A stretch of 64,000 bases of DNA from Prevotellamassilia timonensis (GTDB lineage Bacteria; Bacteroidota; Bacteroidia; Bacteroidales; Bacteroidaceae). Shown here one piece after another: positions 1 to 64,000 of the stretch. A program made the position numbers and the translations under genes. The stretch covers positions 1,034,974 through 1,098,973 of the forward strand of contig NZ_LT629845.1 of the NCBI RefSeq assembly GCF_900106785.1. Direction: 5' to 3'. Position 1 is the first letter of the stretch, and every line of letters begins with the position of its first letter. Under the pieces are notes generated by a model that saw only the letters and a program-made list of their open reading frames with translations, was not told where the DNA came from and did not search any database.

Positions 1-188
1 TCACAATGTATCAAGTGATTTTTTCGGAACAAACTATCAGCCTTAACTATCACGCCACGTGCGCTCACAACCACACGTTTGCCAGTTATACTCAAGGTCT
101 GCACCTGCAAACCGCAGCGACGCAAAATGTCAATAGTGCCTATGGCCTCCATTTCCTCAAAGCCATCAGCAAGAATAAGGTAAATCAT
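1..188 (-). CDS. DJ-1/PfpI family protein, N-terminal part (cut by window edge)
   Basis: Reading leftward from an ATG at 188 gives 62 residues beginning MIYLILADGFEEMEAIGTID, the typical N-terminus of DJ-1/PfpI (ThiJ/YajL) proteins with the conserved glutamate in the ADGFEEME segment. The family includes protein deglycases and chaperone-like stress proteins; the cysteine of the nucleophile elbow lies beyond the window, so activity cannot be judged. The gene follows pdxJ on the same strand, 143 bases downstream of its stop, and could share its transcript. A poor Shine-Dalgarno region is normal for Bacteroidota. Confidence 0.8.
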   Translation of the reverse strand, partial: MIYLILADGFEEMEAIGTIDILRRCGLQVQTLSITGKRVVVSARGVIVKADSLFRKNHLIHC

Positions 189-331
189 TTTGTAATTTTA
201 TGTTCAACACCGTTGGAACGCAGCCTTAGCAGCATTCACAACTTCTGATATTTAATATTTATAGCAAGCTTTTATGACTTGCCGAAAGCAACCGCTTAGC
301 TTATATTTTTATCAACCATTCAACTTGCAGG

Positions 332-1045
332 TCATTTCAAGCAAGCCAAATATTCACTTATCGTTTCACGCAAGCCCAAATACAAGGCATCACAAATCAA
401 GGCATGCCCTATACTCACCTCATCAACCCATGGTATCTGCTGGTGAAAGTAGGCAAGGTTTTGCAAACTCAAGTCGTGTCCGGCATTCAAGCCCAGCCCT
501 ATTTCACGGCAATGAATAGCTGTCTGTACAAAAGGGGCTATTGCTTCCTCCCTATTGGCTGCATAATTGGCCGCATAAGGTTCTGTATACAACTCCACAC
601 GGTCAGCACCGACTTTTTTTGCATAATCTGCCAGCACTGGTTGTGCATCTATGAAGATGCTCACCCTGATGCCCGCAGCCTTAAACCGTCCTACCACATC
701 GCGCAAAAAAACCTCATGCTTTATCGTATTCCAACCATGATTTGAGGTAAGTTGGTCTGGCGCGTCCGGCACAAGTGTCACCTGGTCGGGTTTTGCCTTT
801 AACACCAAAGAGCAAAAATCATCACTCGGATTACCCTCTATATTAAACTCAGTGGACAATCTTGGGCGTAAGTCAAACACGTCTTGATGACGTATATGCC
901 GCTCATCAGGACGGGGATGCACGGTTATGCCTTGAGCACCAAATTTTTCACAGTCCAGCGCCACACGCACAACATCAGGATTATTTCCGCCACGCGCATT
1001 GCGGAGCGTGGCCACTTTATTGATATTTACACTTAACTTTGTCAT
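332..1045 (-). CDS. pdxJ: Pyridoxine 5'-phosphate synthase PdxJ
   Basis: The 237-residue product opens [20 protein letters not shown] and contains the PdxJ hallmarks VTVHP-type segment ([13 protein letters not shown], about residues 39-51), FNIEGNP (about 68-74), [17 protein letters not shown] (about 88-104) and the C-terminal [12 protein letters not shown] and EVSIGHALI motifs. PdxJ is a cytosolic TIM-barrel enzyme condensing 3-amino-2-oxopropyl phosphate with deoxyxylulose 5-phosphate to give pyridoxine 5'-phosphate. Length is normal for the family. It is divergent from nadK, an arrangement common in Bacteroidota. The start at 1045 is fixed by the conserved N-terminus. Confidence 0.96.
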
Positions 1046-1076
1046 GGTTACTATTCGTTATATCCAACGAAAAACG

Positions 1077-1084
1077 TAAATTTG
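1077..1084 (+). promoter_or_regulatory. Candidate -7 box for nadK (TAAATTTG)
   Basis: TAAATTTG fits the Bacteroidota -7 consensus TAnnTTTG and lies 115 bases before the nadK ATG. No clear TTG -33 box is present at the expected 19-21 base spacing, so this is a partial match. Confidence 0.35.
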
Positions 1085-1110
1085 CGCTTGTTAGTTTTTG
1101 CTTTGAATTA

Positions 1111-1118
1111 CAAAAGTA
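1111..1118 (-). promoter_or_regulatory. Candidate -7 box for pdxJ (TACTTTTG)
   Basis: On the minus strand this reads TACTTTTG, matching TAnnTTTG, 65 bases upstream of the pdxJ ATG. A TTG occurs 16 bases further upstream, shorter than the usual 19-21. It faces the nadK box at 1077-1084, so the two predicted transcripts would overlap. Confidence 0.4.
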
Positions 1119-1199
1119 CTGTTTTTTTGCCTTTCAAGCGGCATCGCAATACTAACATTTAATAGAATTAGACGAACAATTAAGATATTTTATCCATAT

Positions 1200-2090
1200 A
1201 TGAAGTACTCTCATCTTAAAATAGCTATTTTCGGCAACATATTCCAAACCAAAAAGAACCAATATGTGACAGCTATCTTAAAGAAATTGCAGAGTCTTGA
1301 TGTACACATTTCTGTTGAAGAACAATTTGCCCTATTTCTACGCGACAAACTTGGAATAGACCTTGCACAGACCGAAATTTTCAGCAACTGCGAGCTATGC
1401 GATGCAGACGCAGCCATATCTATTGGCGGAGATGGGACATTTCTCGGTACCGCCTCTATGATTGGCACACGCGGCATACCCATTTTAGGTGTAAACACCG
1501 GACGGCTCGGTTTCCTTGCCGATGTCTCGCCAAATGCTATTGACGAATCGCTCGAAGCATTGTGCCAAGGTGATTACGTGGTGGAAAATCGCAAAGCTCT
1601 GGCCGTACTTAAAAACGGAGAGCTCTCAAACTTTTACCCCTACGCCCTAAACGAGGTAGCCGTACTTAAACACGACAATTCATCGTTAATCGAAATCAGC
1701 ACATACGTCAACGGCCATTTTCTGACCAACTATTTGGCTGACGGCCTGATTGTTGCTACCCCCACAGGGTCAACAGGCTATTCACTGAGTGTGGGCGGTC
1801 CTATATTGGTACCACAGTCGGGCACATTCTGCATAGCCCCAATTGCCCCACACAGTCTGTCGGTACGCCCCGTTGTGGTGCGCGATGATGTTGAAATCAG
1901 ACTTGAAGTGTGCAGCCGTACCAAGAATTTTCTCTTGGCATGCGACGGTCAAAGCGAGAGTCTGCCACACAGCACCATCATTAGTATACACCGTGCGCCA
2001 CATACCATTAACGTTGTCAAAATCAAGCACAAGCACTTTTTCGAAACGCTACGAGACAAACTCATGTGGGGAGCGGACCAACGCAATTAA
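1200..2090 (+). CDS. nadK: NAD kinase
   Basis: A 296-residue protein with the NAD kinase signature GGDGT at residues 76-80, followed by the NTGRLGFLAD motif (about 100-109) and the GSTGYSLSVGGPI segment (about 185-197) that binds the nicotinamide nucleotide. It phosphorylates NAD to NADP using ATP or polyphosphate in the cytosol. Length agrees with bacterial NadK (about 290). ATG at 1200 precedes MKYSHLKIAIFGN, a normal start. It is divergent from pdxJ and 52 bases ahead of an ABC exporter gene on the same strand. Confidence 0.96.
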   Translation: MKYSHLKIAIFGNIFQTKKNQYVTAILKKLQSLDVHISVEEQFALFLRDKLGIDLAQTEIFSNCELCDADAAISIGGDGTFLGTASMIGTRGIPILGVNTGRLGFLADVSPNAIDESLEALCQGDYVVENRKALAVLKNGELSNFYPYALNEVAVLKHDNSSLIEISTYVNGHFLTNYLADGLIVATPTGSTGYSLSVGGPILVPQSGTFCIAPIAPHSLSVRPVVVRDDVEIRLEVCSRTKNFLLACDGQSESLPHSTIISIHRAPHTINVVKIKHKHFFETLRDKLMWGADQRN

Positions 2091-2142
2091 ATAGACAGGC
2101 GAAACGCAAAGCAACCCCCACAAGCACACACATATAGCCAGC

Positions 2143-3780
2143 ATGACACGCCCCATACCACACATCATACGCTACTTGCTCACACAGCTTAAAGGATATA
2201 AATTGCAAGCGACACTCAACACTATAGTTGGCGTGCTGCTCGTTTTCCTTGACCTTGCATTCGTGTGGGCCACAAAATTGGCAGTTGACGCAGCTACACA
2301 TCAAACACAAGCATGCACACTTAACCAGGCATTAGTGCTTATTGGTACTATCATGCTACTACGCATACTGACAAGCCTTTCGTCACGCTGGATCAGCGCT
2401 ATACTGGGAGTAAAAGCCCAAAACCGCATGCGCCAACACATATTTACCAAATTGTTGCAAGGGCAATGGGCCACGCTCAAAACATTTCACACAGGCAACC
2501 TTACAAACAGATTGGAGCGCGACGTCAACGACGTGGTAAGTTTTGCCACTGAGAGCATACCTTCGTTTATCACCACATTCACTCAATTTGTCGGCGCATT
2601 TTTCTTTCTATTCTTTATGGATAGCACACTCGCTATCATTATCGTATGCGTAGTGCCATTCTTCATCATCAGTAGCAAACTCTATTTCAAAAGAATGCGC
2701 AACCTTACTCACGAGGCTCGCAACGAGGAAAGCTGCATTCAATCTATACTTCAAGAAACGCTACAACATGTATTGATTGTCAAGACATTACAACGTGTCG
2801 ACTTTTTCACAACAAAACTTTCGTCACAACAATCACGCCTGCACGCAACAATACTCAAACGTACCAAACTTTCAACCATTTCATCAAGTCTGCTCAACCT
2901 GGGTTTTGCCACCGGTTACTTTGTCACATTCGCATGGGGCGCAACAAACTTGTCAAAAGGGCTCATAACCTATGGCGCCATGCTTGCCTTCATACAATTA
3001 GTTGGACAGATACAAGGCCCCGTACGCAATCTTTCAAAATTCATTCCTGTATTCATCGCCTCGTTCACCGCGGCAGAGAGATTGATGGAATTAGAAGAAC
3101 TGCCCCAAGAAGAGCAGTGTCCGCCACTCAAGCTGACACCACCACTGCAACTGAACCTAACTGATGTAAAATTTCAATACACGCACAAATCGCGACTGAT
3201 ATTCAATCATTTTAATTACAAATTTCCCGCGGGCAGCGTCACTGCCATCGTGGGAGAAACTGGAGCAGGCAAGACAACACTAATTCGCTTGTTACTCTCA
3301 CTCGTTACACCCATCGAGGGCAACATTGTCATCACCGACTCACAAGGGAACAACTACCCTATGATGCCCCACATGCGTACAAATTTTGCGTACGTGCCGC
3401 AAGGCAACACACTCTTTTCCGGAACCATTCGCAGTAACTTGCTACAAGGCAACCCCTCAGCCACCGACGAGGGACTGAAGCAAGCACTGCACATTGCTGC
3501 AGCCGACTTCGTGTTCAAAAAAGCTGACGGACTCGACACCATCTGTGGTGAAACTGGCGACGGCCTCTCCGAAGGCCAGGCCCAACGCATTGCAATTGCC
3601 CGAGCATTGCTGTCCGATGGCAATATATTCATCTTTGACGAAGCCACTTCATCACTCGACCCCACCACCGAGGAGATTGTGCTGCAACGCATCATCACGC
3701 ACTACCCACACCGCACATTGATTTTCATCACACACCGGCCACAAGTGCTCAAGTATGCCACTCAAAAATTAGAGTTGTAA
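2143..3780 (+). CDS. ABC transporter, fused membrane and ATPase domains (exporter type)
   Basis: A 545-residue half-transporter: an N-terminal six-helix membrane domain (about residues 1-310) followed by a nucleotide-binding domain. Visible motifs are Walker A GETGAGKT at residues 371-378, the Q-loop region FAYVPQGN, ABC signature LSEGQAQRIAIARAL, Walker B IFIFDEATSSLD and the H-loop ITHR. This is the MsbA/MDR-type exporter layout and it should act as a homodimer in the inner membrane. The substrate cannot be read from sequence. The downstream tamB gene starts only 17 bases after the stop, so the two are probably cotranscribed, suggesting an envelope role (inference). Confidence 0.9.
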   Translation: MTRPIPHIIRYLLTQLKGYKLQATLNTIVGVLLVFLDLAFVWATKLAVDAATHQTQACTLNQALVLIGTIMLLRILTSLSSRWISAILGVKAQNRMRQHIFTKLLQGQWATLKTFHTGNLTNRLERDVNDVVSFATESIPSFITTFTQFVGAFFFLFFMDSTLAIIIVCVVPFFIISSKLYFKRMRNLTHEARNEESCIQSILQETLQHVLIVKTLQRVDFFTTKLSSQQSRLHATILKRTKLSTISSSLLNLGFATGYFVTFAWGATNLSKGLITYGAMLAFIQLVGQIQGPVRNLSKFIPVFIASFTAAERLMELEELPQEEQCPPLKLTPPLQLNLTDVKFQYTHKSRLIFNHFNYKFPAGSVTAIVGETGAGKTTLIRLLLSLVTPIEGNIVITDSQGNNYPMMPHMRTNFAYVPQGNTLFSGTIRSNLLQGNPSATDEGLKQALHIAAADFVFKKADGLDTICGETGDGLSEGQAQRIAIARALLSDGNIFIFDEATSSLDPTTEEIVLQRIITHYPHRTLIFITHRPQVLKYATQKLEL

Positions 3781-3797
3781 TAACACCACCCACCACT

Positions 3798-6700
3798 TTG
3801 AAGTCCTTAAAAATTCGCAACATATTACGCACGCTCGTATGCACCATTCTTGGCGCATACATTTTGTTGTTGGGCATACTTAACTATGCTCCAACCAACA
3901 AAATGTTGTCCAACTATGTTGCACAAGAGCTAAGTCATAAGATAGGCAGCAAGGTAAGCATTGATAATATACAAATAGGGCTATTCAATCGCTTAATAAT
4001 CAACAATATTTGCATAAGCGACAGACAACACGAAATATTATTGAAAGCCCACCTCGCTACCACAAAAATAGAATTGCGTTCCCTCTTCAAGCAACAACTG
4101 TCACTGCGCACGGTGTCGTTGCTTGATGCCGATGTCAACCTTTACCAACAAAAAGCTGACAGCGCAGCAAACTACCAATTTCTGATAGATGCCTTTGCAA
4201 GCAAAGACCACAAACCAAAATCGGGCATCAACCTGCGTATCAACTCCATTATTCTACGCCGTGTCAACATTCGTTACGACAAGCGTTTCTTACCACATAC
4301 TCCCCACAAGTTCAACCCCTCGCATATAGGTCTGGCTGACATCAACGCCAACATCAGCCTCAAGAATATTACTACCAAGCAACTTGACCTGCGTGTACGT
4401 GCGCTATCGTTTAAGGAGCAATCAGGTTTATGTCTGAACGATATGCACTTCAAATTCTCAGCAACCCCTACTGCCGCCGACATCGAAGATTTCAGCCTCG
4501 ATATGCCCCATACACACATACGCCAGGGTTCACTCCTGGCAACCTACAACATTCAACGTGGCATAGACCAACTCCCCCACACATTGCGCATAGGCGCGAC
4601 ACTCAACAAAATACAAGTTTCGACCGCTGACATTCGACCGCTGTTAGGCAACACGCCAAAAGGCAAAGACCTTACTCTGCGCATTTCTACAACATTACTG
4701 CTAACTCCTGGCAAGTTGCAGCTCAACCAACTTACCATCACAGACAAGCAACATGACAGCCGTTTGAAAGCTGATATCACGTTGAAATATGCTCCCAAAC
4801 GTGTACAAGAACTTTACCTCACGCTCAGCCAATGCCACGTGAGCAAAGCACTTACATCCAATCTGCTGTCGTGGGTTAAGCTTGACAACAAAAGTCAAAA
4901 CATCATAAAGGCGGTCGGAGACATTGACATTAAAGGGAATGCAGCATACCAGGCAGGTGGAACAACTCAAACAACCCTTGACGTGCAAACTGCCATTGGG
5001 CATCTTACAGCCAGCGCAAGCATCAAAGGACAACATGCCAGTTCCCACATCAACGTCAAATCATTCGCTCTCGACAAGTTGCTCGCCAACAAGTCGCTGC
5101 CGACGCAAATAGATGCAATGGCCGACATACGAGCCACCATTGTTGCAAACAAGCGTCTTGAGAGCGTTAGCATAAAGCTACAAGCACCGGCATTTACGTG
5201 GAACAATTATAAATTCCGCAACATAGAAATCGAAGCAGACCACACACCACGAACCACCCAATTCGACATAAACAGTAACGACCCCAACGCAAAATTCAAT
5301 GCCTTAGCCAAGCTTTCGTTGGTTGGCAAGCAAATTGTTGGTGGCAACGCTGATATAAACATACAAAACCTTCACCTTGCCAATCTTGGCCTCAAAAGTA
5401 CCCCTTTGCACCAAGCCCAAGTCAGCGCACACATCAAAGCCGACCTGGATAAATGGCAAAAAGGGGCACTGCCACATGGCACGCTGCAGATTAACAACCT
5501 CGACATACAAAATGGGCCACGAGGCAACTACAGCCTCAACCAATTTAATGCTTCCATCACTTCCGACAACACTAATCGGCAAACTCTGAAAATACAAAGC
5601 GATTTTGCCGACGCTTACATTGAAGGTAACATGTCATTAGAGCGCATCAAACAAAGTGTGACCGATGTGCTCAACCGCAGTTTGCCCGGCCTTGTCGACA
5701 AAGCACAACCATACCCGCCCCTCACCCCACACGATCAATGGCTAATCAACGCCAAGCTTAAAGATGCCGAAGCACTCTACAAATTGGCAAATATAAAATT
5801 TACTACAGACGGCCCACTACACATTCATGGCACCTTTGCCCCCATGGGCCGTACATCTATTGTAGCCTTCACCAACCAGTTAAACGTATCCTCGCAAGCG
5901 TTCATACGTCCAAGCATCTATCTGTCGGGCCAAGGCCAAGACTATCATTGCCTAATTCAGACACAAAAAGCCATTGCCAATAGCAACTACCGTATTGCAG
6001 CCAATCTCACGACCCGTCATGGCGCGCTACACACACAGCTAAGTTGGAGCAACCAAGAGGACAAGGACCAATACTACGGATCAGTTGAAAGCACTACCGA
6101 ATTTGTGCCTTCACGTAATGGCGTGAACCTGAACATGGATATCAGTCCCACGCAATTCGCCCTGTCCGACACAATTTGGCATATTGCTTCCGGACATCTG
6201 TCATACATCAACAAGCGCCTTGCCATGTCAGGCATACAACTCAGCCACGCCAGCCAATCACTCACGATTGATGGCATGATAGCCCCCGGCCAGAGCGACT
6301 CAATTGTAGCCAGCCTCAACGGCATTGACATTGACTACATACTCAATCTCATAAATTTTGACGCTGTATCGTTTGGCGGCAGAGCTACCGGGCAGGCCAT
6401 CTTCACACAAAAGGAACACCAACCCCAATTCCATGCCAATCTGACCATTCCCCATTTCACGTTCAACAACGGGCTTATGGGGTATGCCAACATACATGCC
6501 AATTGGAACAAGGGGGAAAACCGCATCAACATCGATGCAGACATGAAACTGCCCCACACCCCCAACTATGGCACACAAGTGCATGGCTACGTATCGCTGG
6601 CCGAAAAAGGGCTCAGCCTGAACATAACCCCCCATCACACCGATTTGGCATTTCTCAACCGCTACATAGACGGCATCTTTGGCGATTTCAAAGGCGACGC

Positions 6701-8273
6701 CACAGGCCATATACACCTTTATGGCCCATTCAAAAAGCTCGATTTCGAAGGCGAAGTTTCCGCCAACTGTCAAGCCAAAGTATTGGCCACTGGTGTCAAT
6801 TACAAGGTGCAAGACGGCAATGTGCGTTTCGAGCCTGGTGCTTTCGTCTTCAACGATTTCAACCTCTACGACAAGCATTCTGGAAAAGGCAAAGCCAATG
6901 GTGTACTCAGACACACCCACCTCAAAAAACTCAACTACACATTCGACATCACCGCCAATCACATGTTGTGCTACGATCAGCCCCAACAGGCAGAACTACC
7001 ATTCTTCTGCACAACATCTGCCACAGGCAACATTCACCTGGCGGGGTGGCCATCACACTTCACGGCCGACATCGCACTACGTCCTGATGCGCCAAGCCAA
7101 TTTACATACAACCTCGACAATCAGACAGCATTATCAAAGGACGACCGCATGATACGCTTCCACGCCATGCAACAACAAGCACCCGCCGGCCTCATCATGC
7201 CAAATGCTGACACCCTTCGCATACACCAAGCCCCCCCAACCACCGCCGGCAACGAGCCTACCGACATGCAATTAAACTTCATGATCGACCTCACGCCAGC
7301 CACACAAATAAAAATAATTACCGATGGCAAATCTGGCGATGCCATTACAGCCTGGGGCCAAGGCCCGCTTCGTGCACGATGGCACAACAAAGGTGGCTTC
7401 GACATATACGGCAGCTACACCCTCGTGCGTGGCGATTACAACATCAGTCTGCAAGACATTATAAAGAAGAGCCTAAAGTTGCAGGACGGCAGCAGCATCA
7501 CATTTGCTGGCGACCCACTTAACGCCCGGCTCAACCTCAAAGCACTATATACCGTGAATGGCGTCTCTCTCAACGACCTCAATTATGGTGCGGGGTTCTC
7601 TAACAAGATGGTAAAAGCCGACTGCATACTCAACATTGGAGGCGTGGCGCGTGCGCCTAAGGTAGACTTTGATTTGGATCTGCACAACATCTCTGACGAC
7701 GAGAAACAAATGGTACACCAGCTCATATCAACAGACGAGGACATGAGCAAACAAGTGATGTGCTTGCTTGGCATGGGACGTTTCATGACTACCACAAACA
7801 CCGCAACAGGAGCTAACATCAACAATCAAGCACAGCAGCAGTCAAGCGCAGCCATGCGTTCGTTCCTGTCCACCACCCTCACAGGGCAACTTAACTCTGC
7901 CATATCCTCCATGTTAGGTAATAACTCCAAATGGAGCTTTGGCACAAACTTCATGCCTGGCACTGAGGGGTGGAACAACAGCGAAGTTGACGGCCTGGTA
8001 CAAGGACGCCTATTCAACGACCGTCTGCTATTCAACGGAAACTTCGGCTACCGCGAGAGCTCCACCTATAGCACAAACTTTGTAGGCGACTTTGACATAC
8101 GCTACCTGCTAACTCCACGCGGCAGCGTCAGCCTGCGTGCATACAGCGAAACAAACGACCGATATTTTACAAAATCATCACTTACAACCCAAGGCATTGG
8201 CATCACCTTACAACGCGAGTTTAACAAGCTGAAGGAACTCTTCAAGCGAGACTCTAAGAAAAGGCAGAAATAA
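3798..8273 (+). CDS. tamB: TamB-like translocation/assembly module protein (AsmA/DUF490 superfamily)
   Basis: A 1491-residue protein with one N-terminal membrane anchor (about residues 12-30, LVCTILGAYILLLGILNYA), a long repetitive beta-rich middle, and a C-terminal domain with the typical signature GDYNISLQDII, then LNLKALYTVNGVSLNDL and a closing barrel-like segment (WSFGTNFMPGTEGW, LLFNGNFGYRES). TamB-type proteins span the periplasm and are linked to outer-membrane protein assembly and lipid transport between membranes. The start is a TTG 17 bases after the exporter stop; the next in-frame ATG, at codon 36, would remove the anchor, so TTG is preferred. No TamA/BamA partner is in this window. 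Confidence 0.88.
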   Translation: MKSLKIRNILRTLVCTILGAYILLLGILNYAPTNKMLSNYVAQELSHKIGSKVSIDNIQIGLFNRLIINNICISDRQHEILLKAHLATTKIELRSLFKQQLSLRTVSLLDADVNLYQQKADSAANYQFLIDAFASKDHKPKSGINLRINSIILRRVNIRYDKRFLPHTPHKFNPSHIGLADINANISLKNITTKQLDLRVRALSFKEQSGLCLNDMHFKFSATPTAADIEDFSLDMPHTHIRQGSLLATYNIQRGIDQLPHTLRIGATLNKIQVSTADIRPLLGNTPKGKDLTLRISTTLLLTPGKLQLNQLTITDKQHDSRLKADITLKYAPKRVQELYLTLSQCHVSKALTSNLLSWVKLDNKSQNIIKAVGDIDIKGNAAYQAGGTTQTTLDVQTAIGHLTASASIKGQHASSHINVKSFALDKLLANKSLPTQIDAMADIRATIVANKRLESVSIKLQAPAFTWNNYKFRNIEIEADHTPRTTQFDINSNDPNAKFNALAKLSLVGKQIVGGNADINIQNLHLANLGLKSTPLHQAQVSAHIKADLDKWQKGALPHGTLQINNLDIQNGPRGNYSLNQFNASITSDNTNRQTLKIQSDFADAYIEGNMSLERIKQSVTDVLNRSLPGLVDKAQPYPPLTPHDQWLINAKLKDAEALYKLANIKFTTDGPLHIHGTFAPMGRTSIVAFTNQLNVSSQAFIRPSIYLSGQGQDYHCLIQTQKAIANSNYRIAANLTTRHGALHTQLSWSNQEDKDQYYGSVESTTEFVPSRNGVNLNMDISPTQFALSDTIWHIASGHLSYINKRLAMSGIQLSHASQSLTIDGMIAPGQSDSIVASLNGIDIDYILNLINFDAVSFGGRATGQAIFTQKEHQPQFHANLTIPHFTFNNGLMGYANIHANWNKGENRINIDADMKLPHTPNYGTQVHGYVSLAEKGLSLNITPHHTDLAFLNRYIDGIFGDFKGDATGHIHLYGPFKKLDFEGEVSANCQAKVLATGVNYKVQDGNVRFEPGAFVFNDFNLYDKHSGKGKANGVLRHTHLKKLNYTFDITANHMLCYDQPQQAELPFFCTTSATGNIHLAGWPSHFTADIALRPDAPSQFTYNLDNQTALSKDDRMIRFHAMQQQAPAGLIMPNADTLRIHQAPPTTAGNEPTDMQLNFMIDLTPATQIKIITDGKSGDAITAWGQGPLRARWHNKGGFDIYGSYTLVRGDYNISLQDIIKKSLKLQDGSSITFAGDPLNARLNLKALYTVNGVSLNDLNYGAGFSNKMVKADCILNIGGVARAPKVDFDLDLHNISDDEKQMVHQLISTDEDMSKQVMCLLGMGRFMTTTNTATGANINNQAQQQSSAAMRSFLSTTLTGQLNSAISSMLGNNSKWSFGTNFMPGTEGWNNSEVDGLVQGRLFNDRLLFNGNFGYRESSTYSTNFVGDFDIRYLLTPRGSVSLRAYSETNDRYFTKSSLTTQGIGITLQREFNKLKELFKRDSKKRQK

Positions 8274-8293
8274 CCCATACTCTATACGCACAA

Positions 8294-8344
8294 AATGAGG
8301 CGGTGGCAACAGCATTAAAAAAACGCTGTTGCCACCGCCTCATT
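8294..8344. terminator. Bidirectional intrinsic terminator between tamB and gltS
   Basis: A perfect 20-bp inverted repeat (8294-8313 against 8325-8344) with an 11-base A-rich loop sits between the convergent stops of tamB and gltS. Short T/A runs flank it, so it can serve both strands. Confidence 0.8.
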
Positions 8345-8357
8345 CGCAATTACAAAA

Positions 8358-9608
8358 TCAAGCCCCTATCCAATTCAAGAACATTGTAATAAAGCCAGTG
8401 TTGATTAAATCCACAAACATGGCTCCAATAATCGGCACAATCAAGAAAGGCTTTACCGAATAATGATACTTGTAACACACAGCACTCATATTGGCCATGG
8501 CATTAGGAGTAGCTCCAAGCCCGAAACCACAAATGCCTGCTACCAGCACCGCCGCATCATAGTCGCGGCCCAATATGTTGAACGCCACAAAATACGCAAT
8601 TAAAGCCATCGCCACAACCTGCGCCACAAGCATCACTACCAGCGGCAAAGCAAGCGATTCGAGTTCCCACAGCTTTAACGACACCATGGCCATACCCAAA
8701 AATACAGACAAACATATATTGCCAACACTAACGATTTTATCAAGTTCCATTTTTGGCGTCAATTTACAAGCTTCTGCCACATTGCGTACTATAGCTGCCA
8801 CAATCAATGCCCCAAAGTAGGTCGGGAAAGTCACCCCCGTCTGTTGTAACAGCCAACTCATCAGCGAACCCGCAGCCACTACTACAAGCAACGCATACGT
8901 GGCCTTGGCATACTGTTGAAATTCTTGTTCGTTGCTGCTTATATGCTTTGCACGCCCAGCGGGTGATGCCTCGTCGCTTTCAAGTCCCGCCATAGCAGGA
9001 TCCACCTTGTAGTCTTTCGGTTCAAGATGCTCTGCCGTCAATTTTGTGCGTATCAAGCGTTCTGCCAACGGGCCACCCGTTACCGAACCCATTATCAAGC
9101 CGAACGTGGCTGCCGCCATAGCGATGGTGCCCGCACCAGACAGCCCCATACCCTCAAGCACAGCACTAAAGCCACCAGCCGTGCCATGACCGCCGGCCAT
9201 GGAAATTGACCCCGCAGCCATTCCCACCAGGGGGTTGACGCCCATAATCCACGCTATGCCCAACGGCAATACGTTCTGCACCACTATTATAAAGGCTAAA
9301 ACACCCAACATCAGCAACAACGTACTGCCACCACGACGCAGCACCTTCAAGTTTGACTGAAAACCTACCGAAGTAAAGAATACAAGCATAAACACATCCT
9401 TCAGCGTGCCATCAAAAAACAGCTCTACGTTCCACAATTTGTAAAGCATAAGCGACACTACCGAAAACACAATGCCTCCCGACACAGGAGACGGTATGCA
9501 AAACCGCTGCAACCATTTCACCCTACGCGTCAAACACATGCCCAACACCAATGCCAACGCGCCCAAACCAGCCGTTTGCAGCATATCAAGCTCCAACACA
9601 CTTTTCAT
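8358..9608 (-). CDS. gltS: Sodium/glutamate symporter GltS
   Basis: A 416-residue membrane protein starting MKSVLELDMLQTAGLGALAL with about ten to twelve hydrophobic helices. Two inverted glycine-rich re-entrant segments typical of GltS are visible: GSISMAGGHGTAGGF (about residues 133-147) and the C-terminal GICGFGLGATPNAMANM (about 360-376). GltS imports glutamate with sodium across the inner membrane. Length matches the family (about 400). A charged cytoplasmic loop lies around residues 195-235. It is transcribed toward tamB and separated from it by a strong terminator. Confidence 0.94.
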   Translation of the reverse strand: MKSVLELDMLQTAGLGALALVLGMCLTRRVKWLQRFCIPSPVSGGIVFSVVSLMLYKLWNVELFFDGTLKDVFMLVFFTSVGFQSNLKVLRRGGSTLLLMLGVLAFIIVVQNVLPLGIAWIMGVNPLVGMAAGSISMAGGHGTAGGFSAVLEGMGLSGAGTIAMAAATFGLIMGSVTGGPLAERLIRTKLTAEHLEPKDYKVDPAMAGLESDEASPAGRAKHISSNEQEFQQYAKATYALLVVVAAGSLMSWLLQQTGVTFPTYFGALIVAAIVRNVAEACKLTPKMELDKIVSVGNICLSVFLGMAMVSLKLWELESLALPLVVMLVAQVVAMALIAYFVAFNILGRDYDAAVLVAGICGFGLGATPNAMANMSAVCYKYHYSVKPFLIVPIIGAMFVDLINTGFITMFLNWIGA

Positions 9609-9762
9609 CTATTTACTTTTTGTCTTAATTAGGATTTAATTTTGATGATAATTTTCAACAAACGCGACAACAGCCTTATCAAGTTCATTTGTTCATTGGC
9701 ACAAACAATGGCCAAACCCCGACGAATTGCAAAGCTATTTGAGCTTCCATTTTACAGGTGTG

Positions 9763-9770
9763 CAAAATTA
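9763..9770 (-). promoter_or_regulatory. Candidate -7 box for gltS (TAATTTTG)
   Basis: The minus strand reads TAATTTTG, matching TAnnTTTG, about 155 bases upstream of the gltS start. A TTG occurs 23 bases upstream, slightly beyond the usual spacing. The 279-base gap between gltS and the SUI1 gene holds this box and the divergent promoter at 9812-9843 and nothing else recognised. Confidence 0.45.
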
Positions 9771-9811
9771 AGCATTTCGTCTATATTTGCTTACAAAAAG
9801 CTCACCTAAAG

Positions 9812-9843
9812 TTGCCACATCAGAACTATAAGTTTTACCTTTG
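9812..9843 (+). promoter_or_regulatory. Bacteroidota-type promoter for the SUI1-domain gene
   Basis: TTG at 9812-9814 and TACCTTTG at 9836-9843 are separated by 21 bases, a full match to the TTG-N19-21-TAnnTTTG consensus of primary sigma factor promoters in Bacteroidota. The gene starts 45 bases downstream. Confidence 0.65.
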
Positions 9844-9887
9844 CACATATCACCATACCAAGCACCACACCCAACACAATATTATTT

Positions 9888-10307
9888 ATGGAAGATTGGA
9901 AACAAAAATTAGCTGCACTCACAGGCAATCACACCACACAAATTGATGCCACACCAACACAGGCATCTCCCACACCCCCAAAACGCAAGCAACGTACAGG
10001 AGTTGTATATTCTACCAATCCGCAATATAGCTACAACGATGCACACGACTCAGAGCCCTCAACACTGCCCCCGCAACAACAAAAGTTGCGTATCAGCATG
10101 GAACGTGCTGGCCGCGGCGGAAAAACTGTAACCATTGTGCGGGGCTTTGTTGGTAATGAAGCCGATATGCTTGCACTCTGCAAACTATTGAAACAGCAAT
10201 GTGGCATAGGAGGCAGTGCAAAACAAGGCGACATCATATTACAAGGGGACCACCGCACGCAAGTGTGCGAAAAATTGAAAAGCCTTGGTTACTCGCAAAC
10301 AAAATAA
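9888..10307 (+). CDS. SUI1/eIF1-domain translation factor (YciH-like)
   Basis: A 139-residue protein. The N-terminal 65 residues are polar and probably disordered; the C-terminal part (about 68-139) is a SUI1 domain with the diagnostic GRGGKTVTIVRGF stretch and the CGIGGSAKQGDIILQGDHR segment. Family members resemble eukaryotic eIF1 and bacterial YciH, which affects start-site fidelity on the small ribosomal subunit; the role in Bacteroidota is not settled. It has its own promoter and is followed by a repeat-rich non-coding region, so it appears monocistronic. Confidence 0.88.
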   Translation: MEDWKQKLAALTGNHTTQIDATPTQASPTPPKRKQRTGVVYSTNPQYSYNDAHDSEPSTLPPQQQKLRISMERAGRGGKTVTIVRGFVGNEADMLALCKLLKQQCGIGGSAKQGDIILQGDHRTQVCEKLKSLGYSQTK

Positions 10308-10371
10308 GGCACGCCCCACCCCACAACAAGTCTAATTTGTCATGACTGGCATCTGCTAATAACTTTTTTAG

Positions 10372-10796
10372 TTTTGTCTGCACTCTGCACTTTTGCATCG
10401 AATGAATTGATAATCAACAGAGAAAAGCGTGCAGACGCCTCTACATTTTACATACACTGCCGTCAGCACTCGTTGCTGGCGGCAGTGCTTTTTACGCCAT
10501 AGGGAGAGCGTTTATCGGGTATAGGGGCGGCAGTGCTTTTTACGCCATAGGGAGAGCGTTTATCGGGTATAGGGAGGGCCGATTTTCTGTTGCTCCAACT
10601 ATTTTTTCGCTCTCGCTATGGCGCTTAACACTGCCAGTACACCGCATACTTCACCTGCACATGTATGACAGTGTAGATAGTGCAAACAAAAGTGCAACGT
10701 GCAGATGGTAGTGTATACACAAACCTGGTTTATATACACTACGTAACAATATGAATATCAACAAGATACAGACAAAAGTGCAGAGTGCAGACAAAA
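10372..10796. repeat. 425-bp non-coding element with 24-bp perfect terminal inverted repeats (copy 1)
   Basis: Positions 10372-10395 and 10773-10796 are exact inverted copies of each other (24 bp, containing GTCTGCACTCTGCACTTTTG). Inside the left end, TTGATAATCAACAG lies at 10407-10420 and GTGCAGAC at 10429-10436. The element at 32698-33066 has the same left-end order and nearly the same spacing, so this is a repeated, probably mobilisable or protein-binding element and not random sequence. It contains a 48-bp tandem repeat and no plausible ORF. No target duplication could be assigned by eye. Confidence 0.7.
10478..10573. repeat. Two exact tandem copies of a 48-bp unit, with an inverted degenerate third copy
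   Basis: Copy 1 is 10478-10525 and copy 2 is 10526-10573; each contains GGCAGTGCTTTTTACGCCAT and GGGAGAGCGTTTATCGGG. A degenerate inverted copy of the first half lies at 10608-10635, so the RNA could fold into a long hairpin. Just before it, 10455-10487 forms a 14-bp stem with one G-U pair followed by CTTTTTA, resembling an intrinsic terminator. Confidence 0.8.
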
Positions 10797-10852
10797 TTAC
10801 ATACACGGCCCCAGGCTTGTATGCACTTCTATTTTTAATCTATAGGAGTTTT

Positions 10853-10976
10853 TCAAACTTTGCGTGTAACATTGCACTTGTTAGTTGACTCTTTAGTAGA
10901 GTCAAATTGCTCCATTACCCGAAAACATTCCTCCCAAAGGAGTGAGTTTCTCAGATTTAATTTGTAACTTAGCCAT
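10853..10976 (-). pseudogene. IS1380 transposase N-terminal remnant, frameshifted
   Basis: The frame starting at 10976 encodes MAKLQIKSEKLTPLGGMFS and then stops at 10902. A second frame from 10915 continues with VMEQFDST, as expected for the intact IS1380 transposase (GGIFSIMEQFDS in family members as recalled), and stops at 10853. The frameshift plus the lost body make it non-functional. It lies 183 bases upstream of, and divergent from, the acyltransferase gene. Confidence 0.72.
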
Positions 10977-11099
10977 GTTTGTCGTCGGATTCTCTTGTTT
11001 ATTTTTGCAACACTAAGACAAGTGAATTCTTCGACAGGGCAAAATTCTGGGCCGCTCGGCTCTGCCGCCAGGCTTGTCCAAAAACTTTTTGTTGCTCAG
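10853..11099 (-). mobile_element. Truncated IS1380-type insertion sequence, left end only
   Basis: On the minus strand, sequence from about 11099 down to 10977 is a GC-rich non-coding leader, followed at 10976 by a start codon and the N-terminus of an IS1380 transposase (MAKLQIKSEKLTPLGG). The reading frame is broken and similarity stops near 10853. The remaining element (over 1 kb) is missing. This is recognised from the transposase N-terminus; the outer boundary is approximate. Confidence 0.7.
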
Positions 11100-11158
11100 G
11101 TACTTAAAAGGTTTAAGTTACAATAGTATTGCGGAATTAAGGTAAAAACTAAAAGAAA

Positions 11159-12289
11159 ATGAAAGAAAAAGTTTCTACTCAACGTATCGTGTTTCTCGAT
11201 CTGATTAAGGTGATTGCCATTTTTCTAATGGTGGCCAACCATTGTGTAGACAACGTAACACCTATGGAAAGAGCCGAACCTTGGTATAATCTGTGGGGCA
11301 GTGTGTACAACTCATTCACGCGTCCTGCAATACCGCTTTTCGTGATGGTGACAGGCATTCTTCTGCTACCCACCCGTATGGCAATGGGCGAGTTCTATAA
11401 AAAGAAGATATCCCGATTGGTGACACCATTCCTTGTGTGGTCTGTATTATACAATCTCTTTCCTTGGTTTACGGGAGTAATGGGATGTGAACCAAGTTCG
11501 ATTAATCTGTTTTTCAAATGGGCAGAACCTTCACAAACTTTTAGCGATGCATTAAAAAACATCTGCATGATTCCCTTTAATTTCTCAGCATTCGCTGTGC
11601 AGATGTGGTATGTCTATATGCTTATTGGCATCTATCTTTATCTGCCTATCTTTTCAGCCTGGGTGGAGAAGTCTGACAAGAAATCGCAACGTATTTTTCT
11701 TAGCATATGGATGGTTTCGCTCTTCGTTCCTTATCTCAGAAATTTTCTTACACAAAACTTATGGGGTGAATGTTCATGGAATGAATTCGGACTTTTCTAC
11801 TACTTTGCAGGGTTTAGTGGCTATCTGCTCTTGGGATATCATTTGGTGAATTACCCATTACAGTTCTCTAAAATGAAGAAATACTTGTTAGCACTCGTGG
11901 CTTTTGCTATTGGATATGGTGTAACGATGATTGGATTTAAGGAAACAACGGCAGTTCCGGGACAAAGCGAGGAGATGGTCGAACTGTTCTTCACGTTCTG
12001 CAGTCCAAATGTGGCTTTGATGACTTTTGCTATCTTCATAGTCTGTCAGAACGCAACTTTCAGCAATGCAAAGTTAAACGGTTTTCTGATCAAATTCTCC
12101 ATCTGTACATTCGGAATTTGGATGTGTCACTACTTTTTTGTAGGACCTATTTATCTGCTTGTGCGGTCGTTGGACGCTCCTGTATTGCTCAAGGTTTTTA
12201 TCGAGAATATATTGGTATTGCTCTTGTCATTCGTGTTCGTATTGATTGTACGTAGCACTGGTAAATGGGGAAAGATAATTATGGGGTAA
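11159..12289 (+). CDS. Acyltransferase-3 family membrane protein (OafA/YrhL-like)
   Basis: A 376-residue polytopic membrane protein starting with the family pattern VFLDLIKVIAIFLMVANHCV (about residues 11-30), where the histidine of the first helix is the conserved catalytic-type residue, followed by the FTRPAIPLFVMVTGILLL segment. About ten hydrophobic helices follow. Members O-acetylate or otherwise acylate surface polysaccharides or peptidoglycan; the substrate here is unknown. The gene is AT-richer than its neighbours and sits between an IS1380 remnant and an IS66-like remnant, so recent acquisition is likely. No TAnnTTTG box was seen close upstream. Confidence 0.86.
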   Translation: MKEKVSTQRIVFLDLIKVIAIFLMVANHCVDNVTPMERAEPWYNLWGSVYNSFTRPAIPLFVMVTGILLLPTRMAMGEFYKKKISRLVTPFLVWSVLYNLFPWFTGVMGCEPSSINLFFKWAEPSQTFSDALKNICMIPFNFSAFAVQMWYVYMLIGIYLYLPIFSAWVEKSDKKSQRIFLSIWMVSLFVPYLRNFLTQNLWGECSWNEFGLFYYFAGFSGYLLLGYHLVNYPLQFSKMKKYLLALVAFAIGYGVTMIGFKETTAVPGQSEEMVELFFTFCSPNVALMTFAIFIVCQNATFSNAKLNGFLIKFSICTFGIWMCHYFFVGPIYLLVRSLDAPVLLKVFIENILVLLLSFVFVLIVRSTGKWGKIIMG

Positions 12290-12387
12290 TGGGAATACGA
12301 CTCCACTCAGTGGAGGAGGCAGAGGTTTTTCAAGAGATACTAGATAGTAAGCATCCCATGCAGGCCGTATTGAATAGGCTCCAATAA
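12289..12387 (+). CDS. Small 32-residue ORF overlapping the acyltransferase stop
   Basis: The acyltransferase stop TAA shares a base with an ATG (TAATG at 12287-12291), which opens a 32-codon frame with an ordinary amphipathic sequence (SVEEAEVFQEILDSKHPMQA) ending at 12387. The sequence is protein-like and the overlap would permit translational coupling, but no family is recognised. It could instead be the tail of a decayed gene brought in with the island. Confidence 0.35.
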   Translation: MGIRLHSVEEAEVFQEILDSKHPMQAVLNRLQ

Positions 12388-12430
12388 AGTCCAAATTTTG
12401 CAGACAAAAAAATACTTATGTTTTGTCTGA

Positions 12431-12550
12431 ACGAAAATAACATCTACCATCTCGAATAATGAAAGTGGCAAAGACTTAGCTGTAATATCAGCACTTATCC
12501 AAACCTGTGAACTGTTGGGAATAAATCCCAAAGATTGGGATGCTTACGTA
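12431..12550 (+). pseudogene. IS66-like transposase C-terminal remnant
   Basis: A short open stretch after a TGA at 12428 encodes SGKDLAVISALIQTCELLGI followed by NPKDWDAYV. This resembles the C-terminal region of IS66 transposases, where a helix of the type xxIYSLIxTCKxNGVNPxxW precedes the end of the protein. The DDE core is absent and there is no start codon in a sensible place. Judged by pattern memory only. The rest of 12290-12620 holds the 32-codon ORF and a terminator. Confidence 0.45.
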
Positions 12551-12560
12551 ATACCCAAAA

Positions 12561-12596
12561 GGGACAAATACCAATTCAATGGTACTTGTCCCTTTT
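12561..12596. terminator. Intrinsic terminator downstream of glgB, possibly bidirectional
   Basis: GGGACAAATACCA pairs with TGGTACTTGTCCC across 12561-12592 (one mismatch), with TTTT on the plus side and AAAA at 12557-12560 giving U residues on the minus strand. It lies just past the glgB stop and separates glgB from the accessory island. Confidence 0.75.
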
Positions 12597-12620
12597 CTGT
12601 ATTTTATAGTAATATATGTA

Positions 12621-14723
12621 CTACTCGTTACTTTTCTTACTTTCTTTCTCTTCTTTTGGCTGCAAACGGAGCACAACTGCTGAACGCGCAGGTAGATAAA
12701 GTTTGAGCCAACCTTTGTGCTCGCGTGCAAGCAACGGATCAAAATTGGTAAAGTGGCAAACACTGTCGTCGGCAAGACCGTTGCCGCCAAAAGCATGAGC
12801 ATCAGTGTTGAGCACTACGTTATATGCTCCCTCTGGCACTCTGAAACCGTAGCCTTCATAAGAACGGTTGGGCGAGAAGTTGAACACGAACACGAGCGGA
12901 CCTCGCATATATGCCAACACTTGGTCGCCATCATCATGCCATACCTCCTGCACGGGGAACTTGCGTAAGTCTCTTACTGAGTTGCGCAACAGATGCACCA
13001 TTTGATTGTCGAAATCGCCAAGATAGTGGTAGCACAAATTGTGATTGTCTACAAGGTTCCACTGGCGACGCGCATACTTGTAACTCCAGCCATTGCCCTC
13101 GCGTGGGAAATCTATCCATTCGGGATGGCCGAACTCGTTGCCCATAAAGTTGAGATAGCCGCCATTGATTGTAGAGGCCGTTACGAGGCGTATCATTTTG
13201 TGCAATGCAATGCCACGGTGTACAGTTTCGTTCTCATCACCTTTTTGGAAATGCCAATACATATCGGCATCAATCAAACGGAATATCAGTGTCTTATCGC
13301 CTACAAGTGCCTGGTCGTGGCTTTCGCAATAAGAGATGGTTTTCTCGTCGGCACGGCGGTTGGTTAGTTCCCATAATATAGAAGATGGGTGCCAATCTTC
13401 ATCGCGACGTTCCTTTATGGTCTTTATCCAATAATCCGGTATATTCATTGCCATGCGGAAGTCAAAACCATAGCCTCCATCAGCAAAGGGGGCTGCAAGA
13501 CCTGGCATGCCACTCACTTCCTCAGCTATAGTAATGGCATGAGGATTGACCTGATGTATGAGTTGGTTGGCCAAAGTTAGATAGCAAATGGCATTGTCGT
13601 CTTGATGGCCGTTGAAATAATCGCCATATTGGCAAAAGCTCTCGCCAAGTCCGTGACTGTAATAGAGCATAGACGTGACGCCATCGAAGCGGAACCCATC
13701 GAAATGGAATTCGGTGAGCCAATACTTACAATTAGAGAGCAAGAAATGTATAACCTCGTTTTTGCCATAATCGAAGCAGAGACTATCCCATGCCGAATGC
13801 TCACGACGTGAACCAGGGTAGAAGAATTGGTTAGGGTCACCTGCGTAATTGCCCAAGCCCTCGACTTCGTTTTTCACAGCGTGGCTGTGCACGAGGTCCA
13901 TGATAACTGATATACCAGCTTGATGTGCGGCATCAATGAGTTGTTTGAGTTCATCGGGGGTACCAAATCGACTGCTGGGCGCAAAGAAAGAGCTAACGTG
14001 ATAGCCAAAACTGCCATAGTACGGATGCTCAGCTATGGCCATTATCTGTATGCAGTTATAGCCATCGGCTATTATGCGCGGCAACACATTGAGACGAAAC
14101 TCGTTGTAGGTGCCAACTTTTTCTGCATCTTGAGCCATGCCTATGTGGCACTCATAGATGAAGAGCGGACCACGCTTAGGACGGAATTCGGGATTTTTCC
14201 ACTCATAACCCTGCTTGGGATACCAAACTTGTGCGCTGAATATCTTAGTCTGTTCATCTTGCACCACGCGTCGTGCCCAAGCTGGCACACGCTCACCTTG
14301 TCCGCCAGACCAATGTACTGAGAGCTTGTAAAGATCAAGATGGTGCAATGCCTTTGCAGGGAGTTTTAATTGCCAATTATCTGTATTGGGTATGCGCGTA
14401 AAGGCGTATTCGGGGGATTCCTGCCAATTATTGAAGGTACCTACAAGGTAAATGGCTGTGGCATTAGGTGCCCACTCTCGCAATATCCATTGACGAGGAG
14501 TACGATGTAGGCCGAAATAGAGATGTCCATCGGCAAAATCGCTCAAAGAGCCTTTGCCGCCGGTGAGTTCTTCAATTTTGTGCAAAGCATGGTCGTGACG
14601 ACCTTGTATGGCGCCTTCAAAGGGGCGCAACCATTCATCGCTCTTGACTATTTTCAGCTGGCGCGGACGCGCGGTACGCTTAGCTGGCGCTTTTGCCTTC
14701 GCTGTCGATTTAGTTGTTCTCAT
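12621..14723 (-). CDS. glgB: 1,4-alpha-glucan branching enzyme
   Basis: A 700-residue GH13 enzyme that cuts alpha-1,4-glucan chains and rejoins them as alpha-1,6 branches during glycogen synthesis in the cytosol. A basic N-terminal extension precedes a CBM48 domain (about residues 65-170, WAPNATAIYLVGTFNNW). Catalytic residues visible are the nucleophile Asp347 in GFRFDGVTSM, the acid/base Glu401 in AEEVSGMP and the transition-state Asp of ESHDQAL. The motif style is that of the eukaryote-like GH13_8 enzymes common in Bacteroidota. No other glycogen genes are adjacent. The 206-base gap upstream holds an inverted-repeat element. Confidence 0.94.
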   Translation of the reverse strand: MRTTKSTAKAKAPAKRTARPRQLKIVKSDEWLRPFEGAIQGRHDHALHKIEELTGGKGSLSDFADGHLYFGLHRTPRQWILREWAPNATAIYLVGTFNNWQESPEYAFTRIPNTDNWQLKLPAKALHHLDLYKLSVHWSGGQGERVPAWARRVVQDEQTKIFSAQVWYPKQGYEWKNPEFRPKRGPLFIYECHIGMAQDAEKVGTYNEFRLNVLPRIIADGYNCIQIMAIAEHPYYGSFGYHVSSFFAPSSRFGTPDELKQLIDAAHQAGISVIMDLVHSHAVKNEVEGLGNYAGDPNQFFYPGSRREHSAWDSLCFDYGKNEVIHFLLSNCKYWLTEFHFDGFRFDGVTSMLYYSHGLGESFCQYGDYFNGHQDDNAICYLTLANQLIHQVNPHAITIAEEVSGMPGLAAPFADGGYGFDFRMAMNIPDYWIKTIKERRDEDWHPSSILWELTNRRADEKTISYCESHDQALVGDKTLIFRLIDADMYWHFQKGDENETVHRGIALHKMIRLVTASTINGGYLNFMGNEFGHPEWIDFPREGNGWSYKYARRQWNLVDNHNLCYHYLGDFDNQMVHLLRNSVRDLRKFPVQEVWHDDGDQVLAYMRGPLVFVFNFSPNRSYEGYGFRVPEGAYNVVLNTDAHAFGGNGLADDSVCHFTNFDPLLAREHKGWLKLYLPARSAVVLRLQPKEEKESKKSNE

Positions 14724-14806
14724 GATAATTGAATTTTTATAACGGGTTAACTGGTTGACTGGTTAATGAACTGGGGAGTTAGATTGACCTATCGCCGCCA
14801 CTTCGT

Positions 14807-14922
14807 AAGTAGGTGTTCAAAATGTGGAAGTGCGTTGTCGGTAAACAGATGTGCCCGAGGACGTACTAACTACGTGAAGTTGACACTTGCCGAGTGTATA
14901 AAATCATTCCGAACACCTACTT
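14807..14922. repeat. 116-bp inverted-repeat (MITE-like) element, copy 1
   Basis: AAGTAGGTGTTC at 14807-14818 is perfectly inverted as GAACACCTACTT at 14911-14922. The right 36 bases, including TGCCGAGTGTATAAAATCATT, are clearly related to the element at 45478-45540. It lies between the MORN gene stop and the glgB start and could carry glgB regulatory signals. No ORF inside. Confidence 0.6.
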
Positions 14923-14929
14923 GCTATAT

Positions 14930-16045
14930 TTATTGCACAACTCTGCCGTTTGAATATTCACCTTGTTTGGTCATATTGCCATTAGCATCATACTCCTTGT
15001 ATTTACCATGCTTTTGTCCTTCACGATAAGTACAGTCTATGCGTGTGCCGTCTGCGCGAATCTCGACAGAGCGACCATCACGCTTGCCGTCGCGGAAAGT
15101 GCCTTTGAAACGACCTCCTGCCGCAAAGCGCAATGTGCCCTCGCCGTCCATGCGGTTATTTTTCCACTCTCCATTGTACTCATCACCATTTTTCCATTTA
15201 TATACACCATGACCACTCATCATGTTGTTTTTCCACTGTCCGGTGTATGAAGCTACACCTTTCCACTGGAATGTTCCTTGCCCACTTTGTTCACCATTGA
15301 GGAAAGTGCCCACATAGGAATCACCATTTGCGAAACGAAAAGTTCCCTCACCTGTGCGCTCACCCATTACATACTGTCCTTCGTAGGTATCACCATTGCG
15401 GAATTTGTAAATGCCACGCCCATCTTGCATGTCATTTTTCCAATCGCCATTGTAGTAATCACCGTCAGCATAGATGTAAGTGCCACGACCATTGCGTTGA
15501 TTGGCAGCCCAACTACCTTCGTACTTTGAGCCATCATTCCAATCGAAGATGCCCTTACCGTCCTTTTGGTCGTCCACCCAATCGCCTTTATAGTAGGCTC
15601 CACTCTGGTATGTATAAGTGCCGCGGCCGTTGCGTTTATCACCTTTCCACTGGCCTTCGTAACGATCACCATTGTAATAGTACATGGTGCCAACGCCCTC
15701 TTTCTGGTTACGATACCATGTGCCAACATAACGGTTGTTGTTGACAGCATAGAATGTACCCTTACCGTTTTTCTCGTTTTTTGTCCAATTGCCCTCGTAG
15801 CGTGAGCCATCTGCAGCTGTAAATGTACCCTCACCCTGGCGCAGTCCTTTGACAAAGGTGCCCTCGTAAGTATCGCCATTTTCGTACTGGACGCGACCCT
15901 TTCCACCAGGCTTGCCTCCTATAAGTTCGCCTGTGTATATGCCGCCGTCCTTGAGCGTACACGACCCTACTACTATTTTTTGGGCTTGTATTGGCCCACA
16001 CATCAAAAGTGCCATCATGGCACATACATATATATGTCGTTGCAT
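14930..16045 (-). CDS. Secreted MORN-repeat protein
   Basis: A 371-residue protein with a cleavable signal peptide (MQRHIYVCAMMALLMCGPIQ, cleavage near AQ at 21-22) followed by thirteen clear 23-residue MORN repeats of the form YxGxWxxxxxxGxGxxxxxxGD and one degenerate repeat near the C-terminus. MORN repeats form elongated beta-hairpin sheets; a specific role cannot be assigned. In Bacteroidota such proteins are exported to periplasm or surface. It ends up 9 bases downstream of kdsB on the same strand, so it is probably in that transcript, which hints at an envelope context (inference). Confidence 0.88.
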   Translation of the reverse strand: MQRHIYVCAMMALLMCGPIQAQKIVVGSCTLKDGGIYTGELIGGKPGGKGRVQYENGDTYEGTFVKGLRQGEGTFTAADGSRYEGNWTKNEKNGKGTFYAVNNNRYVGTWYRNQKEGVGTMYYYNGDRYEGQWKGDKRNGRGTYTYQSGAYYKGDWVDDQKDGKGIFDWNDGSKYEGSWAANQRNGRGTYIYADGDYYNGDWKNDMQDGRGIYKFRNGDTYEGQYVMGERTGEGTFRFANGDSYVGTFLNGEQSGQGTFQWKGVASYTGQWKNNMMSGHGVYKWKNGDEYNGEWKNNRMDGEGTLRFAAGGRFKGTFRDGKRDGRSVEIRADGTRIDCTYREGQKHGKYKEYDANGNMTKQGEYSNGRVVQ

Positions 16046-16054
16046 GGTTTTCTG

Positions 16055-16807
16055 TTATTTTTGAGTTTTCAAAAAGGCTTCGGCCCGTTCAAGGTCTTGT
16101 GGCGTATCAATACCAATTGTTTCGACATCTGTTGTGCCGACTTTAATTCGCAAACCTGCTTGCAACCAACGCAACTGCTCTAACGACTCGCACTGCTCTA
16201 AAATTCCCTGCGGCATGTGCGTGATGTGCTCGAGCACGTCAGCTCGGTAGGCATAAAGGCCAATATGCTTGAGATAAGTGTGCGCTGAAGGCCATGAAGC
16301 TCGGTCTATACCTCGAAGATAAGGTATGACGCTACGCGAGAAATAAAGGGCATAGCCATCATTGCTTACTACCACCTTTGGGCTATTGGGATTTTCAATC
16401 TGTTCGATTGTTGCGTCGGGGCCAAAGGGCTTGACCAAAGTGGCTATCTGTGTCGAGGGGTCATCAAAACAAGCCGCTACAGCCTTGAGTTGTGAGGGAG
16501 CTATAAAGGGCTCGTCGCCTTGTACATTAACCACGATATCGGCGTCTCCCCCCATTTTGCAGAAAGCCTCATAACAACGGTCAGTACCACTGCGATGAGT
16601 GGTGGAGGTCATGACGGCCACACCACCAAAATGTTTGACGACAGCCTCAATGCGAGCATCATCTATTGCAACGCATAAATTGGGAAATACTTGTGCCACG
16701 CGCTCATACACGCGCTGTATGATTGGTTTTCCACCCAACATAGCCAGTGGTTTGGCGGGGAAACGCGTTGAAGCGTACCGGGCGGGTATTATTGCCATGA
16801 ATTTCAT
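16055..16807 (-). CDS. kdsB: 3-deoxy-manno-octulosonate cytidylyltransferase (CMP-Kdo synthetase)
   Basis: A 250-residue nucleotidyltransferase starting MKFMAIIPARYASTRFPAKP, which includes the nucleotide-binding ARYxSTRFPxKP motif, followed by VNVQGDEPFI (about residues 93-102) and HIGLYAYRAD. KdsB activates Kdo with CTP for lipopolysaccharide inner-core synthesis in the cytosol. Length is standard (about 250). It lies between the bifunctional PBP gene and the MORN gene on the same strand. Confidence 0.96.
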   Translation of the reverse strand: MKFMAIIPARYASTRFPAKPLAMLGGKPIIQRVYERVAQVFPNLCVAIDDARIEAVVKHFGGVAVMTSTTHRSGTDRCYEAFCKMGGDADIVVNVQGDEPFIAPSQLKAVAACFDDPSTQIATLVKPFGPDATIEQIENPNSPKVVVSNDGYALYFSRSVIPYLRGIDRASWPSAHTYLKHIGLYAYRADVLEHITHMPQGILEQCESLEQLRWLQAGLRIKVGTTDVETIGIDTPQDLERAEAFLKTQK

Positions 16808-16969
16808 GATGCAGAATATATTATTTGTTGCGTTAGTGAATGGAGTTGGTCGGTGGATATGCGTATAGTCATCAACCCTTTTATCGTCTCATTCCGTCAA
16901 CGGGTTATTCTATATTTGTAAAAGACACATAGGGCAGTCCTTACATATTTATAAGGGATATTCCTCTAA

Positions 16970-19363
16970 CTACTCGAAGTATTTTTCGCCTGATGGCTTT
17001 GGTTTTGTAGCCACCTTGTCCTTATTTTCGTTAATTTCTTGTTCCGGCGATTCAGAACCGCCTGATGTGCCATCGCTGTCGTGTCCCGTTTGATGATGTG
17101 TCCCACGCGATGACACGCCCTCAGGCGGAGATGGTTTGTCAAAATCTCGCTCAGGATCATAGCCAAGAGCCTTATTGGCATATACGCGACGCATATACAA
17201 GGCCCAAACTGGCAATGCCAATGCAGAACCTTGTCCTATAGCAGTAGAGTTGAAATGTATGTCGCGTTCATCACCGCCCACCCACACTGCTGTGACGAGC
17301 TGAGGTACACAACCTACAAACCAGCCATCAGAATTGTTGTTTGTCGTACCTGTTTTGCCAGCTATGGGGCCTTTCATGCTATAGACGGACCGCAAGCGGC
17401 GGCCTGTACCCTCATCTATTACCGCTTTCATCATATCTATCATGTCGCTGGCTGTTTGCTCATTATACACTTCGTTGGTACGAGGCACGAAGTCCGCTAC
17501 CACATTGCCTTCGCCGTCTTCAATACGCGTAACGAGCAACGGTGCACGACGGATACCTTTTTCAACAAAGGCTGTATAGGCCGAAGCCAACTCAGCTGGA
17601 GTTATGTCGCACGTACCCAAGCACAAAGGCAACGAGGGCTGCATGTTGTCATTGGCCACACCTAGTGCATGGAGGTCACGCACGAGTCCTTGTCCAGTAG
17701 GGTCTATTTGGTACATCAAACCTGCCGTCACCCAGTTGTTAGACCTGCTGAGGCCCCACTTGAGTGTAACGTGCGCACCATAGGACGCCCGACTTGCGTT
17801 GCGAGGGCACCAACCGCCGTAGCTGCGTTGCACATTAAGTATGGTTGTGGATGGAGTCATACCCCCCTGCAGACCCATGGCATAAACGAAAGGCTTCATA
17901 GTTGAACCGATTTGTCTGCGGCCCACCATGGCCATATCGTATTGGAAATGCGAAAAATCAGGACCACCCACATAGGCTTTCACCTGACCTGTCATGGGAT
18001 CCATTGACACCAAAGCCGCTCGCAAGAATTTTTTATAATATAATATAGAGTCTATTGGCGTCATGACCATATCGACATCACCATGATAGGTGAACACCGT
18101 CATGGGCACCTTGGTGTGAAAAGCCTTGTCTATTTCTTCATCACTTGCACCATCAGCCTTCATCGTTCTGTAACGATCAGACTGCTTGATGGCACGTTGT
18201 ATGCGTCGTTTCACATCGCTACGTTTAAGGTCGGCACTATAAGGGAAATTAGGCGATGTACGACGTTCTGCCTCAAACTTTGGCTGCAAGTTTTTGCCCA
18301 TTTGCGTGTAAACAGCCTGCTCTGCATATTGTTGCATACGAGAGTCGATGGTTGTATATACCTTCAAGCCATCAGTGTAAATGTCATACGTACTACCATC
18401 ACGTTTATAATTCTTTTTGCACCAACCATACAAGGGGTCTGTTTCCCACATGAGAGAATCCTCATAGTACTGTTGACGCTGCCAATCTTTATAATTCGAT
18501 GGGTCGGGTTTCTCGGCCATCATGATACGTCTCAGATATTCGCGGACGTATGCACCAAGCCCCTCTTTATGGTCAATACGATGGAAGTTCAATTTCAGAG
18601 GTTCCTCGCTCAAGGTTGCATACTCTGTTTCAGAGAGTTTGCCAGCCTTTACCATTTGCTGCAGCACTACATTACGGCGTTCGCGACAACGATCCGGTTC
18701 ACGAACCGGATTGAAGTAAGAGGGGTTTTTACACATGCCAACCAGCGTGGCGCTCTCGGTAATGGAAAGGTCTTTGGGCGATTTTCCGAAATAAACGTTC
18801 GCCGCCGTCTTTATGCCTACTGCATTATGCAGAAAATCGAAATAATTAAGGTAGAGTGTCAGTATCTCTTCCTTGGTATAATGACGTTCAAGTTCTACTG
18901 CAATCACCCACTCCACAGGTTTTTGCACGAGTCGCTGCATGGTACTCTCAGCCGACGACGAATACAACTGTTTGGCCAGCTGCTGTGTAATGGTACTACC
19001 ACCACCCGCACCTTTATGCCCCAAAATACCGCGTTTTACCACCGCACGGAACACGGCTCTGGCATCAATGCCTGAATGATCGTAAAACCGCTCGTCCTCG
19101 GTAGCCACAAGCGCGTCAAACATGTGCGGCGATATGCTGTCATATCCCACAAACACTCGGTTTTCATTTCTTGACCATGTGCCCATCAACCGGCCATCGG
19201 CACTGATTACTTGTGAGGCGTATTTGCTGATAGGGCTCTGCAACTCATCAATTGGTGGCATATAACCTATCCAGCCACGCTCTACACAAAACACGGCTAT
19301 CACTATCAGCAAGAGTACTGCGGCGTATACGGTCCACAGTATTTTTGTAAATTTCTTTCTCAT
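16970..19363 (-). CDS. Bifunctional penicillin-binding protein 1A (transglycosylase/transpeptidase)
   Basis: About 797 residues from the ATG at 19363 (MRKKFTKILWTVYA); an upstream in-frame GTG at 19396 is judged less likely because the ATG gives the usual short basic start before the membrane helix. The glycosyltransferase-51 domain shows EDERFYDHSGID and GGSTITQQLAKQLY; the transpeptidase domain shows SxxK in GSTMKPFVYAM, SxN in SRSNNW and KTGT in GKTGTTNNNSDGWFVG. It polymerises and crosslinks peptidoglycan at the inner membrane. A polar, probably disordered C-terminal tail follows. The cell-wall gene murB lies in the same leftward run. Confidence 0.95.
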   Translation of the reverse strand: MRKKFTKILWTVYAAVLLLIVIAVFCVERGWIGYMPPIDELQSPISKYASQVISADGRLMGTWSRNENRVFVGYDSISPHMFDALVATEDERFYDHSGIDARAVFRAVVKRGILGHKGAGGGSTITQQLAKQLYSSSAESTMQRLVQKPVEWVIAVELERHYTKEEILTLYLNYFDFLHNAVGIKTAANVYFGKSPKDLSITESATLVGMCKNPSYFNPVREPDRCRERRNVVLQQMVKAGKLSETEYATLSEEPLKLNFHRIDHKEGLGAYVREYLRRIMMAEKPDPSNYKDWQRQQYYEDSLMWETDPLYGWCKKNYKRDGSTYDIYTDGLKVYTTIDSRMQQYAEQAVYTQMGKNLQPKFEAERRTSPNFPYSADLKRSDVKRRIQRAIKQSDRYRTMKADGASDEEIDKAFHTKVPMTVFTYHGDVDMVMTPIDSILYYKKFLRAALVSMDPMTGQVKAYVGGPDFSHFQYDMAMVGRRQIGSTMKPFVYAMGLQGGMTPSTTILNVQRSYGGWCPRNASRASYGAHVTLKWGLSRSNNWVTAGLMYQIDPTGQGLVRDLHALGVANDNMQPSLPLCLGTCDITPAELASAYTAFVEKGIRRAPLLVTRIEDGEGNVVADFVPRTNEVYNEQTASDMIDMMKAVIDEGTGRRLRSVYSMKGPIAGKTGTTNNNSDGWFVGCVPQLVTAVWVGGDERDIHFNSTAIGQGSALALPVWALYMRRVYANKALGYDPERDFDKPSPPEGVSSRGTHHQTGHDSDGTSGGSESPEQEINENKDKVATKPKPSGEKYFE

Positions 19364-19470
19364 GAATATTATCAAAAGAGCGCAGCAACATACCACGCTG
19401 ATTGAGTATCTTTCGCAAAGTTACGTAAAAACGCTGAATTGTCCGAATGCAATCGCGCAAATACACAAAC

Positions 19471-20235
19471 CTACCACTCCACTTCCAACCCATCATAAGC
19501 CAAATGGACATGAGGAGGCAGACTCTTATCGACAATGGCATGCAGCCCCATCTCGTGGCTCATGTGCACCAAGTATGCAGTTTGTGCATTTGCCTTATCT
19601 ATCACTTGCAACGCTTGCGACAAGGATTGATGGGAATGGTGCATCGTATGTCGTAATGCGTTTATAACCAGCAGCTTTACACCGTCCAATTTGAGCATTT
19701 CATCAGAAGATATACTGCTCATATCTGTAATGTAGGCCATGCCGCCTATGCGATAGCCCCATATAGGTAACTGATCATGTAACACCTCTACAGGAACAAC
19801 CTCTACGCCTGCCACACAGAACGGTTTTGGTTCTGACAAACCATGTAACGATATGTTGGGAACACCTGGATATTTTTTTTCGGCAAAACAATAGGGTATC
19901 CGCTGTTTCAAATTATGCGCACAGCGTTCGTTGGCATAAACATCTATAGACTTCCGGAATGAGAACGGGCGAAGGTCGTCTATGCCGCCTACATGATCAT
20001 AATGCTCATGTGTAATCAACGCCGCATCTATTTTATCGTACGGCCACCTCAACATCTGCTGCCGAAAGTCGGGGCCACAATCAATCAGAATATGTGCTCC
20101 ATTATCTAAAGAGAGCATGGCCGAAGTACGCAAGCGCTTGTCGCACAAATCTGTAGAACAGCAAACCTCACAATGGCAACCTATTTGCGGAACACCTGTA
20201 CTTGTACCTGTGCCTAAAAACCTTAATCGGGGCAT
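19471..20235 (-). CDS. MBL-fold metallohydrolase (PhnP-like)
   Basis: A 254-residue metallo-beta-lactamase-fold protein. The N-terminus MPRLRFLGTGTSTGVPQIGC and the metal-binding THEHYDHVGGIDDLR (about residues 75-89) are typical of the PhnP/YycJ-like group of phosphodiesterases, as are the cysteines near residues 20-32 that may bind structural zinc. Later metal ligands appear in the YITDMSSI and HTMHHSHQS segments. The physiological substrate is unknown; cyclic phosphate or nucleotide phosphodiesters are likely for the fold. It lies 7 bases after murB and is surely cotranscribed with it. Confidence 0.85.
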   Translation of the reverse strand: MPRLRFLGTGTSTGVPQIGCHCEVCCSTDLCDKRLRTSAMLSLDNGAHILIDCGPDFRQQMLRWPYDKIDAALITHEHYDHVGGIDDLRPFSFRKSIDVYANERCAHNLKQRIPYCFAEKKYPGVPNISLHGLSEPKPFCVAGVEVVPVEVLHDQLPIWGYRIGGMAYITDMSSISSDEMLKLDGVKLLVINALRHTMHHSHQSLSQALQVIDKANAQTAYLVHMSHEMGLHAIVDKSLPPHVHLAYDGLEVEW

Positions 20236-20242
20236 AAACTAT

Positions 20243-21244
20243 TTATTCAATAAAATTGGCTTCGGGATATATGCGTATGGCGAATTTATCATACACATCC
20301 TTGCGTACTGCGTTACTCAAATTAACTATATCCTGCCCTGTTGCACCGCCTAAATTGACCAACACTAACGCTTGTTTGCTATAAACACCAGCCTGCCCCA
20401 TTTTCTGACCTTTCCAACCGCATTGGTCTATCAGCCAGCCCGCAGGAATTTTCACTCCACCCTCTACATTGTAGTGTGGCATATTAGGATAACTCTTCAA
20501 CAAACGCTGCAAGCATTCGTTATCCACAACCGGATTCATAAAGAAGGAGCCTGCACTACCCAATTCCTTGGGGTCGGGCAATTTTGACTGCCTTATTTGA
20601 ATTATCATATTCCGCAAATTCTGTGCTGTGAGTGTTGCAGGATTCATGCCTCGCTGCTCTAACTCTCGGCGTATGGCTGCGTAATCTAAATCGGGAGAAA
20701 ACTTGAGTGACAGTCGATAGGTTACATATGTTATGATATATTGGCCACGCAAAGCATGCTTAAATATACTGCTACGGTAGGCATACTGACACGACTGATT
20801 GTCGAATGTTCTCAACACCCCTGTCGCAACGTCTATAGCTTCAACCTTTTCAATATATTGACAAGCCTCTACGCCATAGGCGCCAATATTTTGAACGGCA
20901 CTTGCACCAACCTCGCCGGGAATGAGAGATAAATTCTCTAATCCATAAAAGCCATGTTCCACGCAATAGGCTACAAATTCGTCCCACACAACACCTGCCC
21001 CCACGCGGAGCCACACGTTGTGTGTATCACGATGCACTTCATCACACCCCACGATGCGTGAGTGTAATACCACGCCGTCAAAGTCTTTTACAAACAACAG
21101 ATTACTTCCACCACCAATTTGCAGCCACCGTTTTCCTTGTAACGACGGCAAAAGCGTCTGAAGTTTTTCGACAGAGTCATATTCAACAAATTCCGCACAT
21201 TGGGCATCTATGCCAAATGTGTTATGATGTAGTAATGAATACAT
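20243..21244 (-). CDS. murB: UDP-N-acetylenolpyruvoylglucosamine reductase
   Basis: A 333-residue flavoenzyme of the type I (E. coli-like) MurB group. The FAD-binding segment QIGGGSNLLFVKDFDGVVL (about residues 41-60), the NLSLIPGEVGASAVQNIGAYG region (about 104-124), the YRSSIFK motif and the catalytic-serine segment GSAGSFFMNP (about 231-240) are present. It reduces the enolpyruvyl group to lactyl in UDP-MurNAc synthesis in the cytosol using NADPH. Length is normal. It lies 83 bases downstream of the DUF4348 gene. Confidence 0.96.
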   Translation of the reverse strand: MYSLLHHNTFGIDAQCAEFVEYDSVEKLQTLLPSLQGKRWLQIGGGSNLLFVKDFDGVVLHSRIVGCDEVHRDTHNVWLRVGAGVVWDEFVAYCVEHGFYGLENLSLIPGEVGASAVQNIGAYGVEACQYIEKVEAIDVATGVLRTFDNQSCQYAYRSSIFKHALRGQYIITYVTYRLSLKFSPDLDYAAIRRELEQRGMNPATLTAQNLRNMIIQIRQSKLPDPKELGSAGSFFMNPVVDNECLQRLLKSYPNMPHYNVEGGVKIPAGWLIDQCGWKGQKMGQAGVYSKQALVLVNLGGATGQDIVNLSNAVRKDVYDKFAIRIYPEANFIE

Positions 21245-21327
21245 ATTTCCTATTCTTGATTATAGAGGTTGGCAATTTGACGCGGAACGTTTTTACACCC
21301 GCATCACAACCACCTTCATTGCATAAT

Positions 21328-22143
21328 TTAGTTTTCAAGCCGTACCAGTTTCCAATCCTTGCCATAGCGTTCAAAGGTCAAAGAGCAACCCATTCCGCCC
21401 GACTGACTGCAGATCATGAGCACTCTGCGTCGCGAATTAGCATAACTCTGGCCATAATTGATATTTGTAATTGTGCCCGATGGTAACTTCGGCCGGTAAT
21501 CAGGCCATTGTTCTACATCGAGCAAACCCTCGATACTCTGAAAATTCTCATAATCATACGTTTTGAAAGCGAAAGGCTCCTTGATATGACTCTTCTGAAA
21601 CTTTTTGTCAACAGAGAAACGACGATAAAAGTCATAAAAGTCGCTGTTCACATTACGGCTCATATCATGTGATTCCAAACGTGTCAAACGCCACTGTCCG
21701 TCGACTTTATCAAAAACATACTGTTTTACACGATGTTTCTCGAGATAAACCCACTCAAACACCACATGCCGCAACGAGGTATCCTTCTCCGCTTTTATTG
21801 AACGCGAACTATCGAATATGAGCGTGTAAACATCCAAATTCTTGTACATGGGATCAAATTTCCACGCACTCTTGGCTATCGGTCTGTTTTGGCCATCAAC
21901 ATAATTGGGCAACGGGAAAACGGTACGCTCTAATTGGAAACGGCGCACACGCATATACGAATAAATAAAATCGTCAAACAACCCATCTGCAGCCTTTGGC
22001 GGCAATGGCAGACTGTCTGCAGCAGTACTGTCTGTATCAGACTCCACACAGGGCTTCTGTTTTTCTACCGGATCAGAAACCTTTCCTCCTTTACAAGAGG
22101 CCAACACCACTACAAACAGAAGAACATAAACAAATCCGTTCAT
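21328..22143 (-). CDS. DUF4348-type lipoprotein
   Basis: A 271-residue protein with a lipoprotein signal peptide (VYVLLFVVVLASCKGG; lipobox LASC, lipidated Cys at about residue 17), then an acidic/serine linker and a globular domain matching the Bacteroidota DUF4348 family (FDDFIYSYMRVRRFQLERTV through FDFYRRFSVDKKFQKSHI to GTITNINYGQ). Function is unknown. It is the first gene of the leftward run that includes murB, divergent from pheS, and has its own TAnnTTTG box. Confidence 0.82.
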   Translation of the reverse strand: MNGFVYVLLFVVVLASCKGGKVSDPVEKQKPCVESDTDSTAADSLPLPPKAADGLFDDFIYSYMRVRRFQLERTVFPLPNYVDGQNRPIAKSAWKFDPMYKNLDVYTLIFDSSRSIKAEKDTSLRHVVFEWVYLEKHRVKQYVFDKVDGQWRLTRLESHDMSRNVNSDFYDFYRRFSVDKKFQKSHIKEPFAFKTYDYENFQSIEGLLDVEQWPDYRPKLPSGTITNINYGQSYANSRRRVLMICSQSGGMGCSLTFERYGKDWKLVRLEN

Positions 22144-22167
22144 TGTAAATACTACTTATTTGAACAA

Positions 22168-22175
22168 CAAAAGTA
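22168..22175 (-). promoter_or_regulatory. Candidate -7 box for the DUF4348 gene (TACTTTTG)
   Basis: TACTTTTG on the minus strand, 25 bases before the start codon at 22143. No TTG is seen at the standard distance. Confidence 0.4.
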
Positions 22176-22217
22176 AGGCTTTTCTTGGTAAGAAGAACAT
22201 ATTTGCAAAGAAATATT

Positions 22218-22225
22218 TATCTTTG
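22218..22225 (+). promoter_or_regulatory. Candidate -7 box for pheS (TATCTTTG)
   Basis: TATCTTTG matches TAnnTTTG and lies 24 bases before the pheS ATG, giving a short leader. A -33 TTG at the right distance is not evident. Confidence 0.45.
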
Positions 22226-22248
22226 CACGAAAAATAAGCAATAACGCA

Positions 22249-23271
22249 ATGTTAACAGATAAAATTCAATCATTACTTGGCGAAGTGGCAGACTTACAAG
22301 CCGCCGACGCAAAGGCGCTTGAAGAACTGCGCATCAAGTATCTTAGCAAAAAAGGCGTGATAAATGGTTTGATGGGTGAATTTCGCGATGTCGCCCCTGA
22401 GAGCAAGCGAGAAATCGGCATGAAGCTCAATGAGTTGAAGACTGCATTACAGGACAAGCTCAACGAGTTGCGCGAGGGTCTTGCCACCAAAGAGGACGAT
22501 CACTCAGACCTCGACCTTACACGTACGCCCTACCCCATAGCCATGGGCACCCGCCACCCTCTTTCTATTGTCAAGAACGAAATCATCGACATATTTTCGC
22601 GTTTGGGCTTTTCTATTGCTGACGGCCCCGAGGTTGAAGATGACTGGCACGTATTCTCATCACTGAATTTCCCTGAAGACCACCCTGCACGCGACATGCA
22701 GGACACATTCTTTGTAGAACAGCACCCCGACATCGTGCTACGTACACACACCAGCTCTGTACAAAGCCGTGTGATGGAAAATTCAAAACCACCTATCCGC
22801 GTTCTCTGCCCTGGACGTGTTTATCGCAATGAGGCCATTTCAGCCAGAGCACATTGCTTCTTCCACCAAGTCGAAGGTCTTTACATTGACAAAGACGTAA
22901 GCTTTACCGACTTGAAGCAAGTGCTGCTCACCTTTGCACGCGAGATGTTTGGACCTGACACAAAAATACGTCTGCGCCCCTCATACTTCCCATTCACCGA
23001 GCCAAGTGCCGAAATGGATATCTCATGCAACATCTGCGGCGGCAAAGGTTGCGCCTTCTGCAAGCAGACCGGTTGGGTTGAAATCTTGGGTTGCGGTATG
23101 GTTGACCCCAACGTACTCGAAGCTAACGGTATAGATAGTAAGGTATACAAAGGCTATGCATTTGGTATGGGCGTTGAGCGCATTACCAACTTGAAATACC
23201 AGGTTAAGGATCTCCGATTATTCTCTGAAAACGATGTGAGATTTCTTGACGAATTTACAGCCGCCAACTAA
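22249..23271 (+). CDS. pheS: Phenylalanine--tRNA ligase alpha subunit
   Basis: A 340-residue class II aminoacyl-tRNA synthetase subunit. An N-terminal coiled coil (about residues 1-90) is followed by the catalytic domain with motif 2 (RVYRNEAISARAHCFFHQVEG) and motif 3 (GFGxGVER-type GMGVERITNLKY near the C-terminus). A C-x2-C zinc-type insertion (CNICGGKGCAFCKQTGW, about 262-278) is visible, as in many bacterial PheS. It charges tRNA-Phe together with PheT, which is not adjacent here. The gene is monocistronic, with a strong terminator downstream. Confidence 0.96.
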   Translation: MLTDKIQSLLGEVADLQAADAKALEELRIKYLSKKGVINGLMGEFRDVAPESKREIGMKLNELKTALQDKLNELREGLATKEDDHSDLDLTRTPYPIAMGTRHPLSIVKNEIIDIFSRLGFSIADGPEVEDDWHVFSSLNFPEDHPARDMQDTFFVEQHPDIVLRTHTSSVQSRVMENSKPPIRVLCPGRVYRNEAISARAHCFFHQVEGLYIDKDVSFTDLKQVLLTFAREMFGPDTKIRLRPSYFPFTEPSAEMDISCNICGGKGCAFCKQTGWVEILGCGMVDPNVLEANGIDSKVYKGYAFGMGVERITNLKYQVKDLRLFSENDVRFLDEFTAAN

Positions 23272-23330
23272 CACTGAAAAGAGTTTTTCCCTTTCTAATT
23301 ATAAGGGTAAAAGCCCAACATACATATATT

Positions 23331-23381
23331 AAGACGAGATGCGGAAAAGTTGCATACAACGACTTTTCCGCATCTCGTCTT
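23331..23381. terminator. Bidirectional intrinsic terminator between pheS and mtgA
   Basis: A perfect 20-bp stem (23331-23350 against 23362-23381) with an 11-base loop, in the convergent gap between pheS and mtgA; the ends are AAGAC/GTCTT followed by T residues. Confidence 0.85.
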
Positions 23382-23418
23382 TTAGTCTTACATTCTCACA
23401 CGATATGCACCTCAGCCC

Positions 23419-24105
23419 TCACTTCGTAGCCCCCTCCATAAATGGTATATGGCGCATCTGTTTTTCTATATCCTTCTGTCGCTTGCGCATATAACTTGAT
23501 GGAGACAACGAACTAAACTTAATAGGATTGGGCAATGTGGCTGCCACCAAAGCGCAATCTGACCGACGCAATTCGCTGGCCGAGCAGCCAAAGTGACGCT
23601 GAGCTACAGCTTCTGCACCATAGATGTTTGGCCCCATCTCTATACTGTTAAGATACACCTCCATAATGCGATCCTTTGACCAAAAAAATTCTATCAGCAC
23701 AGTAAAGTATGCCTCAAACCCCTTTCGCACCCACGACGAAGTTGGCCACAGAAAGACGTTCTTGGCAGTTTGCTGCGATATGGTGCTGCCGCCACGTGAG
23801 CGCCCTCCCTCTATATGTTCAATGGCCGCGCTCTGAATGGCATTAAAATCGAACCCATGATGATGCATAAAGTTTTGATCTTCCGAAGCCATTACCGCCA
23901 CAGGCAAATAAGGTGATATTTGCTTAAGCGGCACCCATTTGTGATGAACAGCCATAGGCTCGCCCTTTAAGCCATGTTGCACACAACGTATCACCATCAA
24001 AGGCGTCAACGACACTGGCACCCAACGATAAGCAATAACGGCCAATATACTTGACACGAGAAAGCCCAATACCGTATACTTCAATACCTTGAAAAAAAAG
24101 CCCAT
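23419..24105 (-). CDS. mtgA: Monofunctional biosynthetic peptidoglycan transglycosylase
   Basis: A 228-residue protein with one N-terminal membrane helix (about residues 8-27) and a single glycosyltransferase-51 domain: ASEDQNFMHHHGFD contains the catalytic glutamate, followed by GGSTISQQTAKNVFLW and EVYLNSIEMGPNIYGAEAVAQ. It polymerises glycan strands from lipid II at the inner membrane without crosslinking. Length is normal for MtgA. It is downstream of the DUF3127 gene, from which a terminator separates it. Confidence 0.95.
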   Translation of the reverse strand: MGFFFKVLKYTVLGFLVSSILAVIAYRWVPVSLTPLMVIRCVQHGLKGEPMAVHHKWVPLKQISPYLPVAVMASEDQNFMHHHGFDFNAIQSAAIEHIEGGRSRGGSTISQQTAKNVFLWPTSSWVRKGFEAYFTVLIEFFWSKDRIMEVYLNSIEMGPNIYGAEAVAQRHFGCSASELRRSDCALVAATLPNPIKFSSLSPSSYMRKRQKDIEKQMRHIPFMEGATK

Positions 24106-24133
24106 AGACTAAATATAACAATTATAAAAAGAC

Positions 24134-24184
24134 AAGCCACCTTTCACAACCATACCAATTTGTACGGCTATAACAAGGTGGCTT
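24134..24184 (-). terminator. Intrinsic terminator after the DUF3127 gene
   Basis: On the minus strand AAGCCACCTT (24184-24175) pairs with AAGGTGGCTT (24143-24134), with weaker pairing inside the loop, and is followed by GTCTTTTTATAA. Confidence 0.75.
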
Positions 24185-24261
24185 TATATTTTCTATATAC
24201 AAAAGTTTAAGCAACTGATCACGACTCGTCTCTTCAAAACCCGTTGCAACGCCATTTTACT

Positions 24262-24675
24262 TTAGAAAGGCAGGTCATCTGAAGTCGAAGGTGTGGGAGA
24301 CACCTCTGGAGCAGCTGGTGCAGTTGGAGCAGGAGTAGCATCAGGAGCAGGAATGGCATTCGCTGCAGCACCATTAGCCTGAGCATCAGCAGCTACTGCA
24401 TCTGAAGCACGCTGAACACGCCATGCACGCAAGCTATTAAACCAACGGCCATTATACTCATGCGCATCAATATCAAAAGATACAGTCAATTCGTCACCTA
24501 CATTGATATTAAATTCCCTCAGACGATCTTCGCCAAATACGCCGAACACACAGCGCTTGGGATACTGCTCGTGAGTTTCAATAACAAAATCCTGAGCCAC
24601 CCACTTAGAGCCTGTTCTAGCTGATGTTCCTGTGCGCGGTTCTGTGGCCACGATAATCTTTCCTGAGATTTCCAT
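24262..24675 (-). CDS. DUF3127 (OB-fold-like) protein with an SSB-type acidic tail
   Basis: A 137-residue protein. Residues 1-90 match the Bacteroidota DUF3127 family (MEISGKIIVATEPRTGTSAR, KWVAQDFVIETHEQYPKRC, GDELTVSFDIDAHEYNGRWF, SLRAWRVQ), which resembles an OB-fold. An alanine/proline-rich linker (about 95-130) leads to the final residues SDDLPF. That ending is very like the acidic tip of single-stranded DNA-binding proteins (DDDIPF), which recruits repair and replication enzymes. A role as an SSB-like accessory protein is therefore plausible but unproven. It lies divergent from dnaN. Confidence 0.85.
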   Translation of the reverse strand: MEISGKIIVATEPRTGTSARTGSKWVAQDFVIETHEQYPKRCVFGVFGEDRLREFNINVGDELTVSFDIDAHEYNGRWFNSLRAWRVQRASDAVAADAQANGAAANAIPAPDATPAPTAPAAPEVSPTPSTSDDLPF

Positions 24676-24779
24676 TTTGCAATAATTGATTTGATTTTTA
24701 ATAGTGTCGCGAAGTTACGAAAAAACTTTCACCCACTGCTTTTTTGAGTTGAAAAATTCGCTCGCTCAGTTGTTTTTCG

Positions 24780-24787
24780 TAATTTTG
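24780..24787 (+). promoter_or_regulatory. Candidate -7 box for dnaN (TAATTTTG)
   Basis: TAATTTTG matches TAnnTTTG and lies 42 bases before the dnaN start. TTG triplets nearby are at non-standard distances. Confidence 0.45.
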
Positions 24788-24828
24788 CCATACAAACAAA
24801 ACAACTAAAACAAACCAAATTCCTCCAC

Positions 24829-25953
24829 ATGAAATTTGTTATATCCAGTTCCGTTCTTTCTTCACGACTGATGACCATCGGCCGTGTCATTGTGCAGAAA
24901 AACACAATTCCTATTTTAGACTGTTTCTGCTTCGACATACAAGGCACCACCCTGACCATCACAGCGTCTGACAACGATACTACGCTCACAGCCAAGGCCG
25001 AACTTAACGAATGCGACTCCGACGTACGCTTTGCGGTTAATGCCAAGACTTTGCAAGATGCCATCAAAGAAATCCCGGACCAGCCACTCGAGTGCTACCT
25101 TAACACCGAAAGCTACGAGTTGACTGTTGAATACCAAAACGGCCAATACAAACTCATGGGACAGAGTGCCGAGGAATACCCTACTCCCGCCATCTCTGAC
25201 GAAACTCGACTTGAATTTGATTTAGAGTGTCAAAAACTCGTACCAAGCATTACACGTTGCATGATAGCAGCTGCCAATGACACCTTACGTCCGCAGCTCA
25301 ACACTATTTGCTTTGACATTCACAGTCAAGAGGTGTCGCTTGTATCAAGCAACGGCAACCAATTGGCTCTCACCAAGCTCGCCATGCCCGAACTTAATGC
25401 TGAAGGCAGCTACTTGCTTGGCACACGCCCTGCCTCACTACTCAAGGGCATGCTGGCCAAAGCCGAAGGCAACGTACATTTCAGCCTTGGTCAACGTACG
25501 GCCATTGTTCACACCGAAGAATATTCGCTCACAAGCCGATTGGTTGAGGGCCGTTTCCCCAACTATCGTAGCGTCATACCTCAAGACAATCCCAACATTG
25601 TCACAGTCAACCGTCTGGCACTCGTCAGCGCACTGCGTCGTGTCTTAGTCTTTGCCAACGCACAAGCCGTACTTGTCAAGTTCCGCCTGGGGCCGAACAC
25701 TATGAACATATCAAGCCAGGACATAGACTTCGGAAAGTCAGCAGAGGAAAATATGCTCTGCGATTATATGGGCACCCCCATGCGCATCGCATTCAAGGGT
25801 TCGGTGCTGCTTGACTTGATAAACAACATCGAGGGCGACGACATTACGCTCAAACTGTCTGATCCCAGCCGTGCTGGTCTTATTGTACCGGCCAAGCAGA
25901 AAGAGGGCGAAGAAGTACTTATGCTGATCATGCCTTCTGTCTTTAACGACTAA
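24829..25953 (+). CDS. dnaN: DNA polymerase III beta subunit (sliding clamp)
   Basis: A 374-residue clamp protein with three repeated domains. Recognisable parts are the N-terminus MKFVISSSVLSSRLMTIGRVI, domain linkers such as TRLVEGRFPNYRSVIPQDNP (about residues 226-245) and the C-terminal LIVPAKQKEGEEVLMLIMPS, which forms the partner-binding pocket. The ring tethers replicative polymerase to DNA. Length is normal. The adjacent rightward genes (exonuclease, coaBC, DUF4835, recN) form a neighbourhood often kept in Bacteroidota. Confidence 0.96.
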   Translation: MKFVISSSVLSSRLMTIGRVIVQKNTIPILDCFCFDIQGTTLTITASDNDTTLTAKAELNECDSDVRFAVNAKTLQDAIKEIPDQPLECYLNTESYELTVEYQNGQYKLMGQSAEEYPTPAISDETRLEFDLECQKLVPSITRCMIAAANDTLRPQLNTICFDIHSQEVSLVSSNGNQLALTKLAMPELNAEGSYLLGTRPASLLKGMLAKAEGNVHFSLGQRTAIVHTEEYSLTSRLVEGRFPNYRSVIPQDNPNIVTVNRLALVSALRRVLVFANAQAVLVKFRLGPNTMNISSQDIDFGKSAEENMLCDYMGTPMRIAFKGSVLLDLINNIEGDDITLKLSDPSRAGLIVPAKQKEGEEVLMLIMPSVFND

Positions 25954-25986
25954 ACTGCTATCTAATATACAAACATCTTATTTTAT

Positions 25987-26057
25987 GTTAGTTGATGCAG
26001 CTGTTCTTAATACGCCAAATATTCTTCGTATTATCCATAACAGCTGCACCAACTAAC
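25987..26057 (+). other. Long structured hairpin between dnaN and the exonuclease gene
   Basis: GTTAGTTGATGCAGCTGTT (25987-26005) pairs with 26039-26057 over 19 bp with one mismatch; an inner stem (AATACG/CGTATT) lies in the loop. There is no long T-run, so it may be a weak terminator, an attenuator or an RNA-stability element. It ends one base before an upstream in-frame ATG at 26059, which argues for the downstream start of the exonuclease. Confidence 0.6.
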
Positions 26058-26085
26058 AATGAGCATATTTTACAACACAAGAGAA

Positions 26086-26850
26086 ATGAAACTATCACTT
26101 TCTCGTCCAATCATATTTTTCGACATCGAGGCAACCGGCCTTAATGTCGCAACAGACCGTATTGTCGAGCTCTGTTACATCAAACTCTATCCTGATGGAA
26201 CAGAAACGGTCAAGACACAACGTTTCAATCCCGAACGACATATTTCAGAAGAAGCCTCTGCAGTAAATGGCATACATGATGAAGATGTTGCCAACTGCCC
26301 GCACTTCAAAGAACATGCTGCAGAATTGGCACAAACGTTCCAAGGGAGCGACCTTGCAGGCTTCAACTCTAACCATTTTGACATACCACTGCTCGTCGAG
26401 GAATTTATCCGCGCTGGCGTAGATTACGATGTCACAGATGCAAAGTTTATTGACGTGCAAGGCATTTTTCACAAAATGGAGAAACGTGACCTTACCGCGG
26501 CTTACAAATTCTATTGCCACAAAGATCTGAACGACGCCCACACAGCCGAAGCCGACACACGCGCTACACTCGAAGTGCTCGAGGCACAACTTGACCGTTA
26601 TGACACCGATCTTAAAAACAGCGTGCCTTTTTTGGCAGAGTTTTCGCGCCGTACTCGCAATGTAGATTTAGCCGGACGCATCGTTTACAACGACCAGGGT
26701 GTCGAGACCATCAACTTTGGCAAATACCGCGGACGCGCAGTGGCTGATGTCCTACAACGCGATCCTGGCTACTTTGCATGGATTATGCAAGGCGACTTCA
26801 CGCAAAATACCAAACAGACATTTATGCGCCTCAAATTGCGCGGGGTGTAA
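26086..26850 (+). CDS. DEDDh 3'-5' exonuclease (DNA polymerase III epsilon-like) with ExoX-like C-terminal module
   Basis: About 254 residues from the ATG at 26086 (MKLSLSRPIIFFDIEATG). Exonuclease motifs are present: Exo I FFDIEATG, Exo II GFNSNHFDIP and Exo III HTAEADTRATLEVL, giving a DEDDh active site. The C-terminal 60 residues (NFGKYRGRAVADVLQRDPGY, then FAWIMQGDF) form the small module seen in ExoX-type nucleases. It probably proofreads or trims DNA 3' ends. An earlier ATG at 26059 is in frame but abuts a hairpin and lacks family similarity. Confidence 0.88.
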   Translation: MKLSLSRPIIFFDIEATGLNVATDRIVELCYIKLYPDGTETVKTQRFNPERHISEEASAVNGIHDEDVANCPHFKEHAAELAQTFQGSDLAGFNSNHFDIPLLVEEFIRAGVDYDVTDAKFIDVQGIFHKMEKRDLTAAYKFYCHKDLNDAHTAEADTRATLEVLEAQLDRYDTDLKNSVPFLAEFSRRTRNVDLAGRIVYNDQGVETINFGKYRGRAVADVLQRDPGYFAWIMQGDFTQNTKQTFMRLKLRGV

Positions 26851-26865
26851 TAACAAAGGATGAAA

Positions 26866-26935
26866 GGGGACGAATGGTCATAACAAGCAGCCCAAACGGC
26901 AGTTTGCATAAGATGACACCATGACATTCGTCCCC
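26866..26935 (+). other. Inverted repeat between exonuclease and coaBC
   Basis: GGGGACGAATG (26866-26876) pairs with CATTCGTCCCC (26925-26935) around a loop of about 48 bases. There is no T-run directly after it, so terminator function is uncertain. Confidence 0.45.
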
Positions 26936-26982
26936 CATTATTGTTTGCTCACCCACCATATCTGACAAGAACAAGTAATTAC

Positions 26983-28185
26983 ATGAAAGGAAAAAAGATA
27001 GTTTTAGGCATCACCGGCAGCATAGCCGCCTACAAAGCATGTTCACTCATACGACTGCTCATCAAAGCTGGTGCCGAGGTGCAGGTAGTCATCACACCTG
27101 CCGGCAAAGAATTTATCACCCCAGTAACACTGTCCACACTTACATCAAAACCCGTTGTCAGCGACTTCTTTTCACGACGCGACGGGTCGTGGCATAGTCA
27201 TGTCGACCTGGGGCTGTGGGCTGATGCCATGGTTATTGCTCCTTGCACCGCGTCAACACTGGGCAAAATGGCACATGGCATAGCCGACAACATGCTCATC
27301 ACTACTTACCTTTCAATGAAAGCCCCCGTATTCATCGCCCCTGCCATGGATCTTGATATGTACCGTCACCCCGCCACACAGGCCAACCTGCAAACCCTCC
27401 GCCAATACGGCAACCACATCATTGAGGCGGCTGATGGCGAACTTGCAAGCCACCTGGTGGGCAAAGGACGCATGGAAGAGCCTGAGAACATATTCAATGT
27501 GCTCAACCATTTCTTCAAGTTGCAAGATGCACAACAGAGCGGACATGACTTGACGGGCAAACGCGTGCTTATAACAGCCGGCCCTACATACGAGAAAATA
27601 GATGCAGTCAGGTTCATTGGCAATTTTTCAACAGGTAAAATGGGCTTTGCCCTGGCCGAAGCATGCGCCGCACGAGGCGCTGAGGTTGAACTAATAGCTG
27701 GTCCTGTGGCCATGCAAACCCACCACCCTCACATCAAGCGTACCGATGTAACAAGCGCGCAGCAAATGTACGAAGCTGCCACGAGCATCTTTCCGCATTG
27801 CGACACAGGTATACTGTGTGCGGCAGTAGCCGATTTCACTGTAGCTGAAACAGCCAAACATAAAATTAAACGCGAGGGATCGGGTGGTTTGCATCTTGAC
27901 CTCATACCCACCCACGACATTGCACGTGCTTTGGGAGCAATCAAGCGCGACGACCAAAAATTGGTAGGGTTTGCTCTCGAAACGGACCACGAATTGGAAC
28001 ACGCAACCGACAAGCTAAAGCGGAAAAACCTTGATTTCATCGTGCTCAACTCACTTCGTACCCCTGGAGCCGGTTTTGCCTGCGACACCAACAAGGTCAC
28101 ACTACTGTTTGCCGATGGCACCCAAAAAGACTTTCCACTCAAGAGCAAAGCCGAAGTGGCCGATGACATTGTTGACTATATCTGA
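26983..28185 (+). CDS. coaBC: Bifunctional phosphopantothenoylcysteine decarboxylase/phosphopantothenate--cysteine ligase
   Basis: About 400 residues from the ATG at 26983 (MKGKKIVLGITGSIAAYKAC). The N-terminal flavoprotein decarboxylase (CoaC) shows GSIAAYK, the catalytic His in SWHSHVDLGLWAD and PAMDLDMYRHPA; the C-terminal CoaB ligase starts near residue 190 (GKRVLITAGPTYEKIDAVRF) with ISNFSTGKMG-type GNFSTGKMGFALA and a KIKREG segment containing the catalytic lysine. The two steps convert 4'-phosphopantothenate to 4'-phosphopantetheine for coenzyme A. An upstream in-frame TTG at 26941 is rejected because family members begin at this ATG. Confidence 0.96.
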   Translation: MKGKKIVLGITGSIAAYKACSLIRLLIKAGAEVQVVITPAGKEFITPVTLSTLTSKPVVSDFFSRRDGSWHSHVDLGLWADAMVIAPCTASTLGKMAHGIADNMLITTYLSMKAPVFIAPAMDLDMYRHPATQANLQTLRQYGNHIIEAADGELASHLVGKGRMEEPENIFNVLNHFFKLQDAQQSGHDLTGKRVLITAGPTYEKIDAVRFIGNFSTGKMGFALAEACAARGAEVELIAGPVAMQTHHPHIKRTDVTSAQQMYEAATSIFPHCDTGILCAAVADFTVAETAKHKIKREGSGGLHLDLIPTHDIARALGAIKRDDQKLVGFALETDHELEHATDKLKRKNLDFIVLNSLRTPGAGFACDTNKVTLLFADGTQKDFPLKSKAEVADDIVDYI

Positions 28186-28190
28186 ACATC

Positions 28191-29096
28191 ATGCTTAAAC
28201 ACCTATTTCACATAATATGTGCAATCAGCCTGCTAAGCCTTTCTGCCCCCATGCAGGCACAAGAGCTTGATGCCCGTGTGAGCATCAATCACCAACAAGT
28301 GCAAGGAACAAGCACCTCTGTGTTTGAAACGCTCAAAACCACCTTGGAGCAATTTTTGAATGACAGGCAATGGACCAATATGCAATTCAAGAAGAATGAG
28401 CGTATCAACTGTACCTTTGCCATTACTATAAAGAAATACTCCCCCTCAGACAATACGTTTCAGGGCACACTAAACGTACAAAGCACGCGTCCCGTATATG
28501 GTGCCAATTACACCACCACTTGCTTTGCCTTTAACGACCCTAATTTCAATTTCACCTATCAAGAATACGATCAGTTGGACTTCAGAGCAGACGTGATTGA
28601 CAATAATCTTACCGCCATGCTTGCCTACTACGTATACATGATTATAGGCTACGACATGGATTCCATGTCGCCATCTGGCGGTACCGAATACTTCAAGATG
28701 TGCCAAGACATTGTCAATAGTGCGCAAAGCCTCAACGAAAAGGGGTGGAAAGCCTTTGAGGATAACAAAAATCGCCACGCCATAATCACTGACCTGCTTG
28801 ACGGCGGTATGGAGCCATATCACAAAATGCTCTATACCTATTACCGGCAAGGACTTGATGTGATGAGCGAAAACACCGAACGTGGACGAGCAGGCATAAC
28901 CCAAGCTATTGAACTACTGAAACAGGCGCACGAAAACAAGACAATGAGTGCCCTTCCGCAAATCTTTACAGAGTTCAAGCGCGATGAGATTATGAACATC
29001 TACAAAGGACATACCACATCAAGCGAAAAAGAGAGCATTGTCAACATACTTACTAAAATTAATGCTTCACAGAGTTCATATTGGCGCGACATCTAA
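28191..29096 (+). CDS. DUF4835 family secreted protein
   Basis: A 301-residue protein with a signal peptide (cleavage after SAPMQA, about residue 24) and the Bacteroidota DUF4835 domain (ELDARVSINHQQVQGTSTSV, FKKNERINCTFAITIKKYSP, YGANYTTTCFAFNDPNFNF, LAYYVYMIIGYDMDSMSPSGG). Its gene begins 5 bases after coaBC and lies before recN, a conserved order in the phylum. The biochemical role is unknown. Some annotation pipelines link this family to type IX secretion (PorD-like); that link is from memory and is not shown by this sequence. Confidence 0.83.
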   Translation: MLKHLFHIICAISLLSLSAPMQAQELDARVSINHQQVQGTSTSVFETLKTTLEQFLNDRQWTNMQFKKNERINCTFAITIKKYSPSDNTFQGTLNVQSTRPVYGANYTTTCFAFNDPNFNFTYQEYDQLDFRADVIDNNLTAMLAYYVYMIIGYDMDSMSPSGGTEYFKMCQDIVNSAQSLNEKGWKAFEDNKNRHAIITDLLDGGMEPYHKMLYTYYRQGLDVMSENTERGRAGITQAIELLKQAHENKTMSALPQIFTEFKRDEIMNIYKGHTTSSEKESIVNILTKINASQSSYWRDI

Positions 29097-29099
29097 TAA

Positions 29100-29119
29100 G
29101 GGTGGTTCTACAAATTCTG
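29100..29119. repeat. Single copy of the GGGTGGTTCTA half-element
   Basis: GGGTGGTTCTACAAATTCTG closely matches the inverted ends of the element at 61291-61399. The remaining part of the 167-base gap before recN shows no other clear feature and no matching inverted end. Confidence 0.5.
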
Positions 29120-29263
29120 TTTTATAAGTAAAGCTGAGAACAATCAAGAACTAACGTGTGCGTGCGTTCAACCCAAGCACTATCAAAGTCAGGAGTTAAT
29201 CATATAACAGATTCCTGCTCCTATTTTTATTAAACGCACAATAATAGTCACATACAACTGAAT

Positions 29264-30925
29264 ATGCTTCATCATCTCACAATATCACATTACGCACTCA
29301 TTGAACACCTGGACATCGACTTTAATTCAGGGTTCACCGTCATAACCGGACAAACGGGTGCGGGCAAAAGCATCATGTTAGGAGCCCTCAATTTACTACT
29401 GGGCGGACGTGCAGATGCCAAATCCATTCAGTCTGGCGAAAAAAAGTGCACCGTTGAAGCCTCATTTAACATCGAGAACCTCGGACTTGAGTCCTTCTTT
29501 GCACGCAACGATATTGACTTCGATGCCACTGACTGCATCATACGGCGAGAGGTTTTACAGTCGGGCAAAAGCCGTGCTTTCATAAACGACACACCTGTCC
29601 CTGCGGCCAAACTTAAAGAGATTGGAGCCTCACTCATCGACATTCATTCGCAACACCAAAACCTGCTCATACGCAATGAGCATTTTCTCATCGACACGCT
29701 CGACATTATTGCAGCCCACCCTCAAGCGGTCAGCGACTACAAATGCTTGTACGGGCAATGCAAGCAAGCCGAACAGGTGTTGTCACAATTACAAGAGCGC
29801 AGCATTAAAGGACGTACCGACCAAGAATATCTCACATTTCAGCTTAACCAAATAGACGAAGCACAACTGCAACCCGAAGAGCAAGATGCGCTTGAAAATG
29901 AACAGCACCTGCTCGCACATGCCGAAGACATAAAGCAAGCCTTTTACCAAGCCAAGGGGCTGCTCAACACCGACGAAATGAGTCTCTCACAAAATCTGAG
30001 GCAAGCTGCAGAGACACTCGAGGCCATAAGCGACAACTACCCCGAGGCCACCGACCTGGCCGAACGACTGCGTAGCGTGCGCATTGAGGTGGAAGACATC
30101 GAGGCTGAAGTTGAAAGTAAAGCCGAAGACATTGAATACGACCCACAGAGGCTCAATTATGTAGAAGAAAGACTCAACATCATATACGAACTCGAGCAAA
30201 AGCACAATGCTACGACCATAGCCGACGTCCTTGACATCGCAGAAAAGCTACGCCTTGAACTTGACTCTATCGAGAACATTGAGGAGGATATCAAAAAGCA
30301 ACAAGCCGAAGTCGAACGTCTGCGCGCACTGCGCAACAAGTTGGCGGCCCAACTAAGCAAAGAGCGCAAAGCTGCAGCCAAAATAATGGAGCAGGAACTC
30401 ATCAAGGTGCTTACCACGCTGGGCATGCCAAACGCCCGCATGGAAATGCAAATAACACCTCGTACCGCCCCCGACGTAAGTGGCAATGACAATGTCATAT
30501 TCCTATTTTCAGCCAATAAGAATGTGCCATTGCAGGACGTCAGCGCCATTGCATCAGGTGGTGAAATTGCACGCATGATGTTAGCACTCAAATCACTTAT
30601 TGCCAAACGCACCAACTTGCCAACTATTGTATTTGACGAGATTGACACCGGTGTGTCAGGCACCATGGCCGAATGTATGGCACAAGTCATGCAAGGCATT
30701 TCTGCCAACTGCCAAGTGATTTGCATCACCCACCTGCCACAAATTGCTGCACGAGGAGCCCACCACATGCTGGTGTACAAGGAAGACAGCGAAGGGTTTA
30801 CACGCAGCCACATCATTCCGCTTACCCAAGCGCAGCGCGTTGAAGAAATTGCGCACATGCTCTCTGGTTCCGAGCTGACTGATGCTGCCATTGACAATGC
30901 AAAAGCACTAATGGCACAAGCTTAA
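29264..30925 (+). CDS. recN: DNA repair protein RecN
   Basis: A 553-residue SMC-like ATPase. Walker A GQTGAGKS lies at about residues 29-36 after the standard start MLHHLTISHYALIEHLDIDF; long coiled-coil arms occupy about 160-370; the C-terminal head carries signature SGGEIARMMLALK and Walker B LPTIVFDEIDTGVSG, followed by QVICITHLPQIAA. RecN acts in recombinational repair of double-strand breaks. Length is normal. It follows the DUF4835 gene and is followed 24 bases later by the TPR protein gene. Confidence 0.96.
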   Translation: MLHHLTISHYALIEHLDIDFNSGFTVITGQTGAGKSIMLGALNLLLGGRADAKSIQSGEKKCTVEASFNIENLGLESFFARNDIDFDATDCIIRREVLQSGKSRAFINDTPVPAAKLKEIGASLIDIHSQHQNLLIRNEHFLIDTLDIIAAHPQAVSDYKCLYGQCKQAEQVLSQLQERSIKGRTDQEYLTFQLNQIDEAQLQPEEQDALENEQHLLAHAEDIKQAFYQAKGLLNTDEMSLSQNLRQAAETLEAISDNYPEATDLAERLRSVRIEVEDIEAEVESKAEDIEYDPQRLNYVEERLNIIYELEQKHNATTIADVLDIAEKLRLELDSIENIEEDIKKQQAEVERLRALRNKLAAQLSKERKAAAKIMEQELIKVLTTLGMPNARMEMQITPRTAPDVSGNDNVIFLFSANKNVPLQDVSAIASGGEIARMMLALKSLIAKRTNLPTIVFDEIDTGVSGTMAECMAQVMQGISANCQVICITHLPQIAARGAHHMLVYKEDSEGFTRSHIIPLTQAQRVEEIAHMLSGSELTDAAIDNAKALMAQA

Positions 30926-30949
30926 CTACACAACATTCCACGACATACA

Positions 30950-32665
30950 ATGAAAAAGGTTTTCATCGCAACACTACTCTTTACAACTACATACGGCCAC
31001 ATGGCACAAGCCGCAAACGACCTTCCCACAAAGGAGGCATACAAGGCCATGCTCAACCTGTTTACTTACAACGCCGAAGGCAAGCTCATCAAGTCGGACG
31101 TAGCATTTTACGTTGACAACAATGGCAGCGCGGTATGTGCTTACAGCACACTGAAAGATGCAACCCGCGCCGAAGTGGTTGATGCTAAAGGCAAAAAATA
31201 CAACGTCAGCCGCATTTTGGGAGCCAATGCCACCACCGACCTTGTCAAATTCCGCGTCGACGGTGTAAAGGACAATGCCTACTATCACATTGTCACCATG
31301 CCGGCCACAACGGGACAACAGTTAACGCTGCAGAGCTATACTACCAACAAAAAGGCCATCATGCCATTTGCCACAGTTGACAGTACCGAGGCATTTAACG
31401 CCCTGGCATATTACCATATTAGCGCTGGCAACGACAGTCACAACTATGGGTGTCCACTAATTGACCAAGATGGCTCACTGGTTGGCGTGGTGCAACAAAA
31501 TGTAGAGAAAAACGCGACCAAAGCCTGCGCCATAGACGCACGTTTTATCAATGCACTCAACATTACTGCCGCATCGGCATTCAACAGCGATTTGGCAGCA
31601 TTAAAAATTCCCCGTGCCATACCTGACGACAAGCAGGCAGCACTCAACTATCTGTTCATGCTGCCTACGACCGACTCTCTGAACTGCACAACAGCCTATG
31701 CCGATTTTATAGCACAATACCCCGACATGCCCGATGGCTACGTACAACGTGCACAATATTGGGCCGGCAAGAAACAACTCGAAAAGGCCAACAACGACTA
31801 TGCCACAGCCTTGTCAAAGAGTACAACCTGCACAGACACCACAGCACAAACCGAAGATGCTGTACACTATGCCATAAGCAGCAGCATCTACCGCAATGTC
31901 ATGGCTGCAGGAAAAGACTCCACACTTGGCCATGACTGGAATTTAGCACGTGCAGAGCATGAGGCCGATTTGGCATACAAAGCCAAGCCTATGGCGCTAT
32001 ACATGGTGCAAAAGGGCAACTGCCAATATGCCGCCCGCAACTACCAAGGCGCATATACCAGTTTCATCACAGCATGCCATGATGCCGCGTTTGCCACCAG
32101 CGAAACCTACTTTTCGGCAGCGCGTTCGCTCGAGATGGCCAAGGGCGACAACCAACAGGTAATAGCCCTGCTCGACAGTTGCATCAACCGCATTCCGCAA
32201 AACAACAATACACAATACGCGCAGTTCTACTTGGAACGTTCACAACGATTATTGAAGGCCGAAAGATATCGCGATGCTGTAGCCGACTATAACCAATACG
32301 AGCAAATGATCGGCCCGCGCAATTTGACAGACCGATTTTACGACCTGCGCTCGCAGGCCGAAGAAAAGGCACACATGTATCAGCAAGCGCTCGACGACTT
32401 ACACACGGCCATAGCCATTGCGGAGCAGCCACTCCCCTACCAGATTGACGAAGCCGCATTGCTGCTCAACGTGGGTGAATACCAACGTGCCATTGACGCA
32501 GCACAAAAGGTGTTGACACAATGGGGCGACAATGCCGACTGTTATAAAATTATAGGTGTGGCACACGGCGAGCTCAAACACAAAGCCGAAGCATTGAAAT
32601 ACCTGCAACGCGCTAAAGATTTGGGTGATAAAAGTGTAGACAACTTTATTGAGAAATACAAATGA
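30950..32665 (+). CDS. Secreted TPR protein with a degenerate trypsin-like domain
   Basis: A 571-residue protein with a signal peptide (MKKVFIATLLFTTTYGHMAQ, cleavage near AQAA). Residues about 25-210 follow the layout of a trypsin-like protease, but the catalytic histidine site (normally NYHV) reads CAYSTL and the serine site (normally GNSGGPL) reads HNYGCPL; only the aspartate of TTDLVKF is kept, so it should be inactive. Residues about 225-571 are helical TPR-type repeats ending in a clear TPR (DCYKIIGVAHGELKHKAEAL). It probably works as a binding scaffold in the periplasm or at the surface. Its position behind recN is typical in Bacteroidales. Confidence 0.78.
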   Translation: MKKVFIATLLFTTTYGHMAQAANDLPTKEAYKAMLNLFTYNAEGKLIKSDVAFYVDNNGSAVCAYSTLKDATRAEVVDAKGKKYNVSRILGANATTDLVKFRVDGVKDNAYYHIVTMPATTGQQLTLQSYTTNKKAIMPFATVDSTEAFNALAYYHISAGNDSHNYGCPLIDQDGSLVGVVQQNVEKNATKACAIDARFINALNITAASAFNSDLAALKIPRAIPDDKQAALNYLFMLPTTDSLNCTTAYADFIAQYPDMPDGYVQRAQYWAGKKQLEKANNDYATALSKSTTCTDTTAQTEDAVHYAISSSIYRNVMAAGKDSTLGHDWNLARAEHEADLAYKAKPMALYMVQKGNCQYAARNYQGAYTSFITACHDAAFATSETYFSAARSLEMAKGDNQQVIALLDSCINRIPQNNNTQYAQFYLERSQRLLKAERYRDAVADYNQYEQMIGPRNLTDRFYDLRSQAEEKAHMYQQALDDLHTAIAIAEQPLPYQIDEAALLLNVGEYQRAIDAAQKVLTQWGDNADCYKIIGVAHGELKHKAEALKYLQRAKDLGDKSVDNFIEKYK

Positions 32666-32697
32666 TTTTGCCCCTACAATTTTAATTTCGTCAAATT

Positions 32698-33066
32698 GTC
32701 TACATCCTACACTATCTGTACATAACAACTTGATAACCAACAGTTTTATGAGTGTAGACACTTAACAAAACTGTCTGCACTCCTGTCTACACTTGCACAA
32801 GCAAGTAGTTTGCACAGCATGCACAGGCAGTGAAAACAGTTTCTCCGACTGGCGTGACGCCCTGCCGTAACTGAAAATTCTACCTCCCGTAACCGCATTC
32901 ACAAGTTCCCTGCACAGAAATGCAGACTTGAAAAGGCCCAAGTACAAGCACTTACACCTGTGCCACGAGTGCAACTTAAGTGTAGAGTGTTTTGCACGTT
33001 ACCTACACATCTTAACCGCCTAATAATCAGCGGCTTACACATAATTAGTGCAGAGTGTAGACAAAA
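32698..33066. repeat. About 370-bp non-coding element, copy 2 of the 10372-10796 family
   Basis: The left end GTCTACATCCTACACT (32698-32713) is followed by TTGATAACCAACAG (32730-32743) and AGTGTAGAC (32751-32759), the same order and spacing as in copy 1. The right end AGTGCAGAGTGTAGACAAAA (33047-33066) matches the copy 1 right end at 10777-10796 with one difference. A further GTCTGCACTCCTGTCTACACT lies at 32773-32793. The element occupies most of the 537-base gap between the TPR and porin genes; short ORFs inside are not convincing. Confidence 0.65.
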
Positions 33067-33202
33067 CTGGCAAAAACGACGGACGCGTGCGCGCGCGAGA
33101 GAGTAAAGTGCATCAGGACTGTTCTGTACAAGACAAACCTGGTAATACGACTTACAAAGCAATTTGCTTATAAGAAATTCATATTCTTACCCCTTACACT
33201 GT

Positions 33203-35413
33203 ATGACACAACATCACATACACATAATAATCCTTGTTGTCTCTACCCTGTTTTGCCTTGGCAGCAAAGCACAGAATATTCACACCATCAACCCCTACCT
33301 CAATGCGGAGGAGCGCAATGGCGGTTTTTCAAGCGACAGTGTGGAGACTACCGGTGTGCCCGAAGGCCTCTACGCATGGCACATCAGTCCACGCTTTGGC
33401 GACATCATTCCTGCCACCTATGATACCATTCCGCACCGTTTTCAAAACGAGAACCAGACGATGGGTGTAACAGGGCATTACAATTTCACTGGCAACCTGG
33501 GCGCACCGCGTATCAGCCATTTCTTCAACGAGCAGGGGGTAAACATGCAAAGCGCACCATTCATCTTCAAAACGCCCTACGACTATTTTCTCAAAAGCAC
33601 GGACGCGCTTTTGTTCACCAACACCAAGTCGCCATTCACCACACTTACTTACCATTCATGTGGCAACAAGCAAAATGGCGAAGACCGCCTAAAGGCCATG
33701 TTCGCCGTTAATGCTGGCAAAAAGTTGGGCTTGGGCTTTAATGCCGACTACCTCTATGGTCGAGGCTACTACGAAGGGCAATCTACAGCCGACTTCGACG
33801 GTATGGTTTATGCCTCATACCGCAGCGACAACTACCAGATGCATGCTTACGTGCAACACACTTATCTGAAAACACGCGAAAATGGCGGCATCGAGAACGA
33901 TGACTACGTCAACCGCCCCGAAATATTTCCTACACGCTACGGCACAGGCGACATGCCCATCAATCTTGCTAAGGCATGGAACAAGATTGGAGGCAACAAG
34001 GTGTTTTTGACACACCGGTACAGCTTGGGATTTCATCGTTTTCGCGATGCAAAAGGCCAGATTGTGCCCGAGGCTGTCGTAAAGCAAATGGCCGCCGCAG
34101 CAGCTGCCACACAGACCAAGGACACAACCATGGTCAGCACAATAGCCCAGCCGCGTGTTCCGAAAGACAGAGCAGAGAACGTGCCAGTACACACCGACAA
34201 CGACACGCTCAAAATCACAAGCGAATTTGTGCCAGTAAGCAGTTTTATTCACACACTCTGCGTTAACGATAACACACGCCGCTTCATTTCGAACGAGGCA
34301 AACAACAGCAATTCACCAGGCTATTTCAACGATTTTTATCTGCCGGGCGACTCTGCACTTGACCGCACGCACCATTTGGGCATTGAAAACACCTTTGCAG
34401 TGGAATTGCACGAGGGCATGAATCGCTGGATGAAGATGGGACTCCGCCTGTTTGGCAAACACGAATTGGCCAAATTCGATTTCAAATCTCCATCTTTTAC
34501 CGTTGCCGACAAGCGCAAATTTGTAGAAAACTACTTTACTGTTGGTGCCCAAATACTGTCAACACAGAGTAAAATCATAACTTACAACGTGTTGGGTGAG
34601 TTGCGTACAACTGGCAGCGACTGGGGCGAATTTAATGTGGAAGGCAATGCCAAGCTGAATATCCCCATCAAGAAAGACTCACTGCAATTTGTGGTTAACG
34701 GCTTTGTACGCAACGAGCGCCCATCGTTTTACTACCGCCACTACATGGCCCGTAATGCATGGTGGGATAATGACAATTTGAACAAAATGTTCCATGCCCG
34801 CGTCAACGCCAGCCTACGCTATAAGGACACTCAAATAGGTGTGTCGCTTGAGAACATTCAAAACTATACCTACTTTGAGGAGACCCTGACGCCATTCGAA
34901 AACAGCGACAGCTACACCTCATATCGTCACGCCATAGGTGTGGCACAAGCCAGCAAGAATGTACAATTACTGGGCATCACGCTCAACCAAAATTTTCATT
35001 GGGGCATATTTAATTGGGAGAACGAACTTGCCTACCAGGTGAGCAGCAACAAAGCCGTTTACCCTGTACCGGCATTCTCTGCATATAGCAATGTCTACCT
35101 TTTGTTTCACATTGCCAAAGTGCTGCGCACCGAGATCGGTGCCGACGTGCGTTACTTTACGCGCTACGCTGCACCTGCCTACTCGCCCATCATCGGGCAA
35201 TTTGCTGTGCAAGACGCGCAATACGCCACCCGCATTGGCAACTACCCTATAATCAATGCATACGCTAATTTCCATCTTAAGCGCACACGCTTTTATTTGA
35301 TGGCATCACACGTCAACTATTCGTCAGGTGCAGGACGCCCATTCCTTGTGCCACACTACCCGCTCAACCGCTTGACTATACACTTTGGCGTGTCGTGGAA
35401 TTTTGTGAATTAG
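33203..35413 (+). CDS. Putative outer-membrane porin (beta-barrel)
   Basis: About 736 residues from the ATG at 33203 (MTQHHIHIIILVVSTLFCLG, signal peptide cleaved near SKAQ). The mature protein is rich in alternating aromatic/polar strands (GNLGAPRISHFFNEQG, LGLGFNADYLYGRGYYEGQ, YRHAIGVAQASKNVQLLGI) and ends in an aromatic beta-strand (LTIHFGVSWNFVN), as expected for an outer-membrane barrel. It matches the large Bacteroidota putative porin family found near moxR/bat genes. A TTG start at 33164 is in frame but would spoil the signal peptide. Substrate unknown. Confidence 0.82.
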   Translation: MTQHHIHIIILVVSTLFCLGSKAQNIHTINPYLNAEERNGGFSSDSVETTGVPEGLYAWHISPRFGDIIPATYDTIPHRFQNENQTMGVTGHYNFTGNLGAPRISHFFNEQGVNMQSAPFIFKTPYDYFLKSTDALLFTNTKSPFTTLTYHSCGNKQNGEDRLKAMFAVNAGKKLGLGFNADYLYGRGYYEGQSTADFDGMVYASYRSDNYQMHAYVQHTYLKTRENGGIENDDYVNRPEIFPTRYGTGDMPINLAKAWNKIGGNKVFLTHRYSLGFHRFRDAKGQIVPEAVVKQMAAAAAATQTKDTTMVSTIAQPRVPKDRAENVPVHTDNDTLKITSEFVPVSSFIHTLCVNDNTRRFISNEANNSNSPGYFNDFYLPGDSALDRTHHLGIENTFAVELHEGMNRWMKMGLRLFGKHELAKFDFKSPSFTVADKRKFVENYFTVGAQILSTQSKIITYNVLGELRTTGSDWGEFNVEGNAKLNIPIKKDSLQFVVNGFVRNERPSFYYRHYMARNAWWDNDNLNKMFHARVNASLRYKDTQIGVSLENIQNYTYFEETLTPFENSDSYTSYRHAIGVAQASKNVQLLGITLNQNFHWGIFNWENELAYQVSSNKAVYPVPAFSAYSNVYLLFHIAKVLRTEIGADVRYFTRYAAPAYSPIIGQFAVQDAQYATRIGNYPIINAYANFHLKRTRFYLMASHVNYSSGAGRPFLVPHYPLNRLTIHFGVSWNFVN

Positions 35414-35435
35414 CGAAAATTAAATAGATATAGGA

Positions 35436-35465
35436 TTGTGCGTCAATGCAAAAGACGTAATTTTG
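35436..35465 (+). promoter_or_regulatory. Promoter of the moxR-bat operon
   Basis: TTG at 35436-35438 and TAATTTTG at 35458-35465 are spaced by 19 bases, a full match to the Bacteroidota consensus. The moxR start lies 77 bases downstream. Confidence 0.68.
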
Positions 35466-35542
35466 CATTTACACACTCTTGTACCACTACATTATCTTGA
35501 GCGTGACGCAACACACAACGAACAAAAACAAGTAACAACCAC

Positions 35543-36538
35543 ATGGCTGAAACAATAGACATACGCCTGCTCAATGCACAAATTGAGGCTGAGACAGGCT
35601 TTATTACAGACTTGGTGGAGGGCATGAACCGCACCATTGTCGGACAGAAACATCTCGTCAACTCGCTTCTTATTGGCCTCCTCTCTGATGGCCACATACT
35701 ACTCGAAGGTGTGCCAGGTTTGGCCAAGACGTTGGCCATCAAGACATTGGCCTCGCTGATTGATGCCAAATTCGGACGTTTGCAATTTACCCCCGACTTG
35801 CTGCCGGCAGACGTTATAGGTACCATGATTTATAGCCAGAAAGATGAGAGTTTCAAGGTCAAGAAAGGCCCCATCTTTGCAAACTTTGTACTGGCCGACG
35901 AAATCAACCGTGCACCGGCTAAAGTGCAGAGTGCACTGCTCGAAGCCATGCAAGAGCATCAAGTTACCATCGGTGACAACACATTTGCACTGCCAAATCC
36001 CTTCTTGGTGTTAGCCACCCAGAACCCTATTGAGCAAGAAGGCACTTACGAACTGCCCGAAGCGCAAGTTGACCGTTTCATGATGAAAGTCATCATTGAC
36101 TATCCGACCATTGAGGAGGAAAAGAAAATCATGCGTGCACACATCAACGACAGCTTTAGCCACGTGTCACCTGTCATTGACACCGACCGCATACTCAAAG
36201 CGCGTCAACTGGTAAAACAAGTATACATAGACGAGCGTATTGAGCAATACATTGCCGACATAGTCTTTGCCACACGATATCCAGAGCAATACAAGCTCAA
36301 GGATTTCAAAAACTATATTTCGTTTGGCGGTTCACCACGTGCCAGCATCAACTTGGCTCTGGCCGCCCGTGCCTGTGCGTTTATCAAGCGCCGTGGATAC
36401 GTTGTGCCTGAAGATGTGCGCGAGGTGGCAGCCGACGTGCTTCGCCACCGCATTGGCTTGTCGTACGAAGCAGAAGCATCGGACATCAAGGCTGATGACA
36501 TTGTCAAGGAAATTCTCAACAAAGTTGAAGTGCCCTAA
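35543..36538 (+). CDS. moxR: MoxR-type AAA+ ATPase
   Basis: A 331-residue AAA+ ATPase with Walker A GVPGLAKT at residues 56-63, the strongly conserved FTPDLLPADVIG (about 86-97), Walker B with NFVLADEINRAPAKVQSALL (about 113-132) and the sensor region LATQNPIEQEGTYELPEAQVDRF. MoxR ATPases act as chaperones that mature or activate partners with von Willebrand A domains. It opens the bat operon and is followed by the DUF58 gene after about 100 bases. Confidence 0.95.
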   Translation: MAETIDIRLLNAQIEAETGFITDLVEGMNRTIVGQKHLVNSLLIGLLSDGHILLEGVPGLAKTLAIKTLASLIDAKFGRLQFTPDLLPADVIGTMIYSQKDESFKVKKGPIFANFVLADEINRAPAKVQSALLEAMQEHQVTIGDNTFALPNPFLVLATQNPIEQEGTYELPEAQVDRFMMKVIIDYPTIEEEKKIMRAHINDSFSHVSPVIDTDRILKARQLVKQVYIDERIEQYIADIVFATRYPEQYKLKDFKNYISFGGSPRASINLALAARACAFIKRRGYVVPEDVREVAADVLRHRIGLSYEAEASDIKADDIVKEILNKVEVP

Positions 36539-36637
36539 ACAGGGAATGGGCTACCGCGTGAGACCCTATGACAGGGACCATGCACCAACGTGTTAATCAA
36601 CAGGCAAAATAAAGCATTAACAAACATACAGCAACAG

Positions 36638-37504
36638 ATGGATACTTCGGAGCTTCTACGCCGTGTTCGCAGTATTGAAATTAAGACAAAAGCCATCACC
36701 AACAATATTTTTGCAGGCGAGTACCACTCAGCCTTCAAAGGCCGTGGTATGTCATTTGCCGAAGTGCGTGAATACCAACCTGGCGATGACATACGCGACA
36801 TCGATTGGAATGTAACGGCTCGTATGAACCGGCCATACGTAAAGGTGTTTGAAGAAGAACGCGAGTTGACGCTCATGCTGCTTATAGACTTGTCTGCCAG
36901 TCAAAATTTCGGTACCCACCAACGCACACAGCGCGAATTGGCTACAGAGATTGCGGCAACGTTGGCTTTTTCGGCCATGAAGAATAATGACAAGATTGGT
37001 GTGATATTCTTTACCGACCGCATCGAAAAGTTTATCCCGCCACAAAAAGGGCGCAAGCATGTGCTTTACATCATCAGGGAGCTGCTTGACTTCAAGCCAC
37101 AAGGCAACCGTACGAATGTGGGCATGGCTTTGGAGTATCTTGTAAAAATCATGACCAAACGGTCCATAGCCTTTGTGTTGAGCGACTTCCTTACCACCGA
37201 CGATTATTCGCGCCCGCTCATGGTGGCCGCACGCAAACATGACGTGGTGGCACTGCACTTGTACGACCAATGTATGGCCTCATTGCCCGACATTGGACTA
37301 ATAAAAGTAACAGACGCTGAAACAGGACACGAGCAATATCTTGACACATCAAGCAAAGCCACTCGCCAACATCAGCAAAAGTGGTGGCAAGCACACAATG
37401 AGGAATTGGCCACTCGCTTCAGTAAGAGCAAAGTTGACTATACGTCTATCGCCACAGACGCGGATTATGTGCGCCCGCTCATGAACCTTTTTGCCCAACG
37501 CTGA
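36638..37504 (+). CDS. DUF58 domain protein of the bat operon
   Basis: A 288-residue protein from the ATG at 36638 (MDTSELLRRVRSIEIKTKAI); an in-frame GTG at 36590 is less likely. The DUF58 signature GEYHSAFKGRGMSFAEVREYQPGDDIRDIDWN (about residues 28-59, given here as the key parts GRGMSF, REYQPGDD and DWN) is present, followed by a VWA-like fold with LLIDLSASQNFG as its metal-site segment. Such proteins accompany MoxR and VWA proteins. No signal peptide or membrane helix is seen, so it is cytosolic. Confidence 0.9.
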   Translation: MDTSELLRRVRSIEIKTKAITNNIFAGEYHSAFKGRGMSFAEVREYQPGDDIRDIDWNVTARMNRPYVKVFEEERELTLMLLIDLSASQNFGTHQRTQRELATEIAATLAFSAMKNNDKIGVIFFTDRIEKFIPPQKGRKHVLYIIRELLDFKPQGNRTNVGMALEYLVKIMTKRSIAFVLSDFLTTDDYSRPLMVAARKHDVVALHLYDQCMASLPDIGLIKVTDAETGHEQYLDTSSKATRQHQQKWWQAHNEELATRFSKSKVDYTSIATDADYVRPLMNLFAQR

Positions 37505-37515
37505 CCTATTTTATT

Positions 37516-38613
37516 ATGAAGAGAGGATACTCACATTGCCTTATATCGAAATTGGCTACCACATTGGTCATACTATTATCAATGTGCTTTAATACCGTCG
37601 TCTCGGCACAGGTTGTTGTTGAGGCACGTACAGATACGGCCAGTTTCTTGATAGGCGAACAAATTCAACTTACTGTTAAATGTACGGCAAACGCACGCCA
37701 GCGCGTTGATTTTCCATATTTTCAACCTCAGCAGCAACTTGTACCGGGTGTTGAAGTGATTGACTGCGGACGCATTGACACAACCATGCTCAACAACGGC
37801 AAACGCATTCAGCTGACGCGCCGCTATACCATCACGTCTTTTGACTCTGCCATGTACAACATTCCCCCTTTCAAGGTGAAAGTTGACGGCAAAACCTATC
37901 TGTCAAGGGGCAACATTGGTATCAAGGTTAACACCGTACCAGTGGATTTGAACCACCCAGACAAGTTTAATGGGCCTCACGATGTAGTGGAGCAACCATT
38001 TGAATGGAGTTGGACTATTACTTTAATAGCACTGGCTTGCATGCTGATGCTGACTGCGGTTGTTATGATGGCAATACGACTTGCCGACCCTAAATTGATA
38101 ACACGCCGCATGGTTGTAATGCCTCCCACCCCTGCACACGTAACGGCCATTGACCAAATAGAAAAGATAAAGCTCGCGCCACAAGATGACACCAAGCAGT
38201 ACTACATGGCCTTGACCGACACCCTGCGCGCATACATCGAGAAACGCTTCGGCTTTAATGCCAAAGAGATGACGACCAGTCAAATTCTGGATAACCTGTA
38301 CCAACTTAAGAACGAAGAGGCTATTGCTGAATTGAAAACTGTGCTTATTACAGCTGACTTGGTGAAATTTGCCAAGCATACTACTACGATGTCTGAGCAG
38401 GACCGCAGCCTTGTACAAGCAATGAACTACGTGCAGGCTACAAAACTTGAGCCTAAGCAAATGCCCAAACCGCGCATCGAGTATGTGTCGCTCTCAAACA
38501 AAAAACAGATTTTTTGGCGCAACGTTATGCGTGTGGCATCATGCGGCCTGGCTATAGCGACACTGGCATTATGCGCATACAATCTGTACCTTATTTATTG
38601 CAGTTTTGCTTAA
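37516..38613 (+). CDS. Membrane protein of the bat operon, unnamed
   Basis: A 365-residue protein with an N-terminal signal segment (ATTLVILLSMCFNTVVSAQ), a periplasmic BatD-like beta domain (VVVEARTDTASFLIGEQIQL through PPFKVKVDGKTY), a membrane helix (about residues 168-190), a cytoplasmic helical part (YYMALTDTLRAYIEKRFGFN) and a second helix near the C-terminus. It occupies the place between DUF58 and batA that in Bacteroides holds a conserved unnamed open reading frame. It ends 13 bases before the batA ATG. Function beyond belonging to this membrane complex is unknown. Confidence 0.78.
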   Translation: MKRGYSHCLISKLATTLVILLSMCFNTVVSAQVVVEARTDTASFLIGEQIQLTVKCTANARQRVDFPYFQPQQQLVPGVEVIDCGRIDTTMLNNGKRIQLTRRYTITSFDSAMYNIPPFKVKVDGKTYLSRGNIGIKVNTVPVDLNHPDKFNGPHDVVEQPFEWSWTITLIALACMLMLTAVVMMAIRLADPKLITRRMVVMPPTPAHVTAIDQIEKIKLAPQDDTKQYYMALTDTLRAYIEKRFGFNAKEMTTSQILDNLYQLKNEEAIAELKTVLITADLVKFAKHTTTMSEQDRSLVQAMNYVQATKLEPKQMPKPRIEYVSLSNKKQIFWRNVMRVASCGLAIATLALCAYNLYLIYCSFA

Positions 38614-38626
38614 TCAGCACTTTATT

Positions 38627-39628
38627 ATGACATTCGCATCGCCTACATACTTTTTGCTACTTTTGCTGCTTGTGCCCTATTTTATATGGTACTTCCTGTT
38701 TCGTTCAAAACACGAAAGCCATATATTATGGGCAAGCACCGAAACCTTTCGCCATGCACCGTCGACCTGGCGCACACGTCTCATTCACCTGCCTTTCTTT
38801 CTGCACGTTGTGAGTTTTGTGCTCATAGTGATGGTGCTGGCACGCCCACAAAGCGACCGCTATTGGCACACTGGCGAAACTGAAGGCATAGACATCATGA
38901 TGACACTCGACATTTCAACGTCTATGGCCACTCCCGATATTTCGCCCAACCGTATATCTGCCGCCAAGGATGTAGCTCTGGAGTTTATCAACAACCGACC
39001 GAATGACAACATCGGCCTTACGCTGTTTGGCGGAGAAGCTTACACACAGTGCCCACTTACAACCGACCATGGTACGCTGATGCGAAGTTTTAAGGGTGCC
39101 ACATGTTCACTGCAAAACGATGGCATCATACAGCCTGGCACAGCTATAGGTATGGGTATTGCAAGCGCCGTGTCGCATTTGAATAACAGCCAAGCCAAAA
39201 GCAAAGTTATCATACTGCTTACTGATGGAGCAAACAATACTGGCGAAATTTCTCCCTTAATGGCCACCGACATGGCCAAATCTCTTGGCATACGCATTTA
39301 TACCATATTGTTAGGCACCGAAGGTAAGGTGAACGTGCCTGTGGCTCAACTGCCCAATGGCGAAGTTTACACCCAACAAGTTGATGATACAGTGGACCCA
39401 ACTACTCTCAAACAGATAGCACATGAAACTGGGGGAACTTTTTATAAGGCTACCTCACGCTCATCATTGAAGAAGGTGTATGCCGACATTGATAAACTTG
39501 AGAAATCGAAATTGAAGGTCAACAACCACAACCGACACTACGAGGCTTACATGCCCTTTGCCATTGCTGCATTGATAGTAATGCTGATTGATACGCTGCT
39601 GCGCATCACGTGGTTCAAACGTTTATAA
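38627..39628 (+). CDS. batA: BatA, membrane-anchored von Willebrand A protein
   Basis: A 333-residue protein from the ATG at 38627 (MTFASPTYFLLLLLLVPYFI). Two N-terminal membrane helices (about 6-25 and 55-75) are followed by a VWA domain with the metal-site motif DISTSMATPD, then TLFGGEAYTQCPLTTDH and ILLTDGANNTGE, and a C-terminal helix. It is one of the aerotolerance-type Bat proteins; the complex is linked to oxidative stress in Bacteroides fragilis by published work, and the mechanism is not known. A TTG at 38606 would overlap the preceding gene and is not favoured. Confidence 0.92.
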   Translation: MTFASPTYFLLLLLLVPYFIWYFLFRSKHESHILWASTETFRHAPSTWRTRLIHLPFFLHVVSFVLIVMVLARPQSDRYWHTGETEGIDIMMTLDISTSMATPDISPNRISAAKDVALEFINNRPNDNIGLTLFGGEAYTQCPLTTDHGTLMRSFKGATCSLQNDGIIQPGTAIGMGIASAVSHLNNSQAKSKVIILLTDGANNTGEISPLMATDMAKSLGIRIYTILLGTEGKVNVPVAQLPNGEVYTQQVDDTVDPTTLKQIAHETGGTFYKATSRSSLKKVYADIDKLEKSKLKVNNHNRHYEAYMPFAIAALIVMLIDTLLRITWFKRL

Positions 39629-39667
39629 AACGTATAAGTTTTGAACATCTACTTATAGATATTATTT

Positions 39668-40681
39668 ATGCTAATATTTCAAAGTCCACACAACCTATAT
39701 TGGTTGCTGCTCATACCTTTGTGCTGCATCATATACATTTATCAAACAATACGCCAGCGCAAGAAGATGGCTGTACTGGGCAATCGTGACCGAATTATGG
39801 CCTTAATGCCTGGACGATCTAAATGGCGCAAACACATACGCTTTGGCTTGCTCATGCTTGTTGTAGCTGCACTCGTTCTGACCATAGCACGTCCGCTCTA
39901 TGGTACAAAGCAACAAACCGAAACAGCTAACGGCATTGAAGCGGTTGTGATGGTGGACGTGTCAAACTCTATGCTTGCCAACGATGTGCAGCCATCGCGT
40001 TTGGATCGTGCCAAACTGCTTGTGACCAACATGGTGGACAAGATGAAAAACGATAAGGTAGCACTTGGTGTATTTGCCGGTGAAGCATACCCGCAACTGC
40101 CTATCACATCGGACTATGCTGCAGCCAAAACATTTATTGACGCGTTGTCGGCAGGCATGGTTACCATGCAAGGCACTGATATTGCAGCCGCCATTGACCT
40201 GGGGTGTAAGAGTTTTACACAGAACAAGGACGTGGGCAAGGCTATCATACTCATAACTGATGGCGAGAACCATGAGGGAGGCGCCGAAGAGGCTGCCAAA
40301 GCCGCAGCCAAGGCTGGCATAAATGTATATGTGATTGGGGTGGGCACTACACAAGGAAGCGAAATTCCTACCGCAAATGGTCCACTGACTGACGCCAATG
40401 GACAAGTTGTGCACACCGCACTTAACGAACAAATGTGCCGTGACATAGCACAAGCCGGAAAAGGACTTTACCTGCATCTTGACCAAAGCAATAGTGCACA
40501 AGACGAACTGCAGACACAACTCAAACAACTTAAGCAGTCAACTACTACAACCTCATATACTGCACGCAACGAGCAATTTCAAGCCGTAGCCTTGATTGCC
40601 TTGCTCTTGCTTATTATTGAGGCATGTATTAATGACACGAAAAATGCGTTCTTTAACAAGTTCAAAATATTCAACAAATGA
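39668..40681 (+). CDS. batB: BatB, membrane-anchored von Willebrand A protein
   Basis: A 337-residue paralogue of BatA. Membrane helices lie near residues 8-26 and 56-76, then the VWA domain with MVDVSNSMLANDVQPSRLDR (DxSxS metal site), VFAGEAYPQLPITSDY and IILITDGENHEGGAEEA, and a helix near the C-terminus. It probably forms a complex with BatA in the inner membrane. Its TGA stop overlaps the batC start (ATGA at 40678-40681), indicating translational coupling. Confidence 0.93.
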   Translation: MLIFQSPHNLYWLLLIPLCCIIYIYQTIRQRKKMAVLGNRDRIMALMPGRSKWRKHIRFGLLMLVVAALVLTIARPLYGTKQQTETANGIEAVVMVDVSNSMLANDVQPSRLDRAKLLVTNMVDKMKNDKVALGVFAGEAYPQLPITSDYAAAKTFIDALSAGMVTMQGTDIAAAIDLGCKSFTQNKDVGKAIILITDGENHEGGAEEAAKAAAKAGINVYVIGVGTTQGSEIPTANGPLTDANGQVVHTALNEQMCRDIAQAGKGLYLHLDQSNSAQDELQTQLKQLKQSTTTTSYTARNEQFQAVALIALLLLIIEACINDTKNAFFNKFKIFNK

Positions 40682-41388
40682 TACGGTCTGGCATTATTAC
40701 ATACATTATCATAGTCTTAGCATGCCTGTCGCCCAATATGGCTACAAGTGTGCACGCCCAAAATTGGATATATAGGTATACGCATATTGGAAATCAGAAA
40801 TTCCATAAAGGACAGACTGACAAAGCTGAACAATATTACTTGCGACTGTTGAAAGAGGCACCTAATAACAGCAGAGCCATGTTTAATCTGGCCGATGCGT
40901 ATCTGGCTAAAGGTGATGTAAAGGGGGCAGACAGTCTGTACAACAAGGTGACGCAGATTGAAACTAACCCACAAGTACGGTCTATGGCTTGGCATAATCG
41001 TGGATACATTAGCCAAAGAGCTGCCTTACAAAGTCGCGAGCAAGAACAACAATTGCTGCGTACCGCCATTGAGCAATACAAACAAGCACTGCGACTTGAG
41101 CCACATAGCGACCGCACCCGTTACAATTTGGCCCTGTGCCAAAAGCAACTTAAAGAAAGCACTAACAACAAACAGCAGAACAAGCAACAACAAAAGCAGC
41201 AACAGCAACAAAAGAACAAACAGAACGAACAACAGCAACAGCAACAACAAAAGAACAACAGCAACAAGCAGCAAGACAAGCAGCAAACTGAGCAATATAT
41301 GAATTTGGCAAGGCAAGCAGAGCGTAGAGCGCTTGAAAAGCTCAAACAGCACCAACCCAGGCAACGCAGCAAGGACAAGAATTGGTGA
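40678..41388 (+). CDS. batC: BatC, TPR protein with a glutamine/lysine/asparagine-rich tail
   Basis: A 236-residue protein with an N-terminal signal-type hydrophobic segment, TPR units (about residues 38-160, e.g. FHKGQTDKAEQYYLRLLKEA and EQYKQALRLEPHSDRTRYNL) and a low-complexity Q/K/N tail at about 162-205, then a charged helix. TPRs typically bind partner proteins. The start overlaps the batB stop. The polyglutamine-like stretch is coded by CAA/CAG runs that may vary in length between strains. Confidence 0.9.
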   Translation: MIRSGIITYIIIVLACLSPNMATSVHAQNWIYRYTHIGNQKFHKGQTDKAEQYYLRLLKEAPNNSRAMFNLADAYLAKGDVKGADSLYNKVTQIETNPQVRSMAWHNRGYISQRAALQSREQEQQLLRTAIEQYKQALRLEPHSDRTRYNLALCQKQLKESTNNKQQNKQQQKQQQQQKNKQNEQQQQQQQKNNSNKQQDKQQTEQYMNLARQAERRALEKLKQHQPRQRSKDKNW

Positions 41389-41493
41389 TACGACACATAG
41401 CCTTGCACGAAAGGAAAACAAGATTTTATTGAACACATGCCATATATCTCTACTAACATTTCTGACATATACAATATAAAGGGCAAAGGACAT

Positions 41494-43302
41494 ATGCTTC
41501 TTTCGCACCTTGCCACATTATTCATAGCACTTTTTGCCTGCATCAATGCTTGTGCACAATCATTCAAAGCCAACATTGAGGATGTGGGCGGCTACTATCG
41601 CCTGACCTTTACGGTAACGAGCAGTGATGTCAAGGGCTTTACCCCACCCTCGCTCTCGGCTTTTGAGGTGTTGAGTGGCCCAAGCACATTTACATCAAGT
41701 AACTATCAAATAGTTAACGGCAGAGCATCACACAACGAAAGTACTACTTACACATACATACTGTCTGCACGCAAAAGCGGGCATATAACTATTGGCGCAG
41801 CCACCGTGCAAGTTAATGGCCGCACTTTGCACAGCCGCCCTATCAGTCTGCACGCACAATCTGGCAGTAACAACGGCACAGGCAGTCACAGTAGTGCATC
41901 ACAAAATAATACAAGCTATGACCAGTTGCAACAGGCTGGCAGCAAGGTGACGCAACGCGACCTTTTTATAGATGTAACTCCCAGCCGTACTAAAGTATAT
42001 GAACAAGAGGCCATATTATTGACCTACCGCATACATGCCCGTGTGGGGGTGGGATTGTCGAATACGAGTTTGGTTCAAAAGCCCGATTTCAAAGGTCTCA
42101 TTTCACAAGAGTTACCTTTGCCTGGCAACCAAATCCAAACTACTCTTGAACACCGGAACGGCGCGGCATATCGTACCGGAACTATTCTACAATACTTAGT
42201 TTTTCCACAGCATAGCGGCAGCATTACCATTCCGAGCATCACCTTTGATTGTGCAGTAGTGCAACAAGACCATACAATGAATTTGGCTGATGCTTTTTTC
42301 AATGGCGGAGGTACTATTGGGGTACAAGTACGCCGCAGTGTGGCACCACTGAAATTACAAGTTTCGCCACTGCCCATGCCACGTCCTGCAAACTTTTCGG
42401 GAGCTGTGGGCAAATTTAATATAAAAGGAGAATTACTCAACAGTCATATCAAAACAAATGATGTGGCCACTTACCGCATTACGCTTAGCGGATTAGGCAA
42501 TCTTAAACTCATTACGGCCCCTACGGTTAACTTCCCAAAAGACTTTGACACGTTTGATGCCAAAACGACAGACAACACGAAAGTCAACACCGATGGGCTG
42601 CATGGACAGTTGACCTTTGATTACACCTTCGTACCACGAAACGTGGGCGATTATACGATACCTGCTACAGATTTCGTATTTTTCGATTCTGCCACAGGTA
42701 CTTATCGCACCATACGTACAAGTCCAGTAAAACTGCACATATCAAAAGGCTCACAATCAAATGCCGACGTTGACAAGCAGTTAGCTTTGCTCAAGAGTGA
42801 TATTAGAAAATGCAAGCCTACCGAACATAGCTCTATATTGGCCTGGGGCAGCACGAGCTATGTTGTGCTTAACATTTTGCTCATTGCCATATCTATAGTT
42901 TTGTGGATACTTGTTAGTATTTGGAACAGGAAGCAACATGATACTTCCCTGCATAACAACAGTCGCGCATACAAGAATGCCATGCGCACACTCCGACTGG
43001 CAGACCCCACAGCTAAAGGACAAGAGAATGGCAAATATTATAGTACAATAAGCCAAGCTATCGACAACTATTTGGCAACTTATTTCGGCCTGCAAAAGTC
43101 TGACATGAACAAAGACAGCATACGGCATTTATTACGAGACAAGCACATAGATGATACGGTCATCAACAACTTGTTTGAAGTTACTGATTATTGTCAATAT
43201 GCTGAATTTGCCCCCAATAATGATGCTGACAAAGTTCAGACCTTAGCCAAAGCCAAAGACGTTATTAAGTTGATTGATGATGCCTTGAAGAATAAGGCAT
43301 AA
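41494..43302 (+). CDS. batD: BatD, periplasmic beta-domain protein with membrane anchor
   Basis: About 602 residues from the ATG at 41494 (MLLSHLATLFIALFACINAC, signal peptide cleaved near AQS). The extracytoplasmic part is beta-rich with BatD family features (IEDVGGYYRLTFTVTSSDVK, SFDVTPSRTKVYEQEAILLT-like DVTPSRTKVYEQE and GDYTIPATDFVFFD). A membrane helix lies near residues 470-490, followed by a cytoplasmic helical domain (YYSTISQAIDNYLATYFGLQ). An upstream in-frame ATG at 41437 would place a polar stretch before the signal peptide. It is the largest member of the operon. Confidence 0.9.
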   Translation: MLLSHLATLFIALFACINACAQSFKANIEDVGGYYRLTFTVTSSDVKGFTPPSLSAFEVLSGPSTFTSSNYQIVNGRASHNESTTYTYILSARKSGHITIGAATVQVNGRTLHSRPISLHAQSGSNNGTGSHSSASQNNTSYDQLQQAGSKVTQRDLFIDVTPSRTKVYEQEAILLTYRIHARVGVGLSNTSLVQKPDFKGLISQELPLPGNQIQTTLEHRNGAAYRTGTILQYLVFPQHSGSITIPSITFDCAVVQQDHTMNLADAFFNGGGTIGVQVRRSVAPLKLQVSPLPMPRPANFSGAVGKFNIKGELLNSHIKTNDVATYRITLSGLGNLKLITAPTVNFPKDFDTFDAKTTDNTKVNTDGLHGQLTFDYTFVPRNVGDYTIPATDFVFFDSATGTYRTIRTSPVKLHISKGSQSNADVDKQLALLKSDIRKCKPTEHSSILAWGSTSYVVLNILLIAISIVLWILVSIWNRKQHDTSLHNNSRAYKNAMRTLRLADPTAKGQENGKYYSTISQAIDNYLATYFGLQKSDMNKDSIRHLLRDKHIDDTVINNLFEVTDYCQYAEFAPNNDADKVQTLAKAKDVIKLIDDALKNKA

Positions 43303-43338
43303 ACATTATTTTCACTCTCACCTATACGTAATAATTCG

Positions 43339-44163
43339 ATGCGAAATTTCATCATATCATTACTTGTCATGCTGATTGCCACGAATGTAACGGCACAAAC
43401 AGCCAATGACAAGGCTGAACAAGCTTACCAACAAAAGGATTATGTGCAAGCTGCTAAAAGCTATGCCCAACTCTTGCCACAAAAAGGCCAAGTAAGCCAC
43501 AACGCAAAGGAGTTGGAAGCCACATACTACAATTTGGGTAACTGCCACTACAGACTTAAGAATATAGGACAAGCCATTTGGTGTTATCAGCAGGCTCTCA
43601 GAATAAATCCTGCTGACGATGATGCCCAATTCAATCTGCAACTTTCACAGACCAAAACGCAAGATAACCTGAACGCATCAACTGGGCTATTTTTTACCAC
43701 CTTCTTCAAAAAGGCGGTCTGCACTGCAAGTAGTGATACATGGGGTGTCGTAGCGCTCATCATGTTGGTTCTGTGCGTGGCATCTGCTTTGACTTGCAAA
43801 ATGGGTAAAAGCATAAACATACGCAAAGCAAGTTTCGCTTTCAGTATTATCTTTGGCATATTCACACTATCTGCATACGCTTTCGCATACATTGAGCAGC
43901 ACTTCATATACCCTGGCACTCAAGCTGTTGTTGTTCAAGAAATACAAACTTACGCATCACCTACTGTCACTTCGGCCAAAACGCGCACTTTGCACGAGGG
44001 GGCCATTATTGGTGTAAACGGACGCACAGGCAATAATTGGATAGAGGCCGAATTGCAAGATGGCATGGTTGTATACCTACAATCGGATATCACCCTGCCA
44101 AATGCAAATGATTTATGCACTTCACCCATTAGCCCGTCTGTCAAACTTTGGCAGCTTTACTAA
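43339..44163 (+). CDS. batE: BatE, TPR and SH3-like domain protein
   Basis: A 274-residue protein with a signal peptide (MRNFIISLLVMLIATNVTAQ), TPR units (about 25-115, ATYYNLGNCHYRLKNIGQAI and WCYQQALRINPADDDAQFNL), two membrane helices (about 130-150 and 165-190) and a C-terminal bacterial SH3-like domain (about 205-262, VVQEIQTYASPTVTSAKTRT then EGAIIGVNGRTGNNWIEAEL). It completes the bat set and begins 36 bases after batD. Confidence 0.9.
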   Translation: MRNFIISLLVMLIATNVTAQTANDKAEQAYQQKDYVQAAKSYAQLLPQKGQVSHNAKELEATYYNLGNCHYRLKNIGQAIWCYQQALRINPADDDAQFNLQLSQTKTQDNLNASTGLFFTTFFKKAVCTASSDTWGVVALIMLVLCVASALTCKMGKSINIRKASFAFSIIFGIFTLSAYAFAYIEQHFIYPGTQAVVVQEIQTYASPTVTSAKTRTLHEGAIIGVNGRTGNNWIEAELQDGMVVYLQSDITLPNANDLCTSPISPSVKLWQLY

Positions 44164-44190
44164 AAAAACTCCCACTACAATAAGCCACTC

Positions 44191-44886
44191 ATGGACCAAG
44201 CTATAACCTTGCTACTAAACGGCAGTTCTTCGCTCTACCTGGACGGCATCGCATGGACCGCGACACAAACAACCACTTGGTTGGCACTTGCCATTGTGCT
44301 GCTATATGTCGTTATTCAGGCAAATGATTTAAGGGGCATTCTGCGCATAATCATCTGCATCAGCCTTTGCATCGCATTGGCCGACCAAGTGGCATCGAGC
44401 GTATTCAAGCCCTTAGTAGCGCGCTGGCGTCCGACGCACGACCCCTACATCATGTATATGGTTGATATTGTTCGAGGTTATCGAGGGGGTAACTATGGTT
44501 TCTTTTCAAGTCATGCAGCCAACACCATGGCTGTTGCCACCTTTGTCACGTTGCTAATGCGCCGCAAAACGCTCAGTTACTGGCTCGGCAGTTGGGTATT
44601 GCTCAACTGTTGGACACGCATTTATCTTGGAGTGCACTATGCCGGCGATTTGTTTACAGGACTCGTGTGGGGTGGCATTGTTGGAGTCGGCATATACAAA
44701 CTCTTTGTGTTTTGGTCTATGAAAGTGGCACAAACGCAACGGAAAGCGCAATATGCACTCCTTATTGCAGAAAAGCCATATTTTACGACAAGCAATTACA
44801 CTTTGCACCAATCACATTTATTGATTGCTGCACTACTAACTACATATTTATATATTGCTTTCAAAGCCTTATTCTTTGCAGAATAG
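44191..44886 (+). CDS. PAP2-family membrane phosphatase
   Basis: A 231-residue protein with about six membrane helices and the three phosphatase motifs: KPLVARWRPTHDP (KxxxxxxRP), SSHAANTMA (PSGH position, here FSSHAAN) and RIYLGVHYAGDLFTG (SRxxxxxHxxxD type). Members dephosphorylate lipid pyrophosphates such as undecaprenyl pyrophosphate or phosphatidic acid on the outer face of the inner membrane. It lies 27 bases after batE and may be transcribed with the bat operon, ending convergent with the RNase P RNA gene. Confidence 0.88.
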   Translation: MDQAITLLLNGSSSLYLDGIAWTATQTTTWLALAIVLLYVVIQANDLRGILRIIICISLCIALADQVASSVFKPLVARWRPTHDPYIMYMVDIVRGYRGGNYGFFSSHAANTMAVATFVTLLMRRKTLSYWLGSWVLLNCWTRIYLGVHYAGDLFTGLVWGGIVGVGIYKLFVFWSMKVAQTQRKAQYALLIAEKPYFTTSNYTLHQSHLLIAALLTTYLYIAFKALFFAE

Positions 44887-44915
44887 GGAAACGTGTCTTT
44901 GCATAAAAACAAAAA

Positions 44916-45330
44916 GAATCAGACGGCCTATAAGCCGGGTTCTGTGCCCATGCACCCTAAAAAGATGCACAGCGCCTGCCATTTATCCGCGCACTTTGTT
45001 GCCAAAGTGCTCTATCGTTCTACCCTCCAACGCGCATTTAATACTGTTTAGGCGTTAAATGCTCGGACGAGCAGCCCTCTTACGCTGGTATACATGAACT
45101 TTCAACTTCTGACGTGCACAGCACACATGTCACCATGTGCCTGGTGGGCTCTTACCCCGCCTTCTCACCCTTACCCTACTGTTATAGTGACAGCGGGCGG
45201 TTATTTTCTTCTGCACTGGTTCACCCTCACGGATGACTTCCAATTAAGAAGCAGAATGCTCTACGTTGCCCGGACTTTCCTCCTGCATCTCAAAAAACGA
45301 ATGCACACGGCAAGCCGGCCGACTGATTCT
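44916..45330 (-). ncRNA. rnpB: RNase P RNA (bacterial type A)
   Basis: On the minus strand the transcript begins GAATCAGTCGGCC and ends GGCCGTCTGATTC, which pair perfectly except one position as helix P1. It contains the universal segment GAGGAAAGTCCGGGC near its 5' end and ACAGAACCCGGCTTATAGG at its 3' end. Length of about 415 nt is normal. The RNA is the catalytic subunit that removes 5' leaders from tRNA precursors. A TTTTTGTTTTT run follows the 3' end. The whole 670-base gap between the PAP2 gene and the plug protein gene holds this gene, its promoter and one repeat element. Confidence 0.96.
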
Positions 45331-45339
45331 TATGTAACG

Positions 45340-45347
45340 CGAAGGTA
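45340..45347 (-). promoter_or_regulatory. Promoter of rnpB (TACCTTCG with TTC 19 bases upstream)
   Basis: On the minus strand TACCTTCG lies about 10 bases before the RNA 5' end and has TTC 19 bases upstream; both are one-base variants of the Bacteroidota boxes. The position fits a transcript start near 45330. Confidence 0.5.
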
Positions 45348-45390
45348 CAAAAAAATTAACGTCTACGAATGTCGTATGCTCAAAAAAATG

Positions 45391-45398
45391 TACTTTTG
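45391..45398 (+). promoter_or_regulatory. Candidate -7 box upstream of the plug protein gene (TACTTTTG)
   Basis: TACTTTTG matches TAnnTTTG but lies 158 bases before the gene, so the leader would cross the inverted-repeat element at 45478-45540. No TTG -33 box is seen. Confidence 0.35.
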
Positions 45399-45477
45399 CA
45401 AACTAATGAAACGCCTTGCATACATATTACGGCTTTGCTGATTACAAGGATGTTGTCATAAACGTTGCCGATTATAT

Positions 45478-45540
45478 AAGTAGGTGTTCTCTTTGCACTG
45501 ACGCCTGCCGATTGTATAATATAATTCTGGACACCTACTA
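45478..45540. repeat. 63-bp inverted-repeat element, copy 2 of the 14807-14922 family
   Basis: AAGTAGGTGTTC (45478-45489) is inverted at 45529-45540 with two mismatches, and TGCCGATTGTATAATATAAT inside the right half matches the corresponding part of copy 1. It is shorter, probably an internal deletion derivative. It lies 16 bases before the plug protein start. Confidence 0.55.
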
Positions 45541-45556
45541 ATCATACCTAAACCTC

Positions 45557-46825
45557 ATGAAAAAAGGGCTTTTACTCATAGCTGTTGTTTGGCTCTCGAC
45601 ACTGCGAATTTGGGCACAACCAGGACGTACAACAATCTTGGCCCCCAATATACATACTGTAAGACTTATTGTTGACAACCAAATTGAAGCTTTTCCCGTA
45701 TTGAAACTTAACGATGGTAAAACTCTGGAGGTCAGTTTCGACGACATGACACACGAGTACCGCCGTTACACCTACAAAGTGGAACATTGCGATGTCTACG
45801 GCAATGTATCTGAAGATTTATTTGACAATGAGTATGTCAATGCCACGAGCAATGAGGTTGTCATCGAAGACTACGAGCCGAGTCAAAACACAACTGTAAA
45901 TTACACACATTATTCGTTTACACTGCCTAACACACAAATGCGGCCACTGCTTTCGGGCAATTACCGCATCACCATCAGCACCGAAAATGACGAAGGCAGC
46001 AATGTGCCGGTAATACAAACATACTTTGCCATAGTTGACCGAAGAGTCAGCATTTACCCCACATGCACAACTGATACCGACATTGACCACAATAATTCTC
46101 ACCAACAATTATCACTCAAAATTGACTGCAGCAACTTACTTCTACGTGATGCTGAAAATGAAGTCAAAGTAATTGTCTTGCAAAATCGGCGATGGGATAA
46201 TGCCGTCATTGGGCCACAATACACAGGCATCAACAACAACACTTTGCTTTGGGAGCACTGCCACAGCTTAATATTCGAAGCCGGCAATGAATACCGCAAG
46301 GCCGAATTTCTGTCTACACGCTACCCTGGAATGCACGGCGAAAGTGTTAGATGGATAGATCCATTCTACCACTACACGATGATGACCGATTACCCACGCA
46401 AAAATTACCTTTACGACGAGGACAAAAATGGTCTCAGCGTAACAAGATACGACAGCAATGGTGATGCCGATTATGAAGCTGACTACGTCATGATGCACTT
46501 CAAACTTGACATGCCATGCTTACCTCAAGACCAACAAGTCTATGTGTACGGGCAATGGGCTGGTAACAACCTTAACCCAACCTGTCGAATGCAATACAAC
46601 GACTCTGAACAGGCTTACACGGCTGACATCTTGATGAAATGCGGTTACTACAACTACATGTATCTTTGCGCTAAAAACGACTCAGCAAGAGGTTATACAC
46701 AACCAACCGAGGGCAATTTCTTTCAAACAGAAAACGAATATGATATTCTTGTGTACCACAAGCCAACTGGCACAAGATATTGGCAACTGGTAGGCTGCTT
46801 CACACCTATTTATCGAAACAAATAA
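45557..46825 (+). CDS. Type IX secretion system plug protein (DUF5103)
   Basis: A 422-residue protein with a signal peptide (MKKGLLLIAVVWLSTLRIWA, cleavage near AQ) and the DUF5103 architecture: a beta domain starting TILAPNIHTVRLIVDNQIEA, then FDDMTHEYRRYTYKVEHCD and DYEPSQNTTVNYTHYSFTLP, and a second domain with YVYGQWAGNNLNP. In type IX secretion the plug protein closes the SprA translocon pore from the periplasmic side. Length matches the family (about 420). It suggests that this organism has a type IX system elsewhere in the genome. Confidence 0.88.
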   Translation: MKKGLLLIAVVWLSTLRIWAQPGRTTILAPNIHTVRLIVDNQIEAFPVLKLNDGKTLEVSFDDMTHEYRRYTYKVEHCDVYGNVSEDLFDNEYVNATSNEVVIEDYEPSQNTTVNYTHYSFTLPNTQMRPLLSGNYRITISTENDEGSNVPVIQTYFAIVDRRVSIYPTCTTDTDIDHNNSHQQLSLKIDCSNLLLRDAENEVKVIVLQNRRWDNAVIGPQYTGINNNTLLWEHCHSLIFEAGNEYRKAEFLSTRYPGMHGESVRWIDPFYHYTMMTDYPRKNYLYDEDKNGLSVTRYDSNGDADYEADYVMMHFKLDMPCLPQDQQVYVYGQWAGNNLNPTCRMQYNDSEQAYTADILMKCGYYNYMYLCAKNDSARGYTQPTEGNFFQTENEYDILVYHKPTGTRYWQLVGCFTPIYRNK

Positions 46826-46866
46826 TACTTCCCTACTCCACCACTTTACACCGACATCACACAAAC

Positions 46867-47475
46867 ATGTTTATTCAAATACTCGACTTTATCGGCACAT
46901 TTGCCTTTGCAATATCTGGCATTCGTTTGGCCTCTGCCAAGCATTTCGACTTATTGGGCGCATACTGCGTAGGCTTGACTACTGCCATTGGCGGAGGCAC
47001 CATGCGAGACCTCTTACTGAGCCAGCCTCCGTTTTGGATGACAAATTCTTTTTACCTTATTTGCACAGGCTTTGCCCTTATTTGGGTAATCATATTTCGC
47101 AAGTTCCTCATTAAGCAAGAGAATACTTGGTTCCTGTTCGACACGATTGGACTGGCTCTTTTTGCCGTCGTTGGCATCGAAAAGACACTTGCTGCCGGAT
47201 TTCCATTTTGGACAGCCATAATTATGGGTACCATGACTGGTGCCGGAGGGGGTGTATTCCGTGATGTTTTTATAAACGAAGTACCACTTATCTTCAGAAA
47301 AGAGATCTATGCCATGGCTTGCATCATTGGCGGCATAGCCTACTTCATCTGCTACAAAATCGGCATGGGCAACATTGCTTCAGGACTGATATGCGGCCTA
47401 TTTGTCATCATATCCCGCATCTTGGCTGTTCACTACAAAATACACTTACCAACACTCAAAGGCGACAACGAGTAA
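46867..47475 (+). CDS. TRIC-type trimeric cation channel family protein (UPF0126/YadS)
   Basis: A 202-residue membrane protein from the ATG at 46867 (MFIQILDFIGTFAFAISGIR); an upstream in-frame ATG at 46780 overlaps the preceding gene and is not supported. Two internal repeats of three helices each carry the glycine-rich motifs GGGTMRDLLL (about 41-50) and GAGGGVFRDVF (about 126-136), diagnostic of TRIC channels. Bacterial members conduct potassium or sodium, or carry amino acids in some reports. It lies 41 bases after the plug gene. Confidence 0.9.
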   Translation: MFIQILDFIGTFAFAISGIRLASAKHFDLLGAYCVGLTTAIGGGTMRDLLLSQPPFWMTNSFYLICTGFALIWVIIFRKFLIKQENTWFLFDTIGLALFAVVGIEKTLAAGFPFWTAIIMGTMTGAGGGVFRDVFINEVPLIFRKEIYAMACIIGGIAYFICYKIGMGNIASGLICGLFVIISRILAVHYKIHLPTLKGDNE

Positions 47476-47496
47476 ACTGCACAGCTACTTACCACC

Positions 47497-48627
47497 ATGA
47501 GCATGATATACCTGCATGTGCCATTTTGCACAAGCCGCTGCATCTACTGCGATTTCTATTCTACCACCCAATCAGCAACTGTCAGACACGAATATGTCAA
47601 TGCGGCTTGTGCCGAACTTGCCAATCGCAAGAGCTACCTGGCTGACAGACTAATCCAAAGCATATACTTTGGGGGGGGGACTCCATCACAATTACAAATA
47701 AAAGAGATTGCGATACTTCTCGATAGTATCAACAAACACTACGATATTGATACCAACGCTGAAATCACGCTCGAAGCTAACCCCGATGATGTTACACCCG
47801 ACTTTGCACACAATCTGTGCCACCTTGGTTTCAACCGCGTCAGTTTGGGCGTACAGAGTTTCAATGACCGGATATTGAAAATGCTCAATCGACGTCATGA
47901 TGCAGCTACGGCACAAGATGCCGTACACACCCTGCAACAAGCCGGGCTTGACAATATTAGCATTGACTTGATTTATGGATTGCCCACTCAACTGATGCAA
48001 GATTTTTCGTCAGATTTACAAAAAGCCTTTTCATTGCCCATCAAGCATTTGTCAACCTACGCGCTAAGCATTGAACAAGGAACCTTGCTACAACGCAAGA
48101 TACAATCTAACGAACTTGCCGAAACCGACGAAGACACTTTTATAGCCGAATACGAGATCATGATGCAACAGGCTCACGCACATGGGTTTGAACATTATGA
48201 AATTTCGAACTTTGCCTTACCTGGCTTTGAATCAAGGCATAATTCTGGATATTGGAACAACACCCCCTACCTTGGCATTGGACCTGGAGCGCACTCGTTC
48301 AACGGTACAGACGAAAGACAATATAACGAGCCGAATTTAGGAAAATATATTTCAGCAGCGGGACTTCCGCCACACACCATCGAGCACCTCACGCTCTCCG
48401 ATCAGTTTGACGAGCAAGTATTTACATCTCTACGCACCCGCAAAGGGCTCTCGCTCAAAAACTTGGAAAAGAGGTTTGGCGAAGCATGGCTTGAAGACTT
48501 GAAAAGAGCTGCGCAAAAACATATCTCCAGTGGAAGCTTGACTTTCAACAACAACACGCTATGCCTCACACGAAAAGGTATTATGACAAGTAATGATATC
48601 ATCAGCGACTTGATGCGTGCAGAATAA
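47497..48627 (+). CDS. hemW: Radical SAM protein HemW
   Basis: A 376-residue radical SAM protein with the cluster motif at Cys11-Cys15-Cys18 (HVPFCTSRCIYCDFYS), GGGTPSQL (about 63-70), EANPDDVTPD and NRVSLGVQSFND. The missing SPASM-type extra cysteine and the overall length match HemW (heme chaperone) and not the true coproporphyrinogen dehydrogenase HemN. HemW delivers heme to respiratory enzymes. Codon 3 is also ATG, so the start may be 6 bases later. It is 21 bases after the TRIC gene and ends at a terminator. Confidence 0.92.
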   Translation: MSMIYLHVPFCTSRCIYCDFYSTTQSATVRHEYVNAACAELANRKSYLADRLIQSIYFGGGTPSQLQIKEIAILLDSINKHYDIDTNAEITLEANPDDVTPDFAHNLCHLGFNRVSLGVQSFNDRILKMLNRRHDAATAQDAVHTLQQAGLDNISIDLIYGLPTQLMQDFSSDLQKAFSLPIKHLSTYALSIEQGTLLQRKIQSNELAETDEDTFIAEYEIMMQQAHAHGFEHYEISNFALPGFESRHNSGYWNNTPYLGIGPGAHSFNGTDERQYNEPNLGKYISAAGLPPHTIEHLTLSDQFDEQVFTSLRTRKGLSLKNLEKRFGEAWLEDLKRAAQKHISSGSLTFNNNTLCLTRKGIMTSNDIISDLMRAE

Positions 48628-48649
48628 GTTGCAACCAGAACACCAACTT

Positions 48650-48691
48650 AGCCCCAATAACAGATTGTGCAATCTGCCATTGGGGCTTTTT
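48650..48691 (+). terminator. Intrinsic terminator after hemW
   Basis: AGCCCCAAT (48650-48658) pairs with ATTGGGGCT (48679-48687), with CAGATT/AATCTG pairing inside, followed by five T residues. It lies 23 bases after the hemW stop. Confidence 0.88.
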
Positions 48692-48719
48692 GCTTGACTT
48701 GTAAAAGAGTTGCGTGTTA

Positions 48720-49691
48720 TCAACAATCATACACGCACCGCATATTCTTCTCAAGTTGTGCTGCCGAACTTGCACCAACGAGTACACTTGTTACACCCTT
48801 TTGGCGCAATATCCATGCAAGTGCTTCTTCTGCCAAGGTCTTCCCCTGAGCAGCCGCTTCCATATTCCATGCCTTTAAGTTGTCCAACAATTCTGGTGTA
48901 AGAGCCGAATGTTTCAAAAAATGCTCCTTAGCCATTCTGCTATCAGCAGGAATGCCATTGATATAACGGTCTGTTAGCAGCCCCTGTGCCAAAGGCGAAA
49001 ACGATATAAAGCCAATGCCCTGTTCTGCGCAGTAATCCAATATTCCTTGATCCTGCGGTGCACGATCTATCAAGTTTAAGCGTCCTTGATAAATCAAGAG
49101 CGGGCAATCACGTTCCTTCAAATATTGGTAAGCGAACTTCAGAGCCTCCAACGGCCAACGACTTATGCCAAGATACAAAGCCTTACCTTGTTTAACCACA
49201 TCGACCATAGCTTGCAATGTCTCCTCCAAAGGTGTGTTTGGATCATAGCGATGGCTATAGAACAAGTCCACATATTCAATGCCCATACGCTTCAAACTTT
49301 GGTCAAGACTTGACATCAAATATTTGCGCGACCCCCAATTTCCGTATGGTCCGGGCCACATGTCATATCCGGCCTTAGTTGCAATAAACAATTCGTCACG
49401 ATAAGGAGCGAAATCGTCACGCAGAAGGCGTCCCAAAGTTTCTTCTGCACTACCTGGAGGGGGGCCATAATTGTTTGCCAAGTCAAAATGCGTAATACCA
49501 TGGTCAAAAGCATAATGCGCTATTTCACGGCAACGAGCATACGAATCGTCACCCCCAAAATTATGCCAGAAGCCCAAACTTACCTTTGGCAAGAGCACAC
49601 CACTCTTTCCACATCGCTTGTACAAGATGTCTGCAGCATCATACCTGTTTGCACAAGCCCGATAATTTTGTATTGGTTGCATGTTATCCAT
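48720..49691 (-). CDS. Aldo/keto reductase (YghZ/L-glyceraldehyde 3-phosphate reductase type)
   Basis: About 323 residues from the ATG at 49691 (MDNMQPIQNYRACANRYDAA); the upstream in-frame codons at 49766 lack family similarity. The AKR barrel shows FDLANNYGPPPGSAEETLGR (catalytic Asp and Tyr), FIATKAGYDMWPGPYGNWGS (catalytic Lys), FYSHRYDPNTPLEETLQAM (catalytic His) and the C-terminal NADPH-binding VTSVLVGASSAAQLEKN. It reduces aldehydes, with methylglyoxal or glyceraldehyde 3-phosphate known for relatives. It is monocistronic or follows rng. Confidence 0.93.
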   Translation of the reverse strand: MDNMQPIQNYRACANRYDAADILYKRCGKSGVLLPKVSLGFWHNFGGDDSYARCREIAHYAFDHGITHFDLANNYGPPPGSAEETLGRLLRDDFAPYRDELFIATKAGYDMWPGPYGNWGSRKYLMSSLDQSLKRMGIEYVDLFYSHRYDPNTPLEETLQAMVDVVKQGKALYLGISRWPLEALKFAYQYLKERDCPLLIYQGRLNLIDRAPQDQGILDYCAEQGIGFISFSPLAQGLLTDRYINGIPADSRMAKEHFLKHSALTPELLDNLKAWNMEAAAQGKTLAEEALAWILRQKGVTSVLVGASSAAQLEKNMRCVYDC

Positions 49692-49778
49692 ATTTTGTTT
49701 TAATGATAATAACGAATGCAGAGTACCCTGCACACATTTGCAAATATCGGCATTTCTAAGCACCACACAACAAATAAC

Positions 49779-49810
49779 GCCCCAAAAAACTCATAATAGT
49801 TTTCTGGGGC
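49779..49810 (-). terminator. Probable terminator after rng
   Basis: GCCCCAAAAAACT (49779-49791) pairs with AGTTTTCTGGGGC (49798-49810) with one mismatch and a 6-base loop. The T-run after it on the minus strand is weak (CGTTATTTG), so termination may be partial. Confidence 0.5.
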
Positions 49811-49839
49811 ATCACTTTTGTTTTGTTTTAATACTGTTC

Positions 49840-51423
49840 TTACTTCATGTCATTATGTTGGTTCATCAGTATTTCCTCGCCGTTCGTGTTATAAAAAGCA
49901 TATTGCAAATAAGCTAATTTTTGGTTGGGATAAACCCTTACGCCCATACCATACTTCATTTGCCAGCGTCTTTTGATTGAGAAAAATCCCTGGTTTATAT
50001 ATGCGGCTACAAACGGGTGCACATAAAGGCGGAAACGCTTGATGCCAAGTTTGTTTACCAAAGTGTCAATCTTAGTTTCAAGAGAATCAGTAAACAATAT
50101 GCTGGGCTTAATTTTTCCTGTGCCACCACAAGTAGGACAAGTCTCCTCTACGTTGACATCCATTACCGGACGCACACGCTGACGCGTAATCTGCATCAAT
50201 CCAAACTTCGAGAGCGGCAAAATGCTATGCTTAGCACGATCCTTACGCATGTTCTCAACCATGCGCTCGTAAAGTTTTTGGCGATTTTCGGGCAAGTTCA
50301 TGTCAATAAAGTCGACCACAATGATACCACCCATATCGCGCAAGCGCAATTGACGTGCTAATTCGTCTGCGGCACCAAGGTTCACATCAAGCGCATTAAC
50401 CTCCTGTCCTTCCGAGCTTTTTGATCGATTACCACTATTCACGTCAACAACATGCAAAGCCTCAGTCTGTTCTATTATCAAGTAAGCGCCATGCTTGTAT
50501 GTTACGGTGCGACCGAGCGAAGTCTTAATCTGTTTGGTCACCGAGAAATTGTCGAATATGGGCACAACCCCCTTATACAATTTCACAATATCCTTACACT
50601 CAGGAGCAATCAAGCTCACATAGTTGCGCACCTCGTTGAACACCGTCTGATCGTTGACATAAATGTTCTCATACGAAGGATTAAACAAGTCACGCAGCAA
50701 AGCTACAGTGCGACTTGTCTCCTCATAGGCCAACTGTGGCAAGGTCAATGCCTCGCGGCGAGTTTGCTTCACCTTAGCTATGGTGTTTTCCCAACGCTTG
50801 AGCAAAATTCGCATTTCGTTGTCGAGTTCCGCCACACGCATGTTCTCAGCCACCGTACGTATAATCACGCCAAAGCCCTTAGGCTTAATGCTTTGAATGA
50901 GCTGTTTCAATCGCGTGCGTTCAGCTCCCGACTTGATTTTCGACGATACCGATATCTTTTCGCTAAATGGAATCAATACAAGGAAACGGCCTGCAAATGA
51001 AAGTTCCGAAGTTAATCGTGGACCTTTGGTATTGATAGGTTCTTTCACTATCTGCACCAATATTTCCTGTCCAACTTTCAGCGTGTTTTGTATACTGCCG
51101 TCCTTGTCCAGGTCAGGCTGTTTGCCCACCTTGTCGAGTGTCACATTGCGTCGCCCATCTGCAATTAACTGCAGATATTTCTCTTGAGCATGATAGCGTG
51201 TGCCCAAGTCCAAATAATGCAGAAAGGCATCACGCTCAAAACCAACATTCACGAAGCAAGCATTCAGTCCTGGCATGAGCTTGCGCACCTTTGCCAAATA
51301 GATGTTTCCTACCGAAAAATGCTCAGAACGTCCCTCGCGCTGGTACTCAACGAGTCTTTTATCCTCGAGCAACGCGATGGAAATATCCTTTTTCGTAACA
51401 TCTACAATAACTTCGCTTGTCAT
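49840..51423 (-). CDS. rng: Ribonuclease E/G family endoribonuclease
   Basis: About 527 residues from the ATG at 51423 (MTSEVIVDVTKKDISIALLE); the in-frame ATG at 51468 is less likely. The S1 domain lies at about 35-120 (VGNIYLAKVRKLMPGLNACF). The catalytic aspartates are in HVVDVNSGNRS and GGIIVVDFIDM, and the Zn-link CPTCGGTGK motif follows near residue 410. The enzyme cuts single-stranded RNA with 5'-end dependence, acting in rRNA maturation and mRNA decay. The length corresponds to RNase G, without the long RNase E scaffold tail. Confidence 0.94.
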   Translation of the reverse strand: MTSEVIVDVTKKDISIALLEDKRLVEYQREGRSEHFSVGNIYLAKVRKLMPGLNACFVNVGFERDAFLHYLDLGTRYHAQEKYLQLIADGRRNVTLDKVGKQPDLDKDGSIQNTLKVGQEILVQIVKEPINTKGPRLTSELSFAGRFLVLIPFSEKISVSSKIKSGAERTRLKQLIQSIKPKGFGVIIRTVAENMRVAELDNEMRILLKRWENTIAKVKQTRREALTLPQLAYEETSRTVALLRDLFNPSYENIYVNDQTVFNEVRNYVSLIAPECKDIVKLYKGVVPIFDNFSVTKQIKTSLGRTVTYKHGAYLIIEQTEALHVVDVNSGNRSKSSEGQEVNALDVNLGAADELARQLRLRDMGGIIVVDFIDMNLPENRQKLYERMVENMRKDRAKHSILPLSKFGLMQITRQRVRPVMDVNVEETCPTCGGTGKIKPSILFTDSLETKIDTLVNKLGIKRFRLYVHPFVAAYINQGFFSIKRRWQMKYGMGVRVYPNQKLAYLQYAFYNTNGEEILMNQHNDMK

Positions 51424-51502
51424 GAATATAAATATAATTCTTTCGAAAGTAGTCTGCCCACACATCAAATATTAACTGTGCACCAGCTACCTTCATTTAA
51501 GT

Positions 51503-51569
51503 AAAAAAGAACGAGCAAACGAGTAATCATGCTCCTTTCGGAGCCATAACTTTAGCTCGTTTACTCGTT
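51503..51569 (-). terminator. Intrinsic terminator after the small basic protein gene
   Basis: On the minus strand AACGAGTAAACGAG pairs with CTCGTTTGCTCGTT (51569-51556 against 51523-51510, one mismatch), with a GCTCC/GGAGC hairpin in the loop, then CTTTTTTAC. Confidence 0.8.
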
Positions 51570-51609
51570 GGTGGGTTAAAAGAGACTCTTGCTGAGAGCC
51601 GTCGAGCCT

Positions 51610-51699
51610 TTACTTGCTCTTATGACGATTCTTGCGCAGTCTTTTTTTACGTTTGTGAGTAGACATCTTGTGTCTTTTCTTCTTTTTTCCGTTAGGCAT
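51610..51699 (-). CDS. 29-residue AURKAIP1/COX24-type basic ribosomal protein
   Basis: A 29-codon gene encoding MPNGKKKKRHKMSTHKRKKR followed by LRKNRHKSK. This extreme Lys/Arg/His composition and the HKMxTHKRKKRxRKNRHK core match the small AURKAIP1/COX24-domain proteins of Bacteroidota, relatives of the mitochondrial ribosomal protein mS38, expected to bind the small ribosomal subunit. It lies 38 bases downstream of the HU gene on the same strand and is followed by a terminator, so the two form a small transcript. Too short for default gene finders. Confidence 0.85.
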   Translation of the reverse strand: MPNGKKKKRHKMSTHKRKKRLRKNRHKSK

Positions 51700-51737
51700 A
51701 CCTATTACGTTTTATGGTTAATTATGTTAGTTATATT

Positions 51738-52028
51738 TTAAGCTTTCTGACTTTTATCTTTCACCGACACGGCAAACTCCTTAGCAGGCTTAAATGCAGC
51801 AATATCGTGCTCTGGTATGATGATAGTGGTATTGTTTTGCATGTTACGGGCAGTCTTTTCAGCACGGTGCTTCAAATAGAATGTGCCAAAGCCACGCATA
51901 CTTACGCTCTTACCATCGAGCAACGCTGTCTTTATTTCGCCTGTGAAAGCCTCCAACACCTTCGACACAGTGTCGCGGTCGAAACCCTTCTTGCTTGCTA
52001 TAGCCTTGATGATTTCTGATTTAGTCAT
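51738..52028 (-). CDS. HU family DNA-binding protein
   Basis: A 96-residue histone-like protein: MTKSEIIKAIASKKGFDRDT, then FTGEIKTALLDGKSVSMRGF and GTFYLKHRAEKTARNMQNNT, the beta-arm region that wraps DNA. Members bend and compact DNA as dimers. It is divergent in sequence from the classic HU arm (NPRTG is replaced by NMQNNT), which is common in Bacteroidota paralogues. Confidence 0.93.
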   Translation of the reverse strand: MTKSEIIKAIASKKGFDRDTVSKVLEAFTGEIKTALLDGKSVSMRGFGTFYLKHRAEKTARNMQNNTTIIIPEHDIAAFKPAKEFAVSVKDKSQKA

Positions 52029-52075
52029 TCCAGTTTAATGTATTTAGTTTAATATTATTTTTGCCAAAGCGACTG

Positions 52076-52083
52076 CAAAGATA
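52076..52083 (-). promoter_or_regulatory. Candidate -7 box for the HU gene (TATCTTTG)
   Basis: On the minus strand TATCTTTG matches TAnnTTTG, with TTC 18 bases upstream as a near -33 box. It lies 47 bases before the HU start. Confidence 0.5.
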
Positions 52084-52130
52084 CGAAATCTTACTGATTT
52101 AGAACGCATTCACTCTGATTTTTCAACTAA

Positions 52131-52556
52131 CTACACTGGAATTTTCTCTATTCTGCGCACATGGCGTCCACCTTCAAACTCTGTATTGAAGAATTCGTCC
52201 ATTATGTCGTGTGCCACCTTCGTATCGATATAGCGTCCGGGCATAACCAACACATTCGCATCGTTGTGCAAACGCGTCATGTGGGCTATTTCAGGAATCC
52301 ACACCAATGCAGCTCTAATACGTTGGTGTTTGTTCAGAGTCATCGAGATACCTTCGCCACTGCCACAAATTGCAATACCCTTATCCACCTCACACTGCTC
52401 TATGCCACGGGCCAGCGCATGTGCAAAATCAGGATAGTCGCAACTGTCTGTCGAATATGTACCATAATCTTTATATTCAATTCCCTTGGCTTCAAGGTAC
52501 TCCCTTACATACTGTTTCAGTTCAAAACCAGCATGATCACTTGCAAGTCCTACCAT
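52131..52556 (-). CDS. rpiB: Ribose 5-phosphate isomerase B
   Basis: A 141-residue RpiB/LacAB protein: GLASDHAGFELKQYVREYLE (substrate-binding Asp-His near residue 7-8), YSTDSCDYPDFAHALARGI and the catalytic cysteine in GIAICGSGEGISMTLNKHQ, then HNDANVLVMPGRYI. It interconverts ribose 5-phosphate and ribulose 5-phosphate in the cytosol. It follows tkt by 14 bases on the same strand, so the two pentose-phosphate genes form an operon. Confidence 0.95.
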   Translation of the reverse strand: MVGLASDHAGFELKQYVREYLEAKGIEYKDYGTYSTDSCDYPDFAHALARGIEQCEVDKGIAICGSGEGISMTLNKHQRIRAALVWIPEIAHMTRLHNDANVLVMPGRYIDTKVAHDIMDEFFNTEFEGGRHVRRIEKIPV

Positions 52557-52570
52557 TTTCTTATTTGATT

Positions 52571-54601
52571 TTACTTGTTCAAGTACGCCAATACTTCCTT
52601 ATGGATATTCTGAGGCGTAAATCCGAGTTTCTCGTCAAGCACCTTGTAAGGAGCACTGAAACCGAAACTTTCCAAGCCATATACCTTACCATTTGAGCCT
52701 GCTATGCCTTCAAAAGTCACAGGCAAACCAGCCGTGAGGGCAAAAATCTTGCCACCCGTTGGCAACAGAGCCTCTTGATATTCCTTGCTCTGACGGCGGA
52801 ACAAGCCTTCGCTCGGACAACTAACTACACGGGCACGAACACCATCAGCCTTAAGCAGAGCTGCAGTATCAACCAAAGTAGCCACTTCCGAACCTGATGC
52901 CACGAGTATTACATCGGGATTTGCTTCCTTCACTACGGCATAAGCGCCATGTAATATACCCTCGTGATAATCAGTGCCAGCAGGCAAGTCGTTCACATTC
53001 TGACGGCTGAAAATCATGGCAGTCGGTGTATCCATGTTTTCCATTGCCATGCGCCAGCACTCTGTTACAGCATGCACGTCACAGGGGCGGAGTACACGTA
53101 CACTGTCGCGTCCGCTGTGATTTTTCAACTTCTCCATCAAGCGAATTTGAGCCTCCTGCTCCACAGGTTCGTGAGTTGGGCCATCTTCACCTACACGGAA
53201 AGCATCGTGTGTCCAAACAAACTTAACAGGCACTTCCATCAGCGCAGCCATACGTATGGCGGGCTTCATGTAGTCTGAGAACACGAAGAATGTACCCATG
53301 GCAGTTATGATACCACCATGCAGCATCATACCTATGCAAACACAAGCCATTGTCAGTTCCGACACACCAGCTTGCAAGAAACCACCAGCAAAGTTGGTAC
53401 GCGTGATTTCTGTTGTATGCTTCAAGAAGCCGTCCGTCTTGTCCGAGTTACAAAGGTCAGCAGACGATACAATCATGTTGGGCACATACTCTGAAAGCAA
53501 GCTCAAGCAAACTGAAGAGCCATTACGTGTGGGCGAATTGGGCTTTTGTTCCACAGTTTCCCAAGGTATATTGGGCAGTTTGCGAGCCATCCAGTCATTG
53601 AGTTGCGATGCCTTTTCAGCATTATTCTTCTCCCACTCATTTTCTTCAGCACGGCGGGCAGCTACAATCTTACGAAGTTCGGCCTTGCGCTCTTCGTACA
53701 TCTGTTTTACCTCATCGCGAATAACGAAGGGATTTTCAGGGTCACCGCCCAAATTCTTAATAGTGTTCACATACGCGCCATCGCCAAGCGGGGCACCATG
53801 TGTCTTGCAGTTATGTTCGTACGAAGTGCCATCAGCCTTGCGGCAGCCCTTGCCCATCACACAATGACCGATAATCAAAGTAGGACGTGCAGTTTCTTCA
53901 TTAGCAGCCTTCAGAGCCTCGCGGATTTGATCTGCATCATTGCCGTCAATTTCCAGCACATTCCAATTCCAAGCGCGATACTTCATGCCTGTATCCTCTG
54001 AAATCACAGCCGAAGTCTCGGTTGACAACTGAATTTCATTGGCATCAAAAAACATGATGAGGTTATTCAAACCAAGGTGACCCGCAAGACGTCCTGCGCC
54101 CTGCGATATTTCCTCTTGCACACCGCCATCTGATATATAGGCATAAATCTTTTCCTTGTCAAAACCAGGGTTCCCAGTACGTGCATACAACGCCTTGGCA
54201 GCGATAGCAGCACCTACTGCAAAGGTATGACCTTGTCCCAACGGACCGCTCGTGTTTTCAATACCACGCTCTTGGCACACCTCCGGGTGTCCAGGAGTAA
54301 CCGAACCCCATTGGCGGAATTGCTTCAGCTCATCTATTGTATAGTTGCCAATCAATGCCAATTGTGAATATAGCATCGGCGACATGTGACCAGGGTCAAG
54401 GAAGAAACGGTCGCGGCAACGCCACTTGGCATCTTCGGGGTCGAAGTTAAGAAATTCGGAATAGAGCACGTTTATAAAATCTGCACCGCCCATGGCACCG
54501 CCCGGGTGGCCCGACTTTGCACGTTCTACCATACTCGCAGCCAATATACGTATATTATCGGCGGCAAGATTCATGAGTTCTTTTGAATGTTGCATTGACA
54601 T
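52571..54601 (-). CDS. tkt: Transketolase
   Basis: A 676-residue thiamine-diphosphate enzyme. Recognisable parts are KSGHPGGAMGGADFINVLYS near the start, GPLGQGHTFAVGAAIAAKAL, the cofactor region AYISDGGVQEEISQGAGRLA (the usual GDG is SDG here), the pyrimidine-domain GVSELTMACVCIGMMLHGGI and HDAFRVGEDGPTHEPVEQ. It transfers two-carbon units in the non-oxidative pentose phosphate pathway. Codon 3 is also ATG. Coupled with rpiB downstream; divergent from tig. Confidence 0.95.
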   Translation of the reverse strand: MSMQHSKELMNLAADNIRILAASMVERAKSGHPGGAMGGADFINVLYSEFLNFDPEDAKWRCRDRFFLDPGHMSPMLYSQLALIGNYTIDELKQFRQWGSVTPGHPEVCQERGIENTSGPLGQGHTFAVGAAIAAKALYARTGNPGFDKEKIYAYISDGGVQEEISQGAGRLAGHLGLNNLIMFFDANEIQLSTETSAVISEDTGMKYRAWNWNVLEIDGNDADQIREALKAANEETARPTLIIGHCVMGKGCRKADGTSYEHNCKTHGAPLGDGAYVNTIKNLGGDPENPFVIRDEVKQMYEERKAELRKIVAARRAEENEWEKNNAEKASQLNDWMARKLPNIPWETVEQKPNSPTRNGSSVCLSLLSEYVPNMIVSSADLCNSDKTDGFLKHTTEITRTNFAGGFLQAGVSELTMACVCIGMMLHGGIITAMGTFFVFSDYMKPAIRMAALMEVPVKFVWTHDAFRVGEDGPTHEPVEQEAQIRLMEKLKNHSGRDSVRVLRPCDVHAVTECWRMAMENMDTPTAMIFSRQNVNDLPAGTDYHEGILHGAYAVVKEANPDVILVASGSEVATLVDTAALLKADGVRARVVSCPSEGLFRRQSKEYQEALLPTGGKIFALTAGLPVTFEGIAGSNGKVYGLESFGFSAPYKVLDEKLGFTPQNIHKEVLAYLNK

Positions 54602-54645
54602 TGCTATATTCTTTTTGTTTTTGTAGCAAAATAACTATTTGTGTG

Positions 54646-54653
54646 CAAAAGTA
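54646..54653 (-). promoter_or_regulatory. Candidate -7 box for tkt (TACTTTTG)
   Basis: TACTTTTG on the minus strand, 45 bases before the tkt start; no TTG box is at the standard distance. Confidence 0.42.
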
Positions 54654-54770
54654 CAAAAAATTCAGTAGGACTATCCCTTTTATACGAAAAAACTATATAC
54701 TCACAGCACATTACACCCTCCTAACAGAAAAAAGATTGCCGCTTTTACGCCCATTATCAAAGAAAAATGC

Positions 54771-54778
54771 TAATTTTG
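54771..54778 (+). promoter_or_regulatory. Candidate -7 box for tig (TAATTTTG)
   Basis: TAATTTTG matches TAnnTTTG and would give a leader of about 95 bases before the tig ATG at 54879. No TTG at 19-21 bases upstream. Confidence 0.45.
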
Positions 54779-54878
54779 CCACCGCTTATGCCATAAGGCC
54801 ATTCGGAGCAACACGCAACAGATGGGTCCTTATATAAATAGGCGTAATAACACTGAAATACAAACAGAAAACAGTAAA

Positions 54879-56261
54879 ATGGATATTCAATTTCAAAAGA
54901 TTGGCAAAGTTAGTGGCGAACTCACCATCAACATGGCCAAGGCTGACTACGAAGCCAACGTTAACAAGTCTCTCAAGGAATTAGGCAAAAAGGTACAAAT
55001 GCCCGGCTTCCGTCCCGGTCACGTTCCCGCAAGTCTTGTTAAGAAAATGTACGGTACCCAAGTTAAGGCTGACGAAGTAAACAAACTTCTGCAGGACAGC
55101 CTTTTCGACTATATCAAGAGCAAGAAGATTGACATGCTTGGCGAACCCCTCGGCAGCGAAAAGCAAACACCGCAGGACATCGAAAAGCAAGATGACTTCA
55201 CTTTCATCTTCGACATCGCCATCGCGCCCAAGTTCAAGGCCGAACTTAACAACGAAGACAACATCGACTACTACGACATCGAAGTTAGCGACGATATCAT
55301 CAGCAAGCAACTCGGTGCACTCCAGCAGCAGGCTGGCCACCCCGAAGATGTAGACTCTTACGAGCCCAAAGACATTATGCGTGGCACTTTGGCCGAACTC
55401 GATGAGAACGGCCAGCCCAAAGAAGGTGGCTTGGTTATCGAAACAGCCTCTTTGATGCCCGAATATTTCAAGAACGACGACCAGAAGAAAATCTTCGATG
55501 GCGCCAAGAAGAACGATGTAATCACCTTCAACCCCACTACTGCCTACGAGGCTAACGAGGCTGAGTTGATGTCATTGTTCAAGATCGAACGTGAAGACGT
55601 GGCCAACCACGCTGGCAACTTCAGTTTCCAGGTTAACGAAATCAGCCGTTTCGTACCCGCCACACTCGATCAGGAGTTCTTCGACAAGGTTTTTGGCAAG
55701 GACGAAGTTAAGAGCGAGGACGACGCACGTAACAAAATCAAGGAGAGCATTCACGACCTCCAGGTTAACGACAGCGACTACAAGTTCATGCTCGACGTAC
55801 GCGCCTATATGGAGCAGAAGGTTGGCGAGTTGGAATTCCCCGACGAATTGCTCAAGAAAATCATGAAGGCCAACAACAAGGACAAGGACGAAAAGTTTGT
55901 TGAGGACAACTATGCCAAGAGCATCGTCGAACTCAAGTGGCACCTTATCAAAGAGCAGCTTGTCAAGGCCAACAAGATCAAGGTTAACGACAAGGACATA
56001 AAGGCTGCTGCAGTTCAGGCCGCACGCTTCCAGTTTGCCCAGTATGGCATGAACAACATTCCTGACGAATACCTCGAAAATTACGCTCAGGAAATGCTGA
56101 AGCACCAGGAGCAGGTTAACCAGTTGGTTGACCGTTGTGTTGATCAGAAACTTGCTGCCGCCCTCAAGGAGGTTGTTACACTCAACCACAAGAACATCTC
56201 ATCTGAGGACTTTGCCAAGATGTTTGAAGAAAACAACAAGGCTGACGAGGCACAAGCCTAA
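54879..56261 (+). CDS. tig: Trigger factor
   Basis: About 460 residues from the ATG at 54879 (MDIQFQKIGKVSGELTINMA); an earlier in-frame start at 54822 adds an unrelated polar stretch. The ribosome-binding signature PGFRPGHVPASLVKKMYG lies near residue 43-60, followed by a degenerate FKBP-like region and a long helical C-terminal chaperone domain. It binds the ribosome near the exit tunnel and shields nascent chains. Codon use is strongly biased (AAG, AAC, GAC, CTC, GTT), differing from most neighbours, as expected for a highly expressed gene. It precedes clpP and clpX, as in many bacteria. Confidence 0.93.
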   Translation: MDIQFQKIGKVSGELTINMAKADYEANVNKSLKELGKKVQMPGFRPGHVPASLVKKMYGTQVKADEVNKLLQDSLFDYIKSKKIDMLGEPLGSEKQTPQDIEKQDDFTFIFDIAIAPKFKAELNNEDNIDYYDIEVSDDIISKQLGALQQQAGHPEDVDSYEPKDIMRGTLAELDENGQPKEGGLVIETASLMPEYFKNDDQKKIFDGAKKNDVITFNPTTAYEANEAELMSLFKIEREDVANHAGNFSFQVNEISRFVPATLDQEFFDKVFGKDEVKSEDDARNKIKESIHDLQVNDSDYKFMLDVRAYMEQKVGELEFPDELLKKIMKANNKDKDEKFVEDNYAKSIVELKWHLIKEQLVKANKIKVNDKDIKAAAVQAARFQFAQYGMNNIPDEYLENYAQEMLKHQEQVNQLVDRCVDQKLAAALKEVVTLNHKNISSEDFAKMFEENNKADEAQA

Positions 56262-56369
56262 TATAGTTCTTACAAACTAAGCACCGGGGCACACAGGGCT
56301 ATCGAGGCTGCACGCTATTCGCCATAAAGAGCTTCCCACCCCTCCCCGACACTTATTAAACTACATTCC

Positions 56370-56453
56370 AAATGTGCAAATATACGAATGCGCAAATGAG
56401 AGAGCTTTGCTACAAACGCTGTCCCATCAAAGCATGAGCATATTTGCACATTT
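56370..56453 (+). other. Inverted repeat in the clpP leader region
   Basis: AAATGTGCAAATAT (56370-56383) is perfectly inverted at 56440-56453, 56 bases apart, inside the 210-base gap between tig and clpP. The right arm lies 19 bases before the clpP ATG and could sequester the start region in RNA or be a paired operator. Confidence 0.5.
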
Positions 56454-56471
56454 GCCATAACAAGTAACACC

Positions 56472-57146
56472 ATGAACATCAACGATTTCAAAAAATTTGC
56501 CACTGCCAATGCTGGCATCAACTCAATGGTGCTCGACGATGTGATAAAGAGCCAGAACCAATACCTCAACCCCTACATTCTTGAGGAGCGCCAGCTCAAC
56601 GTCACCCAAATGGACGTATTTTCACGTCTGATGATGGATCGCATCATCTTCCTTGGCACACAAATTGACGATTACACTGCCAACACACTGCAAGCACAGC
56701 TGCTCTACCTCGACTCTACTGACCCCGGCAAGGACATCTCCATTTATGTCAACTCTCCCGGCGGCTCAGTTTATGCAGGCCTGGGCATCTACGACACCAT
56801 GCAATTCATTCAAAGCGACGTGTGCACCATCTGCACCGGCATGGCAGCCTCAATGGCAGCAGTGTTGCTCGTAGCAGGCCAGGAAGGCAAGCGCTCTGCC
56901 CTACCCCATAGCCGCGTCATGATTCACCAGCCAATGGGTGGCGCACAGGGTCAGGCTTCAGACATCGAAATCACCGCACGCGAAATTCAAAAACTCAAGA
57001 AAGAGCTTTACACCATCATCGCCGACCACTCACACACCGACTTCGACAAAGTGTGGGCCGACTCCGACCGCGACTATTGGATGACAGCACAGGAAGCCAA
57101 AGAGTACGGCATGATTGACAAAATATTCGAACCCAAGAAAGCTTAA
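56472..57146 (+). CDS. clpP: ATP-dependent Clp protease proteolytic subunit
   Basis: A 224-residue serine protease. The catalytic serine is Ser127 in [12 protein letters not shown], the catalytic histidine His152 in [15 protein letters not shown], and the third member of the triad is in [30 protein letters not shown] is also conserved. Fourteen subunits form a chamber that degrades proteins fed by ClpX. The N-terminal 30 residues are longer than in E. coli ClpP. It is 18 bases ahead of clpX, forming an operon. Confidence 0.96.
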
Positions 57147-57164
57147 AGCACACATACACTAAAT

Positions 57165-58418
57165 ATGGCTAACAAAAAAGAGCACAAATGCTCATTCTGC
57201 GGCCGCTCTGAGAGCGAAGTGCCCATGATGCTCAACGGCGCCGATGGCTACATCTGCTCAGACTGCGTGCAAAGTGCCTTCCACATGCTTGAGGAATATA
57301 TGCCTGGTGCCACACAAAACGGCAAAAACACCAAAACCACCCTGAAGGACATTGACCTCAATGAAGTGCCAAAGCCAAAGGACATCAAGGCATACCTCGA
57401 CCAATACATCATAGGACAAGACGATGCCAAACGCTTTATGAGCGTAGCCGTATACAACCACTACAAGCGCCTGGCCCAAGCCACAGACGGCAAAAAGGAC
57501 GATGATGTTGAAATTGAAAAGTCTAACATCATCATGGTTGGCTCAACCGGCACGGGCAAAACATTGCTTGCCCGCACCATAGCCCGCCTGCTCGATGTGC
57601 CATTCACCATTGTCGACGCCACCGTATTTACCGAGGCCGGCTATGTAGGCGAGGACGTTGAAAGCATTCTTTCGCGTTTGTTGCAAGTGGCCGATTACGA
57701 TGTGGCCAAGGCCGAACGCGGCATTGTGTTTATCGACGAGATAGACAAGATTGCCCGCAAAGCCGACAACCCATCAATCACACGCGATGTAAGCGGCGAG
57801 GGTGTGCAGCAAAGCCTGCTCAAACTGCTCGAGGGCACAATGGTCAACGTGCCGCCAAAGGGAGGCCGAAAGCACCCCGACCAGGACTATATCCACGTCG
57901 ACACCCGCAACATTCTGTTTATTTGCGGAGGCGCATTTGACGGCATCGAAAAGCGCATAGCGCAGCGTCTCAATGCCCACACCGTAGGATACAACTCGGT
58001 GCAGAATGCCAAAAAGATTGACCCCAAAAACCTGATGAAGTACATCGAGCCGCAGGACCTCAAATCATTTGGTTTAATTCCCGAAATTATCGGACGTCTG
58101 CCGGTTCTCACCTATCTCAATCCGCTCGACCGCGAAGCACTTGCCCGCATCTTGGTTGAACCTAAAAACTCAATCGTTAAACAATACATCAAGCTATTCG
58201 AAATGGACGGTGTTAAACTCACCTTCACACAGGACACGCTTGACTACATTGTTGACAAAGCTGTCGAGTTCAAACTCGGCGCCCGCGGTCTGCGCTCTAT
58301 TGTCGAGACCATCATGATGGACGCCATGTTCGAAGTGCCATCTACCGACAAGAAGAGTTTTGAAGTGACCAAAGAATATGCCGAAGCGCAAATGGAAAAG
58401 CGCGGCAATCTGGCATAA
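57165..58418 (+). CDS. clpX: ATP-dependent Clp protease ATP-binding subunit ClpX
   Basis: A 417-residue AAA+ unfoldase. The N-terminal zinc domain has Cys9, Cys12, Cys31 and Cys34 ([12 protein letters not shown] ... YICSDC). Walker A is GSTGTGKT, Walker B is [14 protein letters not shown], and the pore and sensor segments [18 protein letters not shown] and [16 protein letters not shown] are conserved. It recognises, unfolds and translocates substrates into ClpP. Directly follows clpP and ends before a strong terminator. Confidence 0.97.
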
Positions 58419-58507
58419 CTACGACAGTGCACACACTGGCAGCATACACCATCATATTATTTTCTGCCAAGAGCTGACAGCATTCTCTTGCAATCAGTAA
58501 ATAAAAA

Positions 58508-58570
58508 AACGCGAAACGGGGAGTAGAAAGATCTATCCATCTGATAGATTTCTACTCCCCGTTTCGCGTT
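58508..58570. terminator. Long bidirectional terminator between clpX and the helicase gene
   Basis: About 28 bp pair between 58508-58537 and 58543-58570, with one 2-base bulge and a short loop. An A-run (58502-58508) gives a strong U-run on the minus strand, ending the helicase transcript; it can also stop clpX. The 315-base gap otherwise holds only short repeats at 58631-58716. Confidence 0.85.
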
Positions 58571-58630
58571 CAACGCTACGCCGTTACACTACAAACCGAT
58601 GCGCACAACATGTGCAACCACCTACTTTTG

Positions 58631-58716
58631 CGTGCAGGCTCTGTGCTGATTTAGTGCAGGCAGACACATAGTTTGTCTACACCGCCTAAAGCGCTGATAC
58701 TCAATGCAGTGCAGAC
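58631..58716. repeat. Cluster of GTGCAGAC/GTCTACAC half-sites
   Basis: GTGCAGG, GTGCAGGCAGACAC, GTCTACACC and GTGCAGAC occur within 86 bases (for example 58654-58667 and 58709-58716), in both orientations. They use the same short words as the elements at 10372-10796 and 32698-33066, but the full layout is not there, so this may be a decayed copy. Confidence 0.4.
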
Positions 58717-58733
58717 GAATGTTTCAAGTTCAT

Positions 58734-61262
58734 TCATTGGTGAAGTACCTTACCTGCATCTACACGATTCAACAATTCTGGTTCCCCCTTGCCGTCGTAG
58801 TACAAATCAAGCGTATCGTTATGCCCCACACGGCTCACCACAAACCGCTTGCCGTCGGCATAACAATGTTTGACTTCATAAGCCTCAGTATGTCCCTCAA
58901 GCACCACCAGATGCTTGCCTACAAAACAAATGCCATTGCCACCCACTATCTCGCCACGCCTGTATGGAGTGATGCCAGGCAAGCGATAGTCAAATGGCAA
59001 ATACAAGTCACCCGCTCGCTGAAATTTCACGCACCCTATTTCTACCAGTTCAGGCTTTGTGTCAAAACATATCCGGCTTTCAAGGTCTACATAGTATTCT
59101 GTGCCGTGCTCTTTCACATGCAAATAGGCATCATCAAGCAATTCGGCATAGTCAAACTTAGGATCAACGTGTGCGTCAAACCTCTCAAAGTATTGTGTTC
59201 GCAGCAAATACTTGCCCTCCCAATTTTTCACCACACGTACGCCATAAGCCTGCTGCCCCACCGCCGTGTACGAGCCAGCCGGCCGCCACCGGCCGGTTCT
59301 TTCATCACGCACCAATGTGTTGTAACCCGTTGCACCATTACGCACTATGCGCACGTCCATTGGTTCACGATAGTCTGCCAATCTATAGCCAGCACTCACA
59401 TCAGCCATTACGGGGTAGGCAAACATACACGTTTCTCTAAAATGCCTTGCTTTTTGTTCAAAGCTCTCTTTGCGCCTTGTCCACTGATCCTTCTCTATTT
59501 TCCATTCGGCCCACTCCATTGGCATCAAATTCCTGCTATAATCCTTTTTGTAATAATAACGTCCATCGTGTGCTTCAAACAGGGCATAACCGTCCATTCT
59601 GTCAACCAAACGATAGAGCTGTGGCACAGGCGAAGGCGAAATATAATATTGACGGAAGCGCAACCCGTCCTCCACGCCACGCTGCAACGCATCATGTGTA
59701 ACAAAGTCGGTCTCTGTCAGCCATCGTGTCTGCACTCTGGGGTAGAGTCGCACACCATCAGCCGTAACAAATTCGAGCCATTCACATCGCACCACATTGG
59801 GTTTCCGCACAAAACGCACACCATTTTTTAAGTCAATCCAAGGACGTTCCCGGTCTGAATTGCGTCGGCTATGCAAACGGGCAAGGCCATGTGCGGTCAA
59901 CTCTATTTTGCTATACGTGCACGGCAACACCTCATTGCCTTGCGCATCAACTATGCCCTGTCGACCGTCCATACCACGCACCAGTTTGTAACCATAGTCC
60001 AAATTCAAGTCGTAGCGGTGCCCGTCGTGTGTCATCACCACAACCATTTCGGTTCGTTTCGCATCTGTAGACATAACGTCTGACGTTTTAGACCGACTGG
60101 TCAAAATCCCCATGTCGAGTACGCTCCTTGCTTGCCTTACATCTGCCTTTCCCGCCACACGCCCATCGAACATGGCCTGCCAGTCACGATCGTCCGAAGG
60201 AAGACCAAACAAGCGGTAAAGCCCCACATTATCCAATATCAAACAATACTTTTTGCCCTCATACACACGCATGCCGCGCCCCACCTGCTGCAAATACTTT
60301 GCCAACGAAAGTGTTGGGCGCGCCAACTGTATGAACTCCACATCTGGGCAGTCAAATCCCTCGCCAAACAAGTCAACATTCACAAGCACATCTATTTGTC
60401 CCTGCTTAAAGCGTTCAACCGCCCGGTTGCGTTCATCAGCAGGTGTTCGAGCACTGATGGCCAGCGCTTTTATGCCATGAGCACAATAGTAATCGGCCAC
60501 ATGATTGGCATGGTCTATGTCTATGGCATAAACAATGCCCTTCTTGCCATACGCATATTGCTGCACTGTATGGCAAAGTCGCTCTATACTGGGACGCACA
60601 TCAAGTTTTTCGCGCATTTCCCTCAACGAGAAATCGCCGTCTGCGGCACGTTTTTTCAATCCGCACACCACCTTTTGCTCCTCGCTGTCGGGCCTTACCG
60701 ACATGTAGTCGTATAGCGACAAACGGCCGTTAGCTATAAACTTATTATACGACCACGATTGCAGCAACACCTCAAACAATTGTCCAAATCCACGACAGTT
60801 GAGCCGGCACGGGGTGGCGGTCAGTCCCAGCTTTTTAGCCCCATGGCAAGCGTTCATCACCTCGGCATACGTAGCAGCCAGCGCATGGTGCGCCTCGTCT
60901 ATCACCATCAAACCCGGTTGTTCGCCCATCTCTCCGTAATGGCGGCACAGCCACTGAATGGAATACACCTTTATTCTGGCATCATGGACCGCCCCAGCTG
61001 CAGCACCACCCTCCGCACCAAACACCTCGGGCAGCACCTGCTGCAAGGTATGCCGCACCTGGGCCACCAATTCGCGACGATGCGTAACTATCCACACGCA
61101 ACCACCATGCAGCCTCAACCAGTCACAAACGCAAAAAGCCAACAAGCAGGTTTTACCCGTGCCTGTTGGCATTTGTACCATAACAGATTGATGCGACTCA
61201 AAGGCCGCATCAATTCGTTGCTTCATGTCAAGCTGATAATCGTAAAGTCGCATACTACTCAT
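58734..61262 (-). CDS. SF2 DEAD/DEAH-type helicase with long WG-repeat-containing C-terminus
   Basis: An 842-residue protein. The helicase core has Walker A MPTGTGKT at residues 31-38, DEAH-type VIDEAHHALAATYAE, TATP in LGLTATPCRLN, GEGFDCPD and motif VI QVGRGMRVYEGKK, as in SSL2/UvrB-like SF2 translocases. After about residue 400 comes a large region absent from typical helicases, with at least one WG-type repeat (GRQGIVDAQGNEVLPCTYSK) and many aromatic-rich beta stretches. It probably remodels DNA or RNA with a substrate-binding tail; the partner is unknown. Codon 4 is also ATG. Neighbour genes give no pathway clue. Confidence 0.85.
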   Translation of the reverse strand: MSSMRLYDYQLDMKQRIDAAFESHQSVMVQMPTGTGKTCLLAFCVCDWLRLHGGCVWIVTHRRELVAQVRHTLQQVLPEVFGAEGGAAAGAVHDARIKVYSIQWLCRHYGEMGEQPGLMVIDEAHHALAATYAEVMNACHGAKKLGLTATPCRLNCRGFGQLFEVLLQSWSYNKFIANGRLSLYDYMSVRPDSEEQKVVCGLKKRAADGDFSLREMREKLDVRPSIERLCHTVQQYAYGKKGIVYAIDIDHANHVADYYCAHGIKALAISARTPADERNRAVERFKQGQIDVLVNVDLFGEGFDCPDVEFIQLARPTLSLAKYLQQVGRGMRVYEGKKYCLILDNVGLYRLFGLPSDDRDWQAMFDGRVAGKADVRQARSVLDMGILTSRSKTSDVMSTDAKRTEMVVVMTHDGHRYDLNLDYGYKLVRGMDGRQGIVDAQGNEVLPCTYSKIELTAHGLARLHSRRNSDRERPWIDLKNGVRFVRKPNVVRCEWLEFVTADGVRLYPRVQTRWLTETDFVTHDALQRGVEDGLRFRQYYISPSPVPQLYRLVDRMDGYALFEAHDGRYYYKKDYSRNLMPMEWAEWKIEKDQWTRRKESFEQKARHFRETCMFAYPVMADVSAGYRLADYREPMDVRIVRNGATGYNTLVRDERTGRWRPAGSYTAVGQQAYGVRVVKNWEGKYLLRTQYFERFDAHVDPKFDYAELLDDAYLHVKEHGTEYYVDLESRICFDTKPELVEIGCVKFQRAGDLYLPFDYRLPGITPYRRGEIVGGNGICFVGKHLVVLEGHTEAYEVKHCYADGKRFVVSRVGHNDTLDLYYDGKGEPELLNRVDAGKVLHQ

Positions 61263-61290
61263 GCGTATTCCTGATTTTGGAAAAAGGAAA

Positions 61291-61399
61291 TATGGGTGGT
61301 TCTAACAATTCTGGAACAGGGATTTGTGCGCTATCGAAAGTGCTTTTCACATTTCAGTATTGCAAAACTCTTAAAACAGAATTTTTAGAATCACCCATA
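61291..61399. repeat. 109-bp inverted-repeat (MITE-like) element
   Basis: TATGGGTGGTTCTAACAATT begins at 61291 and its 23-bp inverted partner occupies 61377-61399 with two mismatches. A related half-copy is at 29100-29119. It sits directly upstream of the helicase gene and downstream of the winged-helix gene, so it could have entered this gap as a small mobile element or act as a shared terminator-like fold. Confidence 0.55.
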
Positions 61400-61437
61400 T
61401 AATATTGCAGCCCATTGAAACCGAACGAATAGCGGGC

Positions 61438-61650
61438 CTACGCCTCAACAAGCATCACCACCCTTGGACTACCAAAGGGGCCTTCTTCAACAGCCTCCAT
61501 GCGTCCCGCCATACACTCCTCAAACAGTATGGTGTGCACACGCAGTTTCTCGGCTCCACTGTGCTGCATGATGTCAGCCACAGCGCAACGGCCGCCATGC
61601 TGTTTAATATAGTTGATTATCCGTTCTCTGTCTTGTTCTTTATAGTTCAT
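61438..61650 (-). CDS. Small winged-helix-like protein, 70 residues
   Basis: From the ATG at 61650 the protein begins MNYKEQDRERIINYIKQHGG and continues RCAVADIMQHSGAEKLRVHT, ending GSPRVVMLVEA. The spacing of helices and the closing beta pair are those of a small winged-helix DNA-binding domain. Longer readings starting upstream run through the sugar transferase gene and are not supported. It begins 19 bases after the sugar transferase stop, so it is cotranscribed with it; a regulatory role for surface polysaccharide is possible but is inference. Confidence 0.68.
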   Translation of the reverse strand: MNYKEQDRERIINYIKQHGGRCAVADIMQHSGAEKLRVHTILFEECMAGRMEAVEEGPFGSPRVVMLVEA

Positions 61651-61669
61651 ATTATTCACTATTACGTTC

Positions 61670-62344
61670 TTAAAACTTTGTACCCGACACAATGCGGTAA
61701 AACGTGAGCCACAATATTTTGGCATCGAGCCACCACGAGCGGTGTTCAAGATAAATAAGATCGTAGCGCAATCGGGCAACCATCTTGTCCACCGTGTCGG
61801 TGTAGCCATTATAGAGCGTGGCATACGATGTCACCCCCGGGCGTATTTGATACAAGCAAGTGTAACGCGGGTCGCGCTCCATTATCTTGTCTATGTAAAA
61901 TTGCCTTTCGGGGCGCGGCCCAATAAAAGCCATATCGCCACAAAACACATTCCACAACTGCGGCAATTCGTCAAGATGGTGTTCACGCAGAAATTTGCCA
62001 ATCTTTGTCAATCTCGGGTCATGTCCCGTGTTATACAGTTGCGGCCCCATCTTTTCGGCATCAAGCCGCATGGAGCGGAACTTGTAAATGTAGAATGGCC
62101 GTCCAAAGCGCCCTATGCGCTCTTGCTTGTAAATGGCGGGGCCACCGTCCTCACGTCTCACCGCTATGTAGCAGTACAGAAATAGGGGCGAAAACACTAT
62201 CAAGCACCCAAGTGCCGTAAACATATCAATTATACGCTTTACATTACGTTCAAAGGCATTCATACCATCGGGTATGAACTTAAAATGTTCCATATTCTGC
62301 TCTTTGATTGTTTGTTGAAATAGCTGGTGTATGTTGTTCTTCAT
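61670..62344 (-). CDS. Bacterial sugar transferase (WcaJ/PglC-like initiating glycosyltransferase)
   Basis: A 224-residue monotopic phosphoglycosyl transferase. After a short polar start, KRIIDMFTALGCLIVFSPLF forms the membrane segment, followed by the catalytic pair in YKQERIGRFGRPFYIYKFRSM and the typical LREHHLDELPQLWNVFCGDM and IGPRPERQFY motifs. It transfers a sugar phosphate onto undecaprenyl phosphate to start a surface polysaccharide or glycan chain. The rest of a polysaccharide locus is not in the window; an IS lies directly upstream and may separate it from its original neighbours. Confidence 0.92.
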   Translation of the reverse strand: MKNNIHQLFQQTIKEQNMEHFKFIPDGMNAFERNVKRIIDMFTALGCLIVFSPLFLYCYIAVRREDGGPAIYKQERIGRFGRPFYIYKFRSMRLDAEKMGPQLYNTGHDPRLTKIGKFLREHHLDELPQLWNVFCGDMAFIGPRPERQFYIDKIMERDPRYTCLYQIRPGVTSYATLYNGYTDTVDKMVARLRYDLIYLEHRSWWLDAKILWLTFYRIVSGTKF

Positions 62345-62466
62345 ATTGGTTTCGTGATATAATTAAAGCACGCCTTTTGGGCGCACCCGACAAACCCTGT
62401 GGAGGGCTGTGCAGATGCTAACCCAAAAACTGAGTTGCCAAACGATACATGATTGCCCAAAAGTAG

Positions 62467-62474
62467 TACCTTTG
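62467..62474 (+). promoter_or_regulatory. -7 box just before the first transposase ORF (TACCTTTG)
   Basis: TACCTTTG lies only 4 bases before the ATG at 62479, so a transcript from this box would begin at or after that codon. This favours ATG 62503 (codon 9) as the true start or a leaderless message. Confidence 0.4.
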
Positions 62475-62478
62475 CACT

Positions 62479-62880
62479 ATGAATCAGAATGGCAATAAAA
62501 ATATGTATGAGGGCCTCGCCTCATATTTCCTCCCCGAAGGAGTTCTTAAATATTTCGAGGTGACAGACTTTGCAACACAGCGTACTCTGGACAAGGATGT
62601 TCTTTACACAACAGAGCTTCACATCTATCTGGATGAGCGCGACAATCGCACACCAGACATGAAGGATTCCGTGAGCAATGGTTTTGGGGAAGAATCATGT
62701 TTACTTGACTATCCAGCCCGAGACAAGAAGGCGGTACTTCACATACGAAGAAGGCGTTGGACAATGCCGGATGGCACAACAAGAAGTGTTGACCTTGACA
62801 AGGAGTTTGAACTGAAGCATAAGGGCACTCGATACGCGAAGGACTTCGCGCTTTTTTTAAAGAGGGCGAATGGACTCTGA
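62479..62880 (+). CDS. ISAon1-type transposase, N-terminal region protein
   Basis: A 133-residue protein matching the small first ORF of ISAon1-like elements in Bacteroidota: YFLPEGVLKYFEVTDF near the start, then RRRRWTMPDGTTRSVDL-type residues and GTRYAKDFALFLKRANG at the end. It represents the DNA-binding N-terminal part of an ISL3-like transposase. An ATG at 62503 is an alternative start. The stop overlaps the start of the second ORF, with AGAGGG just ahead of that ATG, so reinitiation is likely. Confidence 0.85.
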   Translation: MNQNGNKNMYEGLASYFLPEGVLKYFEVTDFATQRTLDKDVLYTTELHIYLDERDNRTPDMKDSVSNGFGEESCLLDYPARDKKAVLHIRRRRWTMPDGTTRSVDLDKEFELKHKGTRYAKDFALFLKRANGL

Positions 62881-63958
62881 GACGATAACCGCTCGTCAGA
62901 TTGGTTATACGTACATGATTAACAGCTCCACGTTTGCCAAAAGATACAAGGACGCCCTGAGTAACTTCGAGACGTGGGAGCAGAAGGATCACGCATCCAA
63001 GTGGATTCTTATTCCGCAAAACGTAGGTAAGGAGCAAGGCATAGACGAGACCTCCCTCCAGGGCGAACTGTACACTATCGTTCACAACAAGGATGCCCAT
63101 GGTCGCAAGGGTGCAATCATAGCAGTAGTCAAGGGAACGAATCCTGCTGACGTACTGAAGGTTCTCATGCAACTACCTGCAGATAAGCGTGAAATGGTTG
63201 AGAATATCACGATGGATCTCTCAGATTGCATGCGTGTCATAGCCCGAGAGGCATTCCCTAAAGCCACAGTCATACGTGACTGCTTCCATGTCGTAAAACG
63301 CGGTGGAGAGGGCTGCGAAGAGATACGCCTGCGCCTGAAACGAAAAGCCGTAAAGGAGGCGAACAGACAGAAGGCAGAGTTTCGCAAATACCTCGAAAAT
63401 CTGGCAGCGCAGAGAAAGGCTTACCGCGAGCGAATGAGGAAAAGGCATGGGAAGAACTGGAAGAAGAGCAAGCGCGGAAGAAAGCCTATGAGGCTGAACA
63501 CTCGCTTTGAACCCAAAAGGCTTGAAAATGGCGAGACTCTTGTAGAGGCACAGACACGATGTCGCAAGCAATTGTCCATGAGCCGAGAGAAGTGGAGCGC
63601 AACGCAGAAAAAGCGTGCGAAGATACTTTTCGCACTCTACCCAAAACTTGAAGAAGCATACAATCTGATCAACTCCCTTAGAGCCATATTCAGAAACAAG
63701 AAACTCACAAAGGAGACTGCCAAACAGAATTTCAAGGGGTGGTATGAGAAAGTGGCTTCCTGCACTCTGCGTGAAATCAAGTCCGTACGCGATACCATCA
63801 GATTCTATGAGGATGAAATCCTGAACTACTTTGACGGACGTAAGACTAACGCTTCAGCTGAATCGTTGAACTCAAAGATCAAATGCTTTCGTGCACAAGT
63901 AAAAGGAGTCATAGACATACCATTCTTCATGTATCGTTTAGCAACAGTTTTGGGTTAG
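62870..63958 (+). CDS. ISL3-like DDE transposase of the ISAon1 group
   Basis: A 362-residue protein with the DDE-type core of ISL3 transposases: ENITMDLSDCMRVIAREAFP followed by KATVIRDCFHVVKR carries the first two acidic residues, and the C-terminal GRKTNASAESLNSKIKCFRA holds the third acidic position. It catalyses transposition of the surrounding element. It is in the +1 frame relative to the first ORF, overlapping it by 11 bases. No internal stop or frameshift is visible, so the element could be active. Confidence 0.9.
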   Translation: MDSETITARQIGYTYMINSSTFAKRYKDALSNFETWEQKDHASKWILIPQNVGKEQGIDETSLQGELYTIVHNKDAHGRKGAIIAVVKGTNPADVLKVLMQLPADKREMVENITMDLSDCMRVIAREAFPKATVIRDCFHVVKRGGEGCEEIRLRLKRKAVKEANRQKAEFRKYLENLAAQRKAYRERMRKRHGKNWKKSKRGRKPMRLNTRFEPKRLENGETLVEAQTRCRKQLSMSREKWSATQKKRAKILFALYPKLEEAYNLINSLRAIFRNKKLTKETAKQNFKGWYEKVASCTLREIKSVRDTIRFYEDEILNYFDGRKTNASAESLNSKIKCFRAQVKGVIDIPFFMYRLATVLG

Positions 63959-64000
63959 CATCTGCACGGCCTACTCCACAGGGTTTGTCGGGTGCGCCGA

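What the first reader, a model, noticed from the sequence alone, without database searches (positions are those of the whole stretch)
10372..10796. A repeated 370-425 bp non-coding element with conserved internal layout
Two intergenic elements, 10372-10796 and 32698-33066, share (i) a left end of type GTCTRCAYYCTRCACT, (ii) TTGATAAYCAACAG 32-35 bases in, (iii) GTGYAGAC 54-57 bases in, and (iv) a right end AGTGCAGAGTGYAGACAAAA. In copy 1 the ends are a perfect 24-bp inverted repeat. No protein is encoded. Such order and spacing point to a specific recogniser: a trans-acting transposase, a REP-type system, a nucleoid protein or an extrachromosomal replication protein. I know no named family for it.
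Basis: partly seen in the sequence, partly recalled or inferred. Interest (0 to 1): 0.72.

Follow-up and report, generated by a model that had tools for sequence, protein, structure and literature searches.

The report
Spaced mini-origin-like sites for a helicase
Two non-coding stretches in this window belong to a family of about 50 copies, none found within 15 kb of another, and because three of the copies sit in front of a gene for a VapE-type helicase they are likely the DNA landing sites of a selfish or tamed mini-replicator that is predicted to spread through the chromosome while keeping its distance.

Summary
My list for the host genome has 52 such elements (family A). Each is two inverted end modules, 326-738 bp end to end in 37 measured: paired half-sites GTGYAGAC, a double inverted IHF-type site (TAA-N4-YTGATWATCAR-N4-TTA), an inverted half-site, around a hairpin core. 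Two sister families share the layout with other half-sites: B (AGTGTAAGATG, about 56) and D (GTGYARGYA, about 12).

The gene partner was found. Three A copies lie upstream of a VapE-like SF3 helicase gene; B copies lie upstream of a related VapE gene or its remnants. Each VapE type goes with its own half-site. The modelled VapE-A fold resembles the helicase PriRep1; related island helicases bind repeats beside their genes.

Two properties were unexpected. The elements avoid one another (A: 0 of 48 gaps under 15 kb, 14.2 expected; also across families). A and D keep to different contig groups.

At copy 2, 4 of 5 genus relatives with the same gene pair have 39-72 bp there and no element. I read the window copies as gene-less origin-like sites of a VapE mini-replicator. 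Binding, replication and movement are inferred; no target duplication was found.

The parts
10373..10795 (.). Element copy 1 (family A, solo, no gene), between a SUI1-type gene (9888-10307) and an acyltransferase gene (11159-12289)
   Evidence: Ends scored by model R1 (genome C17:1045346-1045768); sequence; neighbours by Pfam
10372..10395 (+). Left 24-bp arm of copy 1, outer plus inner half-site TGTCTGCACTCTGCACT
   Evidence: perfect inverted repeat with 10773-10796
10373..10436 (+). Left end module of copy 1 (half-sites, palindrome 10407-10417, inverted half-site GTGCAGAC 10429-10436)
   Evidence: 49.0 bits
10730..10795 (-). Right end module of copy 1 (palindrome variant TGAATATCA 10752-10760)
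   Evidence: 54.1 bits
10773..10796 (-). Right 24-bp arm of copy 1
10481..10576 (.). 48-bp direct duplication (46 of 48 bases identical) inside the core of copy 1: 10481-10528 and 10529-10576
10544..10622 (.). Core hairpin of copy 1: arms GCCATAGGGAGAGCG (10544-10558) and its inverted copy with one mismatch (10608-10622)
   Evidence: single-strand DNA fold of the whole element z = -10.7, to which the 24-bp arms contribute
32695..33065 (.). Element copy 2 (family A, solo, no gene), between a TPR/trypsin-like gene (30950-32665) and the next gene (ATG at 33203)
   Evidence: C17:1067668-1068038; synteny
32695..32761 (+). Left end module of copy 2 (palindrome TTGATAACCAA 32730-32740, inverted half-site GTGTAGAC 32752-32759; IHF consensus on the - strand 32723-32735)
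   Evidence: (45.8 bits)
32999..33065 (-). Right end module of copy 2 (IHF consensus AATCAGCGGCTTA 33025-33037)
   Evidence: (53.0 bits)
32842..32895 (.). Core region of copy 2 (..CTGAAAATTCTACCTCCCGTAACC..), similar to cores of other copies
   Evidence: matches to this part alone elsewhere in the genome

Best explanation
The two window elements are gene-less copies of a family in which three copies stand in front of a VapE-like SF3 helicase gene, and the element is predicted to be that helicase's origin-like landing site. Shown: the copies, the shared layout, the pairing of each VapE type with its own half-site, deletion derivatives of the B-type gene copy, mutual avoidance along the chromosome, and the absence of copy 2 in relatives. 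Inferred: the VapE hexamer binds the half-sites with its C-terminal (DUF3874, likely winged-helix) domain; an IHF/HU-family protein bends the central palindrome so that the two half-sites of a module come together; the helicase opens the DNA and starts local copying; copies made this way are re-inserted by a step I could not identify. Gene-less copies would be served in trans by the VapE of another locus. The spacing would come either from an immunity-like block around bound copies or from loss of copies that land too close, as two helicase-loading sites a few kb apart may be harmful.
For: Copies: 73 near-exact ends, control 0; 151 modules at E<=0.1 with model R1, B and D modules included. Layout: 103 module candidates aligned. 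TTR stands exactly 4 nt beyond the WATCAR of the palindrome on both sides, 45 and 37 of 91, against at most 8 of 91 at any other gap, the IHF consensus spacing (passage of PMC10380432). The palindrome is kept without covariation in 91 modules, which points to a DNA site rather than an RNA stem. Gene partner: of 30 VapE places fetched (of 33 matches), 25 (23 loci, two seen twice) have 5-7 B half-sites within 1.5 kb on one side and 0-1 A; the 3 VapE-A copies have 5-7 A and 0 B; 2 have neither. The VapE-A units are 93.8-95.8% identical over 1.44-1.49 kb. Three B copies share one internal deletion breakpoint. VapE: Pfam VapE-like and DUF3874; PDB by sequence profile 7pds only, E 7e-11; AlphaFold2 model of a 97%-identical homologue, mean pLDDT 81; best Foldseek matches the six chains of 7pds, PriRep1 with dsDNA, E 3.8e-16 to 4.3e-14, TM 0.54-0.60. 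SaPI Rep helicases recognise iterons beside their gene with the C-terminal domain (passages of PMC7581432). Same layout with other half-sites upstream of VapE homologues in another genus member (L237) and in Bacteroides finegoldii (L313). In 3 of 4 annotated Bacteroides records a divergent HU-family gene lies 0.3-0.4 kb from the VapE gene (not in 104). No gene recurs beside 46 solo A loci beyond pairs. Empty site: 4 of 5 relatives. Avoidance.
Against: No binding or replication was measured. The 49 solo A elements (of 52) carry no VapE remnant in the fetched stretches, so the A link rests on 3 copies. The strict module was found upstream of only 2 of 33 VapE genes outside this genome, and the rule was set after I had seen both. 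SaPI origins lie downstream of rep, here the element is upstream. The route of insertion is unknown: no target duplication in 37 elements (k=5 to 9), exact boundaries unresolved, no integrase or transposase linked. The fold match has an rmsd near 7 A, so it speaks for the domains and not for details. The Walker A motif reads QGLRKST, unusual in my judgement, although K and S are invariant. Non-motif positions of A modules agree only 35.5% pairwise while motif positions agree 79%; dead copies would not keep them, so copies may be maintained for a host function instead. A and D keep to different contig groups, which a freely trans-acting helicase does not predict.
Confidence: 0.5

Rival explanations
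1. The elements are MITE-like ends of a DDE transposon (Tn7/Mu/Tn5053 type as I recall them: ends TGT...ACA with several transposase sites and an IHF site) with target immunity; VapE is a passenger gene.
For: Ends read TGTCTRCACTC...GAGTGYAGACA; several inward half-sites per end with an IHF-type site between; strong mutual exclusion is what target immunity gives; B deletion derivatives; empty sites.
Against: No gene recurs beside the 46 solo A loci except in pairs of loci, and the gene that does accompany complete copies is VapE. No target duplication of 5-9 bp in 37 copies. The flanks keep a weak consensus well outside TGT, so TGT may not be the boundary. I did not search the whole genome for DDE transposases.
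Confidence: 0.2
2. The elements are host sites that organise the chromosome (or its replication), kept in place by selection at tens-of-kb spacing, each region with its own half-site allele; VapE is the domesticated reader.
For: Motif positions kept while the rest is highly diverged; spacing non-random within and across families; A and D partition by contig group, Fisher p = 1.9e-10.
Against: Copy 2 is absent from 4 of 5 relatives with the same gene pair, and the A site is found in quantity in 1 of 301 family genomes, so the array is recent or turns over fast; B copies include many broken gene copies, as selfish elements do.
Confidence: 0.2
3. REP/BIME-type repeats moved by a RAYT (TnpA_REP) transposase, with hairpins as the recognised feature.
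For: GC-rich hairpin cores; mostly intergenic, 33 of 37 centres outside ORFs over 150 aa; inverted pairs.
Against: The conserved parts are the end modules, not the hairpin; the conserved palindrome does not covary; elements are 326-738 bp; no gene recurs beside solo copies beyond pairs. A RAYT gene elsewhere in the genome was not searched for.
Confidence: 0.04
4. Chance similarity of two AT-rich intergenic regions.
For: None found.
Against: 73 near-exact ends against 0 in the backwards control.
Confidence: 0.01

Closest known systems
SaPI / SCCmec Rep helicase with iteron origin (SaPI Rep, Cch2; PriRep1 by structure)
   Same: Initiator-type helicase fold (best PDB match 7pds); short repeats next to the helicase gene; C-terminal domain is the DNA reader in the known cases (passages of PMC7581432).
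   Different: Here about 120 origin-like elements of three specificities, most without an intact gene, are strewn over one genome; the element is upstream of the gene, not downstream; no primase or integrase in the repeated unit; the site holds a double inverted IHF-type motif; replication not shown.
MITEs (non-autonomous, internally deleted transposons)
   Same: Inverted ends, no gene, many copies, deletion derivatives of a gene-bearing copy (family B), empty sites in relatives.
   Different: The linked gene is a helicase, not a transposase; no target duplication; copies avoid one another over 8-16 kb.
BrickBuilt MITE of Porphyromonas gingivalis (PMC4596501, passages seen)
   Same: Large intergenic repeat of a Bacteroidales species, found in one species and its sister, with internal repeats.
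   Different: 12-bp ends like those of ISPg1 (IS5 family), 23-nt tandem repeats, 18-19 copies per strain; neither 'helicase' nor 'VirE' occurs in its main text.
IHF binding site (WATCAANNNNTTR)
   Same: Same core, same 4-nt gap, same TTR, on both strands of the module centre.
   Different: Two sites overlap head to head, which leaves room for one dimer in either direction; that IHF/HU of this host binds is untested.
Bacteroides BT4734/VapE genes near an HU-family gene
   Same: VapE-like plus DUF3874 domains; L313 has the same module upstream with half-site CTGACAATA.
   Different: Often with a BT4734 N-terminal domain; HU gene nearby in 3 of 4 annotated records; whether such elements are dispersed there was not examined.

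Membership tests
MITE | Inverted terminal repeats | tested here: met
MITE | Target-site duplication | tested here: not met
   37 elements, direct repeats of 5-9 bp no more frequent than with flanks shuffled; boundaries are uncertain
MITE | Ends shared with a transposase-bearing parent | tested here: not met
   the gene-bearing relatives carry VapE; no other gene recurs beside 46 solo A loci beyond pairs
SaPI-type Rep/iteron replication module | Initiator-helicase fold related to SaPI Rep | tested here: met
   (7pds first; SaPI5 primase-helicase 7ola at rank 28)
SaPI-type Rep/iteron replication module | Specific short repeats beside the helicase gene | tested here: met
   (5-7 half-sites of one type at 28 of 30 VapE places)
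SaPI-type Rep/iteron replication module | Helicase binds the repeats and starts replication there | not testable with these tools
   needs protein and DNA
SaPI-type Rep/iteron replication module | Part of an island with integrase and phage-packaging genes | tested here: not met
   homology between gene-bearing B copies covers the non-coding element and the VapE gene only; the neighbours were read by eye, without domain searches
IHF site | WATCAR-N4-TTR | tested here: met
   43 of 91 modules hold a full match on at least one side, 4 on both; in the other 48 the match is partial
REP/RAYT | Conserved hairpin as the recognised unit, RAYT gene | tested here: inconclusive
   conserved palindrome does not covary; a RAYT gene was not searched for
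Tn7/Mu-like transposon | DDE transposase plus TGT..ACA ends | tested here: inconclusive
   end letters fit; no recurrent gene beside solo copies beyond pairs, no duplication; no genome-wide search for transposases
Rfam RNA family | Match to a described RNA | tested here: not met
   only RNase P at 44915-45326 reaches a gathering score in the window

The most novel reading that the evidence does not exclude
One bacterial genome is studded, on average every 29 kb, with some 120 mini-origins of three mutually avoiding specificities, each read by its own VapE-type initiator helicase together with an IHF/HU bender; two sibling specificities (A and D) have split the genome between them, so that each region or replicon is marked by its own helicase-site alphabet. 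This would be a class of mobile element that spreads by helicase-driven local replication rather than by a transposase, and that obeys a spacing rule.
Probability: 0.25. Interest if true: 0.9.

Novelty: new variant of a known kind. Interest (0 to 1): 0.74.

Why it matters
VapE-like genes are very common (4060 homologues scored, of a capped list of candidates), and my literature searches found no function for them as single genes in this group of bacteria. Their cognate site, proposed here, gives a direct handle: a short DNA that can be tested for binding, unwinding and replication. The mutual avoidance of three families over 8-16 kb raises a testable question: is there target immunity without a transposase, or is the spacing of helicase-loading sites itself under selection?

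Tried and rejected
A family on one replicon only: my first view (A only on C14, C16 and C17, nothing elsewhere) was wrong as stated; model R1 showed related elements on C11, C13 and C15, but these carry the D half-site, so the claim became a partition of A and D. Whether the contig groups are two replicons or two regions of one is undecided.

Copy L100 (C17:910626-914288, 3.7 kb) looked like a full-length autonomous copy; it is an A element split by a phage remnant with terminase-like genes (read by eye).

RNA fold: rejected, since the conserved palindrome does not covary. Target duplications: none. A recurrent gene beside solo A copies: none; of 246 ORFs at 46 loci the two largest groups (8 and 3 loci) are, as I read them, fortuitous ORFs of the elements themselves and the next six groups shown span 2 loci each. 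Viral origin of the A site: 15 viral-contig stretches with one hit each; one of them (L261) and the only contig with a B element (L270) are the same public contig, whose fetched parts are identical to this genome itself. The 28 hits in other genomes are single and scattered, as chance gives. VapE-B in viral contigs: no relative confirmed.

The strict cross-species module test was mostly negative: 2 of 33 (60 shuffles: 0.12 on average, at most 1). Two more (L215, L240) look alike by eye only. L230, L236 and L237 have 22-bp tandem repeats upstream of VapE, which may be another kind of iteron.

Literature: of ten searches of an open-access library, seven bear on novelty; their listings showed nothing on VapE with such sites, on DUF3874 (0 papers) or on such a repeat in Prevotella; subscription papers are not held. 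The other three were. Papers seen: passages of PMC4596501, PMC7581432 and PMC10380432; listings only for the rest. That PriRep1 is a staphylococcal island protein, and the Tn7/Mu/REP comparisons, are recalled.

Lists behind one search were compiled by hand; degenerate copies near C14:95.8k and C12:49.5k and a single end at C1:918 were left out, and two hybrids were assigned (C16:123k to B, C13:137k to D). The null is uniform placement on each contig. The D pattern is loose and also matches some B-like ends (C2:51k, C13:137k, C16:123k). In one search the guess of gene direction was unreliable, so I counted sites on either side.

Full report
Observation. In the whole host genome (3,475,353 bases, 17 contigs; the window is C17:1034974-1098973) the end GTGYAGAGTGYAGACAAA occurs 73 times with up to one mismatch, against 0 for the backwards control. 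Ends come in inverted pairs: 37 elements with both ends clear are 326-738 bp long, median 422; 33 of the 37 centres lie outside ORFs over 150 aa; flanking genes are tandem at 26, divergent at 7 and convergent at 4.

Anatomy. 103 module candidates were aligned. Each reads, from the outside in: a weak C-rich and T-rich flank, an outer and an inner half-site (TGTCTRCACTC-TRCACT), about 15 nt, the palindrome YTGATWATCAR at +34/+35 (94 of 103), about 12 nt, and an inverted half-site GTGTAGACA. Between the modules lie a variable number of further half-sites, none to more than ten, and a GC-rich hairpin core. The palindrome is kept letter by letter with no compensating changes in 91 modules, so it is a DNA site. 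TTR stands exactly 4 nt beyond WATCAR on both sides (45 and 37 of 91, at most 8 of 91 at any other gap): two IHF-consensus sites head to head. 43 of 91 modules hold a complete WATCARNNNNTTR on at least one side, 4 on both.

Sister families. Three matches led to family B: half-site AGTGTAAGATG, 172 exact (control 1), 60 inverted pairs 48 bp apart (control 0), two pairs typically 283 bp apart per element; longer matches to one B copy are 76-88% identical. Family D has ends AGTGYARGRTGYARGYA: 24 exact hits, of which 20 are on C11, C13 and C15, 3 on C16 and 1 on C2; some of these are B/D hybrids. Exact A ends: 53 of 53 on C14, C16 and C17. Counting elements, A is 51 in and 1 out of that group, D is 1 in and 11 out (Fisher p = 1.9e-10). 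Whether these groups are two replicons or two regions is open; one member of the genus is held as a single 2.9-Mb contig.

The gene. B elements lie just upstream of a 459-aa gene with a VapE-like domain (PF05272) and a DUF3874 match below the cut-off. The genome has 33 matches to it: three full-length copies (the query and two at 94 and 96%), one 3'-truncated copy at 93%, four full-length relatives at 67-72%, and remnants. Homology between the gene-bearing B copies runs from the non-coding element to one base after the stop codon, about 1.9 kb. Three B copies share one internal deletion. Three of the four relatives (C17:167574, C17:760999, C16:680592) have a complete A element upstream, followed by GTGTACAANTTGTACAC and the gene; their gene parts are 93.8-95.8% identical over 1.44-1.49 kb. 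The fourth, on the D contig C11, has an open 477-aa gene with a D-like element. Of 30 VapE places fetched, 25 (23 loci) have 5-7 B half-sites nearby and 0-1 A; 3 have 5-7 A and 0 B; 2 have neither. The 49 solo A elements show no VapE remnant (tblastn on 67 stretches gave only the C11 gene and one B copy), and no other gene recurs beside 46 of them beyond pairs of loci.

What the protein is. A 97%-identical homologue (P0001) scores for VapE-like domain and DUF3874. The sequence profile finds one PDB entry, 7pds, 'Similar to D. nodosus vapE', E 7e-11. The AlphaFold2 model (mean pLDDT 81; residues 42-92 under 50) ends in an HHEHHHEE segment that I read as a winged helix. Foldseek's first six matches are the chains of 7pds, PriRep1 with dsDNA (E 3.8e-16 to 4.3e-14, TM 0.54-0.60, rmsd about 7 A, 15-16% identity); NrS-1 and AsfvPrimPol chains follow, and the SaPI5 primase-helicase is at rank 28. 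In the SaPI and SCCmec cases the helicase binds short repeats next to its gene, with the C-terminal domain (passages of PMC7581432).

Other species. In 58 genomes of the genus 22 have VapE matches (own included), others at 24-46% identity; in the 11 neighbourhoods listed I saw, by eye, mostly solo genes between host-like genes. The exact layout with another half-site lies upstream of VapE in L237 (CTACACAA/TTGTGTAG) and in Bacteroides finegoldii L313 (TTGTCAGC/GCTGACAA), 2 of 33 loci tested against 0.12 expected; 31 of 33 did not pass, and the rule was set after both had been seen. In 3 of 4 annotated Bacteroides records a divergent HU-family gene lies 0.3-0.4 kb from VapE (not in 104). The A site itself is private: 80 exact hits here, a single hit in one other of 301 family genomes sampled.

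Mobility. At copy 2 the flanking TPR/trypsin gene was found in 52 of 58 genus genomes (own included); 19 other loci were fetched, and 5 have the downstream gene within the 1.5 kb taken; 4 of these 5 have 39-72 bp between the genes and no element (537 bp here); the fifth has 534 bp of unrelated sequence. So the element is a recent arrival there, or was lost several times. No target duplication was found in 37 copies.

Spacing. With 52 A, 12 D and 56 B elements against 20,000 uniform placements: A, 48 gaps, smallest 15.7 kb, 0 under 15 kb (14.2 expected), no random set as extreme; A+B+D, 111 gaps, smallest 7.7 kb, 17 under 15 kb (47.3 expected), no random set as extreme; B to nearest A/D, 46 of 56 testable, 3 within 10 kb (18.1 expected), no random set as extreme. 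B alone: smallest gap 9.2 kb (P 0.0001), but gap variation like random (P 0.69). D alone is too few to tell (P 0.10). It is an exclusion of short distances, not a regular lattice: large gaps exist. I know of no bias of gene layout that would act at this scale, but the null is simple.

Selection or turnover. In 65 modules, motif columns agree 79% pairwise and the other 20 columns 35.5%; the two ends of one element agree more (48.5%, 24 elements) than ends of different elements (36%), which suggests conversion between the ends. Kept motifs in otherwise diverged copies mean either that each copy is used in place or that only working lineages spread.

Verdict. Observation confirmed and extended. 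Best reading: solo origin-like sites of a VapE mini-replicator (0.5). Rivals: immunity-bearing transposon ends (0.2), host chromosome sites (0.2). The steps after 'the sites go with VapE' are inference.

Noticed in passing
L100 (G000:C17:908000-917000), 2626-6288: An A element is split by a 3.3-kb phage remnant (terminase-like genes, by eye); a direct repeat of about 30 bp (ACATACGAAGTGTRYACRYCTTATAT) flanks the remnant near the palindrome, as if a phage used the element as its attachment site.
   Followed up: partly
G000, beside many B elements (e.g. L152, L158, L162): Another large inverted repeat, CTAATGGGGGCGACGCGTCYCGCGTCGGG with an AAAGGCTCACAGACAG hairpin, plus tandem AAACGCWASCACT units and a CTCCGCGTTAGCGG repeat: the genome looks unusually rich in interspersed non-coding repeats.
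   Followed up: no
window 10481-10576: 48-bp direct duplication (46 of 48 identical) inside the core of copy 1.
   Followed up: no
G000:C16:698269-698694 and 713993-714451: Two A elements 15.7 kb apart with the same right flank (TATTCTTTTAAGTGCACAAT), possibly a duplication; they set the smallest A gap.
   Followed up: partly
L230, L236, L237 (other genus members): VapE homologues with 22-bp tandem repeats upstream (ACATATGTGGGAAA, CAATTGTGG, GGAGCGCACC units).
   Followed up: partly
L308, L309, L310 (Bacteroides): VapE/BT4734 genes near a divergent HU-family gene (L308: HU-HIG domain, Pfam); a possible dedicated bender for the VapE site.
   Followed up: partly
L171 (G000:C13:48000-60000): ISL3-type transposase gene (Pfam) in two near-identical copies next to a B element.
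   Followed up: no
IMGVR_UViG_2788500337_000006: A public 'viral' contig whose fetched parts are identical to C17:~914-942 kb of this genome and hold A and B element parts.
   Followed up: yes
window 44915-45326 (-): Bacterial RNase P RNA, class A.
   Followed up: no
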